From assembly GCF_003233655.1 (NCBI RefSeq), contig NZ_CP029829.1, positions 480,978-544,977 on the forward strand: 64,000 nucleotides of DNA, given 5' to 3'. The notes under the pieces were generated by a model, which saw only the letters and a list, made by a program, of their open reading frames with translations, was not told the origin of the DNA and made no database searches. Position 1 is the stretch's first letter. The number at the start of each line of letters is the position of its first letter. Made by a program: the position numbers and the translations under genes. The stretch is from Azospirillum ramasamyi. Its GTDB lineage: Bacteria; Pseudomonadota; Alphaproteobacteria; Azospirillales; Azospirillaceae. Below, one piece after another: positions 1-64,000 of this stretch.

Positions 1-1119
1 GATCTCGGCCCACAAGGCCGTCTCCAGCTTTTCCATCGGCACTCCGGCGGCCGGGCTGGCGCCGACGCTGAGCGTGCCCATGTCCCAGGCGGTGGGGCCG
101 TAGCCGAGCCAGGCGGAGGTCGCGAGCTTCTGATCCACCACCAGGCTGCGGTAGAGGCGGGAGGTGGTGCCGCCGCTCATGATCTCGGCCAGCACCTGCA
201 GCGCATAGGCCTGGCCCTGGGGATCGAGGCGGTAGGACGGCGCGGTCCAGGTGCGGCGCACCGACGGCTGCCGGACCTCTTCGTCGCGCAGGACCACCTG
301 TCTTGCGGCACTCATCGGCGGTTCGCTCACCCGCTTGCGCTCCGGCACCGGACGCGCGGGGATGGAGCCGTAATAGCGTTCGGCCAACGGCTTAAGCTCT
401 TCCGCGGTGATGTCGCCGGAGACCACCAGGATGGCGTTGTTGGGGGCGTACCAGGTCTTGTAGAAGTCCTCCGCCATCTCCCGCGTCAGCGACGAAATCT
501 CCTGCGGCCAGCCGATCACCGGGGTGCCGTACGGATGGTGGACGAACATCGTGGCGTTGATCTGCTCGCCGATGCGGTCGGCCGGTTCGTTCTCGACGCG
601 CTGGCGGCGCTCCTCGACGATGACGTCGCGCTCGGGATAGACCTGCGCGTCGGTCAGCTTCAGGTTGGCCATGCGGTCGGCCTCCATCCGCATCACCAAC
701 TCCAGGCGGTCGCGGGCGACGTTCTGGTAATAGGCGGTGTAGTCGTAGCTGGTGAAGGCGTTGTCGCGCCCGCCGTTCTTGGCGACGGTGCGGCTGAACT
801 CGCCGGGCGGGATCTGTTCCGTCCCCTTGAACATCAGGTGTTCCAGGAAATGGGCGATGCCGGACTGGCCGCGGTCCTCGTCGGCCGCGCCCACCTTGTA
901 CCAGACCATGTGGGTCACGACGGGAACGCGGTGGTTGGGGATGACCACCACCTGCATGCCGTTCGACAGGGTGAAGCTCTCGGGGAAGAACACCCCCTTT
1001 TCCGCGGCGGATGCGGGTGGCGCGGCGATCGGCCCCGGCAGGAAGGGGGCGGCGGCCGTCATCGTCAAGGCCAGGAAACCGGCCGCGGCGAGGCGGCGGG
1101 CTGGAAGGTAGGCAAGCAT
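1..1119 (-). CDS. M16 family zinc metallopeptidase (pitrilysin/processing-peptidase-like), 3' end outside window
   Basis: 373 codons are visible and the frame is still open at the left edge, so the C-terminal part is missing. The protein begins with an exported-type N terminus (basic start, then a hydrophobic Ala-rich stretch to about residue 38). The inverted zinc motif HFLEHLMF lies near residue 90, with the distal glutamate expected in the ERRQRVENEP stretch that follows, so the catalytic N-terminal half looks intact. M16 enzymes are zinc peptidases that often work as pairs, and a second M16 gene commonly follows beyond the cut; that is expectation, not seen. It is the last visible gene of a minus-strand run after ileS, lspA and the DUF3035 lipoprotein. 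The ATG has a GGGAG a few bases upstream. Confidence 0.9.
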   Translation of the reverse strand, partial: MLAYLPARRLAAAGFLALTMTAAAPFLPGPIAAPPASAAEKGVFFPESFTLSNGMQVVVIPNHRVPVVTHMVWYKVGAADEDRGQSGIAHFLEHLMFKGTEQIPPGEFSRTVAKNGGRDNAFTSYDYTAYYQNVARDRLELVMRMEADRMANLKLTDAQVYPERDVIVEERRQRVENEPADRIGEQINATMFVHHPYGTPVIGWPQEISSLTREMAEDFYKTWYAPNNAILVVSGDITAEELKPLAERYYGSIPARPVPERKRVSEPPMSAARQVVLRDEEVRQPSVRRTWTAPSYRLDPQGQAYALQVLAEIMSGGTTSRLYRSLVVDQKLATSAWLGYGPTAWDMGTLSVGASPAAGVPMEKLETALWAEI

Positions 1120-1260
1120 GAGGGCTCCCGGATCAGGAGGTCCGAATCGAAAGGGCGCCCTTCGCTGTGAAGGGCGCCCCCGGAAGTTGGTGTGATGTCG
1201 TGCCCGGAACAAGGTTTGAGCCATGCGGATGCTGCCGGGCTGGGTGCGGACAGGGTCCGC

Positions 1261-1377
1261 TTAAAGCGGATTGCCATCCGCTTTGGACCGCGACGGCGGG
1301 GCCGGCCGCCCATGCGGCCGAAGCCCGACCGGCGAATGAGGTCATATAAATCCAAAGCGAATGCAAATTCGCTTTAG
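1261..1377. repeat. 117-bp intergenic repeat, copy 1 (palindromic ends)
   Basis: A second copy in inverted orientation lies at 20446-20562, with roughly nine in ten bases matching by eye. Each end is a short palindrome (AAAGCGGATTG-type on one side, AAAGCGAATTTGC-type on the other), with an internal GCGGCC-rich inverted repeat. The TAA stop of the minus-strand DUF3035 gene (1374-1376) lies inside the element. This is the look of a non-autonomous MITE- or REP-like element; no transposase is encoded in it. The short conserved peptides in several frames follow from the DNA similarity and are not taken as genes. Confidence 0.75.
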
Positions 1378-1961
1378 AACAGGCCTTCCAGCGGCGCCTT
1401 GCGCTTGCGCTCGATGACCGGAGTGGCGGCGCCGTCCACCGACTTGCCCTGGGCCTGGGCCTCGCGCAGGCGCTGCTGCTCCTTGGCGGGGTCGACGAGC
1501 GAGTAGGGCTGCTCCTGCTTCTGCCAGAACAGCAGCGAATCGATCCAGCTCTTGTCGGCGATGATCAGCTGGGTGGTTTCCTGATCGACCTTGGCGCGGA
1601 TATTGGGGTCGATGCCGTCGCGCGCCGAGGCCTGGGCGATCAGCGACCTCTCGCCGGCGGTGGAGCCGGCCGCCGCCGTGGCGTTACCGCGCGAGGAGCC
1701 GCCGAACACGGCGCCGGCGGCCATCTGGGTCGACGTGCTGTCCTGCGGACGGGCGGCGCCGGGGCGCGGCCGGGGCAGATCCTGCATGCTGGGCGGCAGG
1801 GTCAGCGGAGCGCGGGAAACGACGGCGAACTCGTCGGGGCTCTGGCGGTCGAGACCGATGGAGCGGCGAACATCCGAGCAGCCGGCGAGCGTCAACGCCG
1901 CAAGCGCCAGCCCAAGCAGAGGAAGCCGGGTCCGGGAGAGGGAGGAGGAGATGCTGGTCAC
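1374..1961 (-). CDS. DUF3035 domain lipoprotein
   Basis: A 195-residue protein with a lipoprotein signal: basic start, hydrophobic run, then the lipobox LAGC near residue 28, so it should be lipidated and membrane anchored. The mature part starts with the family-typical segment SPDEFAVVSRAPLTLPPS. The rest is low complexity (Ala, Gly, Thr, Gln) with a basic end. DUF3035 has no established function, but the gene sits next to lspA in many alphaproteobacteria. Its order here (ileS, lspA, this gene, M16 peptidase, all minus) fits an envelope operon. The stop codon falls within the palindromic end of the 117-bp repeat, so the last codons may have been reshaped by insertion of the element. Confidence 0.85.
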   Translation of the reverse strand: MTSISSSLSRTRLPLLGLALAALTLAGCSDVRRSIGLDRQSPDEFAVVSRAPLTLPPSMQDLPRPRPGAARPQDSTSTQMAAGAVFGGSSRGNATAAAGSTAGERSLIAQASARDGIDPNIRAKVDQETTQLIIADKSWIDSLLFWQKQEQPYSLVDPAKEQQRLREAQAQGKSVDGAATPVIERKRKAPLEGLF

Positions 1962-2067
1962 GTTCGGAGGATCCCGTCGTCTGTCACGTCGTAGCGACCC
2001 GGGCCGAAGGTCCAGGCCGCATGGTCAGCGCTCGCCGGTGGTTATAACGCCACCGGCGACGGAACTC

Positions 2068-2571
2068 TTACGACTTTTCGCGGTCCGCGAACAGTCCGTC
2101 GATCAGCAGCAGGACCACGCCGATGCTGATTCCGCTGTCGGCCACGTTGAAGGCCCAGAAATGCCAGCCGGCATAATGGAAGTCGAGGAAGTCGACCACC
2201 GCGCCATGCAGAAGCCGGTCGGCGACGTTGCCCACCGCGCCGCCGATGATCAAGCCCAGCGCCAGCGCCGCCAGCCGGCTCTCGGCCTGCCGCATCCAGA
2301 GGACGAGGCAGACGGCGATCACCGCGGCGATGGCGCTCAGGATATAGGGCATCATCGCCCCGCCGCTGGCGAAGGTGCCGAAGCTGACGCCGTAGTTCCA
2401 CACCAGCACGAGGTTGAAGAAGGGCGTCACCTCGATGACATGCGGCACCGGCTGCATGACATGTTCGAGGATCCACCATTTGCTGCCCTGGTCGAGCACG
2501 GCCACCACCGCGGCGACGATCAGCCCGAACAGCCAGTAGGAGCGGGATTGGTTGGCGACGAAGGTGTTCAT
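2068..2571 (-). CDS. lspA: lipoprotein signal peptidase (signal peptidase II)
   Basis: 167 residues, the usual size for this integral inner-membrane aspartyl peptidase, which removes signal peptides from diacylglyceryl-modified prolipoproteins. Four hydrophobic segments are apparent (about residues 12-28, 70-88, 96-113 and 138-158). The two conserved aspartate regions are present: GNVADRLLHG and FNVADSGI. The N-terminal DQGSKWWI segment is also typical. It lies downstream of ileS, a common bacterial pairing, separated by about 145 bp that hold two G/C palindromes. Its neighbour, a lipoprotein, is a likely substrate. Confidence 0.96.
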   Translation of the reverse strand: MNTFVANQSRSYWLFGLIVAAVVAVLDQGSKWWILEHVMQPVPHVIEVTPFFNLVLVWNYGVSFGTFASGGAMMPYILSAIAAVIAVCLVLWMRQAESRLAALALGLIIGGAVGNVADRLLHGAVVDFLDFHYAGWHFWAFNVADSGISIGVVLLLIDGLFADREKS

Positions 2572-2610
2572 GTGAACTCCGGAAGCTGCCGCCCCCTGCC
2601 CCCACCCCGA

Positions 2611-2685
2611 CCCTCCCCCGTTGAACGGGGAAGGGGGATTGGTCGTCGGGCGGCGGAGTTCCCTCCCCCGGCCGGCGGGGGAGGG
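2611..2685. repeat. paired GC palindromes of the CCCTCCCCC...GGGGGAGGG type
   Basis: Two hairpins lie between lspA and ileS: one at about 2611-2636 (CCCTCCCCCGTT / ACGGGGAAGGGG) and a near-perfect one at 2661-2685 (CCCTCCCCC around a GCCGGC centre). Similar palindromes occur at 35780-35831, 58684-58702 and 62678-62700, always between genes. They look like a dispersed intergenic repeat family that could slow or terminate transcription; no T-run follows. Confidence 0.6.
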
Positions 2686-2716
2686 TTAGAGTGAGGGTAT
2701 CGGGTTCCGGCCGGCC

Positions 2717-5560
<2,844 letters not shown>

Positions 5561-5911
5561 ATCGGATCCCTGGGGGAAAGCATCACCGTCGGGCGGCGGC
5601 CGGCAGGACTGGCCGTGGCGCCGCCCGGAACACAGCAGGTCTCTATCCCGGCCCTCCTCAGAGAGCCGGGCCGGTAATTCGCGCGTGATGCGCCGGGGCG
5701 CACATCGTCGGGATCCGCAGTGAGACGTCCATGGCGCGGGATATTAGCGGCGTGTGCGGTGCGGTCAAGGACGGCTCATGCCGGTCCGGAGCGCGGCAGG
5801 GTCCGAAAAATCCTCTGGTCATGCGAGTGTTGCAAATCTAGGGTGTTGCCGCCGGGATGTCGGCACAGGAAGTGTTCGCGGCAGGCGGCACGCGAAAGGG
5901 CATCGGCGGGC
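5561..5911. other. divergent intergenic region between ileS and the glycosyltransferase operon
   Basis: About 350 bp that should hold both promoters. Toward ileS there are two GC-rich inverted repeats: about 5591-5627 (GGGCGGCG ... CGCCGCCC) and 5648-5674 (CCGGCCC ... GGGCCGG). They would form hairpins in the ileS leader. Open frames run through this stretch on the plus strand but show no conserved sequence. The upstream extension of the GT10 frame (from 5720) has Cys/Arg-rich composition and no similarity to the family, so the gene is started at 5912. Confidence 0.5.
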
Positions 5912-6889
5912 ATGATCGATCGACGGACAAAAGACTTCCTGGCCGAATTCCTCGCTTCAGCCAACAAGGACCCGGCGGTTCTCGACCGTTTCCTCCTGTA
6001 TGGGCCCGAGCGCGGCGGCCGCGGCGCCCGGCCGCGCCTGAAGATCGCCTTTTTCGACTTCTGGCCGGAGTTCAATCCGGCCGACAACTTCTTCGTGGAT
6101 ATTCTGTCGAGCCGCTTCGACGTTTCCGTCGTCGAGAACGACTGCGACCTCGCCGTCGTGTCGGTGTTCGGCACCCGACACCGCGAGGCCCGCACCGCCC
6201 GCGCGCTGTTCTTCACCGGCGAGAATGTGCGGCCCCCGCTCGACGGCGTCGACATGTCGGTGTCGTTCGACCGCATCGACCACCCCCGGCATTACCGCCT
6301 GCCGCTCTACGTCATGCATGCCTGGGACCACAGGCGCGAAGGGGCGACGCCGCATTTCTGCCACTCCGTCCTGCCGCCGGTGCCGCCGACGCGGGAAGAG
6401 GCGGCGAAGCGGAAATTCTGCGCCTTCCTCTACAAGAACCCCAACTGCGCCCGCCGGAACGACTTCTTCCAGATGCTCTGCGCCCGCCGCCATGTGGAAT
6501 CGGTGGGCTGGCTGCTGAACAACACCGGCAGCGTGGTGAAGATGGGCTGGCTGCCCAAGATCCGGGTCTTCTCGCGCTATCGCTTCGCCTTCGCGTTCGA
6601 GAATGCCTCGTATCCCGGCTATCTGACCGAGAAGATCCTCGATGCCTTCCAGGCCGGCGCCGTGCCGCTCTATTGGGGCGACGCCGGCGTGTTGCGGGAC
6701 GTCGCCGCCGGCAGCTTCATCGACGTGTCGCGCTATTCCTCCGACGAGGAGGCGATCGACGCCATCCTGGCCGCCGACGACGATTACGACACCTATCGCC
6801 GCTACCGCAGCACGCCGCCCTTCATCGGCACGGAGGATTTCTACTTCGATGCCTTCCGCCTGGCCGAATGGATCGAAAGCCGCCTGTGA
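5912..6889 (+). CDS. glycosyltransferase family 10 (fucosyltransferase-like)
   Basis: 325 residues from the ATG of MIDRRTKDF; an upstream ATG in frame at 5720 would add unsupported sequence. The C-terminal half carries the GT10 donor-binding signature: FAFAFENASYPGYLTEKILDAF followed by GAVPLYWGD, the alpha-1,3-fucosyltransferase hallmark. The N-terminal part (KIAFFDFWPEFNPADNFF, then ...LFFTGENVRPP) also fits. These enzymes move fucose or a related sugar from a GDP-donor to glycans such as O-antigen. It is the first gene of a four-gene operon and the next gene starts 46 bp downstream. The acceptor cannot be told from sequence. Confidence 0.87.
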   Translation: MIDRRTKDFLAEFLASANKDPAVLDRFLLYGPERGGRGARPRLKIAFFDFWPEFNPADNFFVDILSSRFDVSVVENDCDLAVVSVFGTRHREARTARALFFTGENVRPPLDGVDMSVSFDRIDHPRHYRLPLYVMHAWDHRREGATPHFCHSVLPPVPPTREEAAKRKFCAFLYKNPNCARRNDFFQMLCARRHVESVGWLLNNTGSVVKMGWLPKIRVFSRYRFAFAFENASYPGYLTEKILDAFQAGAVPLYWGDAGVLRDVAAGSFIDVSRYSSDEEAIDAILAADDDYDTYRRYRSTPPFIGTEDFYFDAFRLAEWIESRL

Positions 6890-6935
6890 GCGGCGCTGGT
6901 GAGAGAGCCGCCTTGCCGCGGCGGAAGGGTGGGCG

Positions 6936-7658
6936 ATGAAGCGGGTGCTGCTGAACTATGCCGACGGGGCCTTCACGACGGCGCAGAAACACAACGGCAG
7001 GACCGGGTTGGAGGTCGGCGGCTTCGACGGGGTGGCGATGATGGGGCGGCACCACATCGATGCCGCCTTCGCCGCCCGCAACCGGCATATCCTGGAGCAG
7101 CCGCGCGGGGCCGGCTATTGGCTGTGGAAGCCCTATTTCATCGACCTGATGCTGCGCAAGCATCTGCAGGACGGCGACATCCTTTTCTACAGCGACAGCG
7201 GGGCCCATTTCGTCCACAGCGTCGACCCGGTGATCGAACTCTGCCGCCAGCGGCGCGACCTGCCGGTCCTGCTGTTCACGCTGGAGGACCAGCACAGCAA
7301 CCGCGTCTGGACCAAGCGCGACTGCTTCCATTTCATGGGGCAGGACCAGCCGGCCTTCACAGATGCGCCGCAGATCCTCGCCAGTTTCATCGTCTGCGAG
7401 CGCGGGCCGGAAAGCATGGACTTCGTTTCGCAATGGCTGCGCTATGCCCAGGATGCCCGGCTGATCACCGACGCCCCGAACGAATGCGGCCTGCCGAACT
7501 ATCCGGAGTTCCGCGACCATCGCCACGACCAGAGCATCCTCAGCCTGCTCGGCCGCCGCCACGGCGTGACCGCCATTCCCGACATCTCGCAATGGGGGGA
7601 CGGCCGCCGTCCGGCCGGGATTCCGCGCATCCTGGAACACACGCGCTGGCGCGGCTGA
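6936..7658 (+). CDS. putative glycosyltransferase-like protein of unassigned family
   Basis: A 240-residue cytosolic-looking protein with no signal peptide or membrane segment. I do not recognise the family with certainty. A YWLWKPYFI stretch near residue 65 and a DILFYSDSGAHF segment near 85 (an acidic DSG motif after a hydrophobic strand) resemble the nucleotide-sugar and metal site of GT-A enzymes acting on cell-surface polysaccharides. An aspartate/histidine pair (RDHRHDQSI) near residue 195 also recalls such proteins. It sits between a GT10 and a GT41-like gene in one operon, which supports a glycan role. The function is inferred from context and these motifs only. Confidence 0.6.
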   Translation: MKRVLLNYADGAFTTAQKHNGRTGLEVGGFDGVAMMGRHHIDAAFAARNRHILEQPRGAGYWLWKPYFIDLMLRKHLQDGDILFYSDSGAHFVHSVDPVIELCRQRRDLPVLLFTLEDQHSNRVWTKRDCFHFMGQDQPAFTDAPQILASFIVCERGPESMDFVSQWLRYAQDARLITDAPNECGLPNYPEFRDHRHDQSILSLLGRRHGVTAIPDISQWGDGRRPAGIPRILEHTRWRG

Positions 7659-7722
7659 GGTCGGCTATGGCAGACAAGCGCCGGACCCGTCCCCGTCAAC
7701 CGTCAGCAGCGATCGGCAGCGC

Positions 7723-10368
7723 ATGACCAGCTTCACCCGCGCCGTGGCGGCGGAAAACAGCGGCAATCTGGAGGAGGCGAGGGCCCGCTACCTCGAAGTC
7801 CTGCAGGCCGAGCCGCAGAACCCGTCCGCCCTGCACCGGCTGGGCGTGGTGGAACTGCGGCTGGGCCGCCCGCGTGAGGCGGTGATCCTGTTCCAGCAGT
7901 CGCTGGCCATCGCCAAGGACCTGGAGGTCTATCTCGATTTCGGTTCCGCGATGGCCGCCATGGCCCGCTGGGATGCGGCGGCGGCGGTCTATGCGGCTGC
8001 GCTGCGGGTCGCTCCCGCTTCGGTCGATGCGCATTACGGGCTTGCGCTGGCCCTGCACCGGCAAGGCCGCGCGCAGGATGCCGAACCCCATTACCGCAAG
8101 GTGCTGGCGACCCATTCCCACCTGGGGGAGGTCCACAACAATCTCGGCGTCGCCCTGCAGGAACTTGGTCGATTCGCGGAGGCCGCCGCCGCTCATCGCG
8201 AGGCGGCGCGGCTCGATCCCGCCGACGCCGGGGCGTGGTCCAAGCTGGGCGTGGCGCTCCATCGCATGGGCCATGGCACGGAGGCGGAGGCCGTCTTCCG
8301 CAAGGCGGTCGGCTTCGCGCCCGGGGATGCGGAGAACTGGCACAACCTGACCTGCCTGCTCGACGCGACCGGCCGCCCCGCGGAGGCGCTCGCCGCCAGC
8401 CGTGTCGCGGTGGCGCTCGATCCGGCCAGCGGGCGGAACTGGCTGGCGCTCGGTAATGCCGCCCATGCGGCGCGGCGCTGGAGGGAGGCATGGCGTGCCG
8501 CCTCGGCCGCGGTCCGGCTGGAGCCGTCCGACCCGGCGGCGCGCAACAACCTCGGCAACGCCTTGCGGGAACTCGGCCGTCCGCAGGACGCCGTGGCCCA
8601 GTACCGCGCGGCGCTCGACCTGCAGCCCGATTTCGCTTTGGCCGAGATCAATCTGGCCCTGCTCCTGTCGAGCCTGCGCGATGCGGCCGGCGCGCTGGCG
8701 GTTCTCAGGGGCCTGCTGGCCCGGCAGCCGGCGAACGGCGATGCCTGGCGACGGCTGGGCCGCGTGCTGGCGGAGGCCGCGCGCCCCGATGCCGCCGTCG
8801 CCGTCCTGCGCAATGCCGTCGCCATCGATCCCGGCGAACCCGAAGCCCATGTCGATCTGGCGATGGCCGCCGCGATGGCCGGCTGGAGCGCGGTGTCGGT
8901 GACCGCCTGCCGGCGGGTGCTGCGGCTGGTTCCGGACCATGCCGCGGCCTTGGGCCAGCTCGTCCATCGGCAGAGGCTTCTGTGCGACTGGCGCGATCTC
9001 GATGGGCTGGAAGCGCGGCTCCTCCGGCGGGTGCGGGAGGGGGCGGAGGGCGTGTCGCCCTTCGACGTCCTGTCCTGCGCCTCGACCCTGGCCGACCAGC
9101 AGGCGGCCGCGGCCCGCTGGGCGGCGGCGAAGGCCCGCGCCGCCGTGCCGACGGCCCGGCCGCAGGCTGTGGCGGCGGCTGTGGCGGCGCGCGACGCGCG
9201 CCTGCGGATCGGCTACCTCTCGTCGGATTTCCGCGAACATGCCATGGGCCACCTGATGGTCGATGCGCTGGAAACGCATGACCGCTCCCGCTTCGCCGTC
9301 ACCGCCTATTCGACAGGCATCGACGACGGCAGTGCGCTGCGCCGGCGGCTCGAGCGGGGGATCGAGCGCTTCGTCGACCTGCGCCGCCACACCGACGCCG
9401 ATGCCGCGCGGGCGATCGCGGCGGACGGCATCGACATCCTGGTCGATCTGACCGGCTTCACCACCTTCTCGCGCAGCTCGATCCTGGCGGCTCGCCCGGC
9501 CCCGGTGCAGGTCAACTGGCTGGGCTATCCGGGAACGCTGGGGGCGGAGTATGTCGACTACATCGTCGCCGACCCCATCGTGATCGCGCCGGGCGAGGAG
9601 GGGTTCTTTACCGAGCAGGTGGTGCGGCTGCCGGATTGCTATCAGCCCAACGACCGCCGGCGCGTCATCGCCGAGGCCACGCCGACGCGTGCGGACTGCG
9701 GGTTGCCGGGCGACGGTTTCGTATTCTGCTGCTTCAACAGCCCCTACAAGCTGACGCCCGCCCTGTTCGACGGCTGGGCGCGCATCCTGGCGGCGGTGCC
9801 GGGCAGTGTGTTGTGGCTCTATGCCGGGGATCCCCAGGTGGCGGCGAACCTGCGCCGCGAGGGCGAGGCCCGCGGCGTGAACCCCGGCCGGCTCGTCTTC
9901 GCCAGGCCCATGCCCCATGCCGAGCATCTGGCGCGGCACCGGCTGGCGGATCTGTTCCTCGACACACTTCCCTACAACGCCCACACCACGGCCAGCGATG
10001 CCCTGTGGGCGGGGCTGCCGGTGCTGACACGGCGCGGGACGACATTCGCCGGGCGCGTGGCGGCCAGCCTGCTGCGGGCGGCCGGACTGCCCGAACTGAT
10101 CGTCGACGGGCAGGAGGCCTATGAGGCCGCGGCGGTGACGCTCGCCCGCTCGCCCGGACGGCTTCGCGACCTGCGGGATCGGCTGGCGCGCAACCGGCCG
10201 GTCTGTGCCCTGTTCGACACGCCCCGTTTTGCCCGGCATCTCGAGGCGGCATACCGGGAGATGTGGGAAATTCACCGGGCCGGCGGTGCGCCGCGGCCGA
10301 TCACGATTGCGGCCGACGACACCGGCGGTCCGATATCCGCCTTGCAGGGAGAAGGGGAGGCCACATGA
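7723..10368 (+). CDS. TPR protein with GT41 O-GlcNAc-transferase-like (SPINDLY type) domain
   Basis: 881 residues in two parts. Residues about 1-430 are tandem tetratricopeptide repeats (recurring A-x-x-x-LGxALxxLGR patterns and ARNNLGNALRELGR). Residues about 480-860 match the GT41 catalytic region: RIGYLSSDFREHAMGHLM, VQVNWLGYPGTLG, FVFCCFNSPYKLTP, and LDTLPYNAHTTASDALWAGLPVLT with a GRVAASLL stretch. Family members transfer GlcNAc, fucose or related sugars to Ser/Thr of proteins, using the TPR superhelix to select substrates. Its stop overlaps the start of the next gene (ATGA), indicating translational coupling. The protein substrate is unknown; the flagellin 6 kb away is one candidate. 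Confidence 0.92.
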   Translation: MTSFTRAVAAENSGNLEEARARYLEVLQAEPQNPSALHRLGVVELRLGRPREAVILFQQSLAIAKDLEVYLDFGSAMAAMARWDAAAAVYAAALRVAPASVDAHYGLALALHRQGRAQDAEPHYRKVLATHSHLGEVHNNLGVALQELGRFAEAAAAHREAARLDPADAGAWSKLGVALHRMGHGTEAEAVFRKAVGFAPGDAENWHNLTCLLDATGRPAEALAASRVAVALDPASGRNWLALGNAAHAARRWREAWRAASAAVRLEPSDPAARNNLGNALRELGRPQDAVAQYRAALDLQPDFALAEINLALLLSSLRDAAGALAVLRGLLARQPANGDAWRRLGRVLAEAARPDAAVAVLRNAVAIDPGEPEAHVDLAMAAAMAGWSAVSVTACRRVLRLVPDHAAALGQLVHRQRLLCDWRDLDGLEARLLRRVREGAEGVSPFDVLSCASTLADQQAAAARWAAAKARAAVPTARPQAVAAAVAARDARLRIGYLSSDFREHAMGHLMVDALETHDRSRFAVTAYSTGIDDGSALRRRLERGIERFVDLRRHTDADAARAIAADGIDILVDLTGFTTFSRSSILAARPAPVQVNWLGYPGTLGAEYVDYIVADPIVIAPGEEGFFTEQVVRLPDCYQPNDRRRVIAEATPTRADCGLPGDGFVFCCFNSPYKLTPALFDGWARILAAVPGSVLWLYAGDPQVAANLRREGEARGVNPGRLVFARPMPHAEHLARHRLADLFLDTLPYNAHTTASDALWAGLPVLTRRGTTFAGRVAASLLRAAGLPELIVDGQEAYEAAAVTLARSPGRLRDLRDRLARNRPVCALFDTPRFARHLEAAYREMWEIHRAGGAPRPITIAADDTGGPISALQGEGEAT

Positions 10369-11180
10369 CGACCGCCGACAACGCAGGGGCGCGGCTCCAC
10401 ATCGTCGTCCCTTACCGGGACCGCGAAAGCCATCTCCGGCAGTTCGTCCCCTGGGTGAGCGCCTATTTCGACCGGCTGGTGCCGCGGATCGACTATCGCG
10501 TCACCATCGTGGAGCAGGAGGCCGGGCTTCCCTTCAACCGGGGGGCTCTGATGAATGCCGGATTCCTGCTGGGTGAGGAACGGAGCGGCTACACCTGCCT
10601 GCACGACATCGATTACCTGCCGGTCGATGCCGACTATTCATCGGCCGATTGTCCCACGCCGATCCTGTGGTACGGGGCGGAGCAGCGGCCGGTCGCGCCG
10701 GGACGGTCGGACCGTACGGTAACGACCAACCTGGAAAGCACGATGGGCGGCGTGCTGCTGATGCCGAATACGGTCATGCGGCAGGTCGACGGCTACTCCA
10801 ACGTCTTTTGGGGCTGGGGCTACGAGGATTTCGATTTCTCGCTGCGGATCCGGGCACGCCGCATTCCCACCGGCCGGCGCAAGGGGCGCTTCCAGCCGCT
10901 CGACCATGACAACGACGGCTTCACGCCGGATGCGACGCCGTCGCCCATCTCCCTGGTCAACCGCCGTCTGTTTCAGACGCTTTGGTCCGGCGGAAAGATC
11001 CCGGCCGGCGACGGGCTGTCCACGCTGTCCTTCGACGTGCTGGACCGGCGCCCCTGCGACGGCGGAGGCGCCGCAGGAGCGCAGGGACGGTGGGAAATCG
11101 TCCGCGTCCGGTTCAACCACAATCCGCGCCCGGACCAGGAAGCGGCCGTCGCTGCGCACCGGGATTCCCGCAACGGCTGA
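10365..11180 (+). CDS. glycosyltransferase family 7 (beta-1,4-galactosyltransferase-like)
   Basis: 271 residues from the ATG that overlaps the preceding stop by four bases. The N-terminal HIVVPYRDRESHLRQF, the central LHDIDYLP metal-binding region, and the FWGWGYEDFDFSLR motif are the classic GT7 (GT-A fold) signatures for transfer of Gal or GalNAc/GlcNAc from a UDP-sugar. No signal or membrane segment, so it acts in the cytosol or at the inner membrane face. It is the last gene of the glycosyltransferase operon, followed by a GC-rich hairpin before convergent pyrE. Confidence 0.9.
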   Translation: MTTADNAGARLHIVVPYRDRESHLRQFVPWVSAYFDRLVPRIDYRVTIVEQEAGLPFNRGALMNAGFLLGEERSGYTCLHDIDYLPVDADYSSADCPTPILWYGAEQRPVAPGRSDRTVTTNLESTMGGVLLMPNTVMRQVDGYSNVFWGWGYEDFDFSLRIRARRIPTGRRKGRFQPLDHDNDGFTPDATPSPISLVNRRLFQTLWSGGKIPAGDGLSTLSFDVLDRRPCDGGGAAGAQGRWEIVRVRFNHNPRPDQEAAVAAHRDSRNG

Positions 11181-11225
11181 GGCCGGCACCGGATCTTTGA
11201 AGATGCCGAAACCTTTGAAGATGCC

Positions 11226-11258
11226 GGCGGGGAGGCGGCGCGGCGCCGCCTCCCCGCC
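11226..11258. terminator. GC-rich hairpin between convergent GT7 gene and pyrE
   Basis: A long, nearly perfect stem (GGCGGGGAGGCGGCGC paired with its complement across a minimal loop) lies in the 82-bp gap between two converging genes. There is no clear T-run on either strand, so it may act as a transcription barrier or need Rho. A 13-bp direct repeat (TTTGAAGATGCCG) precedes it at about 11195-11226. Confidence 0.5.
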
Positions 11259-11262
11259 CGCG

Positions 11263-11946
11263 TCACATGCTCGCTTTGCCGCCGTGGGAGGACGACCAGC
11301 CGACCGGGTCGTTCAGGAACTTCTCGACTTCCGACAGGGTGTTCTCGTCGAAATAGCGGTTGTCGCGGGCGACCTTCAGAACGTCCCACCAGGTGCACAG
11401 CGCGTGCAGGCGCACGCCGATGGCGTCCATGTTGACCTGCGACTGCGGGAAGATGCCGTAGTGGAAGATCACGAAGGTGTCGGTCACCTGGGCGCCGCCG
11501 TTGCGCAGCGCGGTGACGAAGTTCTCCTTGCTCTTGCCGTCGGTCGCCAGATCCTCGACCAGCAGGACGCGCTGCCCCTCGGTCAGCAGGCCTTCGATCT
11601 GGGCGTTGCGGCCGAAGCCCTTCGGCTTCTTGCGCACGTACTGCATCGGCAGTTCCAGCCGGTCGGCGATCCAGGCGGCGAAGGGAATGCCGGCGGTCTC
11701 GCCGCCCGCCACCGCATCGATGGCCTCATAGCCGATCTCGCGCTCGATCGTGGCGACCGCGAAATCCATCAGCGCCTTGCGGGCGCGCGGGAAGGACACG
11801 ATGCGGCGGCAATCGGTATAGACCGGGCTGGCCCAGCCCGAGGTGAAGATGAAGGGCGTCTCGGCGTTGAAATGCAGCGCCTTGATCTCCAGCAGGATCT
11901 TGGCCGCGGTGGCGGCGATGGTGGCCTGATCGGGCAGGGTAGACAT
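11263..11946 (-). CDS. pyrE: orotate phosphoribosyltransferase
   Basis: 227 residues from MSTLPDQ; a longer in-frame start at 12018 would add an unconserved tail. The protein joins orotate and PRPP to give OMP in pyrimidine synthesis. The PRPP-binding loop is visible as [14 protein letters not shown] near residue 130, with the preceding [10 protein letters not shown] strand that carries the catalytic lysines. [15 protein letters not shown] is the other conserved block. It is a single gene, convergent with the glycosyltransferase operon. Confidence 0.95.
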
Positions 11947-12080
11947 GACGGAAGGCTCCGGAAAACGGGATGGCTCGCGCGTTGCCCCCTGTGTAGCGGC
12001 GTGATCGCGGATTCGCAACGGCGGGGGGCGTCGCCGGCCTGTCTGACGAGAGTTTCAGAGCCCTGCTTCTGACTGGTGCT

Positions 12081-12611
12081 TCAGACCGGGATGTCGCCGA
12101 ACACCCGGCCCGCCGGTTCCGCCGGAGCGCCGGCGTCGGCGGCGCCCTTCAGCCAGCGTGCGAACTGGCGGTCGGCGGTGTTGATGTGCAGCATCAGCCA
12201 TTGCGGCAGGAATTCCGCCAGGCTGTTGCGAACCTCCTCATCCGCCACCTCGCCGGAGGCGAAAGCATGGACGCGGTCCCGGGCGAGCTGGTGCTGGGCG
12301 AGGTGGTCGTCGAGGAAGGGATAGCCCGCCTCCTCCATCACCTGCTGTTCGTCGGTGAAATGCGACTCGGTGTAGGCGACGGCGGCGGCCAGGGTCCTGC
12401 GCATCTCCTCGGCCGGATGACCTTCGGTGACGGCGCGCTCGAAGGCCTGGACCAGGGCGATCCACTCGCGATGCTGCTCGTCGATCGACGCGATGCCCAG
12501 GATCAGGTCGTCGCTCCACACGAGGCGGCCGTAATCGACGGTGTCGGCGCTTTCGCTGTCGCTCATGGAGCTGTCGATCATGGCGGAACCCGTGCTGGTC
12601 GGTAGGTGCAT
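12081..12611 (-). CDS. bacteriohemerythrin
   Basis: 176 residues forming one hemerythrin domain. The di-iron ligands are all recognisable in order: DEQHREW, ESHFTDEQ (His and Glu), DHLAQHQLAR, and LMLHINTAD. Such proteins bind O2 reversibly at a non-heme di-iron site, for sensing, storage or delivery. The N-terminal ~25 residues precede the conserved VWSDDLILGI start, so translation may instead begin at 12581 or 12566. It is followed on the same strand side by a chemoreceptor 120 bp away, suggesting an oxygen-linked motility role. Elsewhere in this window (43405-45591) the same two domains are fused in one protein. Confidence 0.93.
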   Translation of the reverse strand: MHLPTSTGSAMIDSSMSDSESADTVDYGRLVWSDDLILGIASIDEQHREWIALVQAFERAVTEGHPAEEMRRTLAAAVAYTESHFTDEQQVMEEAGYPFLDDHLAQHQLARDRVHAFASGEVADEEVRNSLAEFLPQWLMLHINTADRQFARWLKGAADAGAPAEPAGRVFGDIPV

Positions 12612-12730
12612 CCGTCGGATGGCGCGCGCAGGACGTGCGGCGGCCGGAGTCTCCTAAATCTTCCCGGCCGCCGACCGCAAGCGTCGGCGATGCTACCTAT
12701 TGCCGCGTCCCCGCTTCATGACCGCCGGTA

Positions 12731-14437
12731 TCAGACGGCGCCGCGGACGCTGCCCAGGAAGCGGTCCACCTGACTGCGCAGCAGCTCCGCCTGCTTCGAC
12801 AGCTCGCCGGAGGAGGAGAGAAGGCGCGAGGCCCCGCTTCCGGTCTCCGACGCCGCCTGAAGGACGCCGCCGATGGACGAGGACACCTCGTTGGTGCCGG
12901 CCGCCGCCTGCTGGACGTTGCGGGCGATCTCCATGGTCGCGGCGTTCTGGCCGTCGACCGCTTGCGCGATGGTGCCGACGATGGCGTTCACCTCGCCGAT
13001 CGTCGCGGCGATGTTCTGGATCGCCTGCACGGCGTCGGCGGTCGCCGTCTGGATTTCCTGGATCTGCTGCGAGATGTCGCCGGTGGCCTTGGCGGTCTGG
13101 TTGGCGAGGCTCTTCACCTCGCTGGCCACCACGGCGAAGCCCTTGCCCGCCTCGCCGGCGCGGGCCGCCTCGATGGTCGCGTTCAGCGCCAGCAGGTTGG
13201 TCTGCCCGGCGATGGAGCTGATCAGGTTCACCACGTCGCCGATCTGGTTCGCCTTGGCGGACAGGCCGTCGACGATGCGGTTGGTGCCGTCCGCCTGATC
13301 GGCCGCGTGTCTGGCCTTGCGGCTGCTCTCGCCGATCTGGCGTCCGATCTCGGCGATGGAGGCCGCCAGTTCCTCCGCGGCGGCGGCGACGGTCTGGACA
13401 TTGACCGAGGCCTGTTCGGACGCGGCGGCGACGGTGGTCGCCTGGGTCTCGGTATGGTCGGCGGTGGTCGTCAGCGACTGCGCCAGCGCCCGCACCTCGG
13501 TCGAGGAGGTGGAAACGCTGTCGACCACGCCCTTCACCTCGCGCTCGAACCGGCTGGCCAGCGCCGCCATCTCGGCACGCTTGCGCTCCTCGGCGGCGTG
13601 CTCGGCCTCGGCCTGGCGGCGGCGGAAGGCGTCGGCCTCCACCGCGTTGGCCTTGAACACCTCGACGGCGCCGGTGATCTGCCCGATCTCGTCCCGCGAG
13701 CCGGAGGCTGGCACGGCCACGGTCAGATCGCCTCTCGCCAGCGTCAGCATCGCGTCGGTCAGCCGGCGCAGCGGACGCAGGGCCGCCACCGTCCACAGCC
13801 CGAAACCGGCGGCCAGCAGCAGGGCGGCGCCGCACAGCGACAGCATCAGCGTCTGGAAGCCGCTGGCCACTGCGCGCGCACGGGCGGCGATCTGCTGGTT
13901 CTTGCGCTCCTGCAGGTCGATGAAGGCGTTGATGCGCTTCAGCCATTCGGTGAAGGCCGGACGGGCGTCCTGCATCAGCGCCTTCTGGGCGCCGGCCATG
14001 TCGTTGGCCTTGCGGGCGGCGATGACCGCCGTGAGCGTCGGCAGGGCCTTCGTCTCGATCTCCTTGATGCCGGCGAGCAGGGACCGCTCTTCCGGCTCGA
14101 CATCGGCCATGCCCGCGAACATGGCGTCGAGAGGCTTGGCGGATTGCTCGTAGAAGGCGGCCAACCGGTCGATGTCGGCGAGCGCCGCGGACAGGGTCGC
14201 CGGATCGGTGGCCAGCACCACGTCGCGCAGCGCGATGGCGCGGTCATGCACGCTGCCACGGAAGTTGATGGCGTAGCGCTGCTTGACGCTGTTCACCTCG
14301 TTGATCCGGGTGAGGTCGGAGTCGATCTTCCGCACCTCGCGGACGCCGGTGACGGTCAGGCTCAGCAGGAGAAGAAGCACCACGCCGAAGCCGAGAAACA
14401 GCCGCGTGCGTATGGTGGCGTGCCGGGAAAGGAACAT
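12731..14437 (-). CDS. methyl-accepting chemotaxis protein (4HB-type sensor)
   Basis: 568 residues. Order: transmembrane helix about 12-32; a helical periplasmic domain about 33-190 resembling the four-helix-bundle sensor; second membrane helix about 193-215; HAMP ([18 protein letters not shown]); long coiled-coil signalling domain with the conserved tip [20 protein letters not shown] near residue 420. The usual C-terminal pentapeptide tether for methylation enzymes is absent (ends SVRGAV). It senses an unknown ligand and controls CheA. It lies upstream of the bacteriohemerythrin gene on the same strand. Confidence 0.95.
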
Positions 14438-14681
14438 TGCGGCGCATCCCGTCGATAATGACGATGGCAGGGGAGTTCATCCTATACGAAAGATTCTGCT
14501 CTTTCGGTGATATCGAAATGTGACATCGCGTGCGCTTGGCAAGCCTGCCGGGAAAACATGTTCCAGGGGGGAAGGGGGACCGGAGCGGCGGCCGCAAGGA
14601 AGGCGGGTTGCGGATCGGTGGCGGTGCCGCAATATGCGTCGGGCCTGCAACTTTCCGGGAGTTCGCGCCTTGGGACCGTCG
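14438..14681. other. divergent promoter region, chemoreceptor / S10 carboxypeptidase
   Basis: About 240 bp between two divergent genes. It contains an AT-richer patch near 14480-14525, where the minus-strand promoter would be expected. In-frame codons run upstream of the S10 gene but show no conserved sequence and would place the signal peptide internally. No clear operator was identified. Confidence 0.35.
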
Positions 14682-16334
14682 ATGCCGCCTCAGCCCCCAT
14701 CCGCCCGGCCGCCGCGACGGCTCCGCCTCCCATCCGGCATCCTGGCGCTGGCGTTGCTGCCGGCCCTTCTGGCGCCGCTTTCCCCCGGTTCCGCTTTCGC
14801 CCAGGACACTGAACAGGAGGCCGCTCAGGACTCTGGGCAGGATGCTGCGCAAGGTAGGGCGGAGGCCGCCAAGCCCGGCGCGGGGGCGGAGGACCGGAGG
14901 CGGGAGGACCGCAGGGGTGACGATCTCCAGGGATTCGACCCGCAGCGCAGCGTGACCCGGCACAGCCTGCCGCTTCCCGGCGGGGCGCTGGCCTATGAAG
15001 CGACGGCGGAATTCCTGCCGCTGCGCGACGGCGCCAAGGAGGAATTGGCGGCCCGCATCTTCACGGTGTCCTACATCGCCGAGCCGAAGAACCCGGCCGA
15101 TGGGCCGCGGCCCGTCACCTTCGTCTTCAACGGCGGGCCGGGCGCCGCGTCGGCCTACATGCATCTTGGAGCGGCCGGACCCAAGGTGGTCGCCTTCGGG
15201 CCCGACGGCACCCTGCCGCCGCCGCCCGCCGCGCTCGTCGACAATCCCGACAGCTGGCTGGCCTTCACCGACCTGGTCTTCGTCGATCCGGTCGGGACGG
15301 GCTTCAGCCGGGCCGTGAAGCCCGACGAGACGGAGAAGCGCTTCTGGTCGGTGGACGGCGACGCGCGGGCGATGGCCGAGGTCGTCCGGCTCTGGCTGAC
15401 CCGCCATGGGCGCTGGTCGTCTCCTGTTTTCCTCGCCGGGGAAAGCTATGGCGGCTTCCGCATCGCCAAGATGGCCGAGGAACTGATCGATCAGGCCGGG
15501 CTTGCGGTGAGCGGGCTGATCCTGGTCTCGCCCGTCGTCGATTTCGCCGCCATCGACGAGGACGGCATCCTCGGCCCCGCGTGGAAGCTGCCGTCCATGG
15601 CCGCCTCCGCCGCCGCGCTGGGACGCAGGACCGGCACCCCTGAACAGGCGGCAGAGGCGGCGGAGCGGTTCGCGCTCGGCCCCTACCTGACCGGACTTGC
15701 CGGGATGGACTATGGGCGGCTCGACGCCGCGCAGGACCTCTTCGCCGAGGTCGCGCGCATCACCGGCCTGCCGGTGGAGATCGTGCGCCGCCAGCGCGGG
15801 CGGGTGCCGATGGGCGCCTTCACGCGCGAGCTTCTGCGCGACCAGGGGCGCATCCTCAGCATCTATGACGGCACCTTCACCGCGGCCGATCCCGATCCGG
15901 GCGCGGCCCGCATTCCATTCGATCCCTTCCTGAAGGGGACGGTGCCGACCTACACGACAGCCTTCGCCGCATACGCCCATGATGCTCTGGGGGTGCGGAC
16001 CGACGCGCCCTACCGGCTGCTGAGCAACCGGGTGAACCGGAACTGGGAATGGCCGCGGATGTCGGTGCCGAGCGCCGTCGACGCGCTGCAGACGGCGCTG
16101 ACCCTGCAGCCGGCGCTGCGGGTGCGGATCGTCCATGGCCTTACCGACCTGATCACCCCCTACATGGCCTCGCGCTGGGTGGCGTCCAGGCTGGAGTTGC
16201 CGGAGGGCGAGCGCGACCGGGTGGCGGTGACGGTGCATCCCGGCGGGCACATGATGTACACGCGGCCGGAGGGCCGCGCCGCGCTGGCCGCCGATGCCCG
16301 CGCCCTGGTCGAGGAGGCCCTGCGCAACCGCTGA
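14682..16334 (+). CDS. S10 family serine carboxypeptidase-like exported protein
   Basis: 550 residues from MPPQPPSARPP, which puts a signal peptide (Arg-rich, then LALALLPALLAPLSPGSAFA) at the N terminus; longer in-frame starts would not. A Gln/Asp/Glu/Arg-rich linker follows to about residue 85. The S10 core shows the oxyanion region FVFNGGPGAAS, the nucleophile GESYGGF, an acidic region HGLTDLITPY and the catalytic His in HPGGHMMY near the end. Peptidase S10 enzymes trim C-terminal residues at acidic pH. It should work in the periplasm or outside. It converges on the flagellin gene with a shared terminator between. Confidence 0.92.
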   Translation: MPPQPPSARPPRRLRLPSGILALALLPALLAPLSPGSAFAQDTEQEAAQDSGQDAAQGRAEAAKPGAGAEDRRREDRRGDDLQGFDPQRSVTRHSLPLPGGALAYEATAEFLPLRDGAKEELAARIFTVSYIAEPKNPADGPRPVTFVFNGGPGAASAYMHLGAAGPKVVAFGPDGTLPPPPAALVDNPDSWLAFTDLVFVDPVGTGFSRAVKPDETEKRFWSVDGDARAMAEVVRLWLTRHGRWSSPVFLAGESYGGFRIAKMAEELIDQAGLAVSGLILVSPVVDFAAIDEDGILGPAWKLPSMAASAAALGRRTGTPEQAAEAAERFALGPYLTGLAGMDYGRLDAAQDLFAEVARITGLPVEIVRRQRGRVPMGAFTRELLRDQGRILSIYDGTFTAADPDPGAARIPFDPFLKGTVPTYTTAFAAYAHDALGVRTDAPYRLLSNRVNRNWEWPRMSVPSAVDALQTALTLQPALRVRIVHGLTDLITPYMASRWVASRLELPEGERDRVAVTVHPGGHMMYTRPEGRAALAADARALVEEALRNR

Positions 16335-16420
16335 CGACGCCGGCCGGCCGCGCCCGCCGGTTGAAGGCGGGCACAAGCCGTCCTGAGATGGCGTCCTGAA
16401 CAGGCCGGAGAGAGGAATCG

Positions 16421-16454
16421 AAAAGGGGGCGCCCCGGTCGGAGCGCCCCCTTTT
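16421..16454. terminator. bidirectional intrinsic terminator
   Basis: A perfect 12-bp stem AAAAGGGGGCGC / GCGCCCCCTTTT around a 10-base loop, with A/T runs that give a U-tract on both strands. It sits between the convergent S10 carboxypeptidase and flagellin genes and should end both transcripts. Confidence 0.88.
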
Positions 16455-16488
16455 CGTGTATCCGGCCCTGGTCCGGCCCTGGTCCGGC

Positions 16489-18348
16489 TTAGAACAGACG
16501 CAGGATCGACTGCTGCGACTGGTTGGCCAGCGAGAGGGCGATGGTGCCGAGCTGCTGACGGGTCTGCAGCATCAGCAGGCTGGCGCCTTCCTCGTTCTGG
16601 TCGGCCAGCGTCAGCTTGCTGGCGCCTTCCGTCAGCACGTCGCTGAACTCCTTGGTGAAGCTCTCGCGGGTCGTGATGATGTTCAGGTTGGTCGACAGCG
16701 ACTGCGACGCGGAACGGATCGTCGCCTTGGCGTTGTCCAGGCCGGCCACCGCCTTGTCGATGTCGGCGCGGTCCATCCAGTCGTTCTGCGCGCCATCCAT
16801 CCGCAGGCCCTGGCCGCTGGTCGACAGGTTCACGGCGTTCACGGTGATCGAGTTGGTGTTGCGCTCGTTCAGCTGAACCGTGATGTCGTTCGACGTGGTG
16901 GCGTCGGAAATCTGCTTGGTGACGATGTTGGCCGAGCAGTTGGCCGTCGCCGCCTGCTGGATGGTCGAGGCGTCGATGCCCAGCCGCACCGTGCCGGTGT
17001 CGAAGGTGAAGGACTGTTCGCCGCCGGACAGCTTGCCGTCGCCGCGTTCGTTCATGCCGTCGCGGGTGACCTGGGCGCCGCTGGAGTTGGTCACCTGGAT
17101 CTGCAGGTCGACCTTCTTCTCGATGGTCGAGATGCCGTTGCCCTGGTTGTTCGCCGCTTCCAGCAGCTTGCGGTCGACGGTGAAGGACACCACCGTGCCC
17201 GACGCGAAGCTTTCCGAGATCTTCTTGGTCAGCGCGTTGGTCGTGCTGGCCGTCACGGTGAAGTCGCGGACCACGCCGGCGGTGGTCGCACCGGTCAGGA
17301 CGATCGTGTTGCCGGAGCCCAGCGAAGCGGTGGCGACGTCCTTGCCCTGCAGGCGGCCGCTGGTGATGGCGTTGCTGATCGATGCCACCAGCTGGGCGGC
17401 GACGTTGCCGCTTCCGCTCATGCCCACGGCGACGTCGCCGGAGGTGGCGGTGTAGCTGAAGGTCTGGCCTTCGACGGTGATGCTGAAGATGTCGCCTTCT
17501 TCGATGGTGCCGCTGACGTTCACGCCCGACTGCTGCGCGTTGCCGGCCGTGGCGGCCTGCGCCAGATTGGTCGTCATCGTCTGCGTGTTGTCGAAGTAGG
17601 AGATCGTGCGGCTTTCGTTGCCGTCCGACACGATGAAGTCGCGGGTGCGGCCGTTGGCGCCGCGGACTTCGATCTGGACGTCGGAGAAGCTGCCCAGCGT
17701 GCTGGACATCGTGCCCGACAGCTTCAGGCCGACGAGGCCGTGCTTGTTCTCGGCCTTGGAGATGTCGGCGGTCTTGCCCTCAACCGAACCGTCGCCCTTG
17801 ATGCGGATCGAATAGGTGTCGGGGGAGATGACGTTGGTGACGCGGGCGTTGTCGACGCCGGTGATGGTGTTGACGGCGGCGCGGGACTCGCTGGTGCTGT
17901 CCATGCTCATGCCGTTGCCGTTGATCAGGTTCTTGCCCTGATAACCGCTGTCGGCGGCCAGCTTGTCGATCTGGTCCTTCAGCGTGTTGAACTGGGCGGC
18001 CAGCGACTTGCGGGTGGCCACGGAGGCGGCGTCGGTGCCCAGCGCGGCGTAGGCGGCGGTGGTCAGGCCCTTGGCCTGGTCGACCAGCGAGTCGATCGAG
18101 GTCAGGCCCTTGTCGGCGGCCTGGATGGTGCTGATCGACTGGCCCATCGCGTCCTTCAGCGAGGACAGGTCGCCGGCACGCTGGTTCAGGCCCTTGGCGG
18201 CGAAGAAGGAGGTGGGACCATCCAGAGCCGAGTTGATCTTGTTGCCCGTCGACAGGATGTTCTGCTTCTTGTCGATTTGCGACTGCGTGCTCTGCAGCTG
18301 CAGCAGGTTCGTGCGCATCGAGGCGGTCAGGGTCACATTACCGGCCAT
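16489..18348 (-). CDS. flagellin
   Basis: 619 residues from MAGNVTLTAS, chosen because a strong Shine-Dalgarno (AAGGAGA) lies just upstream; the frame is open further but without family sequence. Conserved D0/D1 ends are present: LSTGNKINSALDGPTSFFAAKGLNQRA near the start, and the C-terminal coiled region ending SLANQSQQSILRLF. The long Thr/Ser/Gly-rich middle (about residues 170-510) is the variable, surface-exposed part. A single cysteine (ATANCSANI, near residue 500) is odd for a flagellin. It stands alone, without flaF, flbT or a hook gene next to it. Upstream is a sigma54-like promoter candidate. Confidence 0.96.
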   Translation of the reverse strand: MAGNVTLTASMRTNLLQLQSTQSQIDKKQNILSTGNKINSALDGPTSFFAAKGLNQRAGDLSSLKDAMGQSISTIQAADKGLTSIDSLVDQAKGLTTAAYAALGTDAASVATRKSLAAQFNTLKDQIDKLAADSGYQGKNLINGNGMSMDSTSESRAAVNTITGVDNARVTNVISPDTYSIRIKGDGSVEGKTADISKAENKHGLVGLKLSGTMSSTLGSFSDVQIEVRGANGRTRDFIVSDGNESRTISYFDNTQTMTTNLAQAATAGNAQQSGVNVSGTIEEGDIFSITVEGQTFSYTATSGDVAVGMSGSGNVAAQLVASISNAITSGRLQGKDVATASLGSGNTIVLTGATTAGVVRDFTVTASTTNALTKKISESFASGTVVSFTVDRKLLEAANNQGNGISTIEKKVDLQIQVTNSSGAQVTRDGMNERGDGKLSGGEQSFTFDTGTVRLGIDASTIQQAATANCSANIVTKQISDATTSNDITVQLNERNTNSITVNAVNLSTSGQGLRMDGAQNDWMDRADIDKAVAGLDNAKATIRSASQSLSTNLNIITTRESFTKEFSDVLTEGASKLTLADQNEEGASLLMLQTRQQLGTIALSLANQSQQSILRLF

Positions 18349-18729
18349 GGTCCTAGTCTCCTTCTGAGGCTGTCCCCGCGCTTGGTCATTTGACCGGCGA
18401 GGCAACGTGCGTTTTCCTGACACCACTGTTTCAAGCGCCGTGCCAACTGCGCTGATGTGCCATAAGGCGCTGATTTTCCTATGGAATAAAAAAGGGTCGG
18501 CAAAAAGGGCAGGGTTGGGGCGGCCCCGGCCGGCGGGCGGTCCGAAAAAGTTTCCCGGAATCTTTTGCCGGTGACGGACGGTTCTGCCGAGGTGGCCGGC
18601 GGTAAGAATCTTCCCACCGCCTTGCCGGCGCGGCTATGGTCTGCCTCCAAACCGCGTCCCAAGTATCGAACGCATGAGTATCGAACGCATGGCCCCGACG
18701 CGGGCCGCACCAGGGAAGGGAGAAGCATC
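18349..18729. other. divergent intergenic region upstream of flagellin and RidA gene
   Basis: About 380 bp. It contains an A/T-rich patch unusual for this genome (about 18475-18510, including GGAATAAAAAAGGG), which is the likely leader/promoter area, and a sigma54-like box described separately. On the plus strand a strong ribosome site GGGAAGGGAG precedes the RidA start. A short direct repeat AGTATCGAACGCATG occurs twice at about 18661-18690. Confidence 0.45.
18430..18445 (-). promoter_or_regulatory. candidate sigma54 (-24/-12) promoter for flagellin
   Basis: On the minus strand the sequence reads TGGCACGGCGCTTGAA, matching the consensus TGGCACG-N4-TTGC except for an A in place of the last C. 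It lies about 80 bp upstream of the flagellin start, which would give a leader of about 70 bases. RpoN control of flagellin genes is common. No enhancer-binding site was identified, so this stays a candidate. Confidence 0.45.
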
Positions 18730-19197
18730 ATGACCGGTCGGATCGACGCGCGCCTGGCGGAACTGGGAATCGAGCTGCCGCAGGCCGCGGCCCCGGTGGC
18801 GGCCTATGTGCCCTACACCCGTTCGGGCAACACCCTTTACATCTCGGGCCAGGTCACGGTCTGGAACGGCGAGCGCAAGTTCGTCGGCAAGGTCGGCCAG
18901 GACTTCACGGTGGAGCAGGGCAAGGAAGCGGCGCGCCTTTGCGCGCTGAACATCCTGGCCCAGGCCAAGGCCGCACTGGGCGGCGACCTGGACCGCGTCA
19001 CCCGCGTGCTGCGGCTGGGCGGCTTCGTCAACTCCGGCCCGGACTTCCACGATCATCCGCTGGTGATCAACGGCGCGTCGGAACTGATGCGCGACGTATT
19101 CGGCGAAGCCGGCCAGCATGCCCGCGCCGCGGTCGGCGCCCCATCGCTGCCCGGCAACGTCGCGGTCGAGGTCGACGCCATCCTGGAAGTGGCCTGA
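18730..19197 (+). CDS. RidA family (YjgF/YER057c/UK114) protein
   Basis: 155 residues from the ATG after GGGAAGGGAG. The family pattern is clear: PYTRSGNTLYISGQV near the start, the RVTRVLRLGGFVNSGPDFHDHPLVINGAS centre, and GAPSLPGNVAVEVDAILEVA at the end. RidA enzymes hydrolyse reactive enamine/imine intermediates released by PLP enzymes. This is the longer subgroup (about 150 residues) whose exact activity is less certain than E. coli RidA; the conserved arginine of active RidA near the C-terminal region is not evident (GNVAVEVDA), so activity should not be assumed. Next gene starts 81 bp on. Confidence 0.9.
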   Translation: MTGRIDARLAELGIELPQAAAPVAAYVPYTRSGNTLYISGQVTVWNGERKFVGKVGQDFTVEQGKEAARLCALNILAQAKAALGGDLDRVTRVLRLGGFVNSGPDFHDHPLVINGASELMRDVFGEAGQHARAAVGAPSLPGNVAVEVDAILEVA

Positions 19198-19278
19198 CCC
19201 GCGTCACGGCGGTGCGGGCGTCTTGCCGCAAAGCGGCATGAGGCTTACCTCCTTGCCATCGTTCAAGGAGACGCATGC

Positions 19279-20442
19279 ATGCCCGACGGCAACGACGCGA
19301 TCACCGTCAAAGTTCTGACCGGGATCGGCGAGGCGGACCAGCAGGGCTGGGACGCCTGCGCCGGTCCCGGCAACCCGTTCCTGTCCCACGCCTTTCTCCT
19401 GGCGCTGGAGGAGTCGGGCTCGGCGAACCGCAAGTCGGGCTGGCGTCCCAGCCATCTCGCCGCCTATGACGGTTCCGGCCGGATGGTGGGCGCGGTGCCC
19501 GCCTATCTGAAAAGCCATTCCTACGGCGAATATGTCTTCGACCATGCCTGGGCCAACGCCTATGAGCGGGCGGGCGGCAGCTATTACCCCAAGCTGCAGG
19601 TAGCGGTGCCCTTCACGCCGGTGCCTGGGCCGCGCCTGCTGGCGGCGCCGGGACCGCGGGCGGATGCCGTCGCCGATGCTTTGATTTCGGCGCTGGAGCA
19701 GGTCGCGGAACGCTACGGCGTCTCTTCCGCCCATGTCACCTTCCCGGAGCGTGCGGACTGGGACCGGCTGGGGCAGGCCGGCTGGCTGCAGCGGACCGGC
19801 GTGCAGTATCATTGGCACAACCGCGGCTATGGCAGCTTCGACGAATTCCTGGAGGCGCTGAACTCCCGCAAGCGCAAGGCGATCCGCAAGGAAAGGCGCG
19901 AAGTCGCCGACAGCAGCGTCCGCCTGCACACCCTGACCGGCGACGAACTGAAGCCGCAGCATTGGGACGCCTTCCACCGCTTCTACCTGGACACGGCCGA
20001 CCGCAAATGGGGCGGCGGCTATCTCAACCGCCGCTTCTTCGACCTGCTGGGCGAGACGATGGCCGACCGGGTGGTTCTGGTGATGTGCGAGGATGGCGGG
20101 GAGTGGGTGGCGGGGGCGCTGAACCTGCTGGGCGACGATGCGCTGTACGGCCGCAACTGGGGCTCGGATGGGAGCTACCGCTTTCTGCATTTCGAGGCCT
20201 GCTATTACCGCGCGCTGGATTTCGCCATTGAACGCGGGCTGGCGCGCGTCGAAGCGGGCGCGCAGGGCGAACACAAGATCCAGCGCGGCTACATGCCGGT
20301 GCCGACCTACAGCGCCCATTGGATCGCCGACCCCGGTTTCCGCCGCGCAGTGGACCGCTATCTGGCGCAGGAACGCCCGGCGGTGGCGGCGGAGATCGAG
20401 GCGCTGGGCGACGAACTGTCGCCCTACCGGCGGGAGGGCTAG
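19279..20442 (+). CDS. DUF482 / GNAT-like peptidoglycan-bridge-type acyltransferase
   Basis: 387 residues. AAGGAG is followed by ATGCATG, so translation can start at either of two overlapping ATGs; only the second is in frame. Conserved blocks: NPFLSHAFLLALEESGSA near residue 30, a GEYVFDHAWANAYERAGGSYYPKLQVAVPFTPVPGPRLL stretch (given in part) near residue 78, and the C-terminal GARxEAGAQGEHKIQRGYxP-like segment. These mark the DUF482 proteins, related to GNAT and FemX acyltransferases. The substrate is not established. It probably shares a transcript with the RidA gene. Confidence 0.85.
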   Translation: MPDGNDAITVKVLTGIGEADQQGWDACAGPGNPFLSHAFLLALEESGSANRKSGWRPSHLAAYDGSGRMVGAVPAYLKSHSYGEYVFDHAWANAYERAGGSYYPKLQVAVPFTPVPGPRLLAAPGPRADAVADALISALEQVAERYGVSSAHVTFPERADWDRLGQAGWLQRTGVQYHWHNRGYGSFDEFLEALNSRKRKAIRKERREVADSSVRLHTLTGDELKPQHWDAFHRFYLDTADRKWGGGYLNRRFFDLLGETMADRVVLVMCEDGGEWVAGALNLLGDDALYGRNWGSDGSYRFLHFEACYYRALDFAIERGLARVEAGAQGEHKIQRGYMPVPTYSAHWIADPGFRRAVDRYLAQERPAVAAEIEALGDELSPYRREG

Positions 20443-20445
20443 GGC

Positions 20446-20562
20446 CAAAGCGAATTTGCATTCGCTTTGGATTCACATGACCTCATTCGCCGGTCGGGCT
20501 TCGGCCGCGTGAGCGGCCGGAACCGCCGTCGCGGTCCACAGCGGATTGCAATCCGCTTTAAA
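20446..20562. repeat. 117-bp intergenic repeat, copy 2 (inverted relative to copy 1)
   Basis: Matches the reverse complement of 1261-1377 over its whole length with about a dozen differences by eye, including the palindromes at each end (CCAAAGCGAATTTGCATTCGCTTTGG on one side, given in part; AGCGGATTGCAATCCGCT on the other). It fills the gap between two convergent genes, beginning 4 bp after the DUF482 stop. Its other end supplies the TAA stop (20558-20560) of the CoA-transferase gene. Probably a small mobile or REP-like element. Confidence 0.75.
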
Positions 20563-21670
20563 CCCAGCCGGCCAGCACCGCGGCGGCATCGCTTTCCCGC
20601 AAGGGCGCGCGTTCCGGCGGCGGGGCGCCGTCGACGCGCAGGCCCATCAGCGTTTCCACCAGCGGTTCCGGCCCGGCCGTGACGCGGATCTGGCCGCGCG
20701 CGGCGACATGCGGGTGGGTGGGCACCTCGGCCAGTTCGGGCAACGCCTCGAAACAGCAGTCGACGGGATCGAGCAGGGCCTTCCACTCCGCCAGCGTCCG
20801 CGTCGCGAACAGCGCCTCCAACTCCGCGGTCAGGGCGGTCTGGGGCAGCGGGTCGTCCTGCCGGGCGATCCAGTCGGGGCGGCCGACCGCTTCGCAGAAG
20901 CCTTGCCAGAACTTGGCCTCCAGCGCCGACAGGGTGGCGAAGCGGCCATCGGCGGTGCGATAGATGCGATAGCAGGCGGCGCCGCCCGACAGCAGCGCCT
21001 CGGCGCGCTTCGGCATGGTGCCGCGCGCCGCCGCCGTCAGGTTCAAGCCCTGCCAGCCCAACACCGATTCCATGATCGACAGATCGAGGAAACAGCCTTG
21101 TCCCGACCGTTCCCGCCCGAACAGCGCGCCGGCCACCGCCAGCGCCGTCTGCTGGGCCGAGGCGAAATCCGCCACCGGCAGATAGCTGATGACCGGGCGG
21201 TCCGGCAGCCCGGAGGCGTCGAGCCCGCCGCCGACCGCCATGTAGTTCAGGTCGTGCCCGGCCCGCGTGGCGTAGGGGCCGTCATAGCCCCAGCCCGACA
21301 GGCTGGCATGCACCAGCCGCGGATTGATCTGCCGCAGCCGCTCGCGCCCCAGCCCCAGCTTGTCCATCACGCCCGGCCGGTAGCTCTCGATCAGCGCATC
21401 GGCCTTCGCCAACAGGTCTTCCAGAGCCTTGCGCCCCTCCGCCGACTTCAGGTCGAGGCGGATGACGGTCTTGCCGGCGTTCAGCAGCTTGTAGGCGGCG
21501 GTGGTGCCGTCGCTGTCGGCGGGGCCCAGCCGGCGCAGCGGATCGCCCGCCGGAGGCTCCACCTTCACCACCGTGGCGCCCAGATCGCCCAGCAACTGGG
21601 CCGCATGCGGTCCCGGCAGGTACTGGCCGAGGTCGATGACGCGCAGTCCGGTCAGGAAGGGCAGGGGCAT
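20558..21670 (-). CDS. CaiB/BaiF family (family III) CoA transferase
   Basis: 370 residues from MPLPFLTGLRVIDL; the frame is open upstream through moaA but that is a shadow. Family signatures: LRVIDLGQYLPGPHAAQLLGDLGATVVKVE at the start (given in part in the family as the CoA-binding Rossmann core), the catalytic aspartate in GHDLNY near residue 140, and an LTAAARG... region. These enzymes move CoA between carboxylic acids by a ping-pong mechanism; alpha-methylacyl-CoA racemases also belong here and are not excluded. It follows moaA by 68 bp. The stop codon is contributed by the 117-bp repeat. Confidence 0.9.
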   Translation of the reverse strand: MPLPFLTGLRVIDLGQYLPGPHAAQLLGDLGATVVKVEPPAGDPLRRLGPADSDGTTAAYKLLNAGKTVIRLDLKSAEGRKALEDLLAKADALIESYRPGVMDKLGLGRERLRQINPRLVHASLSGWGYDGPYATRAGHDLNYMAVGGGLDASGLPDRPVISYLPVADFASAQQTALAVAGALFGRERSGQGCFLDLSIMESVLGWQGLNLTAAARGTMPKRAEALLSGGAACYRIYRTADGRFATLSALEAKFWQGFCEAVGRPDWIARQDDPLPQTALTAELEALFATRTLAEWKALLDPVDCCFEALPELAEVPTHPHVAARGQIRVTAGPEPLVETLMGLRVDGAPPPERAPLRESDAAAVLAGWV

Positions 21671-21738
21671 GGCGGTGCTCGCTCTTGGTTGCTTGACCTT
21701 CGGCTGGCGTTCCGGGGGGTGACGCAGTCTAAGAAATC

Positions 21739-22779
21739 TCACCCACCCGTAACGCTCATGTGCCGCCCGACGGCCGGGCCCTGGTGCCGGCGGTCGATGA
21801 TGAAGTCGTGGCCCTTGGGCTTGCGGGTGATGGCTTCGCGCACCGCGTCGATCAGCGGGCCGTCCTCGTCGCTGACGCGCAGCGGCGTGCGCAGGTCGGC
21901 GGCGTCCTCCTGGCCCAGGCACATGTACAGCGTGCCGGTGCAGGTCAGCCGCACGCGGTTGCAGCTTTCGCAGAAATTGTGGGTCAGCGGCGTGATGAAG
22001 CCGACGCGCTGGCCGGTCTCCTCCACCCGCACATAGCGGGCGGGGCCGCCGGTGCGGTGGTCGCTCTCGGTCAGGGTCCAGCGCTTCTGCAGCTCGGCCT
22101 TCAGCATGGTCAGCGGCCAATACTGGTCCATGCGGGCGCCCTCGCCGATGTCGCCCATCGGCATGACCTCGATGAAGGTCAGGTCGAAGCCCTGCTCGCC
22201 GCACCACGCCACCATGCGGTGGACTTCATCGTCGTTGACGCCCTTCAGCGCCACCGTGTTGATCTTGATCTTCAGCCCGGCGTCCTTGGCCGCCTGGATG
22301 CCGCCCAGGATCTTGTCCAGCTTGCCCCAGCGGGTGATGGCCTGGAACTTGTGCGGGTCCAGCGTGTCGAGCGAGACGTTGATCCGCCGCACCCCGGCCT
22401 CGTAGAGCCCGGCCGCATGCTTGAACAGCATGGTGCCGTTGGTGGTCAGCGTCAGCTCGTCCAGGTCGCCCGATTCGATGTGGCGGCCGAGCGAGCGGAT
22501 CAGCCGCATCACGTCGCGCCGCACCAGCGGCTCGCCGCCGGTCAGGCGCAGCTTGCGGGTGCCCAGCTTCACGAAGGCGCTGCACAGCCGGTCCAGCTCC
22601 TCCAGCGTCAGAACCTCCGCCTTGGGCAGGAAGCTCATGTCCTCCGCCATGCAGTAGACGCAGCGAAGGTCGCAGCGGTCGGTCACCGACACGCGCAGAT
22701 ACTCCACCTTCCGGCCGAACGGGTCGATCAGCGGAGCGGTGGCGGCTGGCGATTTGGCTTCGGACACTGAATCGGTCAT
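21739..22779 (-). CDS. moaA: GTP 3',8-cyclase (molybdenum cofactor biosynthesis protein A)
   Basis: 346 residues from [10 protein letters not shown] radical-SAM enzyme that converts GTP to the 3',8-cyclic intermediate, the first step of molybdopterin synthesis. The radical-[11 protein letters not shown] motif is near residue 35, the second C-terminal [4Fe-4S] site is [12 protein letters not shown]...C near residue 270, and the conserved C-terminal GG tail is present. The gene sits in the same direction as the ferredoxin and tungstate uptake genes, and divergent from fdhD/mobA, so it fits a Mo/W cofactor island serving the formate dehydrogenase. A short inverted repeat (TATGT...ACATA) lies just upstream near 22820. 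Confidence 0.97.
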
Positions 22780-22912
22780 CGGTGGACTCCACGGGCGGCC
22801 GCTGGCGGGCCGCCACAGTATATGTTCGCTACACATACGATGTGCAACGATCGCGGGAGCGTATTCCACATCACGGTATGCCGGCTTTGACGGCGATCAA
22901 GAGTTCGTCGCT

Positions 22913-24967
22913 TCATATCAGCTTCTGCCGCACCGCCGCCAGTTGTGCTTCCCTCTGGGCCTCCTCGCGTTCGCGCAGGTCGTCTTCGGTGGTGCGGGGC
23001 AGCGGCGGGCGGCCCATGGCGAAGGGATCGTTGCCGCGCTCGAACTGGTCGCGGACGCGGCAATCCTCGCACATGCGGATGCGGTTGGCGGCCTCCGGCG
23101 TCGCGAACATCGCGTGCTTGCCCGCCAGCGTCGTCACGATCTTCTCGATCGCCGACTTGGCAGCGAAGGGCTTGCCGCAGGACACGCAGCAGAAGGGCTC
23201 CTCCTCCTTGATAACCGTCGCGCCGCGCGCCTGGTCACGGAAATCGATCTCCGGCACCAGCGAGATGACCTTCTCGGGGCAGGTGGTCTTGCACAGGCCG
23301 CACTGCACGCAGGCATCCTGGGAGAAGGACAGCATCGGCTTGTCGGGATTGTCGAGCAGCGCGCCCGTGGGGCAGGCGCCGACGCAGGACAGGCAGAGCG
23401 TGCAGCCCGCCACATCCACCGACACCCGGCCGAAGGGGGCGCCCGGCGGCAGCGGCAGGACATCCACGGGGGCGGGGGCGGCCTTGTGCAGGTGGCGCAG
23501 GGCCAGCATGGTGACGGTGCGCTTCGGCCCCATCGGCAGGAACATGCCGGCCTCCACCGTGTCGGCGGGGAGCGCCCACAGCTCGTCCGCCACCGCGTCG
23601 GGATCGGCGGCGTCGATCACCGCCACCCGGCCGGACCCGTAGCCGAGCCCGCTGAAGGCGGCCTCCGCCAGCCCGACCTGCGAGGCCAGCCCGGCGGTCT
23701 CCCCCTCGTTCTCCGGCCCGGTCAGCACGCGGACATGGGTGCAGCCATAGGCGAGCGCCAGCGCGAACAGGTCGAAGCCGACCTGCGTCACCTCGTGCAG
23801 GGCGAAGGGCAGCACGCGGGCCGGCAGGCCGCGGCCGTGCCGGGACATCATGCCGACCAGTTCGTCGCCGTGGCGCGGATCGTGGATCAGCAGGGCGGGG
23901 GCGGCGCCGCCGGCCTTGCGGTAGGTGGTCAGCAGCGTGCGCAGCCGCTCATACACCGTGGCGGCGGGCGGCAGGGCATAGGTGGCGGCGCCGGTCGGGC
24001 AGACCGCGGCGCAGGATCCGCAGCCGGCGCAGACATGCGGGTCGATGGCCACATGGTCGCCGTTGGGCGTGACCGCGCCGGTCGGGCAGACGTCGAGGCA
24101 GCGGGTGCAGCCGGTCTTGCGGCTGCGGGAATGGGCGCAGAGATCGGCCTTGAAGTCGACGAAGCGCGGCTTCTCGAACTCGCCGACCAGATCGGCCATC
24201 TCCATCAGGGCCTTCGCCACCTCGACCGGGCTGTCGGGGTCGGGGCGGAGGTAGCCGTCGCGGCGCTTGTGGTCGGGGAACAGCGGCGTGCCGCCGGTCA
24301 GGTCGAGGATCAGGTCGCAGCGGGCCGACGCCCCTTGCCGCACCGGCTCGAACCCCAGCGTCCCGCGCGAGGAGGGCAATGCCGGGGCATAGTCGTCCAC
24401 CACGATCTCGAAGGCGCCGACCCAGCCGCGTCCGCTGCGGATGCGCCCGCGGAAGATCGCGACGTCCATCACCTGCGGCGGCGCGATGTCCTTGGGGTTG
24501 GTCAGCAGGACGGTGACGTCCAGATGCTTCGCCAGCTGGCGCCCGGCCTCGATGGCGCGCTCGTCGGCGCCGTAGACCAGGCAGGTGCCCTGGGAGGTCA
24601 GGGTCAGGGCGCCGGTGGGCGGGATCGGCAGGGCGGCCTCGGCCAGCAGCGCCGCGATCTTCGGCAGCGCCTGGGCGCCCTCGTCCGACCAGCCGGCGCG
24701 CTCGCGGATGTTGGTGAAGGTCACCGACGTGTCCGGCGCCACTTCCTCCGCGATTTCACTGAAAAGCGGTGCTTCCTGCGTGCAGGCGACCAGCAGCGGC
24801 TGGCCGTTGGCAACCGCCTTCTCGAAGCGGTCGAGCTGCGCCCGGCACAGCTGGGTATGCACGGTGACGGCGCTGCCGTCGCCGCATGCCTTGCCCAGAG
24901 CCGTCCCGTCCAGCGCGATGCTGTGCGCGCAGTCGCAGACGAGCACCGTCCGATCGCCGATCTTCAT
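22913..24967 (-). CDS. large multi-cluster 4Fe-4S ferredoxin-domain protein (formate dehydrogenase associated)
   Basis: 684 residues from MKIGDRTVL, placed by an AGGAG about 11 bases upstream. An N-terminal region (VCDCAHSI..., HTQLCRAQ) recalls HdrA-type proteins. Four ferredoxin-like clusters follow: CTRCLDVCP (with CAH upstream), CAGCGSCAAVCP, CTLCLSCVGACP and CVQCGLCKTTCP. Near the C terminus there are two CxxC pairs (CCVSCGK, CEDC) that may bind zinc or another cluster. No signal or membrane helix, so cytosolic. The role is not established; genes of this kind accompany formate dehydrogenase clusters, and electron transfer or cofactor maturation is inferred. Confidence 0.82.
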   Translation of the reverse strand: MKIGDRTVLVCDCAHSIALDGTALGKACGDGSAVTVHTQLCRAQLDRFEKAVANGQPLLVACTQEAPLFSEIAEEVAPDTSVTFTNIRERAGWSDEGAQALPKIAALLAEAALPIPPTGALTLTSQGTCLVYGADERAIEAGRQLAKHLDVTVLLTNPKDIAPPQVMDVAIFRGRIRSGRGWVGAFEIVVDDYAPALPSSRGTLGFEPVRQGASARCDLILDLTGGTPLFPDHKRRDGYLRPDPDSPVEVAKALMEMADLVGEFEKPRFVDFKADLCAHSRSRKTGCTRCLDVCPTGAVTPNGDHVAIDPHVCAGCGSCAAVCPTGAATYALPPAATVYERLRTLLTTYRKAGGAAPALLIHDPRHGDELVGMMSRHGRGLPARVLPFALHEVTQVGFDLFALALAYGCTHVRVLTGPENEGETAGLASQVGLAEAAFSGLGYGSGRVAVIDAADPDAVADELWALPADTVEAGMFLPMGPKRTVTMLALRHLHKAAPAPVDVLPLPPGAPFGRVSVDVAGCTLCLSCVGACPTGALLDNPDKPMLSFSQDACVQCGLCKTTCPEKVISLVPEIDFRDQARGATVIKEEEPFCCVSCGKPFAAKSAIEKIVTTLAGKHAMFATPEAANRIRMCEDCRVRDQFERGNDPFAMGRPPLPRTTEDDLREREEAQREAQLAAVRQKLI

Positions 24968-25081
24968 CGTCCCAAAAACTCCTGTCGCTTGGGGCTGACG
25001 CCCCTGGCCTTCCGACACTCATATGGGGGAATGCCTCGCGATGGGAACGGGAATCTTATCGTGATCGATCCGGATGAACAC

Positions 25082-25117
25082 TGACTGGCGCGTTGACCGG
25101 CGCGTTGACCGGCGCGT
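25082..25117. repeat. three tandem 12-bp repeats
   Basis: Three copies of TGACYGGCGCGT in a row downstream of the tungstate-binding protein gene, next to a GC hairpin (about 25121-25150, TGCGGCCCT / AGGGCCGCA). The hairpin has no T-run. This sits in the 197-bp gap between the binding protein gene and the ferredoxin gene, so the two may be separate transcripts. Confidence 0.6.
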
Positions 25118-25164
25118 TCCTGCGGCCCTCCCGGATCGGCAGGGCCGCAGGAAACCCGTCTTCC

Positions 25165-26034
25165 TTACGCCCCCGGCTCGTTGGCGTTGGGGAAGAACAG
25201 CTGTTCGCCGTTGATGGCGTATTCGGCGATGGCCTTCTGGCCCTCGGGCGAGACCAGCCAGTCGACGAAGGCCTGCCCGTCGGCCGCCTTGACGTGGGCG
25301 AACTTGGCCGGGTTGACCACCATCGCGCCATACTGGTTGAACAGGCGCTTGTCGCCCTCCACCAGCACCGTCAGCGGGCCGCGGTTCTTGAAGTTCAGCC
25401 AGGTGCCGCGGTCGGCCAGGGCATAGCCGTTCATCGCGGCGGCGGTGTTCAGCGTCGGACCCATGCCCTGGCCGATGGAGCGGTACCAGCTCTCCTTGGG
25501 CTCCGCCTTGGCCGGGTCGAGGTTGGCGGTCTTCCACAGCGCGAGTTCGGCCTTGTGCGTGCCGCTGTCGTCGCCGCGCGACACGAAGGGGGCCTTGGCG
25601 GCGGCGATCTTCGCCAGGGCGGCGGAGACGTCCTTGCCGCCCTTGATGCCGGCCGGGTCGGCGGCCGGGCCGACGATGACGAAGTCGTTGTACATCACCG
25701 GCTTGCGCTCGGTGGAGAAGCCTTCGGCGACGAACTTCTCTTCCGACGGCTTGTGGTGGACGAACAGCACGTCGGCATCGCCGCGCTTGGCGAGGTCGAT
25801 GGCCTGGCCGGTGCCCTTGGCGACGACCCGCACCTCGATGCCCGTCTTGGCGGTGAATTTCGGCAGGATGGAGCCGAACAGGCCGGAATCCTCGGTCGAG
25901 GTGGTGGAGGCCACCGTGATGAAACGGTCGGCGGCCGACGCGGCCGACGCGGCCGACGGGGCGGCAGCCTGGATCAGGCCGGTCATGGCCGCGGCGGCGG
26001 CGGCTCCCAGCACGAACGAACGGCGCAGCATCAC
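25165..26034 (-). CDS. tungstate-type ABC transporter substrate-binding protein (TupA-like)
   Basis: 289 residues with a Sec/TAT-like signal (RRSFVLGAAAAAAMTGLIQAAAPS). The mature protein starts ITVASTTSTEDSGLFGSILPKF and continues with GTGQAIDLAKRGDADVLFVHHK, the TupA (tungstate) subfamily pattern rather than the ModA pattern. It would capture tungstate (or molybdate) in the periplasm. It is transcribed behind the permease gene (115 bp gap) and faces the formate dehydrogenase genes, which need Mo or W. No ATPase gene lies near. Confidence 0.9.
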   Translation of the reverse strand: MMLRRSFVLGAAAAAAMTGLIQAAAPSAASAASAADRFITVASTTSTEDSGLFGSILPKFTAKTGIEVRVVAKGTGQAIDLAKRGDADVLFVHHKPSEEKFVAEGFSTERKPVMYNDFVIVGPAADPAGIKGGKDVSAALAKIAAAKAPFVSRGDDSGTHKAELALWKTANLDPAKAEPKESWYRSIGQGMGPTLNTAAAMNGYALADRGTWLNFKNRGPLTVLVEGDKRLFNQYGAMVVNPAKFAHVKAADGQAFVDWLVSPEGQKAIAEYAINGEQLFFPNANEPGA

Positions 26035-26148
26035 TTAACTCCTCCGACTGGCGTTGTTGCCGGGAAGGCATAGCGCAGACCGGCCGCCGATGCAAAGGCT
26101 TGCCAAGCTTCCGTCATTTTTACCGCCTGCCGGAATAACCGGCCCGGA

Positions 26149-26847
26149 TCAGACCCGCGCTCCCGTTTCCTTCAGCATGGACGCGGTGAGGTTGACGGCC
26201 AGCGACAGGGTCATCAGGACGAGGCCGAGCGCCAGCGCCATCGGCAGGTCGCCCTTGCTGGTTTCCAGCGCGATGGCCGTGGTCATGACGCGGGTGACAT
26301 GCTCGATGTTGCCGCCGACGATCATCACCGCCCCGACCTCCGCCGACGCGCGGCCGAACCCGGCGAGCACGGTGGTGACGAGGCTCCAGCGCGCCTCCGC
26401 CAGCAGGGTCGCCATCCGCCGGAACGGCCCGGCGCCGGTCACGCGCAGAACGTCGTCATACTCGAACAGCAGATCCTCCACCGTCTGGCGGGAGAGGGAG
26501 GCGATGATCGGCACGATCATCACCGTCTGGGCGACGATCATGGCCGTGGGCGTGAACAGCAGCCCCAGCACGCCGAACGGGCCGGAGCGCGACAGCAGCA
26601 GGTAGACCAGCAGCCCGACCACCACCGGCGGCAGCCCCATCATCGTGTTCAGCACGACGGCGACGGCGCGCCGCCCGGGAAATTTCAGCGCGGCGACCGC
26701 GGCGCCGAGCGGCAGCCCGATCAGCGTGGCGGCGGCGACGGCGGTCAGGCTGACCCGCAACGACAGTCCGACGATCTGCAGCAGCGCCTCGTCCAGCGTT
26801 GTGATCATGGATATGGCCAACGTCATGGCCTGGGAAAAATCTTGCAT
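26149..26847 (-). CDS. tungstate-type ABC transporter permease (TupB-like)
   Basis: 232 residues from MQDFSQAMTL; a later ATG (26826) is possible and the upstream in-frame extension is not conserved. Five or six membrane helices are visible. The permease EAA-type loop reads EVGAVMIVGGNIEHVTRVMTTAIA, and GLPLGAAVAALKFPGRR matches TupB/CysT-type permeases. It forms the inner-membrane channel for oxyanion import with the adjacent binding protein. The matching ATP-binding subunit is absent from both sides, so it must be encoded elsewhere. It is divergent from fdhD with an 88-bp gap. Confidence 0.87.
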   Translation of the reverse strand: MQDFSQAMTLAISMITTLDEALLQIVGLSLRVSLTAVAAATLIGLPLGAAVAALKFPGRRAVAVVLNTMMGLPPVVVGLLVYLLLSRSGPFGVLGLLFTPTAMIVAQTVMIVPIIASLSRQTVEDLLFEYDDVLRVTGAGPFRRMATLLAEARWSLVTTVLAGFGRASAEVGAVMIVGGNIEHVTRVMTTAIALETSKGDLPMALALGLVLMTLSLAVNLTASMLKETGARV

Positions 26848-26935
26848 GGTGTCCAGATCAAAAAATGGAATTGCATGGGCCGGGGGCTTGTCCCAAGACC
26901 GGCCCTCGCCCACACTCGTGCGCATGAGCCCTATC

Positions 26936-27832
26936 ATGAGTCTTAAGACCTTCACCATAGCGCCGGACCCGGCGGACCCCAAGTTGACGGAGCGCGTGCG
27001 CGGTCTGGATCAGGACGGCCGCGAGATCGAAACCGCCGTCACGGTGGAAAGGCCGCTGACCCTGTACCTGAACGGGCAGGAAATCGTCACGATGATGACG
27101 ATCGGCGACTATCCCGATTGTCTGGCCGTCGGCTATCTGCTGAACCAGAACATGCTGCGGCGCGACGACCGCATCACCGGCATTGACGTGGACGAGGAAA
27201 CCGACACCGTCGTCGTCCGCACCGAGCGCGCGACCGACTATGAAGCCAAGCTGAAGAAGAAGACGCTGACCTCCGGCTGCGCCCAGGGCACCGCCTTCGG
27301 CGACGTGATGGAAACCTTCGAGTCCGTCAGCCTGCCCGCCGACGTGCGGCTCCGCACCTCGTGGATCTACGCGCTGTCCAGGCAGATCAACCTGCAGCCC
27401 AGCCTGTATCTGGAGGCTGGCGCCATCCATGGTTGCGTGCTGTGTCAGGAGGACCGGCCGCTGGTCTACATGGAGGACGTCGGCCGCCACAATGCGGTGG
27501 ACAAGGTCGCCGGCTACATGCATCTGAACGGCATTCCGGCCGGGGACAAGATTTTCTACACCACCGGGCGCCTGACCTCTGAGATGGTCATCAAGACGGT
27601 GCAGATGGGCATTCCGATCCTGATCTCGCGCTCCGGCTTCACCGCCTGGGGCGTGCAGCTGGCGCGGCAGGCCAACCTGACGCTGGTCGGCCGGGCCAAG
27701 GGCAAGCGCTTCATCGCGCTGGCCGGCACCGACCGGCTGGTCTTCGACACCGATGGAGCCCTGGCCGATGCCTCCGGTGCAGCCGACGAGGACCGCCGGC
27801 ATGCACGCAAGGGAAGCCGCGATGATGACTGA
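26936..27832 (+). CDS. fdhD: formate dehydrogenase accessory sulfurtransferase
   Basis: 298 residues from MSLKTF; an ATG 12 bp upstream is equally possible and neither has a strong ribosome site. FdhD passes sulfur from a cysteine desulfurase to the Mo-bis-MGD cofactor before insertion in formate dehydrogenase. Family blocks: VERPLTLYLNG near residue 36, GDYPDCLAVGYLL, GCVLCQE, MEDVGRHNAVDKV and YTTGRLTSEMV. The reactive-site loop reads TSGCAQG (Cys115), with one cysteine where E. coli has two. It starts the plus-strand cofactor and dehydrogenase operon and overlaps mobA by 11 bp. Confidence 0.96.
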   Translation: MSLKTFTIAPDPADPKLTERVRGLDQDGREIETAVTVERPLTLYLNGQEIVTMMTIGDYPDCLAVGYLLNQNMLRRDDRITGIDVDEETDTVVVRTERATDYEAKLKKKTLTSGCAQGTAFGDVMETFESVSLPADVRLRTSWIYALSRQINLQPSLYLEAGAIHGCVLCQEDRPLVYMEDVGRHNAVDKVAGYMHLNGIPAGDKIFYTTGRLTSEMVIKTVQMGIPILISRSGFTAWGVQLARQANLTLVGRAKGKRFIALAGTDRLVFDTDGALADASGAADEDRRHARKGSRDDD

Positions 27833-28457
27833 GACAGCACACCGGGATATTGGCGGCGTCCTGCTGGCCGGGGGCCTGTCGCGCCGGATGGGCGGCGGCG
27901 ACAAGTGCCTGCGTCCACTGGGCGGCCGGACCATCCTGGAGCGGATCGTCGCCACCGTCCGGCCGCAGGTCGGCCCGCTGGTGCTGAACGCCAACGGCGA
28001 CCCGGCCCGCTTCGCCCATCTCCATCTGCCGGTCGCGGCGGATGTGGTGGAGGGCTATGCCGGCCCGCTCGCCGGCGTGCTGACCGGCATGGAGTGGATG
28101 CGCGGCACCGCCCCCGGCGTCGCCTGGGTCGCCAGCTTCGCCACCGACGCGCCCTTCATCCCGCGCGACCTCGTTTCCCGCATGGCGGCGGCGCTGGAGC
28201 GCGAGGGCGCCGATCTCGCCTGCGCCCGGTCCGCCGGTCAGGAGCATCCCGTCTTCGGTCTGTGGCCGATCCGCCTGGCCGGCGATCTGCGCCGGGCGAT
28301 GGTGGATGAGGGCATCCGCAAGGTCGATGCCTGGACCGCCCGCTACCGGCTGGCCGTCGCCGACTTCGACGTCGGGCCGGTCGATCCCTTCTTCAACACC
28401 AACCGGCCGGAGGATCTGGCCGAGGCGGAACGCCTGCTGGCGTCGGGACATGTGTGA
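27822..28457 (+). CDS. mobA: molybdenum cofactor guanylyltransferase
   Basis: 211 residues from the first ATG of an ATGATG pair, preceded by AAGGGAAG. The nucleotidyltransferase motif GVLLAGGLSRRMGGGDK is at the N terminus, with the FATDAPFIP metal-site region near residue 105. MobA attaches GMP to Mo-molybdopterin, giving the bis-MGD cofactor used by formate dehydrogenases. It overlaps the end of fdhD by 11 bp and its own stop shares one base with the next start (TGATG), so translation of fdhD, mobA and the DUF3305 gene appears coupled. Confidence 0.95.
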   Translation: MMTETAHRDIGGVLLAGGLSRRMGGGDKCLRPLGGRTILERIVATVRPQVGPLVLNANGDPARFAHLHLPVAADVVEGYAGPLAGVLTGMEWMRGTAPGVAWVASFATDAPFIPRDLVSRMAAALEREGADLACARSAGQEHPVFGLWPIRLAGDLRRAMVDEGIRKVDAWTARYRLAVADFDVGPVDPFFNTNRPEDLAEAERLLASGHV

Positions 28458-28966
28458 TGACTGAACAGCTTGCTCCCCAATCGCTTGAGCGCATCGAGAC
28501 CATGCCGCTGGGCATCGTGGTGGAGCGCCGCCGCGGCGTCACCGCCTGGGCCGACTGGAGCTGGCGCCCGGTGTCGGTCATCCCCGGCGCCGGCCCGGTC
28601 GATCCGCCCGGCCGCCTCCTGATGGAGGGCGAGGGCTGGAGCCAAAGCCATGCCGTCACCCTGACGCTGGAGCTGTTCCGCACCGACACCGAGGGCTACC
28701 GCCTGAACCTGTCGCAGGACCCGCCGCGCCTGTGGGTGGTGATGCGCCCCGGTGCGGATGGCGAGGAGCTGGTGCCCTTCATCGTCACCGCGTCGGCCCA
28801 TGAAGGGGAGGGCTATCAGGTCGGCAGCGACGTGGTGGAAACCGTGCCGATGCCGGCGGAAGTGATCGCGCTGGTCCGCGATTTCGTCGAGCAGCACCAT
28901 GTCGACGTCCCCTTCCACAAGCGCGAACGCAAGCGCCACTTCGAGAAGGAGGAGCGGCGGCGATGA
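28457..28966 (+). CDS. DUF3305 domain protein
   Basis: 169 residues; start overlaps the mobA stop. Conserved features seen: MPLGIVVERRRGVTAWADWSWRPVSVIPG near residue 17 (given as family start), and a strongly basic C terminus HKRERKRHFEKEERRR. Soluble, no signal. DUF3305 has no proven function but is nearly always next to DUF3306 and formate dehydrogenase genes, so a role in assembling or supporting that enzyme is likely. The final four bases overlap the DUF3306 start (ATGA). Confidence 0.88.
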   Translation: MTEQLAPQSLERIETMPLGIVVERRRGVTAWADWSWRPVSVIPGAGPVDPPGRLLMEGEGWSQSHAVTLTLELFRTDTEGYRLNLSQDPPRLWVVMRPGADGEELVPFIVTASAHEGEGYQVGSDVVETVPMPAEVIALVRDFVEQHHVDVPFHKRERKRHFEKEERRR

Positions 28967-29586
28967 GCGATGAAGCCTTCCTGTCGCGCTGGTCGCGCCT
29001 GAAACGCACCGCCGTCAAGCCGGAACCGGAGGCCGTCGACGTTGCGCCGCCCGTCGAGGCGGTGCCGCATCCGGTCGCGGTCGCCGAGGAAGTGCCGGCC
29101 GATTCCGCCCTGCCGGACGCTTTGACCAGCGCCACGGAGGACGCGGATGGCGAAACCGACGACCCGCTGAAGGATCTGCCGCCGGTCGAGGAGTTGACCG
29201 GCGAGTCCGACTACACCCCCTTCCTGCGCGCCGAGGTGCCGGAGGATGTGCACCGTCAGGCATTGCGTAAGCTGTGGACCTCCGATCCGATCTACGCCAA
29301 TGACGACGGATTGAAGGACTATGCCGACGATTATGCCAGCCTGTTCACCGGCAATGTCCCGGTGAAGACCCTCTACCGCGTCGGTGAAGGGTTCCTGAAC
29401 ATGCTGGACGAGAAGGCGGAGGGCGGTCCCGACGCCTTGCCGTCGGCGGATGCCGAGGCCGTTGCCGGGGACGACACTCCCACCTCTCAACCTGCGATCC
29501 CCTCGCCGCCCGGTCCACACGCAAACGAGGTTTGCACCGACGCGGCAGACAAAGCTTCGGTCCCCCGGCAGCGGGGAGAGGGGTAG
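28963..29586 (+). CDS. DUF3306 domain protein
   Basis: 207 residues. The N terminus SDEAFLSRWSRLKR is typical. An acidic, Pro/Ala/Val-rich linker (residues about 20-80) leads to the conserved block LRKLWTSDPIYANDDGLKDYADDYA near residue 105, which defines the family. The tail after about residue 150 is disordered. Function unknown; it pairs with DUF3305 in formate dehydrogenase operons. Followed by a hairpin at 29594-29626 and then the second part of the cluster with its own promoter region. Confidence 0.88.
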   Translation: MSDEAFLSRWSRLKRTAVKPEPEAVDVAPPVEAVPHPVAVAEEVPADSALPDALTSATEDADGETDDPLKDLPPVEELTGESDYTPFLRAEVPEDVHRQALRKLWTSDPIYANDDGLKDYADDYASLFTGNVPVKTLYRVGEGFLNMLDEKAEGGPDALPSADAEAVAGDDTPTSQPAIPSPPGPHANEVCTDAADKASVPRQRGEG

Positions 29587-29976
29587 GGGAGGGAGCGCGC
29601 GGCGGACCTTCATCACCCCGCGCGCTACCCAGAATGTCTCCTCCACACACTGCGCGCCTCCCTCGCAATTTCCTTCCCGAATTGCGACCGATTGACGCAC
29701 CAGATTGGACCCCTTCAAAACCGCGGGGCGCTCTGCTCGTGTGGGCATAGCGCCGCGACAAAGATTCATTTGTCCCCTCTTCCGGGCGCGTCCTTGGTTG
29801 ACAAATGGATAGGTTCAGTCCTTCTATTATCTGGCTGCGCAATGCTAAGCCGTTGTAAGGCAACGGCTTTTCGCAAGTGCATCAAAAGAGGTTGGTGACG
29901 GGGTCATCGAACGGCGCGCGGCACGGCCGCGGACGCCGGCACCCCCGTCTGTGTGTCCGGGAGGAGTTTGCGGCAC
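29587..29976. other. 390-bp gap upstream of the formate dehydrogenase structural genes
   Basis: No convincing gene. It starts with a 9-bp stem hairpin (AGCGCGCGG / CCGCGCGCT, 29594-29626), which may end the DUF3306 transcript. Around 29760-29850 base composition becomes A/T richer. A candidate sigma70 promoter has TTGACA at 29798-29803 and TTCTAT or CTTCTA about 17-18 bases further. A strong GGGAGGAG site at 29960-29967 precedes a GTG start for the TorD-like gene. Confidence 0.5.
29798..29827 (+). promoter_or_regulatory. candidate sigma70-type promoter for torD-fdhABC
   Basis: A perfect -35 hexamer TTGACA at 29798-29803, 17-18 bases before CTTCTA/TTCTAT as a weak -10, in the most A/T-rich part of the gap. 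It would give a leader of roughly 140 bases before the GTG start at 29977. No operator could be identified, so control by oxygen, formate or Mo/W is open. Confidence 0.35.
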
Positions 29977-30603
29977 GTGTCCAGGGCCGTCGATCATACC
30001 GTTCCCCCCGCGGTCGCGGAGGAGGAGCTGCTGCGCGCGCAGGTCTACACCCTGCTGGCGCGCCTGCTGTCGCGCGCACCCGACGCGGACTTCCTGAGCG
30101 CGCTGTCCGGCGTGGCGGGGGAGGGCGGCGAATTCGGCGCGGCGCTGAACCAGTTGGCCGAAGCGGCGCGCGACAGCGATCCCGCGGCGGTCGAGGAGGA
30201 GTTCACGACCCTCTTCATCGGCGTCGGCGGCAGCGAGCGCACTCCCTATGGCTCCTACTACCTGACCGGATTCCTGAACGAGAAGCCGCTGGCGGAGCTG
30301 CGCGTCGACATGGCGCGGCTGGGCATCGCCCGCGCGGACGGCGTGACGGAACCCGAGGATCACATCGCAGCGCTGTGCGAGATGATGGCCGGCCTGATCG
30401 GCGGCGAATTCGCGCCGGAGGACGGCGGCACGGTCGATCTCGAAGCGCAGCGGGCATTCTTCGACCGCCATGTCGGCTCCTGGGCCGGGCGGTTCTTCGC
30501 GGATTTGGAGACCTCGCCGTCGGCCCGTTTCTACCGGGCGGTCGGTGCGGTCGGACGTGGTTTTCTGGCGGTCGAGGCGCGTGCCTTCGACCTTGCGGCG
30601 TAA
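29977..30603 (+). CDS. TorD/DmsD family molecular chaperone
   Basis: 208 residues from a GTG (SRAVDHTVPP) with GGGAGGAG nine bases upstream; an in-frame alternative start at 29953 would overlap that site. The all-helical protein carries the family blocks EEEFTTLFIGVGGSERTPYGSYYL near residue 70 and EPEDHIAALCEMMAGLI near residue 120 (the EPxDH motif). These chaperones bind TAT signal peptides of molybdoenzymes until cofactor insertion. Placed just before two TAT-signal proteins and FdhA, its client is very probably FdhA. Confidence 0.92.
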   Translation: MSRAVDHTVPPAVAEEELLRAQVYTLLARLLSRAPDADFLSALSGVAGEGGEFGAALNQLAEAARDSDPAAVEEEFTTLFIGVGGSERTPYGSYYLTGFLNEKPLAELRVDMARLGIARADGVTEPEDHIAALCEMMAGLIGGEFAPEDGGTVDLEAQRAFFDRHVGSWAGRFFADLETSPSARFYRAVGAVGRGFLAVEARAFDLAA

Positions 30604-30620
30604 AGGTGAGGAGCGAAGCC

Positions 30621-30872
30621 ATGACGCGGGAAGCGGTCAAAGCCAAAGAAGAAGCTGCAAAGCAGAACAGGAACATGCAGAACACGGACAAGACGCTGGC
30701 CCGTCGCGACCTGTTCCGCGTCGCCGGCCTGGGTGTCGGTGCGCTGGGCGCCGTCGCCGCCGGGGTGACCGCGACCAGCGGGACCGCGGAAGCCGCCCCG
30801 GCGGAAACCGTCTCCACCGGCTACCGTGAGACCGACCATGTCCGGCGGGTCTACGAACTGAGCCGCTTCTAA
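30621..30872 (+). CDS. formate dehydrogenase region TAT-signal small protein
   Basis: 83 residues. A twin-arginine signal ARRDLFRVAGLGVGALGAVAAGV occupies residues about 27-50, after an unusually long Lys/Gln/Asn-rich N region. The mature part is only about 25 residues, ending TGYRETDHVRRVYELSRF, the conserved tail of this family. Such small proteins sit directly upstream of fdhA in many proteobacteria; their job is unknown (perhaps a small subunit or an export aid). It lies 13 bp before fdhA. Confidence 0.87.
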   Translation: MTREAVKAKEEAAKQNRNMQNTDKTLARRDLFRVAGLGVGALGAVAAGVTATSGTAEAAPAETVSTGYRETDHVRRVYELSRF

Positions 30873-30885
30873 GAGGAACGCCCCG

Positions 30886-33786
30886 ATGCTCATCAAGAAA
30901 AGCTCGGCCACCTCGGGCGGCCGTCACCTTGCCCGCACGCTGACCCAGACGCTGGCGTCCGCCACCGGCGTCACCGTCGACCGCCGCGCCTTCCTGCGCA
31001 CCTCCGGCATCGCCGCCGGCGGCGCCGCGCTCGCCTCCACGATGCCGTTCGGCATGGTGAAGAAGGCCGACGCCGCCACTGCGGCGGCCGTCGCCGGCGC
31101 GCCCGTCAAGCAGGTCAAGTCGGTCTGCACCCACTGCTCGGTCGGCTGCACCGTGGTGGCCGAAGTGCAGAACGGCGTCTGGATCGGGCAGGAGCCCGGC
31201 TTCGACAGCCCGATCAATCTCGGCGCGCACTGCGCCAAGGGCGCGTCCGTGCGCGAGCACGCCCACGGCGACCGCCGCCTGCGCTATCCGATGAAGTTGG
31301 TCGACGGCAAGTGGACCCGGATCAGCTGGGACCAGGCGATCGAGGAGGTCGGCTCCAAGCTGCTGTCGATCCGCGAGCAGTCCGGCCCGGATTCGGTGTT
31401 CTGGCTCGGTTCCGCCAAGCACAGCAACGAGCAGGCCTATCTGTTCCGCAAGTTCGCGGCGTTCTGGGGCACCAACAACGTCGACCACCAGGCGCGCATC
31501 TGCCACTCCACCACCGTCGCCGGCGTGGCGAACGTCTGGGGCTACGGCGCCATGACGAACAGCTACAACGACATCCAGAAGTCGCGCGCGCTGTTCTTCA
31601 TCGGCTCCAACGCCGCCGAGGCGCACCCCGTCTCCATGCTGCATGTGCTGAAGGCGAAGGAGCAGAACAACGCGCCGCTGATCGTCGCCGATCCGCGCTT
31701 CACCCGTACCGCCGCCAAGGCCGACGAGTATATCCGCTTCCGTCCGGGCACCGACGTGGCGCTGGTCTGGGGCATCCTCTGGCACATTCTGCAGAACGGC
31801 TGGGAGGACAAGGACTACATCGCCAAGCGCGTCTACGGCTTCGACGACATCCGCGCCGAAGTCGCCAAGTGGACGCCGGAAGAGGTCGAGCGCGTCGCCG
31901 GCGTTCCGGGTTCGCAGCTTCAGCGCGTGGCCCGCACGCTGGCCTTCAACCGTCCGGGCACCCTGGTCTGGTGCATGGGCGGCACCCAGCACCACATCGG
32001 CAACAACAACACCCGCGCCTATTGCGTGCTGCAGCTGGCGCTGGGCAATGTCGGCGTGGCCGGCGGCGGCACCAACATCTTCCGCGGCCACGACAACGTG
32101 CAGGGCGCGACCGATTTCGGCGTGACCTCCGACAGCCTGCCCGGCTACTACGGCTTGGCCGAGGGCGCGTGGCGCCACTGGGCGCGCGTCTGGGACGTGC
32201 CGTACGACGACGTGCTGGCCCGCTTCAAGGACAAGAAGCTGATGGAGGCCACCGGCATCCCGGTGTCCCGTTGGTTCGACGGCGTCCTGGAAGCCAAGGA
32301 GAACCTGGACCAGCCGAACCCGGTCAAGGGCATGGTCTTCTGGGGCCACGCGCCGAACAGCCAGGTCCGTCTGCCCGACATGAAGAAGGCGATGGAGAAG
32401 CTGGAACTGCTGGTCGTCGTCGATCCGTTCCCGACGATGACCGCCGTTCTGCCCGACCGCAAGGACAACTTCTACCTGCTGCCGGCCGCCACCCAGTTCG
32501 AGACCGTCGGGTCGCGCACCGCGTCCAACCGTTCCGTCCAGTGGTCCGACAAGATCATGGAGCCGCTCTTCGAATCGAAGGTGGACCATGAGATCATGTA
32601 CCTGTTCGCGAAGAAGTTCGGTTTCGCCGAGCCGCTGTTCAAGAACATCAAGGTCGAGGGCACCATCCCGGTGATCGAGGACATCACCCGGGAATGGAAC
32701 CGCGGCATGTGGTCGGTCGGCTACACCGGTCAGTCGCCGGAGCGGCTGAAGCTGCACATGGAAAATCAGCACACCTTCGACAAGACGACGCTGCGCGCCG
32801 TCGGCGGCCCGTGCGACGGCGATTACTTCGGCCTGCCGTGGCCCTGCTGGGGCACGCCGGAGATGAAGCATCCGGGCACGGCCAACCTGTACGACACCTC
32901 GCTGCCGGTGGCCGAGGGCGGCGGCGCCTTCCGCGCCCGCTTCGGCGTGGAGCGCAACGGCGTGACGCTGCTGGCCGAGGGCTCCTATCCGGTAGGGTCG
33001 GAGATCAAGGACGGCTATCCGGAAGTCACCATGGCGATGCTCCAGAAGCTGGGCTTCGACAAGGATCTGACGCCGGAGGAACTGGCGGTCATCCAGAAGA
33101 TCGGCGGAGACAAGATCGGCGCCGTGTCCTGGACCACCGACCTGTCGGGCGGCATCCAGCGCGTGGCGATCAAGCACGGCCTGAATCCGCCGGGCAACGC
33201 CAAGGCGCGCTGCATCGCCTGGAACTTCCCGGACCCGGTTCCGATCCACCGCGAGCCGCTCTACACGCCGCGCCGTGATCTGGTCGCCAGCTATCCGACC
33301 TACGCGGACACCAAGTCCTGGCGCGTGCCGACCCTGTACAAGTCCATCCAGGACCGCGACGTCTCGAAGGAATACCCGATCATCCTCACCTCTGGCCGTC
33401 TGGTCGAGTATGAGGGCGGCGGCGACGAGACCCGTTCCAACCCCTGGCTGGCCGAGCTGCAGCAGGACATGTTCGTCGAGATCAACCCGTTCGACGCCAA
33501 CAACGCCGGCATCAAGAACGGCCAGCTGGTCTGGGTGGAAGGCCCGGAAAAGGGCAAGGTGAAGGTCAAGGCCATGATCACCGAGCGTGTCGGCCGCGGC
33601 GTCGCCTTCATGCCTTTCCATTTCGGCGGCGTGTTCCAGGGGCAGGATCTGCGCTCCAAGTACCCGGCCGGGGCCGACCCGATCGTGCTGGGCGAGGCCG
33701 CCAACACGGCGACCACCTACGGCTACGATTCGGTGACCCAGATGCAGGAAACCAAGACCACCCTTTGCCGCATCCAGGCGGCCTGA
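30886..33786 (+). CDS. fdhA: formate dehydrogenase alpha subunit (Mo/W-bis-MGD, Cys-containing)
   Basis: 966 residues. TAT signal with DRRAFLR (residues 32-38) and a hydrophobic run directs it to the periplasm. The proximal [4Fe-4S] ligands are Cys81, Cys84, Cys88 and Cys116. The metal ligand position reads QARICHSTT, so Cys206 replaces the selenocysteine of E. coli FdnG, with His207 next to it. The pattern GAMTNSYNDI follows as in FdnG. The enzyme oxidises formate to CO2. It is followed by iron-sulfur and cytochrome b subunits, so electrons go to the quinone pool. A cysteine enzyme can be a Mo or a W form; the nearby tungstate uptake genes leave this open. Confidence 0.97.
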   Translation: MLIKKSSATSGGRHLARTLTQTLASATGVTVDRRAFLRTSGIAAGGAALASTMPFGMVKKADAATAAAVAGAPVKQVKSVCTHCSVGCTVVAEVQNGVWIGQEPGFDSPINLGAHCAKGASVREHAHGDRRLRYPMKLVDGKWTRISWDQAIEEVGSKLLSIREQSGPDSVFWLGSAKHSNEQAYLFRKFAAFWGTNNVDHQARICHSTTVAGVANVWGYGAMTNSYNDIQKSRALFFIGSNAAEAHPVSMLHVLKAKEQNNAPLIVADPRFTRTAAKADEYIRFRPGTDVALVWGILWHILQNGWEDKDYIAKRVYGFDDIRAEVAKWTPEEVERVAGVPGSQLQRVARTLAFNRPGTLVWCMGGTQHHIGNNNTRAYCVLQLALGNVGVAGGGTNIFRGHDNVQGATDFGVTSDSLPGYYGLAEGAWRHWARVWDVPYDDVLARFKDKKLMEATGIPVSRWFDGVLEAKENLDQPNPVKGMVFWGHAPNSQVRLPDMKKAMEKLELLVVVDPFPTMTAVLPDRKDNFYLLPAATQFETVGSRTASNRSVQWSDKIMEPLFESKVDHEIMYLFAKKFGFAEPLFKNIKVEGTIPVIEDITREWNRGMWSVGYTGQSPERLKLHMENQHTFDKTTLRAVGGPCDGDYFGLPWPCWGTPEMKHPGTANLYDTSLPVAEGGGAFRARFGVERNGVTLLAEGSYPVGSEIKDGYPEVTMAMLQKLGFDKDLTPEELAVIQKIGGDKIGAVSWTTDLSGGIQRVAIKHGLNPPGNAKARCIAWNFPDPVPIHREPLYTPRRDLVASYPTYADTKSWRVPTLYKSIQDRDVSKEYPIILTSGRLVEYEGGGDETRSNPWLAELQQDMFVEINPFDANNAGIKNGQLVWVEGPEKGKVKVKAMITERVGRGVAFMPFHFGGVFQGQDLRSKYPAGADPIVLGEAANTATTYGYDSVTQMQETKTTLCRIQAA

Positions 33787-33804
33787 CGCGCGGGAGTTTG
33801 AACC

Positions 33805-34482
33805 ATGGCCCGGATGAAATTCCTGTGCGACGCCGAGCGCTGCATCGAGTGCAACGCCTGCGTCACCGCCTGCAAGAACGAGCATGAGGTGCCTTGGGGC
33901 ATCAACCGCCGCCGTGTCGTCACCATCAACGACGGCAAGCCGGGGGAGCGGACGATCTCGGTCGCCTGCATGCATTGCTCCGACGCGCCCTGCATGGCGG
34001 TCTGCCCGGTCGACTGCTTCTACCAGACCGCCGAAGGCGTGGTCCTGCACAACAAGGATCTGTGCATCGGCTGCGGCTACTGCTTCTACGCCTGCCCGTT
34101 CGGTGCGCCGCAGTACCCGCAGGCCGGCAACTTCGGCACCCGCGGCAAGATGGACAAGTGCACCTTCTGCTCGGGTGGTCCCGAGGCCGACAATTCGGAG
34201 GCGGAGTACAAGAAGTACGGCCGCAACCGTCTGGCCGAAGGCAAGCTGCCGCTCTGTGCCGAGATGTGCTCGACCAAGGCGCTGCTGGCCGGTGACGCCG
34301 ACAAGGTGTCGGACATCTACCGCGAGCGCGTCACCGCCCGCGGCTTCGGTTCCGGCGCCTGGGGCTGGGGCACCGCCTACGAGACCAAGTCCGGTCAGGA
34401 GCGCGGCCAGCCCGGCGGCTCGCTGTTCCAGGGCACCGGCGGTGCGGCCGGCGGGACTCCTGTGCAGAAGCAGGGGCTGTGA
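33805..34482 (+). CDS. fdhB: formate dehydrogenase iron-sulfur (beta) subunit
   Basis: 225 residues. Four ferredoxin-type cysteine groups are visible: CIECNACVTACK, CMHCSDAPCMAVCP, CIGCGYCFYACP and a last set from CTFC and LCAEMCSTKA. This is the FDH3-beta/FdnH-like four-cluster wire that carries electrons from FdhA to the cytochrome b subunit. The C terminus is Gly/Gln-rich and lacks the membrane anchor helix of E. coli FdnH, so it relies on FdhC for membrane attachment. It begins 18 bp after fdhA. Confidence 0.96.
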   Translation: MARMKFLCDAERCIECNACVTACKNEHEVPWGINRRRVVTINDGKPGERTISVACMHCSDAPCMAVCPVDCFYQTAEGVVLHNKDLCIGCGYCFYACPFGAPQYPQAGNFGTRGKMDKCTFCSGGPEADNSEAEYKKYGRNRLAEGKLPLCAEMCSTKALLAGDADKVSDIYRERVTARGFGSGAWGWGTAYETKSGQERGQPGGSLFQGTGGAAGGTPVQKQGL

Positions 34483-34490
34483 CAGTGACG

Positions 34491-34679
34491 ATGGTGGGGA
34501 CGCGCACCGTCCTGTTGGCGTTCGGCGCCGCGCTCCTTCTGGCCGGGTGCCAGGAGGACGCGGCACCGCGTCCGATCCATCTGGACAAGGGTGTCTACCG
34601 GGGCACGGCCGACACGCCGCGCACCGCGGACGAGGTGCGGGCGCTGCAAGAGCGCGCCGCATATCAGGGTGTGCGATAG
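34491..34679 (+). CDS. small lipoprotein within the fdh operon
   Basis: 62 residues from ATG; two GTG codons upstream (34479, overlapping the fdhB stop, and 34485) are alternatives, the second having AGGGG at better spacing. A short signal LLAFGAALLLAGC ends in a lipobox, so the mature protein is only about 45 residues, attached by lipid to a membrane. It is polar, with the conserved-looking piece HLDKGVYRGTADTPRT. No known family comes to mind. Its place between fdhB and fdhC suggests a helper or small subunit of the enzyme. Confidence 0.75.
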   Translation: MVGTRTVLLAFGAALLLAGCQEDAAPRPIHLDKGVYRGTADTPRTADEVRALQERAAYQGVR

Positions 34680-34689
34680 GGAGCGTCCG

Positions 34690-35760
34690 ATGGAAGGTCA
34701 TCGCATGAAGGCGGCTGCCGCCGCTCTGCTGCTCGGGTTCGGCCTTGCCTGCGGCGCGGCATCGCCCGTCGCGGCGCAGTCCAGCGTCCGTGTCGGCGGT
34801 CCGGTCGATCAGCCGGTCAACAGCCAGCAGATCGACCGCGATGCGCCGCCGGTGCCGTCCCAGGTTCCGGGGAAGAGCATAGCGGAAACCTGGCACGGCA
34901 TCCGCCTGGGCGAGCAGGGCACCGTCTCGATCCCCAACAAGCAGGCCGGCGTTCTGATCCAGTCGGAAGGCGAGGCCTGGCGCGCGGTGCGCAACGGACC
35001 GCTTACCGAGTACGGCACCTGGGTGCTCGCCGGCATCGTCGCCCTGCTGGTTCTGTTCTTCCTGGTCCGCGGGCGCATCCGCATCGACGGTGAGAAGACC
35101 GGCCGCACCATCGAGCGCTTCAATGCCTTCGAGCGCGGCGTCCACTGGCTGACCGCCAGCAGCTTCGTCGTGCTCGCCATTTCCGGCCTGAACGTGCTGT
35201 ACGGCCGCTACACGCTGCTGCCGCTGATCGGGCCGGAGCCTTTCGCCGCCATCACCCATTACGGCAAGCTGGCGCACAATTTCCTGGGCTTCGCCTTCAT
35301 CCTGGGCGTGGCGCTGATCCTTGTCATGTGGGCCCGGCACAACATCCCGTCCCGTCATGACCTGACCTGGTTCCTGAAGGCGGGCGGCCTGTTCTCCAAG
35401 GGCGTCCACCCGCCGGCGCACAAGTTCAACGGCGGTCAGAAGATCATCTTCTGGTCCACCGTGGTCGGCGGTGCGGCGCTGGGCTTCACCGGCGTGCAGC
35501 TGATCTTCCCCTTCAGCTTCGCAACGCTCGAGGAACTGCAGCTCTATCAGCTGCTCCACGCCGCCATCGCGATCATCATGATCGCCATCATCCTGGCGCA
35601 CATCTACATCGGCTCCGTCGGCATGGAAGGCGCCTTCGACGCCATGGGCGACGGTCAAGTCGAACTGCAATGGGCGCGCGAGCACCATTCGCTGTGGGTC
35701 GAGGAAGTGACCGGCGAGAAGGTGCACCACGGTCACCACCACGGCAGGCCGGCTGAGTAA
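34690..35760 (+). CDS. fdhC: formate dehydrogenase cytochrome b556 (gamma) subunit
   Basis: 356 residues; two ATGs (34690 and 34705) both have good ribosome sites, the later giving a cleaner signal peptide (ALLLGFGLACGAASPVAAQ). A periplasmic stretch of about 100 residues precedes a membrane helix (TWVLAGIVALLVLFFLV), then the cytochrome b561 core with RFNAFERGVHWLTASSFVVL and other heme-ligand histidines in membrane helices. The C terminus is histidine-rich (HHGHHHG). It passes electrons to quinone and anchors FdhAB. It ends the operon and is followed by a nested palindrome. Confidence 0.95.
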   Translation: MEGHRMKAAAAALLLGFGLACGAASPVAAQSSVRVGGPVDQPVNSQQIDRDAPPVPSQVPGKSIAETWHGIRLGEQGTVSIPNKQAGVLIQSEGEAWRAVRNGPLTEYGTWVLAGIVALLVLFFLVRGRIRIDGEKTGRTIERFNAFERGVHWLTASSFVVLAISGLNVLYGRYTLLPLIGPEPFAAITHYGKLAHNFLGFAFILGVALILVMWARHNIPSRHDLTWFLKAGGLFSKGVHPPAHKFNGGQKIIFWSTVVGGAALGFTGVQLIFPFSFATLEELQLYQLLHAAIAIIMIAIILAHIYIGSVGMEGAFDAMGDGQVELQWAREHHSLWVEEVTGEKVHHGHHHGRPAE

Positions 35761-35779
35761 GGTTTAGGCGACAACGAAT

Positions 35780-35831
35780 GCCCCCGCCTTGATCCTCTCC
35801 CGCTTTGCGGGGGAGGGTTGGGGCGGGGGCA
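35780..35831. repeat. nested GC palindrome downstream of fdhC
   Basis: An outer stem (GCCCCCGCC / GGCGGGGGC) encloses an inner stem (CCTCTCCCGC / GCGGGGGAGG with one G:U pair). It belongs to the same intergenic palindrome type found at 2611-2685, 58684-58702 and 62678-62700. It may end the fdh transcript although no T-run follows. Confidence 0.55.
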
Positions 35832-35912
35832 ATGCGTTGCAAGGTCAACCCCCTTGACCTCCACCGGACTCCATGGCCCCTTTGGCGCTCCCCAATCTCG
35901 GACGCGCCCGCC

Positions 35913-36602
35913 ATGATTTCCCATCTCCCCGAACGCCGGTCCGTGATCGACGGCTGCCTCGCCATGAACCGGCTGGGCATCAACCAGGGGATGTCGGGCA
36001 ACCTGTCGCATCGGGTCGAAGGCGGATTCCTGGTCACGCCGACCAGCATGGCCTACGACGCCATGACCCCGGACGACATCGTCGAGATGGGCTTCGACGG
36101 CACCTATCTGGGCAATCGCCGCCCATCGTCGGAATGGCGGATCCATCGCGACATCCTGCGGGCGCGGCCGGACGTGATGGTCGTGCTGCATGCCCATCCG
36201 ACCTTCGCCACCGCGCTGGCGGTGCATGGCCGCGGCATCCCGTCCTTCCATTACATGGTGGCGCTGGCCGGCGGCGATTCGGTCCGCTGCGCCCCTTACG
36301 CCACCTTCGGCACACAGGAGTTGTCGGACCACGCGCTGACGGCGCTGGAGGGACGGCTCGCCTGTCTTCTCGCCAACCACGGCATGATCGTGCTGGGGGC
36401 GAGCGTTCAGGCCGCCCTGTCCCTGGGCGTGGAGATCGAGACTCTGGCCCGGCAGTATCTCTATGCCCAGCAACTGGGCGAGCCCAGGATCCTGCCGCCC
36501 GACGAGATCGCGCGGGTGGCGGAGAAGATGCGGCGGATGAAGTACGGCCAACCGGTCGACGACAACGATGCACCGGAGGATACCGCGCGCCCGCGCCGCT
36601 GA
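35913..36602 (+). CDS. class II aldolase/adducin family protein
   Basis: 229 residues from MISHLPERRSV. The family's zinc-binding aldolase fold is indicated by MSGNLSHRVEGGFLVTPTSMAYD near residue 30, VVLHAHPTFATAL (two metal-ligand histidines) near residue 92, and ANHGMIVLG near residue 158. Relatives are fuculose-phosphate aldolases and ribulose-phosphate 4-epimerases, plus many of unknown substrate. It follows the fdh operon after a palindrome and converges on a sensor kinase 15 bp away. Substrate cannot be told. Confidence 0.88.
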   Translation: MISHLPERRSVIDGCLAMNRLGINQGMSGNLSHRVEGGFLVTPTSMAYDAMTPDDIVEMGFDGTYLGNRRPSSEWRIHRDILRARPDVMVVLHAHPTFATALAVHGRGIPSFHYMVALAGGDSVRCAPYATFGTQELSDHALTALEGRLACLLANHGMIVLGASVQAALSLGVEIETLARQYLYAQQLGEPRILPPDEIARVAEKMRRMKYGQPVDDNDAPEDTARPRR

Positions 36603-36617
36603 CGGTCGGGCGTCGGG

Positions 36618-38675
36618 TTACGGCCCGATCTGGGTCATCAGGGAGGTGCCGGCGAGATGTCCCGCCGGCTTCAGCGACGCGACCCGCAGCAGGGGCTTGG
36701 CGTTTCCGACCGCCTCGACCTGCAGCGCACGTTCTTCGGCCGGAGCCTCATAGACGGCGGGGAGGGCGATGGTGATGCGGGTTCCCTGGCCGGGCTCGCT
36801 CGCCACTTCGATGTCCCCGCCCAGCATCGCGGTGTAATGGCCGACCAGGGTCAGGCCGAGCCCGGCGCCGCGCGGCTTGCCCTGCCCACGGGTGGCCACC
36901 GCGCCGGTGCCGGTCGCCTGGACGAAGGGCTGGAACAGCCGGCCGGTCTGCGCGCTGGGAAATCCGCGGCCGGTATCCGCCACGATGAAGCGATACCAGC
37001 TGGCGCCGTTGCGCTCCACCTTCTCCGCCGACAGGGTGACGGTGCCCTCCTGCGTGAACTTGCACGCGTTGTCGAGCAGGTTCAGCAGGGTCTGCCGCAC
37101 CTTGGTGAAGTCGGAATGCATCTGCCCGAGCCCGGCGGGGGCGGACAGTTCCAGCGCGTTGCCGTAGAGGTCGGCGGCGGGCATCGACCGCTCGCGCGCT
37201 TCGGTCAGCAGCCGGTTGATGTCGAAGTCCTGCAGGCAGACGTCCATCGCCCCGGCTTCGATCTTCGCGTAGTCCAGCAGCGCATCGACCAGGGTGGTCA
37301 GCTGTTCCCCGGTCCATTGGATATGCTCGACGTCGGTCGCCAGTTCGTCGACGCCCAGCCGGTGCAGGTCGGTCATCAGCGACTGGCTGGCGTTGACGAT
37401 CTCGGTCAGCGGTCCATGCAGTTCCTGTCCCATATTGACCAGGAAATCGCTCTTGGCCTGGCTTGCGGCCTCGGCCATCGCCTTCTCGCGCTGAAGGCGG
37501 GTGTGCTCCACCTCCGCCTCCCGGCGTTCGCGTTCGGTTTCCTCGGCGGTGGCGCGCAGCGTTTCGACCGCGCGGGCCATGGCAGCGATCTCGTCCTGAC
37601 CGGACAGCGCCGGCAGCGTCACGTCGGTGCGGCCGGCGGCCAGCGCCGTTACCGCCGTCGCCATGGTCTTCATCGGCGCGGCCACGCTGCGCTGGACCAG
37701 CCAGAGCGCCAGCAGCCCGGCCAGCAGGATCGCACCGCCGATCCACAGCGCGACTGTGGTGTAGCCCGACAGCCCGTCGGCCAGCGTGCCGCGCAGGGCC
37801 TGGGTCCGCGCCTCCGCCCGGCGGCGGATCTCGCCCAGATTGGCGGCGATGCCGGCGGCGTTGGCGGCCATCGCCTCGGCGCGCAGGGTGTCCTCTTCGG
37901 CGACGGCCGTTTCGATCGCGGTCAGCACGCCGCCGGCCTTGGACAGCAACGCCGTAACCTCGTCGATCGCCTGCTTGGTGCCGGGAACCCACAGGTAGCG
38001 GTTCATCTCGGCCAGCCGGTCGCGGGCGACGGCGAGTTGGGCGCGCATCGCCTCCGCATCCTGCGGATCGCGGCGGTCGATGTAGCGGGTCAGGTGGTCC
38101 TGCATCAGCAGCACGGCGATGGCGGCGTCGCTGGCCAAAGCGGTCGAATCGACGCCGCCCGCACCCTTGAGCTGGTCCAGCTTCCGGCGGGTCTGGGCGA
38201 CCATCGGTTCAAGCACGCCGGCGATCTGGTCGCTGCGCTCGCCGCGCAGGGCGATCACCGTCTGCACTGCGGCCCAATAATCGTCGAACGCCGACTTGGC
38301 CTTGTCGACGCCCTGCCGGTCCGCGATCTCCACCGCACCCTTGGACAAGGTGTCGAGCCGCTCGCGCAGCGTATCGTGCCGCCAGGAGGCGTCGAGCAGG
38401 CTCTGGTCGTCGCCGTAGGTCAGATGGTCGCGCACGGCGACCTCAAGGTCGCGCAGGCTGACATCGGCGTCCGCCGCCGCCTGAGACAGGTCGGCGCGGC
38501 CGGAGAAGGCGCCGATGTCGCGCTGGGCCGCATAAAACCAGCCGAAGCCGACCAGCGCCAGCAGGACCACGAGCCCGAGCGCGATACCGAAGCCCGTGCT
38601 GACCCGGGCCGACACGGTCATGTCGCGGAATCGGGTCCGGCGGCCGCTCCGGGACAGAATGCCGTTCCGCTTCAC
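36618..38675 (-). CDS. membrane sensor histidine-kinase-like protein lacking the phosphoacceptor histidine
   Basis: 685 residues from a GTG with GGGAG just upstream; an ATG at 38621 lacks a ribosome site. Layout: membrane helix about 22-45, a helical periplasmic sensor of about 250 residues, second helix about 308-330, HAMP, a coiled coil, the dimerisation/phosphoacceptor region and an ATPase domain. The ATPase is intact: NLLDNACKFT (Asn536), DTGRGF and GAGLGL. The H-box, normally SHELRTPL, reads MGQELHGPL, with Gln417 (codon CAG at 37425-37427) in place of histidine. It may act as a pseudokinase or scaffold. No response regulator is adjacent. Confidence 0.9.
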   Translation of the reverse strand: MKRNGILSRSGRRTRFRDMTVSARVSTGFGIALGLVVLLALVGFGWFYAAQRDIGAFSGRADLSQAAADADVSLRDLEVAVRDHLTYGDDQSLLDASWRHDTLRERLDTLSKGAVEIADRQGVDKAKSAFDDYWAAVQTVIALRGERSDQIAGVLEPMVAQTRRKLDQLKGAGGVDSTALASDAAIAVLLMQDHLTRYIDRRDPQDAEAMRAQLAVARDRLAEMNRYLWVPGTKQAIDEVTALLSKAGGVLTAIETAVAEEDTLRAEAMAANAAGIAANLGEIRRRAEARTQALRGTLADGLSGYTTVALWIGGAILLAGLLALWLVQRSVAAPMKTMATAVTALAAGRTDVTLPALSGQDEIAAMARAVETLRATAEETERERREAEVEHTRLQREKAMAEAASQAKSDFLVNMGQELHGPLTEIVNASQSLMTDLHRLGVDELATDVEHIQWTGEQLTTLVDALLDYAKIEAGAMDVCLQDFDINRLLTEARERSMPAADLYGNALELSAPAGLGQMHSDFTKVRQTLLNLLDNACKFTQEGTVTLSAEKVERNGASWYRFIVADTGRGFPSAQTGRLFQPFVQATGTGAVATRGQGKPRGAGLGLTLVGHYTAMLGGDIEVASEPGQGTRITIALPAVYEAPAEERALQVEAVGNAKPLLRVASLKPAGHLAGTSLMTQIGP

Positions 38676-38813
38676 ACCGACTCCCGCTTGCGCTGTGCCT
38701 GACGATTCGCAGGGGCGGCCACACCCTGTCGGCCGGCTCCCGCGCGGCGCGGATTGTAGCTTGGTGATCCCCGCAGGCAAACAGACAAGTGCGCGACGGA
38801 GTACCGCCAATGA

Positions 38814-39644
38814 TCAGGAAATATCTCCGGAGGTGAAGGCATAGGCGTGCATGCCCAGGCTGCCATGCTCGAATCCGGCATGCAGCCGCTCGGTCCGCGG
38901 CTTTGGGCCGGCGGCGCCGAACGCCACCGGCAGCGGCAGGAAATGCTCGTCGCTGGGATGGGCGTGGCGGGAATCCGGGCTTGCGGTCAACCAATCGCCG
39001 AGGGCCTGGCTGTCCCCGGCCTCCAGCGTCCGGTCCAACCAGCCGGCGAAGCCGGTCGCCCAGGCCGCGGTGCTGGTCCCGCCGAAACGGAATTCCCGCA
39101 GATTGTGGACCGCGCCGCCGCTGGCCAGGATCAGCACCCCGTCCCGCCGCAGCGATTCCAGCCGCCGCCCCAGCGCGATGTGGTCGGCGGCGCTGCGGCG
39201 GGGCATCACCGACAGCTGGGCCACCGGGATATCGGCCTTCGGATACATCAGCATCAGCGGCACCCAGGCGCCATGGTCCAGGCCTTGCGCCGGGTCGATG
39301 GCCGCGCCGGTCAATTCGGCGACCCGCTCCGCCAGCGCCGGAGCGCCGGGGGCGGGATAGCGCATGCGGTAAAGCGCGTCGGGAAAGCCTTGGAAGTCGT
39401 GGATGGTTTCCGGCGCCTCGGCGCCGCTGACCGCGGCGTCGCGGGTCGTCCAGTGGGCGGAAACCGCGAGGATGGCGCTCGGCCGGCCGAGCCTGCGACC
39501 GAGCCCGGCCAGGAAGTCGCGGCCGGCGCTGGTCTCCAGGATCAGCGTGGGGGCGCCGTGGGAGACGAAGACCGACGGGAACAGGGCGGCGGAGGGTTGG
39601 GCAAAGGAGGACTGGGCAAGGGAGGACTGGGCGAGAGAGGGCAT
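38814..39644 (-). CDS. LigB/DODA-type extradiol ring-cleavage dioxygenase family protein
   Basis: 276 residues from MPSLAQSS. Conserved parts: PSVFVSHGAPTLIL near the start, VSAHWTT near residue 62 (metal-ligand histidine), LDHGAWVPL near residue 120 and ASGGAVHNLR near residue 180. This resembles DODA, the zinc- or iron-dependent class III extradiol dioxygenases, which open catechol rings; E. coli YgiD is a relative. Substrate unknown. Its first residues contain three five-residue repeats (LAQSS, LAQSS, FAQPS) coded by 15-bp tandem repeats. It stands alone after a terminator that ends the atp operon. Confidence 0.87.
   Translation of the reverse strand: MPSLAQSSLAQSSFAQPSAALFPSVFVSHGAPTLILETSAGRDFLAGLGRRLGRPSAILAVSAHWTTRDAAVSGAEAPETIHDFQGFPDALYRMRYPAPGAPALAERVAELTGAAIDPAQGLDHGAWVPLMLMYPKADIPVAQLSVMPRRSAADHIALGRRLESLRRDGVLILASGGAVHNLREFRFGGTSTAAWATGFAGWLDRTLEAGDSQALGDWLTASPDSRHAHPSDEHFLPLPVAFGAAGPKPRTERLHAGFEHGSLGMHAYAFTSGDIS
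39591..39635. repeat. in-frame 15-bp tandem repeats at the start of the dioxygenase gene
   Basis: Three 15-bp units code for LAQSS, LAQSS and FAQPS immediately after the initial MPS. Because the unit is a multiple of three, copy number changes would lengthen or shorten the tail without a frameshift. The repeat sits before the conserved fold begins. Confidence 0.7.
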
Positions 39645-39705
39645 GGACGAACGGAACTCCGGCCGGGCAATGGGGGAGGGCGGCGACGGTCCCATTCCAG
39701 CAAAG

Positions 39706-39735
39706 AAAAACCCCGGCGCCTAGGCCGGGGTTTTT
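39706..39735. terminator. bidirectional intrinsic terminator after the atp operon
   Basis: AAAAACCCCGGC...GCCGGGG-type stem with A5 and T5 flanks (AAAAACCCCGG paired with CCGGGGTTTTT). On the minus strand it follows atpF by about 85 bp and precedes the dioxygenase gene, so it ends the ATP synthase Fo transcript. Confidence 0.85.
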
Positions 39736-39820
39736 CGAAACTCCGTTGTTCACACCGCAACAATGGTCAGGAAAACCCTTGCCGCTGCGGAACCCGGTTA
39801 CTCCAATCGGTGGGGACCGA

Positions 39821-40300
39821 TCAGTGCAGGTGCTTCGGCAACTCGCTGATCGACTGCTCGATCAGCTTGTCGGCCTGCATCGGCGGCAGGCCGCCGGACA
39901 GGACGCGCTTGCTGGCGCCGATGGCGATGTCGACCGTCAGGTTGCGGACCTCGGCCAGCGCCGAGGCTTCCGCCTGGGCGATGCGGTCCATGGCCTGGGC
40001 CTCGCGACGCTTCAGCGACGCTTCCAGCTCGGTGCCGGCCTGGGCCCGCAGGCGGGCGGCCTCCTCGCGGGCGTAGGCCAGAACGGCCTCCGCTTCCTTC
40101 TGGGCGTCGGCCAGACGGCGCTGGTAGCCGTTCAGCAGAGCCTGGGCGTCCTTGTGCAGACGCTCGGCTTCGTCCAGTTCGGCACGGACACGCTCGGCGC
40201 GGCCGTCGAGAGCGGTGCCGATGGCAGCCGACGCCTTCTTCCAGACCAGGGCCACGAAGATGACGAAGGCAGCCAGGACCCAAAATTCAGCTGTGTTCAT
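39821..40300 (-). CDS. atpF: ATP synthase Fo subunit b
   Basis: 159 residues: one N-terminal membrane helix (EFWVLAAFVIFVALVW) then a long charged, Ala-rich helix that forms the peripheral stalk with b' and contacts F1. It overlaps the preceding b' gene by 4 bp (ATGA), so translation is coupled. The two-b arrangement (b plus b') is characteristic of alphaproteobacteria, cyanobacteria and plastids. It is the last gene of the Fo operon; the F1 genes are not in the window, in keeping with the split F-ATPase of this class. Confidence 0.95.
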   Translation of the reverse strand: MNTAEFWVLAAFVIFVALVWKKASAAIGTALDGRAERVRAELDEAERLHKDAQALLNGYQRRLADAQKEAEAVLAYAREEAARLRAQAGTELEASLKRREAQAMDRIAQAEASALAEVRNLTVDIAIGASKRVLSGGLPPMQADKLIEQSISELPKHLH

Positions 40301-40947
40301 CCCCGGCGCTCCTCAAGCACGGCCGCGACAGCGGCGTCCGCCTGGGCCTGATCGACATCGACACCGGCCAGACGGTCGGCGATATCGCGGACGATCCCGG
40401 TGGATTCGGCGCGGATGTTGGCCAGAGCCTGGTCCTTCGCCGTGGCGATGGCCGCCTCGGCGCTGTGCAGACGCTCCGCGATGTCGGCGGTCAGCTGGGC
40501 CTGGCGGGCCTGGTTGTTCGCCTCGATATCGGCGCTGGCCTGGGCGATGACGCCCTGGGCCTCGCTGCGGGCGCCGGCGAGGGACTTCTCGACCTGGGCC
40601 AGAATGGCCTCGGCCTCTTCCTTCAACTGGGCCGCCTTGGCGAGATCGCGCGAGATGCGCTCCTGCCGCGCTTCAATAACCTCTGCCACGCGCGGAAGCG
40701 CCTTCTTGGACATGAGGTAATAGAGAACGCCGAAGGTCAGAGCCAGCCAGAAGATCTGGGTCGGGAAATTGGCGGGATTGAGCTGCGGCAGGCCGCCGGA
40801 AGCGTGCTCGCCGCCTTGCGCCGCGTTCGGAGCGTGCTCCGCCGCGGCCGCCAGGACGGTGCTGGCCATCGTGGTGAGGGTGACGAGCGAGGCGCCCGCC
40901 ACTCCCGACCAGCGGGCCAGCCGGCCTTTGGCCAACAGGTTCGGCAT
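40297..40947 (-). CDS. ATP synthase Fo subunit b'
   Basis: 216 residues, longer at the N terminus than subunit b, with a signal-like Ala-rich stretch (residues about 12-40). The membrane helix follows at NPANFPTQIFWLALTFGVLYYLMS and then a long helical stalk with the GVIAQASADIEANNQAR segment. It pairs with subunit b as the stator. It lies 94 bp after atpE, a gap that holds two stable hairpins, and overlaps atpF. Confidence 0.93.
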   Translation of the reverse strand: MPNLLAKGRLARWSGVAGASLVTLTTMASTVLAAAAEHAPNAAQGGEHASGGLPQLNPANFPTQIFWLALTFGVLYYLMSKKALPRVAEVIEARQERISRDLAKAAQLKEEAEAILAQVEKSLAGARSEAQGVIAQASADIEANNQARQAQLTADIAERLHSAEAAIATAKDQALANIRAESTGIVRDIADRLAGVDVDQAQADAAVAAVLEERRG

Positions 40948-40970
40948 GATCGGTCCCCCTAGGCAAAGGA

Positions 40971-41037
40971 GCGGCGCCGAAACTTCGCTTAAGAAGCCCG
41001 GCGCCGCGTCAGAGCTGATTTTCTGAGAAGCCGCTCT
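40971..41037 (-). promoter_or_regulatory. two intercistronic hairpins between atpE and the b' gene
   Basis: Reading along the minus strand, a hairpin at 41037-41011 (AGAGC / GCTCT) begins five bases after the atpE stop, then a stronger one at 41007-40971 (GCGGCGCCG / CGGCGCCGC, loop about 19). No T-run follows. Such structures commonly protect the upstream message or thin out transcription, which would raise subunit c relative to b and b'. Confidence 0.55.
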
Positions 41038-41041
41038 GGCC

Positions 41042-41269
41042 TTAGGCGAACAGGATCAGGAAGGCGATCAGCAGAGCGAACAGCGCGACGGCTTCCGTCA
41101 GCGCGAAGCCCAGAATGCCGATCGGGAAGACCTTGGGCTGAACGGCCGGGTTGCGGGCGATCGAGCCGATCAGGGTCGAGAAGATGTTGCCGATACCCAG
41201 GCCGACACCAGCGAGGGCGAATGTGACGGCCAGACCGGCTCCGACGTACTTGGCGGCTTCAGCTTCCAT
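41042..41269 (-). CDS. atpE: ATP synthase Fo subunit c
   Basis: 75 residues from [10 protein letters not shown]; an upstream in-frame ATG (41278) is placed too close to the ribosome site AGAGGA and the known Rhodospirillum c subunit starts MDAEAAK. Two membrane helices form a hairpin; the polar loop contains ARNPAVQPK. The proton-binding glutamate lies in the second helix ([17 protein letters not shown]). Many copies make the rotor ring. It lies between atpB and the hairpin-containing gap before the b' gene. Confidence 0.96.
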
Positions 41270-41340
41270 GTTACTCATTCCTCTAGGTAAGGGTGAACTG
41301 GTTGAAAAGGACGAACTGTGTTCCGTGTCGACGCCGGAGC

Positions 41341-42084
41341 TTAGTGCAGTTCCAGCGCGTCGCGGATGTAGAGGCAGGTCAGGACCGAGAAGACGTAGGC
41401 TTGCAGGAACGCCACCAGGAACTCGAAACCGATCAGCGCGACGTTGATCGCCAGCGGGACGAGGCCGGTGACGAAGCCCAGCGCGCCGAAGCCGCTGATC
41501 ATCATGACCGTGAAGCCGGCAAAGACCTTCAGCATCGTGTGACCGGCCATCATGTTGGCGAACAGTCGGATCGAGAGGCTGACGGGGCGCATCACGAAGG
41601 AGATCACCTCGATCGGGATCAGGATCGGGGCGAGGGCCTTGGGAGCGCCGTGCGGCATGAAGAACGTGAAGAAATGCAGGCCGTGCTTCATCAGCGCCAG
41701 CAGCGTCACGAACACGAACACCGTGGCAGCCAGGGCGAAGGTGACGATGATGTGGCTGGTGAAGGTGAAGGTGTAGGGGATCATGCCGAGCATGTTGCCG
41801 AACAGCACGAACATGAAGATCGAGAACACGAACGGGAAATAGGGCTTGGCGTCGTGGCCGGCGTTGTCGCGCACCAGGTTCGCGACGAACTCGTAGAACA
41901 TCTCGGCCAGCGCCTGCAGGCGGCCGGGAACCATCGACTTGTTCGCCATGCCCATGACCAGCAGGGCGTAGATCGCCGCCACGGCCACGACCATGAAGAA
42001 GGCCGAGTTCGTGAAGGACACGTCGTAGCCGCCGAGCACGATCTGGAACAACGGGTTGATTTGGAACTGGTGCAGCGGATCCAA
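41341..42084 (-). CDS. atpB: ATP synthase Fo subunit a
   Basis: 247 residues with five to six membrane helices. The functional arginine is in the conserved [14 protein letters not shown] segment near residue 170, and [22 protein letters not shown] is the typical final helix pair. It forms the proton half-channels facing the c ring. It starts 12 bp after the AtpI gene end and precedes atpE by 71 bp. Confidence 0.96.
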
Positions 42085-42096
42085 GGTCGTCCTCGC

Positions 42097-42465
42097 TCAG
42101 TGTGCGTCGCCGTCTTGGCGCTCGTTGTCGTCCCCAGTGGGCCGGCGGTAGCCGGCGGCGATGCCTAAGCCGTTGACGGCCCGGTAGACGTTCAGGACTC
42201 CCGCCGCGGCCCCCAGGAAGAACATGACGATCAGTCCCCAGGGCGCGGTGCCGAGCCAACGGTCGAGCAGAAGCCCGCCGCCGACGCCGACGATCATGGC
42301 AGCAACAAGCTCCGTCCCGATACGCCAGGCGGTGGCGAGGGCGCCCTGCGGCGGACGGTGGTATTTGCTACCGGGTCCGCCAGACCAGCCGCGTTGTCCC
42401 TCGCGCGCCTTACGCAACCGGGCCTCGAGGTCACCCAAAGGATCGGGGGGCGTTTTGTTGTCCAT
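42097..42465 (-). CDS. atpI: AtpI/AtpZ-type ATP synthase assembly protein
   Basis: 122 residues from [10 protein letters not shown] with GAGAGG just before. A soluble charged N terminus of about 50 residues is followed by two membrane helices ([20 protein letters not shown] and [19 protein letters not shown]). AtpI helps assemble the c ring or stabilise Fo; AtpZ partners it in some bacteria. First gene of the Fo operon (I-B-E-b'-F). Confidence 0.9.
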
Positions 42466-42651
42466 ACCGCCTCTCAATCACCCTTGGCACTCGTTGGCTC
42501 GCAGCCATGCGAAAGCGGCGAGACCATACGGGCGGGGCGCTACCCTGTCAAGTCGCAAAACCTGCGGTCTAAGTCTTTGAAATGATTGGGAAAGAAAGGA
42601 AATATCACGGATTTTGCCGCGCTGCGGCGCGTTGTCCCGCTCCAGCATGCG

Positions 42652-42687
42652 AAAAAACCCGGTGGTATGACCGGCTTTCCGGGGTTT
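42652..42687 (-). terminator. intrinsic terminator after the SCO gene
   Basis: On the minus strand a stem AAACCCCGG ... CCGGGTTT (one bulged base, loop about 16) is followed by six Ts. It lies about 30 bp after the stop of the SCO gene and upstream of the atp operon. Confidence 0.7.
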
Positions 42688-42715
42688 CGGGGGCTTTTCA
42701 CCCCCGCCGCCCGGA

Positions 42716-43330
42716 TCAGCCGTCGATCCGGCCGGACAGATCCTGCACGATCTTGTCGGCCGCGGTGCCGCCGGGATACACGCCGACGAATTTTCCGTCC
42801 GGCCCCATCAGGTAGATGAAGCTCGAATGGTCCATCAGGTAATCCTCGGGCTTCCCGTCCTTCATCGGCGCCTTGGCGTAATAGACGCGGTAGGCGCGGG
42901 CGGCCTCGCGCACCTGTTCCTCCGTGCCGGTCAGCCCGACGAGCCGGGGATGGAACAGCCCGACATAATCGTTGATGTGCGCCACAGTGTCGCGGTCCGG
43001 ATCGACCGTGATGAAGACCGGCTGGATCCGTTCCGCCTTCGGACCCAGCTGGTCCACCACCTGGGTCATCACCCCCAACTCGGTCGGGCAGACATCCGGG
43101 CAATAAGTATAGCCGAAGTAAATCAGCATGTATTTGCCGCGGAAATCGGCGTCGGTGACGGTGCGGCCGTGGTTGTCGGTCAGCGTGAAGGGGCCGCCGA
43201 TCGGCACGGCGGTCTTCACCCCGCTTTCCACGGTGGTTTCTGCGTTGCGCACCTGCCACCACGCGATGCCGGCGGACACGGCGATGGCGAGGACGGATGC
43301 GGCGGCTATGCGGATGAATCGTGCCTTCAT
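42716..43330 (-). CDS. SCO1/SenC family copper-binding protein
   Basis: 204 residues with an N-terminal signal anchor (ARFIRIAAASVLAIAVSAGIAWW) and a thioredoxin-like fold outside the membrane. The copper site is complete: YFGYTYCPDVCPTELG gives the CxxxC pair and LMDHSSFIYL the histidine. SCO proteins insert copper in the CuA site of cytochrome oxidase or keep thiols reduced. It follows the chemoreceptor-hemerythrin gene by 74 bp on the same strand, so the two may be co-transcribed. Confidence 0.93.
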   Translation of the reverse strand: MKARFIRIAAASVLAIAVSAGIAWWQVRNAETTVESGVKTAVPIGGPFTLTDNHGRTVTDADFRGKYMLIYFGYTYCPDVCPTELGVMTQVVDQLGPKAERIQPVFITVDPDRDTVAHINDYVGLFHPRLVGLTGTEEQVREAARAYRVYYAKAPMKDGKPEDYLMDHSSFIYLMGPDGKFVGVYPGGTAADKIVQDLSGRIDG

Positions 43331-43404
43331 GGTACGTCAGGAATGGGGCCGCTTGCCGCCCAGGTCAAGAGGCGGGGGGTGTCGGTTCTTCGGCCATATG
43401 CCCG

Positions 43405-45591
43405 TTACGCCGCCCGTCTGCCCCCGGATCGGGCGGCTGTTTCGGCGGCGAGATGCTCGCCGATCCGCTTGTCGGCGCGCTGGATGTGTTCGAACAGCCA
43501 TTCGCGGATGAGGGCCAGCAATTCGTCGGCCACGGAGTCGCCGGCATTCAGGCGGCGGCGCAGATCGCCGGCCCGGGTGAGCAGCGCTTCGTGCTGGGCC
43601 TTGTGGGCCTTGGCGTCGGGATAGCCGCACCGGTCCATCAGCCGCTCCTCCTGCTCGAAATGCAGGACGGTGTAGGCCAGCAGGCGGCCGATCGCCTCGC
43701 CCAGGGCCCGGCGCTCGCCGCCTCCCGTGGAGGCCTTCGCCCGGCGCGCGAGGGAGGCCGCCTCGTTCATCAGCGCGATCAGGATCATGTGGTCGGTGTC
43801 GATTTCCTCCTCGCCGACCGCCAGGCTGTCGGTCCAGGGCATGAAGGCTTCCGACCCGGCCGGCGGGGTGTCGTGGAGCGCTGCGAGCGGCGCCGCGTTG
43901 ATCGCCTCGACATTGACCAGGAAGGCGTCGACCATCGCGCGCAGCCCCTCCGCCTGCCGCGACAGCCCGCCGGCGGCGTCCAGCAGCGCGCCGGCCGACC
44001 GTTCGGTCTCCAGCGCCGCGTCCGACACGGCGTCGACGCTGGTGGAGACCTGCCGGGTGCCCTCCGCCGCCTCTCCGGCGCTGCGGGCGATCTCGCCGGT
44101 CGCCGCACCCTGTTGCTGGACGGCGGCGGCGATGGAGGTGCCGATCTCGTCGCTGCGGGCGACGATGGTGCCGATCTCGCGGATGGCGGCGACGGCGGTC
44201 CGCGTGGCCTCCTGCACCTCGGCGATGTGCCGGGCGATCTCCTCGGTGGCATTGGCGGTCTGGTTGGCCAGGGTCTTCACCTCGCCGGCCACCACGGCGA
44301 AGCCCTTGCCCATCTCGCCGGCCCGCGCCGCCTCGATGGTGGCGTTCAGAGCCAGGAGATTGGTCTGGCTCGCGATTCCGGCGATCATGTCGGCGACCTC
44401 GCCGATCTTCCGGGCGGCCTGGCCCAGCCCGTCGATCCGCTCGCCCGCCTTGTGCGAGGCCTCCACCGCCTGGGTGGAGATGGCCGACGAGGTCACCACC
44501 TGATGCCCGATCGCCGCGATGGAGCCGGTCAGCTGCTCCGCCGCCGAGGCGACGGTCTGCACGCTGGAGGAGGCCTGCTGCGAGGCGCCGGCGACGGAGG
44601 TCGCCTCGCGCCGGTTGCGGTCCGCGGTGGCGGACAGGGCGCGGGCGGTGGTCTCCAGCGTGCCGACGGCGGCGCCGACGGTGCGGATGGTTTCCGCGAT
44701 GGTGGCGTCGAAGCGGTCGGTCAGCCGCTTCAGCGCCTGGGCGCGCTGCTCGCCCACGCGATGCTCGATCTTCTGCCGCTCCCAATGGCCGGCAAGATCG
44801 ATCTGCTGGACGCGGAAGACCTCGACCGTGCGGGCCATGGCGCCGATCTCGTCGCCGCGGCCGAGGCCGGGTACGGCGACCGCGCTGTTGCCGCCGGCCA
44901 GCTCCTGCATGACCCTGCCCAGGTCGCCGAGCGGCCGGACGATGGCCCGGCTGACCAGCAGCGCCAGAAGCCCGGCGGTCAGCGCGATCAGCAGCCCGGT
45001 GCCGGCCAGCCGCCACGCGGCGCGGCTGAAGGCGTCGTCGACGTCGTCGATGTAGATGCCCGACCCGACCAGCCAGCCCCACGGGGCGAATCCCTTGACG
45101 TAGGACAGCTTCGCCACCGGTTCCGCCGAGCCGGGCTGCGGCCAGAGGTAATCGACGAATCCGGCGCCCTCGGCCTTCACCACGCGCACGAAATCCTGGA
45201 ACAGCAGCTTGCCGTTGGGGTCGGCGTTGCGCGACACGTCGGTGCCGTCGAGTTCCGGCCTGATCGGGTGCATGACCATGCGCGGGTGGAGGTCGGTGAC
45301 GAAGAAATACTCGTCACCGTCATGGCGCAGCGCCTTCAGCGCGGCCTTGGCCGCTTCCTGCGCCTCGGCGCGGGAGAGGGCGCCGGTCCGCTCGCGCGCC
45401 TCGAAATGGGCGATCAGGCCGTGGGCGATCTCCACCACGCTGCGGGTCTTGTCGCGGCGATCGGTCATCATCTCGGCACGCAGACCGATGAGGCTGACCA
45501 CGGCGATCAGAACCAGCCCGACACCGGACGCCGCCAGGATCGCTGCGATCTTGCCACGGATGCTGATGCGTTCGAACACGGCAACGGTCAT
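43405..45591 (-). CDS. chemoreceptor with Cache sensor and C-terminal hemerythrin domain
   Basis: 728 residues from [10 protein letters not shown] (a longer in-frame start is not conserved). Order: membrane helix about 13-35; single-Cache periplasmic domain about 40-190 ([26 protein letters not shown], given in part); second helix near 205-225; HAMP; signalling coiled coil with [20 protein letters not shown] near residue 425; and from about 585 a hemerythrin domain with [22 protein letters not shown] and LFEHIQRAD. The di-iron ligands all seem present, so it may sense O2, NO or iron. Fusions like this are known, for example DcrH of Desulfovibrio, but there the detail differs. Confidence 0.92.
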
Positions 45592-45808
45592 GGCTGCGGC
45601 CCCCTGGCGATGTCCTGTGAAATTTTGGGGACATTTGCCGGGGCCGGCTCGGCCGTCAAGCCTAATTGCTCGTATATCCCACGTTTCGGTCAGCTGAATG
45701 TCATAAACGCAACCATAGCGGGGTGTGAGAGGCGAGGGCGCCGGCACCAGGGGGGCGGGAGGCGCCGTATCGACGCCTCCCGGACAACGTTGCGGCGAAC
45801 GGCCGCGG

Positions 45809-46564
45809 TCAGAGCACCGTCAGCATGCTGGCGACCAGCGGATGGCGGACGATGTCCTTCTCGGTCAGGCGGGCGACGGCGATGCCCTCCACCGCTTCCA
45901 GCCGGCGGGCGATGTCGGCCAGCCCGGACAGGTTGTCCAGCAGGTCTGTCTGGTCGGGATCGCCGGTCAGCACCATGGTGGAGTGCCAGCCCAGCCGTGT
46001 CAGCAGCATCTTGATCTGGGCGTAGGTGCAGTTCTGCGCCTCGTCGATCACCACGAAGGCGTTGTTCAGGGTGCGGCCCCGCATGAAGCCCACCGGCGCG
46101 ATCTCGATTGTGCCGTCGGCCATCATCATCCGCAGCCGCTTGGAGCCCAGCCGGTCGGTCAGCGCGTCGTAGAGCGGGCGCAGGAAGGGGGCCATCTTCT
46201 CGTGCATGTCGCCGGGGAGATAGCCGATGCTCTCGCCGGCCTCGATCGCCGGGCGGGACAGGACGATGCGGTCGACGCTTCCCGATTCCAGGGCCTCCAC
46301 CGCCGATGAGATGGCGATGTAGGTCTTGCCGGTGCCCGCCGGTCCGAGCGCCACCACCAGGTTATGGGTCTTGATCGCCTCCATCAGGAGCTTCTGGTTG
46401 GGGTTCTGCGGCTTGACCTTGCGGAGATAGCTCTGGTCGCGGCGGTCGTCGCGCCCACCGAGCGGATCCCAGCCGGTGGCGGCGGGGCTGCTCATGCTGG
46501 GGAAAAGCGGGTGGACGGTGGAATCGTCCGCCGCGGCGATGCCTTTGCTGGAACGCTTGGCCAT
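45809..46564 (-). CDS. PhoH-like ATPase
   Basis: 251 residues from MAKRSSK, with GAGGAGA upstream. The P-loop [10 protein letters not shown] near residue 80, the Walker [11 protein letters not shown] near 180 and a sensor-like [10 protein letters not shown] near 210 mark the PhoH ATPase domain, related to superfamily I helicases. Only the PhoH domain is present, with no N-terminal KH or PIN domain. The role is unknown, perhaps RNA metabolism. Its leader contains a complete intrinsic terminator (46625-46650). Confidence 0.93.
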
Positions 46565-46624
46565 GTCGCATCTCCTCGATAGGTGGGGGTGGCGCCGGAG
46601 CCGGGCATGACGGCATCCGGGCAC

Positions 46625-46650
46625 AAAAAAGCCTCCCGCAGGGGGAGGCT
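46625..46650 (-). terminator. orphan intrinsic terminator upstream of the phoH-like gene
   Basis: Minus strand: AGCCTCCC-CCTGC-GGGAGGCTTTTTTG, an 8-bp perfect stem with a 5-base loop and a T6 run. It ends about 60 bp before the phoH-like start. There is no gene on the same strand upstream of it, so it must end an unannotated short RNA or attenuate the phoH-like leader. Confidence 0.8.
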
Positions 46651-47292
46651 CGACCGGATGCATGGATGCTCGCTGTTGAATGCTTCGCCGGGGGTTGCGG
46701 CCGGGCGTCGTGCCGGATCCGGACATGCCGGTGCGGGCCGACGGGGGAGGTGCTCTATGAGCGGAACAAGGTGCAAGAGAACCTCGTCGTCGTTGGAAGC
46801 CACGCAACCTGACTGTACCGGTCTAAACGCATGGCGTCAGGAGAAATTGCGGTCGACGCGAAATATTCATACTAGATATGGTGTGGGTGCCGCGGGAAAG
46901 CTGGGGCAGGGCAGGGTTGGTAATCCTTTCTGCCGAGCCGTATCCTCCGCCGCTTGGCCTTCCGGCTGATGCGGCCGAAAGGCTTTGCCGCTGCCGGACG
47001 CTTTCATTACACTGTGCGGCCACGGGGGAAATCGAACGACATGCCGCAACCCTGGCCTGTCCGCTCAGGTGGACGGTCACGGCCCAAGCTCTCGCCCAGG
47101 TCGCCGCGGTCTGCGATGGCCAGGGGGTGTTTGGGCTTGTCCGCCGCCGGGCGCTGGCCCGGCACTCGGGCGCGGCATTCGATTGTCACTCGTGGGGGCG
47201 GGGAAACTCTTGAATCCGACCGCTGCGGACGGCTAGAAGGCGCGGATTGGCCGGCTCGATGCCGGTGCCGGGCGCGATGGCGGTCGGCTCCG

Positions 47293-47340
47293 GACCGGAC
47301 GCAGGGCGGAACCAGACGCAGGGCGGACCGGACGCACGGC
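47293..47340. repeat. three imperfect 16-17-bp tandem repeats
   Basis: Units near GACCGGACGCAGGGCG appear three times, directly before the minC ribosome-binding site (GGGAAGG at 47361). They could arise from slippage; no function is apparent. Confidence 0.55.
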
Positions 47341-47372
47341 ACGGGACGGCAGGAACGAACGGGAAGGCTACG

Positions 47373-48140
47373 GTGAGCAGCGCCAGTCAGGTCGCCGAAC
47401 GGGATGTGCCGTTCCAGTTGCGAGGCAATTCCTTCACCATGATGGTGCTGAAGGTATTTGCTCCGACATCGCCGAATTTCTTCACCCAACTGAACGTCAA
47501 GGTGCGCCAGGCGCCCAACTTCTTCCACAACGCGCCGGTCGTGCTGGATTTCGACGACCTGCCGGAGTCCATCGTCTTCGACCTGGGCGCCTTCGTGGCG
47601 CAGGTGCAGGCGCTGAACCTGCTGCCGGTCGGATTCCAGGGCGGGCCGCAGGCGGTGCGCGAGGCGGCGATGAATGTCGGCCTGACGCCGATGCCGTCGG
47701 GCCGCGCCGCCAAGCTGGAAGAGGTGGTGAAGGCCCCCGATCCCCGCCAGCCGGATCAGCAGGCGCCGGTCGCCGCTCCGCAGGTGCTGATCGAGGTCGT
47801 CCACCGCCCGACCGTGGTGGTGACCGAACCGGTGCGCTCCGGCATGCGGGTCTATGCCGAGAAGACCGACCTGATCGTCACCAGCTCCGTTTCTCCGGGG
47901 GCGGAGTTGCTGGCCGACGGCAACATCCATGTCTACGGCGCGCTGCGCGGCCGGGCGCTGGCCGGTTTCTCCGGCGACACCAACGCCCGCATCTTCTGCC
48001 ACAGCCTGGAGGCGGAGGTTCTTTCGGTCGCAGGCAATTATCGTATCAGCGAAGACATCGGCAGTGACTTTTACAAGAAAGCCGTGCAGGTTTTCCTGCG
48101 CGACGGCGTACTCAGCATGGACCTTCTGAAGACGGGCTGA
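47373..48140 (+). CDS. minC: septum site-determining protein MinC
   Basis: 255 residues from a GTG (SSASQVAERD), which follows GGGAAGG by five bases; the open frame upstream is not conserved. The N-terminal domain (about 1-110) contacts FtsZ; the C-terminal beta-helix domain is clear from SGMRVYAEKTDLIVTSSVSPGAELLADGNIHVYGALRGRALAG (given here only as landmarks; it is near residues 160-200). MinC blocks Z-ring assembly away from mid-cell, bound to MinD. It starts the minCDE operon; minD follows 94 bp later. Confidence 0.95.
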   Translation: MSSASQVAERDVPFQLRGNSFTMMVLKVFAPTSPNFFTQLNVKVRQAPNFFHNAPVVLDFDDLPESIVFDLGAFVAQVQALNLLPVGFQGGPQAVREAAMNVGLTPMPSGRAAKLEEVVKAPDPRQPDQQAPVAAPQVLIEVVHRPTVVVTEPVRSGMRVYAEKTDLIVTSSVSPGAELLADGNIHVYGALRGRALAGFSGDTNARIFCHSLEAEVLSVAGNYRISEDIGSDFYKKAVQVFLRDGVLSMDLLKTG

Positions 48141-48234
48141 GACGCGATAGGATAGGGTCTGTTCCGAAGGCTGATATCTTCGGATCGACTATGGTATCGG
48201 TGACGGCAACTTTGGGATTATGGGAGAGGCTCCG

Positions 48235-49050
48235 TTGAGCAAGATCATCGTCATGACCTCCGGCAAGGGCGGTGTCGGCAAGACGACCTCGTCCGCGGCC
48301 TTCGCAACCGGACTGGCGCTTCGCGGTTTCAAGACGGTCGTCATCGACTTCGACGTCGGCCTGCGCAACCTGGATCTGGTGATGGGTTGCGAACGCCGGG
48401 TGGTCTTCGACTTCATCAACGTCATCAATGGCGAAGCGAAGCTCAACCAGGCGCTGATCAAGGACAAGCGGATCGACAACCTCTACATCCTCCCCACGTC
48501 GCAGACGCGCGACAAGGACGCGCTGACCCGCGAGGGGGTGGAGAAGGTTCTGAACGAACTGTCGAAGGAATTCGACTACATCCTGTGCGACAGCCCGGCC
48601 GGCATCGAGCGCGGCGCTCTGATGTCGCTCTATTTCGCCGACCACGCGATCATCGTCACCAATCCCGAAGTCTCGTCGGTGCGCGACAGCGACCGCATCC
48701 TGGGCGTGCTGAACTCGCGTTCCCGCCGGGCGGAACAGGGGCTGGAGCCGGTGACCCAGCAGCTTCTGCTGACCCGCTACGACCCGGAGCGGGTCGAGAA
48801 GGGCGAGATGCTGAAGGTCGACGACGTGCTGGAGATCCTGGCGATCCCGCTGCTCGGCGTCATTCCGGAAAGCCAGGCGGTGCTGCGCGCCTCCAACGTC
48901 GGCATGCCGGTGATCCTCGATGAGGTTTCCAATGCCGGGCTGGCCTATTCGGACGCGGTCGGCCGCTTCCTGGGCGAGGACATCGAGCATCGCTTCGTCA
49001 CCCCCCAGAAGAAGGGCCTGTTCAGCCGGCTCCTGCGGAGGAGCGCATGA
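48235..49050 (+). CDS. minD: septum site-determining ATPase MinD
   Basis: 271 residues from a TTG preceded by GGGAGAGG at ideal spacing, matching the usual size of 270; an ATG 15 bases upstream (48220) is the alternative. The deviant P-loop SGKGGVGKTT lies at the N terminus, IDFDVGLRNLD near residue 40 and CDSPAGIE near 120. The C-terminal membrane-targeting amphipathic helix reads KKGLFSRLLRR. MinD recruits MinC to the membrane and is released by MinE. It overlaps minE by four bases (ATGA). Confidence 0.96.
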   Translation: MSKIIVMTSGKGGVGKTTSSAAFATGLALRGFKTVVIDFDVGLRNLDLVMGCERRVVFDFINVINGEAKLNQALIKDKRIDNLYILPTSQTRDKDALTREGVEKVLNELSKEFDYILCDSPAGIERGALMSLYFADHAIIVTNPEVSSVRDSDRILGVLNSRSRRAEQGLEPVTQQLLLTRYDPERVEKGEMLKVDDVLEILAIPLLGVIPESQAVLRASNVGMPVILDEVSNAGLAYSDAVGRFLGEDIEHRFVTPQKKGLFSRLLRRSA

Positions 49051-49409
49051 GCATCTTCAACTTCTTCCGCACGACACCGCGCGCGTCGGCCGTTCAGGCC
49101 AAGGAGCGTCTGCAGATCGTCATGGCGCATGAGCGCGCCGGCCGCAGCGGCCCTGACTATCTGCCGATGCTCCAGCAGGAACTGCTGGCGGTCATCGCCA
49201 AATACGTCAACATCGACGAGAACAAGGTCGAGGTGAAGCTCGACCGCGGCGGTGACTGCTCGACCCTGGAGGTCAACATCGAACTGCCGGCCCGCGAGCA
49301 GGCCAAGGCCGCCGCCGCGGCCAAGGCGGCCGAGAAGCCGGCCGGCAACGACGATGCCGCGGCCAAGCGCGCAACCGCCGGCAATGCCGGTGCGAAGAAG
49401 CGCATCTGA
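49047..49409 (+). CDS. minE: cell division topological specificity factor MinE
   Basis: 120 residues; the family is usually about 85-90, so the Ala/Lys-rich tail after residue 90 is an extension. The N-terminal membrane helix SIFNFFR and the MinD-binding segment AKERLQIVMAHERAG are typical, and the dimer domain continues to VEVNIELP. MinE stimulates MinD ATPase and sets pole-to-pole oscillation. Its start overlaps the minD stop. A terminator follows at 49465-49494. Confidence 0.95.
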   Translation: MSIFNFFRTTPRASAVQAKERLQIVMAHERAGRSGPDYLPMLQQELLAVIAKYVNIDENKVEVKLDRGGDCSTLEVNIELPAREQAKAAAAAKAAEKPAGNDDAAAKRATAGNAGAKKRI

Positions 49410-49464
49410 CCCGGGGGGCGGCACCTGTTTCCGCCGCCGCCGGAGTTTCGTCCGAATGTCAAGG

Positions 49465-49494
49465 ATCCCTCCGGTGCAGCCGCGCCGGGGGGAT
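49465..49494 (+). terminator. probable terminator of the minCDE operon
   Basis: Stem ATCCCTCCGG / CCGGGGGGAT with one G:U pair and a 10-base loop, followed by TCTGCTTT. It lies 55 bp after minE. The U-tract is interrupted, so the call is moderate. Confidence 0.5.
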
Positions 49495-49697
49495 TCTGCT
49501 TTCGGAGCCTCTGGCTTGGGCTTCGGCATCGGACATAGGCCGCCCCTGATCATCCGTCCGGGTTTACGGGCGGGCGGGGACGGGGTATCAACAGGGATAC
49601 GCCGCACGAAAGGCCAATGGCTCCAAAGGCCTGCCTATGACGGGTCCAGGAACCGGGGCTGGAGGCGGCGGACCGACCACGGGACAAGAGGGTGCCG

Positions 49698-51092
49698 ATG
49701 TTCGTCGATTGCTCGTCGCTGATCGCCGAGAACCCGCCGCGGCCATCGAACGGAATTGCGGTCACGGACATCGACGGCGATGGGGCCTTCGAGTTGGTCG
49801 TGGCCGGCTACCGTACCGCCAACCTCGCCCTGAAATGGGTGGACGGCCGGCTGGTCGACATCGCGGGTCCGCTGCTCGCCGATCCCGCCGGCCCCGCCCT
49901 GGGGCTGGCCGCCGCCGACATCGACGGCGACGGGCGGGAGGAGCTTTACGTCGTCAACAGCGACCGCGCCACCGGTTCCAAGGACATGGCCGACCGGCTG
50001 TTCGCCTGCTTCGGCAAGCATTGGCTCGACCTGTTCGCCCAGGCGGAGAATGCCGGCGTCGCCAACCACACCGCGGCCGGCGCTGTCGCGGCGATGGACC
50101 GCTGGGGCCATGGCCGCTACGGCTTCCTGGTGGCGACGGATGGCGGTCCCCTGCGCCTCTATGAGCTGACCCGCCGCGGCCGGCTGGAGGATGGGGCGGA
50201 GGAGGCCGGGCTGGACTCCATCGGCGCGGCACGCGGCGTCACCGCCCTGTCGATCGTCTCCGACCATATGGATGTGGTGACGGTCAACGACGGCGGTCCC
50301 AACGAGCTGTTCCGCAACCTCGGCGACGGCAATTTCGAGGAGATCGCGGAAGAACGCGGCATCGCCGATTCGCGTCCGTCCGGCCGCGCGGTGGTGGCGC
50401 TGGACGCCGACGGCGATGGGCTGTTCGATCTCGTGGTCGGCACCTGGGACGGCGCGCAGCGCTATTTCCAGCAGCGCATGGGCGGCGGCTTCGTCGAAAC
50501 GGCCGGGGCCGATTTTTCGATGCCCGGCCGCATCTTCACCGTCGTCGCCGCCGATTTCGACAATGACGGCTATGAGGAGCTGTTCTTCCATGCCCATGGC
50601 GAGCCGAACCGCCTGTTCGGCTGGCGCGACGACCAGTGGCAGGAGCTGGAGCTTGGCGACGCCGCCGAGCCGAAGGGGCTCGGCACCGGCGCCGTCGCTG
50701 TTGACATCGACGGGGACGGGCGTCTGGAACTGATCCTGGCGCATGGCGCCTCCCATGGCGGCTCCCATGGCGCAGAGGTGAGTGCGCAGCCGCTGTCGGT
50801 CTTCCGGCCGGAGGCGAACAACCATGGCTGGCTGCGCGTGCAGCCGCTGACCCCCTTCGGCGCGCCGGCCCGCGGCGCGGTGGTCAGCCTGACCGCCGGC
50901 GGACGCCGCCAGCGCCGGGCGGTGTGCGCCGGCTCCGGCTATCTCTGCCAGGGCGAACCGGTCGCCCATTTCGGCCTGGGGCCGCTCCATGCGGTGGAGC
51001 AGGTGGAGGTGCGCTGGCCCGACGGCACCGTGGTGACGGTGGACAACCCGCCGGCCGACCGGCTGCTGACCATACCCTATCCGCCGGAATGA
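49698..51092 (+). CDS. CRTAC1-like protein with FG-GAP/VCBS repeats
   Basis: 464 residues from the ATG after GAGGG; a GTG six bases upstream is an alternative. Five calcium-binding-type loops can be read: DIDGDGAFELVV, DIDGDGREELYV, DADGDGLFDLVV, DFDNDGYEELFF and DIDGDGRLELIL, forming a beta-propeller. The C-terminal 90 residues match the ASPIC/UnbV domain (RGAVVSLTAGG, SGYLCQGEPVAHFGLG, VEVRWPDG). Relatives are usually exported, yet no signal peptide is visible here. Function unknown; perhaps adhesion or Ca2+ binding. It is the first gene of a plus-strand stretch that includes two chemoreceptor-like proteins. Confidence 0.88.
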   Translation: MFVDCSSLIAENPPRPSNGIAVTDIDGDGAFELVVAGYRTANLALKWVDGRLVDIAGPLLADPAGPALGLAAADIDGDGREELYVVNSDRATGSKDMADRLFACFGKHWLDLFAQAENAGVANHTAAGAVAAMDRWGHGRYGFLVATDGGPLRLYELTRRGRLEDGAEEAGLDSIGAARGVTALSIVSDHMDVVTVNDGGPNELFRNLGDGNFEEIAEERGIADSRPSGRAVVALDADGDGLFDLVVGTWDGAQRYFQQRMGGGFVETAGADFSMPGRIFTVVAADFDNDGYEELFFHAHGEPNRLFGWRDDQWQELELGDAAEPKGLGTGAVAVDIDGDGRLELILAHGASHGGSHGAEVSAQPLSVFRPEANNHGWLRVQPLTPFGAPARGAVVSLTAGGRRQRRAVCAGSGYLCQGEPVAHFGLGPLHAVEQVEVRWPDGTVVTVDNPPADRLLTIPYPPE

Positions 51093-51333
51093 GGCGGCTG
51101 TTCCGGCCTATCGTCCGTAGCCAAATATTTCAGCACCGCAATAGGTAGAGTCTTTTCTGCAAGCTTCCGTCACACTACAGTGCGGATCGTTGCGGCGCCC
51201 GCGGTGCGGGGCATCGCGCGGCGTTCCGATTCGGACATAATCCGTCCTTGCCGCCGGTTTTCGCCGCGATGAAGGAGCATGCCGCTACCGGTGTGATCCG
51301 GGCGGGTCGGATATGCGGGGGACCGGAAGGCAC

Positions 51334-51858
51334 ATGGCACGACGCGACGTTCTCCTGACGGGGGTGGAACGCTTTTTCGACCCGGATGAAGTCATCGTTT
51401 CCAAGACGGACCTGAAGGGGCGGATCACCTACGCGAACCGGGTGTTCCAGCAGGTCGCCGGTTACAGCGAAGCGGAACTGATGGGCGCCCCCCATTCCAT
51501 CGTGCGCCATCCCGACATGCCGCGCTGCGTGTTCAAGCTGCTGTGGGACACGCTGGAGGCGGAGCAGGAGATCTTCGCCTATGTGGTCAACCGCGCCCGC
51601 AACGGTGATCATTATTGGGTATTCGCCCATGTCACACCCAGTTTCGACGCGGACGGTCGGGTGATCGGCTACCATTCCTCCCGCCGGGTGCCGGAGCGGT
51701 CGGCGCTGGACAAGGTTATTCCGCTCTACCGCCAGCTCCTCGACATCGAGGACAGCCATGCCGACCGCAAGCAGGGAATGGAGGCCGGATTCGCCGCCGT
51801 CCTCGCCCTGCTGGCCGAAAAGGGAATCGGGTATGACGAATTCGTCTTCTCCCTCTAA
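51334..51858 (+). CDS. PAS domain protein (aerotaxis sensor, Aer-like N-terminal part)
   Basis: 174 residues from [16 protein letters not shown] lies upstream. A single PAS domain of the Aer/FAD type: [43 protein letters not shown] (landmark near residues 22-65), then [20 protein letters not shown] and [11 protein letters not shown]. In E. coli Aer this PAS is joined to the signalling part; here it ends and a chemoreceptor gene begins inside its last 26 bases. The two proteins very likely work together. Confidence 0.9.
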
Positions 51859-53161
51859 CGCCTCGTCCCTGACCCGGGTCGGCTGGCTGGTCGCGCTTGG
51901 CTTCGCCGCGCTGGCGGCCCTGCTGGTCGTCGAGCTGCTGGATGCCGGCGATACCGTCTTGCGCGCCGGCCTGGCGCTGGCCGGGCTCGCCGCGCTGGGC
52001 GGGGCCGGCCTGCACCTGCGCCGTACCGCCGCCGCGGTGCGGCAGCTGACCGAGGTCAACCGAGCCGTCGCCGCCGGCGATTTCGAGGCGCGGGTCATCG
52101 GCATCCGCGAGGGTGGAGCGCTGGGCGAGCTGATGCACGCCACCAACGACGCCATCGACCGCACCGACGCCTTCGTGCGCGAGGCGACGGCCTCCATGCA
52201 TGCGGTGTCGGAACACAAGTATTTCCGCCGGATCGTGCTGCGCGGCATGCAGGGCGGCTTCCTGCACGCCAGCCGCACCATCAATGCGGCGACCGAGAGC
52301 ATTTCGCAGAAGGTCGCCGGTTTCGCCGGGGTCACCCAGCGCTTCGAGGGGCAGATCCAGAGCGTCTGCAGCGAGGTGGCCGACACCGCCCACCGGCTGG
52401 AGGTCTCCGCCCGCACCATGGAGACCGACGCGACCCAGGCGAGTGGCAAGGCCTCGTCGGTCGCGGCCTCCGCGGCGCAGACCGGCAGCAATGTCGGCAG
52501 CGTCGCCGCCGCGACGGAGGAACTGTCCGCCTCCATCGCCGAGATCGCCCGCCAGATCGGCGAGGTGGCCCGCGTCGCCGAAACCGCGGCCGGCGAGGCC
52601 GAGCGGTCGAACGCGCTGGTCGCCACGTTGTCCGAGGCGGCGCGCACGGTCGGCGACGTCATCACCCTGATCAACGACATCGCCCGCCAGACCAACCTCC
52701 TGGCCCTGAACGCCACGATCGAGGCGGCACGGGCGGGGGAGGCCGGCAAGGGCTTCGCCGTCGTGGCGCAGGAGGTGAAGCGGCTGGCCGACCAGACCGC
52801 CAAGGCCACCGGCGATATCGCGGCCCAGATCGCCGGCATCCAGTCCTCCACCGACGAGGCGGTGGGCGCCATCCTCGGCATCGGCCGCACCATCACCTCG
52901 ATCAACGAGATCGCCGGCGGCATCAGCGCCGGGATCGACCAGCAGGGCTCCGCCGTGCGCGAGATCCTCGTCAACATGGAACAGGCCGCCGCCGGCACCC
53001 GCGCGGTGTCCGACGACATCCGCGAGGTCACCGATGCCGCCGGCCGCACCAGCGGCACCGCGCACGAGGTGTTCGCTGCGTCCGAACGCATGGCGGCCGA
53101 AGCCGACCGGCTGACCCGCGAGGTGCAACTCTTCCTCGACGAGATGCATCGCGTCGCCTGA
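51833..53161 (+). CDS. methyl-accepting chemotaxis protein (partner of PAS protein)
   Basis: 442 residues; the ATG overlaps the PAS gene by 26 bp in another frame. A short N terminus leads to a hydrophobic hairpin ([21 protein letters not shown] ... [20 protein letters not shown]) like the Aer membrane anchor, with no periplasmic domain. HAMP-like [19 protein letters not shown] follows, then the signalling domain with [20 protein letters not shown] near residue 285. The C terminus (FLDEMHRVA) lacks a methylesterase tether. It should carry the signal from the PAS protein to CheA. Confidence 0.93.
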
Positions 53162-53539
53162 CGGCGTTCATGCGGCGTGGTGGTGTGCGCCGCATCAACT
53201 GCCCGTGGAATGTGCACGGCATATGCATGGAATCCCGCAATGCGGAATTGATCCGGCCTCTTTCCTGGCTGCTCGGACTTTTTATTGCGGATTTAGCGAG
53301 AAATCGTGCTACTTGGCGACGCCATGGCTGGCATATGACTGCCGCCGCCACGGCCGGTTGAGCAACCTCACGCCAGCCTGCCTTTTGTTTCAGCATCTTA
53401 ACCGAACGACAGTCCTGAAACATCCGGACCTGTCGTGTCATCCGCGGCCAAGTGCCGCGGAAATCGGGGAGGCTGGGCGGCCCGCGAAGACCCGGCGACG
53501 GTTGGCACGGCTTTTGATGATGGGGAAGCAGGGACGGTC
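53162..53539. other. 378-bp intergenic region
   Basis: Between the Aer-like pair and the tip-Cache gene. No gene is supported. The first 180 bp are A/T richer than the surroundings and carry small palindromes (CCGCAATGCGG at about 53236-53246; TGCACGGCATATGCA nearby), so a promoter or operator is plausible. A strict sigma54 or sigma70 match was not found. Confidence 0.35.
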
Positions 53540-54586
53540 ATGACGGGGGACAAGACGATGAGCATGGCGGGCACCGATCTGTTCGAGCTGTCGCGGGGCG
53601 TGCTGGATGTTGCCTCGAAGAAGGTGTCCTTGATCGAGGACATCACCCGGCGCACCAAGATGCTGGCGATGAACGCCCTTATCGAAGCGGCGCGCGCCGG
53701 CGACGCCGGGCGCGGCTTCGCCGTCGTCGCCAACGAGGTGTCGGAGATCTCGACACAGGTGAACAGCATCACCAAGGAACTGCGGTCGGAGATCGTCGCC
53801 CGCGTCGATCACCTGACCACCACCGGCAGCGCCATGGTGCAGGAGATGCACGGCAAGCGGCTGGCCGATCTGTCGCTGAACATGATCGAGATCATCGACC
53901 GCAACCTGTACGAACGCTCCTGCGATGTGCGCTGGTGGGCGACCGACAGCGCGGTGGTCGACTGCGCCGCCGACCCGAGCGATGAGACGCGCCGCCATGC
54001 CTCGCGCCGGCTGGGCGTGATCCTGGAATCCTACACCGTCTATCTCGACCTCTGGATCGCCGACCGCAACGGCAAGGTCATCGCCAACGGCCGGCCCGAC
54101 CGCTATCCCGGCGCCCGCGGCGCCAACGTGTCGGACGAGCCCTGGTTCCGCCAGGCGCTGGCCACCCGCAACGGCGGCGAGTTCACGGTCGGCGACGTTG
54201 CCCGCAACCGCAGCCTGGACGACCGCGTCGTCGCCACCTATGCCACCGCCATCCGCCGCGACGGCGAGTCGGACGGCGACGCCATCGGCGTGCTCGGCAT
54301 CTTCTTCGACTGGGAGCCGCAGGCCGCCGCCGTGGTCGAGGGCGTGCGGCTGGACGCCGGAGAGCGCGAGAGGTCGCGTTGCCTGCTGCTCGACGCCCGT
54401 CACCGGGTGATCGCCTCGTCCGACGGCCGTGGCCTGCTGACCGAGACGGTGCCGCTGCGCCGCAATGCCGGCTCCATGGGCCACTACATGGACAACAAGA
54501 ACCGCATCGTCGGTTATGCGCTGACGCCCGGCTATGAGACCTACAAGGGGCTCGGCTGGTACGGCGTGATCATTCAGGAGCGGTGA
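53540..54586 (+). CDS. soluble chemoreceptor-tip protein with C-terminal Cache-like sensor domain
   Basis: 348 residues from MTGDKTMSMAG, preceded by AGCAGGGACGG. Residues about 25-75 hold only the tip of a chemoreceptor signalling domain (MLAMNALIEAARAGDAGRGFAVVANEVSEIS, landmark near 38-68). After a linker the C-terminal 230 residues read as a Cache/PDC domain (YTVYLDLWIADRNGKVIANGRPDRYPG; NVSDEPWFRQAL; LGIFFDWEPQA; GYETYKGLGW). No membrane segment or signal is seen, so the usual order and location of sensor and output are reversed. The partner and ligand are unknown. Confidence 0.85.
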   Translation: MTGDKTMSMAGTDLFELSRGVLDVASKKVSLIEDITRRTKMLAMNALIEAARAGDAGRGFAVVANEVSEISTQVNSITKELRSEIVARVDHLTTTGSAMVQEMHGKRLADLSLNMIEIIDRNLYERSCDVRWWATDSAVVDCAADPSDETRRHASRRLGVILESYTVYLDLWIADRNGKVIANGRPDRYPGARGANVSDEPWFRQALATRNGGEFTVGDVARNRSLDDRVVATYATAIRRDGESDGDAIGVLGIFFDWEPQAAAVVEGVRLDAGERERSRCLLLDARHRVIASSDGRGLLTETVPLRRNAGSMGHYMDNKNRIVGYALTPGYETYKGLGWYGVIIQER

Positions 54587-54693
54587 ACCGGAAGCAGTGA
54601 GCCGGCCGCTTCGGGCCGGTCGTCTTCACTATCGCGGACTGGGGCGAGGCCGGGATACACTCCCGGCCCTGTTCCGTTTCGGGATTCGCACTC

Positions 54694-55686
54694 ATGTCCG
54701 CCCAACTGCTGACCGTCCGCCGGGAAAGCTTTCCGATCCGGGGATCCTTCCGCATCTCGCGCGGGGCCAAGACCGAAGCCGCGGTGGTGGTGGCGGAGGT
54801 GAGCGACGGTCCGCACCGCGGCCGCGGCGAATGCGTGCCTTATGCCCGCTACGGCGAGAGCGTGGACGGAGTCGCCGCCGCGCTGGAGGCGATGGCGGGT
54901 GCGGTCGCCGACGGGCTCGACCGCGACAGGCTGTCCCGGCTGATGCCGCCGGGGGCGGCCCGCAACGCGCTGGACTGCGCCCTGTGGGATCTGCAGGCCA
55001 AGCGCAGCGGCGTGCCGGCCTGGAAGCTCGCCGGGCTGGCCGAGCCGCCGCGGCCGCTGGTCACCTGCTACACGCTGAGCGTCGACGAGCCCGAGGCGAT
55101 GGCCGCCGCGGCGCGGGAACGGGCGCCGCGCCATCCGCTGCTGAAGATGAAGCTGACGGGGGAGGGCGACCTCGACCGGGTCCGTGCCGTCCGCGCCGCC
55201 GCGCCCGGCGCCCGGCTGGTGGTGGACGCCAACGAGGGCTGGACGCTGGACCAGCTGCACCGCTTCGCCCCGGTGCTGGCCGGTCTCGGCGTCGAGATGA
55301 TCGAGCAGCCGCTGCCCGCCGGCCAGGACGACGTCCTGCGCGGCGTCGACTGCCCGGTGCCGCTGGGCGCCGACGAATCCTGCCACGGGCTGGAGTCGCT
55401 GGACCGTCTGCGCGGGCTCTATCAGGTGGTGAACGTCAAGCTGGACAAGACCGGCGGCCTGACCGAGGCGCTGGCGATGACCCGCGCCGCCCATGCCATG
55501 GGCTTCGGGGTGATGGTCGGCTGCATGGTCGCGACGTCGCTGGCCATGGCGCCGGCGGTCCTGGTCGGGCAGGGCGCGCGCTATGTCGATCTCGACGGCC
55601 CGCTGCTGCTGGCCCGCGACCGCGAGCCGGGGCTGCACTATGACGGCGCGGTGGTGCAGCCGCCGGCGGCGGAGTTGTGGGGGTAG
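54694..55686 (+). CDS. dipeptide epimerase of the enolase superfamily (L-Ala-D/L-Glu epimerase type)
   Basis: 330 residues. The muconate-lactonizing subgroup signature is complete: KMKLTG (KxK acid-base lysine) near residue 150, metal ligands in VVDANEGWT, IEQPLP and GADES, and the second lysine in NVKLDKTGGL near residue 245. In this subgroup it usually epimerises L-Ala-D-Glu from peptidoglycan recycling, though specificity needs testing. It lies 107 bp after the tip-Cache gene and 45 bp before convergent pterin dehydratase. Confidence 0.9.
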   Translation: MSAQLLTVRRESFPIRGSFRISRGAKTEAAVVVAEVSDGPHRGRGECVPYARYGESVDGVAAALEAMAGAVADGLDRDRLSRLMPPGAARNALDCALWDLQAKRSGVPAWKLAGLAEPPRPLVTCYTLSVDEPEAMAAAARERAPRHPLLKMKLTGEGDLDRVRAVRAAAPGARLVVDANEGWTLDQLHRFAPVLAGLGVEMIEQPLPAGQDDVLRGVDCPVPLGADESCHGLESLDRLRGLYQVVNVKLDKTGGLTEALAMTRAAHAMGFGVMVGCMVATSLAMAPAVLVGQGARYVDLDGPLLLARDREPGLHYDGAVVQPPAAELWG

Positions 55687-55731
55687 GGCGTTGGGGTGGA
55701 GGCTGCCTTCACCGACCCGGAAGCGAATCCC

Positions 55732-56142
55732 TCACACCTTCTGCACATAGGGCGGCGGCGGAGTCCCCATGGAAGCCGGCACATAGGGCGCGTCGGCCAG
55801 CCCGTTGACCTTGGCGGCCATGATGAAGTCGTTTTCGTGCAGGCCCTTGATCTTGTGGGTCCAGAAGGCGACCCAGCAGTGGCCCCAGCCGAAATGGATG
55901 TCGGCGTGGTGGCCTTCGGTTTCGCACAGGGTGCCCACCTGATTGGCGAAGGCCTGGGCCTGGGCGAAGTCGGGGAATTCGAAGTCGCGCTCGATGCGGT
56001 CGGGATCCTCCTTCAGGACCCAGCCCGGCACCTGCACCAGATAGGAGGCGGCCATCGCGCGGTCCATCGGCGGTATTCCGCCCCGGCAGGGTTCGCAGGT
56101 CTTGCCGGACAGTTCCTGTGTCGCCGGTGCTTGCGGTGTCAT
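55732..56142 (-). CDS. phhB: pterin-4a-carbinolamine dehydratase
   Basis: 136 residues. A start region with CEPCRGG is typical of bacterial members. The active-site histidines are in EGHHADIHFGWGH (near residue 80), and VAFWTHKIKGLHENDFIMAAKV completes the fold. It dehydrates 4a-hydroxytetrahydrobiopterin or related pterins, regenerating the cofactor of aromatic hydroxylases. No phenylalanine hydroxylase lies near, so another pterin role is possible. Confidence 0.93.
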   Translation of the reverse strand: MTPQAPATQELSGKTCEPCRGGIPPMDRAMAASYLVQVPGWVLKEDPDRIERDFEFPDFAQAQAFANQVGTLCETEGHHADIHFGWGHCWVAFWTHKIKGLHENDFIMAAKVNGLADAPYVPASMGTPPPPYVQKV

Positions 56143-56154
56143 CCCGGTTTCTCC

Positions 56155-56202
56155 CTTGCTTGAAGATTGGCTTGCTTGAAGATTGGCTTGTTGGCGGGTT
56201 GG
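56155..56202. repeat. three 16-bp tandem repeats
   Basis: Two exact copies of CTTGCTTGAAGATTGG and a third diverged copy lie upstream of the pterin dehydratase gene, in the divergent gap before the UDG gene. They may affect promoter spacing or be a chance expansion. Confidence 0.65.
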
Positions 56203-56328
56203 CTTGTTTTGCAGCTTGGGCGGTCTGGGCTAGAAGCTTACCGCTTACAAGCTTGGGTTCCGGCCTGCGCTTCGGCAAGCCCGGCGCCCCGACTGCGCCC
56301 ATTTGGCAAGATTTCTGGAAGCGATCCG

Positions 56329-56934
56329 ATGACCGACCTGCGCACCGATATGCCCTTCGCCGATTACCAGTACCCGACCAAGCCGGTCGAAGGGCCGCGG
56401 CTCGCCATCGTCGGCGAGGCGCCGGGGGCGGAGGAGGCCCGGCAGGGCACCCCCTTCGTCGGTCGCAGCGGCAAGCTGCTGGACGAATCGCTGGCCGCCG
56501 TGGGGATCGAGCGGGCGGAATGCCTGGTCGCCAACGTCTTCCGCTATCAGCCGCCGGGCAACAAGGTCGGGCATTTCTTTGCCTCGCGCGCCCGCGCCCG
56601 CAAGGAGGGGCGGGAGATCGACGAGAGCTGGGGCGCCTTTGGCACGTCGGACCGGCTGCTGGCCGAGTTCGCCGGCGAGATCGGGCATCTGCGCGCCGCC
56701 CTGGCCGAATACCGCCCGTCGGTGATCGTGGCGCTCGGCCGCACGCCGACCTGGGCGCTGACCGGGGAGAACGGCATCCTGCAGCTGCGCGGCAAGCTGC
56801 TGCCCTGCCGGCTGCTGGAGGGGGTGGAGGTGGTGCCGACCTTCCACCCCAGCTATCTGCTGCGCGGCCAGCTGGTGGAGCAGCCGACCTTCCTGGCCGA
56901 CCTGCGGCTGGCCGTGTCGCGCCTCAACCGTTAG
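56329..56934 (+). CDS. uracil-DNA glycosylase superfamily protein
   Basis: 201 residues from MTDLRTDMP. The N-terminal active-site block reads GEAPGAEEARQGTPFVGRSGKLLDE (near residue 30) and the second motif is VVPTFHPSYLL near 170. This is the family-4/5-like uracil glycosylase fold that removes uracil from DNA. The cysteines that hold the [4Fe-4S] cluster in family 4 (a CxxC near the start) are not present, so it may be a cluster-free branch or have another base as its target. Its end overlaps the convergent methyltransferase by 11 bp. Confidence 0.83.
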   Translation: MTDLRTDMPFADYQYPTKPVEGPRLAIVGEAPGAEEARQGTPFVGRSGKLLDESLAAVGIERAECLVANVFRYQPPGNKVGHFFASRARARKEGREIDESWGAFGTSDRLLAEFAGEIGHLRAALAEYRPSVIVALGRTPTWALTGENGILQLRGKLLPCRLLEGVEVVPTFHPSYLLRGQLVEQPTFLADLRLAVSRLNR

Positions 56935-57583
56935 GCAGCAGGCGCCAGATCGTCGTTTCGCGGGCCTCCCGGTCCTCCAGTTCCAGCGAGGTCGGGACGG
57001 TGTAGGTCGCCAGCCTCTCGACACCGCCGGCCGGGAAATAGGCGCGGCCGGGATCGCCCAGCAGGACCAGCGTTCCGGTTGCCGCGATCTCGCGCAGCCA
57101 TGCCGTCACCCGGTCGGCCATCGGCTTCTCGTAGCAGACGTCGCCGGCCAGCACGACGTCGATGCCCGGCAGCGGCCGGTCGACCAGATCGGCGCTGACC
57201 GCCTTGAGATCCACCCCGTTGGCCTCGGCGTTCAGCGCGATGGCGGCGAGCGAGAAGCGGTCGATGTCGCAGCACTGGACCCGCGCCGCCCCGGCCTTCA
57301 TCGCGGCGATGCCGACCAGACCGGTGCCTGCGGCGAAATCGAGCACCGACCTGCCGGCCACCAGTTCCGGCCGGTCGAGCACAAGCCGCGCCACCGCTTG
57401 CCCGCCCGGCCAAGCGAAGGCCCAGTATGGCGGTGGCAAATTCGTGGCGGCCAAGGTCTCCTCGGTCGCCTGCCAGAGGGGCGTGACCTCGGTGGCAAGA
57501 TGAAGCTGGATTTCCGGCAACAGCGGGGTGGTCGTCAGCGTCGTGTTGTCGCTGACGAAATCTTGCGGAGAGACGTTGTTCAT
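56924..57583 (-). CDS. class I SAM-dependent methyltransferase (protein lysine methyltransferase-like)
   Basis: 219 residues from MNNVSPQDF. A Rossmann methyltransferase: SVLDFAAGTGLVGIAAMKAGA (motif I), CDIDRFSLAAIALNAEANGV, and VVLAGDVCYEKPMAD (motif with DVCYE). The PPPYWAFAWPGGQA lead-in matches the nicotinamide N-methyltransferase-like family whose bacterial members methylate protein lysines, for example electron-transfer flavoprotein beta. Substrate not proven. Convergent with the UDG gene (11-bp overlap). Confidence 0.87.
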   Translation of the reverse strand: MNNVSPQDFVSDNTTLTTTPLLPEIQLHLATEVTPLWQATEETLAATNLPPPYWAFAWPGGQAVARLVLDRPELVAGRSVLDFAAGTGLVGIAAMKAGAARVQCCDIDRFSLAAIALNAEANGVDLKAVSADLVDRPLPGIDVVLAGDVCYEKPMADRVTAWLREIAATGTLVLLGDPGRAYFPAGGVERLATYTVPTSLELEDREARETTIWRLLPNG

Positions 57584-57726
57584 ACGGGGTTTCCCAAGGG
57601 ACTCCGCTGTTGGGGGTATGCTGGTCGATGGCTTTTGAATGTTACACATTTCAAACGGTGTAGACACAGCTGCGAACCCGTGTTACCCGTTTCCTCCAGG
57701 GGAAAACAGAGGGATCTGGGGGAGTC

Positions 57727-58572
57727 ATGCGGCAGAGGGGAACCGCCATCGGCCTTTCGTTTGCGGCTTTGATCGCGCTCAGCCCCCTTACCGTGTCGAC
57801 GGCTGCCGCACAAGTCGGTGATTGCGTCCGCACCGTCCGCTCCATCTCCGATTTCACGATCCGCGGCGACGCCTGGACCTGGTGGGACACCGCCGCCGGC
57901 CAGTATGAGCGCGACAACCGCCCCGCCATCGGCTCCGTTCTCGTCTTCAAGCGCACCGGCCATATGCGCCGCGGCCATGTCTCGCTGGTCAGCGCGGTGA
58001 TCGACCGCCGCACCATCGAGGTCGACCACAGCTGGATCAATGGCGACGGGCTGCGCCGCGGCATGCGGGTGGTCGACGTGTCCCGCAACAACGACTGGTC
58101 CGCCGTCCGCGTCTGGCACGAGCCGACCGATCAGCTGGGCCTGCGCGTCTACGCCGCCTACGGCTTCATCATGCCGGAAGGGGAGGAGGCTTCCCCGCGC
58201 GGCGGCCGGATGCTGGATGCCGGCGACCGCGGCATGGACCAGGGCTTCAGCAGCAGCCCGCGCGGCCGCAGCAAGGCCAACGGTCCGCGCATGATGGAAG
58301 CGTCGCTGCCCCCGCAGAAGGGCAACAGCGTCTCGGTCCCCGGCCGCAAGCCGCAGAGCCTGCCGGCCACCGCCGTCGCCTCTCACGCCAAGCCGCAGCG
58401 CAGCGATGTCGCGGTGCTCCCGGTCCGTAAGCCGGGCGCCTCGAATGCCGCGCCGGCCCCGGTCACCGTCGCCGAGGCCGCGACTCCCGGCAGCCGCCGC
58501 ACCGTCGCCCCCAGCCGCAAGCCCGGCTCCGGAAACGCCGTCGCCCAGCTGGCGGATACCAACGGGCGTTGA
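57727..58572 (+). CDS. exported CHAP-domain protein with RKP-repeat tail
   Basis: 281 residues with a signal peptide (AIGLSFAALIALSPLTVSTAAA). A CHAP-type amidase domain follows: QVGDCVRTVRSI with the likely catalytic cysteine near residue 33, and HMRRGHVSLVSAV with the histidine near 85, so it may cleave peptidoglycan cross-links. From about residue 155 the tail is disordered, basic and Ser/Pro-rich, with three similar PxRKPxS units (PGRKPQS, PVRKPGAS, PSRKPGSG). Some CHAP proteins bind but do not cleave. A terminator follows at 58609. Confidence 0.85.
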   Translation: MRQRGTAIGLSFAALIALSPLTVSTAAAQVGDCVRTVRSISDFTIRGDAWTWWDTAAGQYERDNRPAIGSVLVFKRTGHMRRGHVSLVSAVIDRRTIEVDHSWINGDGLRRGMRVVDVSRNNDWSAVRVWHEPTDQLGLRVYAAYGFIMPEGEEASPRGGRMLDAGDRGMDQGFSSSPRGRSKANGPRMMEASLPPQKGNSVSVPGRKPQSLPATAVASHAKPQRSDVAVLPVRKPGASNAAPAPVTVAEAATPGSRRTVAPSRKPGSGNAVAQLADTNGR

Positions 58573-58608
58573 GCGGGTTCGGGCTTTCGGACTTTCAAGT
58601 TTTCGGGA

Positions 58609-58636
58609 AGGGCGGGGCTTTGCTCCGCTCTTTTTC
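58609..58636 (+). terminator. intrinsic terminator after the CHAP gene
   Basis: Stem GGGCGGGGC / GCTCCGCTC (two G:U pairs) with a short loop, then TTTTT. It lies 37 bp after the stop of the CHAP gene. Confidence 0.65.
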
Positions 58637-58683
58637 TTTGTGTGGGTGTTTGAGCGTCCTGCCGCCGCTACCGCGATAGGCGC

Positions 58684-58702
58684 TCTCTCCCTTTGAGGGA
58701 GA
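58684..58702. repeat. small CTCTCCC/GGGAGAG palindrome
   Basis: CTCTCCC-TTTGA-GGGAGAG between convergent CHAP and ubiA genes. It belongs to the same loose type of intergenic palindrome as those at 2611, 35780 and 62678. Confidence 0.45.
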
Positions 58703-58750
58703 GGATCGGGGAGGTGCCATCGTCAGCCGACACCGCCCACCAATGCGCCC

Positions 58751-59698
58751 CTAAATCTTCCCCGCCAGAATCGCGGCCAGAACCAGCCAGCCGAACCAGC
58801 GGTTGGACTTGAACTTGTCCAGGCAGTCGCCCTGATCGTCCGGCCACCATGTCGCCACCTGCCAGGCCAGTTGCAGCGCCGCCAGCGACAGAACCGGCAG
58901 GAACAGGCCGCCCAAACCGGCGAGACGGCCGGCGATGCCGATTCCGACATAGGTCAGGGTGTAGAAGCCGTAGATCCAGATCTTGCTCTGGTCGCCCAGG
59001 CGCAGCGCTGTGGACTTCACGCCGATCCGGGCGTCGTCCTCCTTGTCCTGGTGGGCGTAGATCGTGTCGTACCCCAGCGTCCAGGCGATGCCGGTGACAT
59101 AGAGCGCCACCGCCGGCCAGCCGACGTCGTTCTGCACCGCGGCCCAGCCCATCAGGGCGCCCCAGTTGAAGGTCAACCCCAGGAAGGCCTGCGGCCACCA
59201 GGTGATGCGCTTCATCAGCGGATAGGTGAAGACCAGCGCCAGCGACAGCACGCCCAGCCCGATGGCCGTCATCCCCAGCTGCAGCAGGACCAGCAGCGAC
59301 ACCAGCAGCTGAAGCACCAGGAACACCAACGCCTGACGCACCGACACCTGACCCGACGGAATCGGGCGTGAGCGGGTGCGCTCCACCATCGCGTCGAACT
59401 TGCGGTCAAGGATGTCGTTGACGGTGCAGCCGGCGCCGCGCATCAGAACGGCGCCGATCCCGAACAGCGCCATCATCCAGAGCAGCGACGGCCAGTCGCG
59501 GAAGGGCTGCGGCATCGCCAGCGCCACGCTCCACCAGCAGGGGAACAGCAGCAGCCATGTCCCGATCGGACGGTCCAGCCGCGCCAGCGTGACATATGGG
59601 CGCAGGGGTGCCGGCACCCGGCGGGCTAACCACCCGTCCTGGCGGATGTCGGTGAAGCCGGAGTCGGGTAGAGTGGGGCCGGTGGAGGCGGTGGGCAT
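58751..59698 (-). CDS. ubiA: 4-hydroxybenzoate polyprenyltransferase
   Basis: 315 residues, with seven to nine membrane helices. The two Asp-rich motifs are NDILDRKFD (near residue 108) and DKEDDARIG (near 218), which bind the prenyl diphosphate through Mg2+. The enzyme joins the isoprenoid tail to 4-hydroxybenzoate in ubiquinone synthesis. It is a single gene divergent from the response regulator. Confidence 0.95.
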   Translation of the reverse strand: MPTASTGPTLPDSGFTDIRQDGWLARRVPAPLRPYVTLARLDRPIGTWLLLFPCWWSVALAMPQPFRDWPSLLWMMALFGIGAVLMRGAGCTVNDILDRKFDAMVERTRSRPIPSGQVSVRQALVFLVLQLLVSLLVLLQLGMTAIGLGVLSLALVFTYPLMKRITWWPQAFLGLTFNWGALMGWAAVQNDVGWPAVALYVTGIAWTLGYDTIYAHQDKEDDARIGVKSTALRLGDQSKIWIYGFYTLTYVGIGIAGRLAGLGGLFLPVLSLAALQLAWQVATWWPDDQGDCLDKFKSNRWFGWLVLAAILAGKI

Positions 59699-59924
59699 GA
59701 CGGCGGCGTTTCCGCTGTGCTATGGAGATGTCTGAACAGGCAATCAGCGCGAAGGTATCGGGCTGCCGCCCCAGCGGCAAGTGCGCTGCCTCGTCCGGGT
59801 GCGGGGTGGGTGCGGCAAAAGGCTCCGGCCGGCGCTGTGGCAAATAGAAGGTCTGGGTCTTGTACGCGCCAAAATCGTGCCAATACTGTTTCTTCGTCGT
59901 AACCTCAGCGGTTTGCAATCTTAA

Positions 59925-60314
59925 ATGGATATGAACGCAACGCCGGACCGTTTCGCCATCGTCATCGACGACGAGTCGATCATTCTGGCCGGGATGGAGA
60001 TCATGCTGGACACCTGGGGCTATCAGGTGCTGGCCGCCGAGGATGTTGAAACCGTCCTGGCGAAGCTGCCGGGCCATCCGGCACCGGACGTGATCCTGTC
60101 CGATTACCGGCTGCGCGACGGCTGGTCGGGCATCACCGCCGTGCGTGCGGTGCGGGAGGCCTGCGGTGTTGCCGTTCCCGCCATCATCCTGACCGGCGAC
60201 ACCGGCGCCGAACTGATGGCCGCCGCCAAGACCGAACAGCTGCGCATCCTGCACAAGCCCGTCCAGCCGAACGACCTGCGCCGCCAGATCGAAGCGCTGA
60301 TCGCGCTGGCCTGA
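59925..60314 (+). CDS. single-domain response regulator receiver
   Basis: 129 residues forming one REC domain with no output domain. Acidic pair IDDES near residue 15, phosphoacceptor aspartate in VILSDYRL near 60, switch threonine in ILTGDT near 88, and lysine in ILHKPVQP near 108. The pattern resembles receiver domains that end hybrid histidine kinases (for example SDYRLRDG...TGDT...HKP). It may be a CheY-like phosphate sink or diffusible signal. No kinase gene is adjacent. Confidence 0.9.
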   Translation: MDMNATPDRFAIVIDDESIILAGMEIMLDTWGYQVLAAEDVETVLAKLPGHPAPDVILSDYRLRDGWSGITAVRAVREACGVAVPAIILTGDTGAELMAAAKTEQLRILHKPVQPNDLRRQIEALIALA

Positions 60315-60440
60315 CGCCGCGCCCCATTCCCGCCATCCGTTTTCCGCGCACCGCACCTGCGCGTTTCCGTCGTCTCTGATGTGCTGACTTGCACGCCCGC
60401 AGCCGGCTATAGTCGGCGCCGCCCCGCGGAGACGACGACC

Positions 60441-61220
60441 ATGGCCGACCAGATCAAGACCCGCCTCTATGTGGACAGCCCGCTGGCCGAAGGCCAGTCG
60501 GTCGGGCTGGACCACGAGCGCGCCCATTTCCTGCGCCATGTCCTGCGGCTGGACCGCGGCGATCCGGTCGCGGTGTTCAACGGCCGCGACGGCGAATGGC
60601 GGGCGATGATCGACGGCTTCGGCAAGGGCTGGTGCTCGCTGACCGTGGCGACCCGCCGCCGGGAACAGGATACGACTCCCGACCTGTGGCTGCTCTTCGC
60701 CCCGCTGAAGAAGGGCCGCATCGACTTCGTCGCCGAGAAGGCGACGGAGATGGGGGTTTCCCGCCTCTGGCCGGTCTTCACCCGCCGCACCGATCCCAAC
60801 CGCGTCAACATCGACCGCCTGCGCGCCAATGCGGTGGAGGCGGCCGAGCAGTGCGAGCGCCTCAGCGTGCCGGAGGTGGGCGAGGCGCTGCCGCTGGACC
60901 GCGCGCTGGCCGGCTGGCCGGCCGGCCGCGCGCTCTATCTGTGTGCGGAGGCCGGTTCCGCCCGTCCCATCGCCGATGTGCTGCGCGACGCGCCGCCCGG
61001 ACCCGCGGCCTTGCTGGTCGGGCCGGAGGGCGGCTTCGACCAGTCGGAACTTGACGAACTCGTCAAACTCCCCTTTGTTGTTCCGGTGGGACTGGGTCCG
61101 CGCATCCTGCGGGCCGATACGGCTGTGGTGGCGGCGTTGGCCTGCTGGCAGTCCTTGGCCGGGGACTGGACTGCCGGGGGAAGCGACCGACGTCCGCCTT
61201 TCCGCGCGCCGACCCCTTAA
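60441..61220 (+). CDS. rsmE: 16S rRNA (uracil(1498)-N3)-methyltransferase
   Basis: 259 residues from MADQIKTRLY, close to the family's usual 240. A SPOUT-type methyltransferase with an N-terminal PUA-like region (HERAHFLRHVLRL). Conserved blocks: LFAPLKKGRIDFVAEKATEMGV near residue 90, ALLVGPEGGFDQSELDE near 193 and LGPRILRADTAVVAALA near 219, which form the knotted SAM site. It methylates U1498 of 16S rRNA. It is followed 48 bp later by the gshA gene. Confidence 0.94.
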   Translation: MADQIKTRLYVDSPLAEGQSVGLDHERAHFLRHVLRLDRGDPVAVFNGRDGEWRAMIDGFGKGWCSLTVATRRREQDTTPDLWLLFAPLKKGRIDFVAEKATEMGVSRLWPVFTRRTDPNRVNIDRLRANAVEAAEQCERLSVPEVGEALPLDRALAGWPAGRALYLCAEAGSARPIADVLRDAPPGPAALLVGPEGGFDQSELDELVKLPFVVPVGLGPRILRADTAVVAALACWQSLAGDWTAGGSDRRPPFRAPTP

Positions 61221-61268
61221 CCGGCCGCCATCCGGCCGTTCCTCCGACCACTTCCCGCGAGAGACTTC

Positions 61269-62633
61269 ATGTCCGCACCCCCGACCACGCGCGGCGAACC
61301 CATCACCGACCGCCGCCAACTGGTGGCCTATCTCGAATCCGGCAGCAAGCCGGCGCCGGACTGGCGCATCGGGACCGAGCACGAGAAGTTCGCCTACCGC
61401 ACCTCCGACCTGCGGCCGCTGCCCTATGACGGGCCGGACGGCATCCGCGAGCTGCTGACCCGCATGACCCGCTTCGGCTGGCAGCCGGTGGAGGAGAAGG
61501 GCAACATCATCGCCCTGGTCCAGGACATGGCCAACATCACGCTGGAGCCGGGCGGGCAGGTCGAGCTGTCGGGAGCGCCGCTGGAGACCCTGCACCAGAC
61601 CTGCGCCGAGGTGCACCGCCACCTGCGCCAGGTGAAGGAGGTCGGGGCGGAACTCGGCATCGCCATGATGGGGCTGGGCTTCCAGCCGAAATGGACGCGC
61701 GACGACATCCCCTGGATGCCCAAGGGCCGCTACAAGATCATGCGCGACTACATGCCGAAGGTCGGCTCTCTCGGCCTCGACATGATGACGCGGACCTGTA
61801 CCGTGCAGGTGAACCTGGACTTCGCGTCCGAAGCCGACATGGTGAAGAAGTTCCGGGTGTCGCTGGCCCTGCAGCCGATCGCGACCGCGCTGTTCGCCAA
61901 CTCGCCCTTCACCGAGGGCAAGCCGAACGGCTTCCAGAGCTACCGCAGCCACATCTGGACCGACACCGACCCGGACCGCACCGGCGACATCCCCTTCGTG
62001 TTCGAGGACGGCTTCGGTTTCGAGCGCTATGTCGACTATCTGCTCGACACGCCGATGTACTTCGTCTACCGCGACGGCGCCTATATCGACGCGGCCGGCC
62101 AGTCCTTCCGCGACTTCATGGACGGCAAGTTGCCGGCGCTGCCGGGCGAGGTGCCGCTGATCACCGACTGGGCCGACCACACCACCACGGCCTTCCCGGA
62201 AGTGCGGCTGAAGAAGTATCTGGAGATGCGCGGCGCCGATGGCGGCCCGTGGCGCAGCCTGTGCGCCCTGCCGGCCCTGTGGGTCGGACTGCTCTACGAT
62301 CAGGCGGCGCTGGATGCGGCCTGGGATCTGGTGAAGGACTGGACGACGGAGGAGCGCGCGCATCTGCGCGCCGAGGTGCCTCGGTCAGGCCTGCGTACCG
62401 GTTTCCGCGACCGCAGCGTGCGCGAGGTGGCTCTGGAGGTGGTGGCGATCGCCCGCGACGGTCTGGCGCGGCGCGCCCGCAACGACAATTGGGGCGACGA
62501 CGAGACCCATTTCCTCGACACCCTGCAGGTCATCGCCGAAACCGGCCGCAGCCCCGCCGACGAGCTTCTGGAGAAGTTCAACGGCCCCTGGGGCGGCAGC
62601 GTCGATCCCGTGTTCAAGGAGTATGCGTACTGA
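61269..62633 (+). CDS. gshA: glutamate-cysteine ligase (plant/proteobacterial GCS2 type)
   Basis: 454 residues, the alphaproteobacterial/plant-type enzyme that makes gamma-glutamylcysteine, first step of glutathione synthesis. Landmarks: [11 protein letters not shown] near residue 35, [16 protein letters not shown] near 90 and MGLGFQPKW near 138. The C-terminal [25 protein letters not shown] part is typical. The gene converges on the nif ferredoxin gene with a palindrome in between. Confidence 0.95.
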
Positions 62634-62677
62634 GGGGAGCGGTCGCTCCTGCGCCGGCGTTGGCCCCCCACCTCGAT

Positions 62678-62700
62678 CCTCCCCCGCTGGGCGGGGGAGG
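62678..62700. repeat. perfect 10-bp GC palindrome between gshA and the nif ferredoxin gene
   Basis: CCTCCCCCGC-TGG-GCGGGGGAGG. It lies between convergent genes and matches the dispersed palindrome type at 2661-2685 and 35794-35813. Without a T-run it is a weak terminator candidate. Confidence 0.6.
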
Positions 62701-62751
62701 GGGCAGGGGGCTAACAGGGTGGAGGCAGGGTGGAGGGCTAACGGCCTTTGC

Positions 62752-63045
62752 TCACGCCGCCACCGGCACATGGGTGATGCAGCTCTTCGAGCACACCTTC
62801 GAGCAGCTTTCGCAGCCGATGCAATTGGCCGCCGTCTCCACCGTCATCACCTTCTTCTCGGCCTCGTCGTCGAAGGCGTCGACGAAATCGCCGTCCTCGG
62901 TCAGGCCGATCATGTTCAGCACGCCGCGCCCGCAGACCTTGAAGCAGCGGCCGCAGCCGATGCACTGCTTCTGGTCGATGGACTCGACGAATTTCGGGGT
63001 CCAGCTCTGACCACCCCGGGTGGTGCCGGTCAGGAACTCAGCCAT
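62752..63045 (-). CDS. fdxB: nif-specific ferredoxin III
   Basis: 97 residues with two ferredoxin-type cysteine groups: [11 protein letters not shown] near residue 28 and [11 protein letters not shown] near 73, separated by the longer loop of ferredoxin III. The N terminus [17 protein letters not shown] matches the family. It is expected to supply electrons for nitrogenase cofactor work. It lies downstream of the DUF683 gene in the nif order X - DUF269 - DUF683 - ferredoxin. Confidence 0.95.
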
Positions 63046-63102
63046 GGGAATGCTCCTCTCGGAAAAGGCCGCGCCTAAGCTTTTCTAGGGAAATGGTGGA
63101 GG

Positions 63103-63303
63103 TCACGCCTTCTCCAGCGCCTTCAGCGCCGCCCGTTTCTCGGTCAGGGTCTTGAAGGCGTCATAGGTTTCCTGCGCCACCGTCAGGATGCTCTGCCAGT
63201 TCTGCGGAAGCTCTTCCGACAGATCGTGCAGGTCCATCTTCTTCTGGGTGGCGCGGGCGTTCAGCTTCCTGATTTCGTCCTTGAGGGCGTCGATGTCGCT
63301 CAT
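63103..63303 (-). CDS. CCE_0567-family (DUF683) nif-associated small protein
   Basis: 66 residues, helical: LKDEIRKLNARATQKKMDLHDLSEELPQNWQ is the conserved part (landmark near residues 6-36), and PxNWxxI is the family hallmark. Function unknown, though it is nearly always in nif operons of diazotrophs. It is preceded by the DUF269 gene (17 bp) and followed by ferredoxin III. Confidence 0.93.
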   Translation of the reverse strand: MSDIDALKDEIRKLNARATQKKMDLHDLSEELPQNWQSILTVAQETYDAFKTLTEKRAALKALEKA

Positions 63304-63320
63304 GGTCGCACTTCCGTTTC

Positions 63321-63776
63321 TCAGAGGTTCGCGACCTCGGGGTATTTCCTGATCAGCGCGACGGCATCCTCGACCAGCTTGGCGCCGTCGGCGGCCATCT
63401 TCTCGATGCTGGGGAAGCCGAAGCGGTGGACATCGCGCAGGGTCTTCGACACCACCACCAGCCGGCCGGTGGTGAGGATCATGCGGCCGAAGCCCTCATG
63501 GCTCATCTTCATCATCGGCGAGGCCATCATGCCGGTCTGCTTTTCGACCGTGACGCCGACCGCCTTGTAGAACAGCTCCAGCCGCCACAGCGTATCGGGG
63601 TCGGGGTCGCCGATGATCGGGATGGCGGCGCGCGCCTCCTTGTCGAGGATGAAGGGGGCGAGCAGAGCCTCGTCCGGCTTGCCTTCCCAGGCGCCATAGC
63701 TGTCCTCGGCACGGAACAGCAGGACCAGCGTCTTCACGAACTGGTCGGCGACCGACAGTTCAGCCACATCAGCCAT
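63321..63776 (-). CDS. NifX-associated nitrogen fixation protein (DUF269)
   Basis: 151 residues. Conserved stretches: [21 protein letters not shown] near the start (in part) and [35 protein letters not shown] in the middle (landmark near residues 87-120). Known from nif clusters next to nifX; a role in FeMo-cofactor assembly is thought likely but not proven. GAGGAGG lies upstream, inside the end of nifX. Confidence 0.95.
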
Positions 63777-63778
63777 GC

Positions 63779-64000
63779 TCAGACCTCCTCATCATCGAAA
63801 TTGAATTGCGGCGTCTCGCCCATCGCCTTGCGCAGCCAGGGCGGCGGGTTGCCGTTCAGCGTCTGGACCAGCTTGTCGAGCAGGGCCGGGATGGTTTCGG
63901 TGGCCTCGACCTTCACCGGATGGATCTTCTTCGCCACCACGCGGGCGGCGGCCGAGGCGCCGATGGCCGACAGATAGATGATGGCGACATCGGCCAGCGC
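63779..64000 (-). CDS. nifX: nitrogenase cofactor carrier protein NifX, C-terminal part (5' end outside window)
   Basis: 73 residues up to the stop are visible; the frame is open at the right edge. The text [29 protein letters not shown] (landmark at the start of the visible part) matches NifX/NifY/NafY-type carriers that hold NifB-co and VK-cluster for NifEN. It ends with an acidic tail FNFDDEEV. Its stop is just before the DUF269 start, in the usual nifX-DUF269 order, so more nif genes should lie to the right. Confidence 0.93.

Follow-up and report, generated by a model that had tools for sequence, protein, structure and literature searches.

The sensor kinase gene at positions 36,618 to 38,675 of the window, the whole 64,000-nucleotide stretch of Azospirillum ramasamyi DNA analysed here, encodes a protein with glutamine at the place of the phosphoacceptor histidine. 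The H-box reads NMGQELHGPL; Gln417 stands where the phosphoacceptor His is expected and His420 takes the place of the Arg of HELRTP. The original prediction gave the interval correctly; the gene is on the minus strand, and a plus-strand reading of the interval is another frame. The predicted sensor region, HAMP domain and complete ATPase domain are present, including the motifs NLLDNACKFT, DTGRGF and GAGLGL, and the sequence confirms Gln, with the codon CAG, at residue 417. The features of the gene are the following:

36618..38675, minus strand: whole gene, 685 aa, with a GTG start at 38675 and the stop codon at 36620-36618
38529..38591, minus strand: first membrane helix, residues about 29-49, a hydrophobic run found by eye
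37806..38495, minus strand: helical sensor region, residues 61-290, with the McpS (helical bimodular) ligand-binding fold
37698..37760, minus strand: second membrane helix, residues about 306-326, found by eye
37548..37697, minus strand: HAMP domain, residues 327-376 (Pfam)
37251..37457, minus strand: HisKA (DHp) domain, residues 407-475 (Pfam)
37425..37427, minus strand: codon CAG of Gln417, the phosphoacceptor site, where family members have Gln or His
37416..37418, minus strand: codon CAT of His420 (H+3), invariant in the family
36756..37109, minus strand: HATPase_c domain, residues 523-640, with intact ATP-site motifs (Pfam, 82 bits)

Some database versions of the protein start at Met19 and have 667 aa. 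The HisKA domain matches its Pfam model with 30.3 bits against a cut-off of 26.9, and no PAS domain is found among the Pfam matches to E 1. The window protein has no listed match to the HBM model PF16591 at E 1; a match is precomputed for three of its 76 relatives (P0032, P0033 and P0034). NCBIfam has 63 models that match the protein, none of them above its cut-off among the 25 matches listed. The structure model features a helix at residues 21-87 and has a pTM of 0.44, so the placing of the domains relative to each other is not fixed by it.

The 76 relatives (P0003-P0078, four of them fragments) were found in a search of about 5.8 billion proteins, after which the scores drop sharply; a profile search added one further fragment (P0123), with no new full-length relative among the 120 matches listed. 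Where the source organism of the 76 is named, it is Azospirillum throughout, bar one Alphaproteobacteria MAG. The genomes covered were 82 of the taxonomic family, 45 of Azospirillum and 37 of other genera. An orthologue is present in 44 of the 45 Azospirillum genomes, with no match at E 1e-60 in G030 (1,140 contigs), and 3 of the 37 genomes of other genera match at E 1e-60, over the kinase part only. The family set used below has 109 rows; 72 of them are database proteins and 37 genomic ones, and near-duplicates are included. Left out of it were the four database fragments, P0021 (His at 417) and P0029, P0072 and P0073 (Gln), all with His420, as well as the pieces of a split gene, L074 (Gln, His420) and L075 (without the site).

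Position 417 across the genus

Position 417 can be read in 44 of the 45 genomic rows, where Gln is found 27 times, always as CAG, and His 17 times (CAC in 10, CAT in 7). These counts rule out a sequencing error or an isolated mutation, and the refuting case named in the original prediction, in which all homologues of the genus carry His, is not what the genomes hold: Gln is the commoner state. A pseudogene is also ruled out: in 43 of 44 genomes a stop-to-stop frame spans the gene, and dN/dS is low (in 11 close pairs the DHp domain has 0-0.07, the ATPase domain 0-0.26 and the sensor region 0.04-0.22). The 44th orthologue (G020) is divided between two contig ends, and five genomic matches contain one TGA, where the match overruns the end of the gene.

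The 109 family rows have Gln in 67 and His in 42 at this site, and a third residue is never seen. At least 12 Gln/His switches are needed on a family tree built without the H-box columns. This is a quickly built LG+G4 tree in which 33 of 106 forks are open, and it does not give the direction of the changes counted. The two states are therefore not explained by one lineage that lost His, and Gln417 is neither an isolated mutation nor a fixed state in the genus. Nine independent Gln/His pairs lie on well-supported branches, and the orthologue of strain B21, 94% identical to the window protein, has His at 417. The odds that nine random single-base codon changes would all stay within Gln and His are about 1e-5 or less, a codon-neighbour estimate with no fitted model behind it. 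Site 417 therefore does not drift; it is held to two residues, both able to hydrogen-bond, and the strictness of this choice shows that the site still matters.

The other kinases of the genome served as a control. A Pfam search of the window's own genome gave 92 HisKA matches, all of which were translated; 89 of them are above the family cut-off. His occupies the acceptor site in 91 of the 92 and Gln only in the window protein (87 were scored by script, four more His rows and the Gln row by eye); the 91 matches with an acceptor His all lack His at H+3. Among the genome's other kinases, the one closest to the window protein was followed through the genus and features SHEIRTP[LM] in all of its 30 best loci, which come from 30 of the 45 genomes searched. 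The last six of these loci, at just 54-57% identity, are possibly not orthologous.

Residues of the kinase core and the roles they allow

His420 is present in all 109 family rows, as are Val413, Pro422, Leu433, Leu437, His438, Gln453, Trp454 and Glu457 of the DHp helix pair. In ordinary HisKA kinases the H+3 residue is Arg; the search of about 5.8 billion proteins listed 120 matches, and the 44 kinases among them that lie outside the family all have Arg there. A register shift that would make His420 the canonical His is ruled out: Pro422 stays at H+5 and the HisKA alignment spans all 66 positions. The H+1 residue, Glu418 in the window protein, is acidic in 100 of the 109 rows (59 of 67 Gln rows and 41 of 42 His rows) and Gln or Leu in the other 9. 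The H+4 residue that follows His420, Gly421 in the window protein, is Gly, Ala, Arg, Ser or Gln in every row; Thr or Asn is found there in 0 of 109, His rows included. CrdS and other HisKA kinases tested alongside it are reported to require the acidic H+1 residue for kinase activity and Thr or Asn at H+4 for phosphatase activity (PMC3510030).

The pattern resembles what mutagenesis found in DivL, a protein described as having neither kinase nor phosphatase activity, in which the R553A mutation at H+3 abolishes binding to DivK~P and the Y550H mutation at the H position leaves it in place (PMC4211667). The Azospirillum family, as far as its sequences tell, is an apparent evolutionary mirror of these mutants: H+3 is fixed, the H position is free between two residues, and the phosphatase residue is gone. 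On this pattern, the window protein has about an even chance of being a DivL-like pseudo-histidine kinase, with His420 as the residue that docks a partner. The McpS-like helical domain would sense a ligand, the signal would reach the DHp/ATPase core by way of the HAMP domain and the coiled coil, and the conformation of the core would be set by bound ATP. The DHp helices would then dock a response regulator or a partner kinase via the invariant His420, with no phosphate of their own passed on, and the docked partner would be switched. Position 417 would act without phosphorylation, Gln and His both offering hydrogen-bonding side chains there, which would explain the repeated exchange as well as the absence of other residues. 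The pseudokinase idea of the original prediction is supported by the prevalence of Gln in the genus (27 of 44) and by ATP motifs kept alike in both states, whereas a one-time loss of His does not agree with at least 12 switches.

Against docking, the DivL docking residue is Arg and not His, the window protein is only the 21st of 69 own-genome matches to the DivL core, a regulator adjoins the gene in only 1 of 31 loci, and the pTM of the model is 0.44. The acidity of H+1, a kinase residue, and the strict Gln/His choice, which shows that site 417 matters, also speak against it. The strongest point against a pure scaffold is the ATP site, the full conservation of which a pure docking role leaves unexplained. 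N536, D567, G569, G571, F581, G603, G605 and G607 never vary in the 109 rows, the motifs N, G1, F and G2 are present in the window protein, and conservation of the ATPase domain is 0.811 in Gln rows and 0.817 in His rows; the claim of an intact ATP site was correct, and its motifs are kept alike in both sets. This conservation keeps alive two other readings, a donor acting in trans and a displaced acceptor.

In the first of these, the protein would form a pair with a second kinase, whose His would be phosphorylated by the ATPase domain of the window protein, and residue 417 would then not be needed as an acceptor; the invariance of the ATP site beside a variable acceptor is what this predicts. 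CheA3/CheA4 of Rhodobacter are a donor-acceptor pair and provide a precedent. Signalling by a heterodimer is also known for the evolved ChrS pseudokinase with HrrS (PMC9491836). However, as far as neighbour and receiver searches tell, no kinase gene adjoins it in the 30 loci that retain a window neighbour, and H+1, which would then also be free to vary, is mostly kept, which makes the arrangement rather unlikely.

A second alternative is that the His417 lineages are orthodox kinases and the Gln members loss-of-function versions kept for residual functions. H+1 and H+4 do vary more in Gln rows: the H+1 acid is lost in 8 of 67 Gln rows vs 1 of 42 His rows, and nearly all His rows (39 of 42) have Gly at H+4. 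The covariation of residue 417 with these two positions runs in the direction expected but falls short of significance when the relatedness of the rows is taken into account (median p 0.25 and 0.5). In addition, Gln is the commoner state, the Gln rows are as well conserved as the His rows, both states occur among near relatives with at least 12 changes, and the H+4 phosphatase residue is missing in His rows too. These results make broken kinases a distinctly unlikely explanation.

The last alternative is that His420, one helix turn past the usual site, is itself phosphorylated and residue 417 is only a hydrogen-bonding helper; if true, this would be a new subclass of HisKA chemistry. His420 is invariant beside an intact ATP site in both Gln417 and His417 rows, and none of the 91 other HisKA matches of the genome has His at H+3. 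The acid that HisKA kinases are reported to need after the acceptor (PMC3510030) is nevertheless absent after His420, Glu418, at -2 from it, gives way to Gln or Leu in 9 of the 109 rows, and the matching residue of DivL is described as a docking residue (PMC4211667). The original suggestion of phosphorylation at His420 looks less likely given that the +1 residue is never acidic and the DivL counterpart serves docking, and a displaced acceptor is considered very unlikely here.

Docking by a pseudo-histidine kinase is the reading preferred here. Few such proteins, DivL among them, are well studied. One genus here holds natural Gln and His versions of one protein, some of them more than 90% identical, which share conserved ATP motifs and an invariant His one turn on. 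Comparing these natural pairs would reveal whether a phosphoacceptor is needed, what the ATP site does without one and whether docking is sufficient, and the favoured docking role would make the sensor a natural test case of how kinases become pseudokinases.

Neighbourhood and a candidate partner

As predicted, no response regulator adjoins the gene: six receiver queries gave no receiver-domain match within the 64 kb window at E 1e-3. The surroundings were followed in 31 loci from 29 genomes (L054 and L069 lie on one contig, L074 and L075 in one genome), and in 30 of them at least one window neighbour is retained beside the gene. The conserved neighbours are F0 ATP synthase and formate dehydrogenase genes (both named by eye), a LigB-type dioxygenase and a class II aldolase. 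In the window, the F0 ATP synthase genes (by eye) and the dioxygenase precede the kinase gene on the same strand (38814-42477, minus strand), and most of the loci share this arrangement; L054, L069 and L070 gave no match to the dioxygenase. A chemoreceptor is also encoded near the kinase (43405-45747, minus strand), with a Cache sensor, a HAMP domain, an MCP signalling domain and a C-terminal hemerythrin domain, and is possibly an oxygen or iron-linked receptor.

The six receiver queries found no receiver gene in those 30 loci at E 1e-4. The exception is A. halopraeferens (L071), where a hybrid kinase, a single-domain response regulator and the sensor kinase gene follow one another on the same strand; about 145 bases separate the regulator from the GTG start of the sensor kinase gene. 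The neighbourhood is conserved, yet only one locus of the 31 has a receiver gene, and the idea of a partner encoded permanently next to the sensor kinase was rejected. Near the relocated sensor gene of A. halopraeferens lies a long frame rich in GGxGxD-like repeats (L071:971-3499, minus strand), by eye a calcium-binding repeat protein.

The single-domain regulator of A. halopraeferens has an orthologue in 45 of 45 genomes, the best match outside A. halopraeferens being 67-73% identical, and the orthologue of the window's own genome, at G000:C1:755395-755796, lies about 236 kb from the sensor kinase gene. This conserved regulator is a candidate partner of the sensor kinase, offered as a lead. 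In 4 of the 45 genomes the regulator is directly followed by a member of a second, unrelated family of degenerate hybrid kinases with HisKA, HATPase_c, receiver and Hpt domains (L209:8412-9983, plus strand, with homologues in L223, L224 and L225). Their H position is Gln in two of the four and His without the H+1 acid in the other two. The place of the regulator beside two kinds of degenerate HisKA protein suggests, from few cases, that it may work with such proteins.

Comparison with known systems

Among the open-licence papers listed, judged by titles and the opening parts of abstracts, none describes a HisKA family that switches between Gln and His or a pseudokinase from Azospirillum. The fold of the sensor region is that of the McpS ligand-binding domain (PDB 2yfb and 2yfa, succinate and malate complexes); identity is 13-14%, however, and McpS is a chemoreceptor. 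GacS and RetS retain His at the acceptor site, unlike the Gln417 protein. Their kinase cores (PDB 7z8n, 6dk7 and 7n0e) are among the closest known systems.

The kinase core is as like that of Caulobacter DivL (PDB 4q20) as that of any solved structure, with about 30% identity over the core. Both proteins have a HisKA/HATPase_c core without the acceptor His, which is replaced by Tyr550 in DivL and Gln417 in the window protein, and in both H+3 is singled out, as the docking residue Arg553 in DivL and as the invariant His420 in the Azospirillum family. DivL binds a single-domain response regulator in its phosphorylated state; a candidate regulator of this kind adjoins the sensor kinase gene in A. 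halopraeferens (L071). They differ in that the acceptor position of DivL is Tyr whereas the family has Gln or His in 109 of 109 rows, in that H+3 is Arg in DivL and His in 109 of 109 rows, and in that DivL has PAS sensor domains whereas the window protein features a McpS-like helical sensor and HAMP with no PAS match. The rank of 21 among 69 own-genome matches rules out a DivL orthologue, and the resemblance is therefore not a special kinship. The best DivL-core match of the genome is G000:C1:374396-375106 (L214), 43% identical, in a 662-aa frame with the H-box NHELRTPL, a candidate DivL- or PleC-type kinase.

The ChrS pseudokinase of Corynebacterium glutamicum is reported to signal through the paralogous kinase HrrS, its own His not being needed (PMC9491836). 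Histidine kinase signalling without an acceptor His of its own is the likeness, which for the Azospirillum protein is a proposal. The two differ in that ChrS arose by a laboratory-evolved frameshift that removes the ATPase domain, whereas the Azospirillum protein retains an intact ATPase domain and its state occurs naturally across the genus. The Gln/His-alternating family of Azospirillum is rated as a new form of the known pseudo-histidine kinase type.
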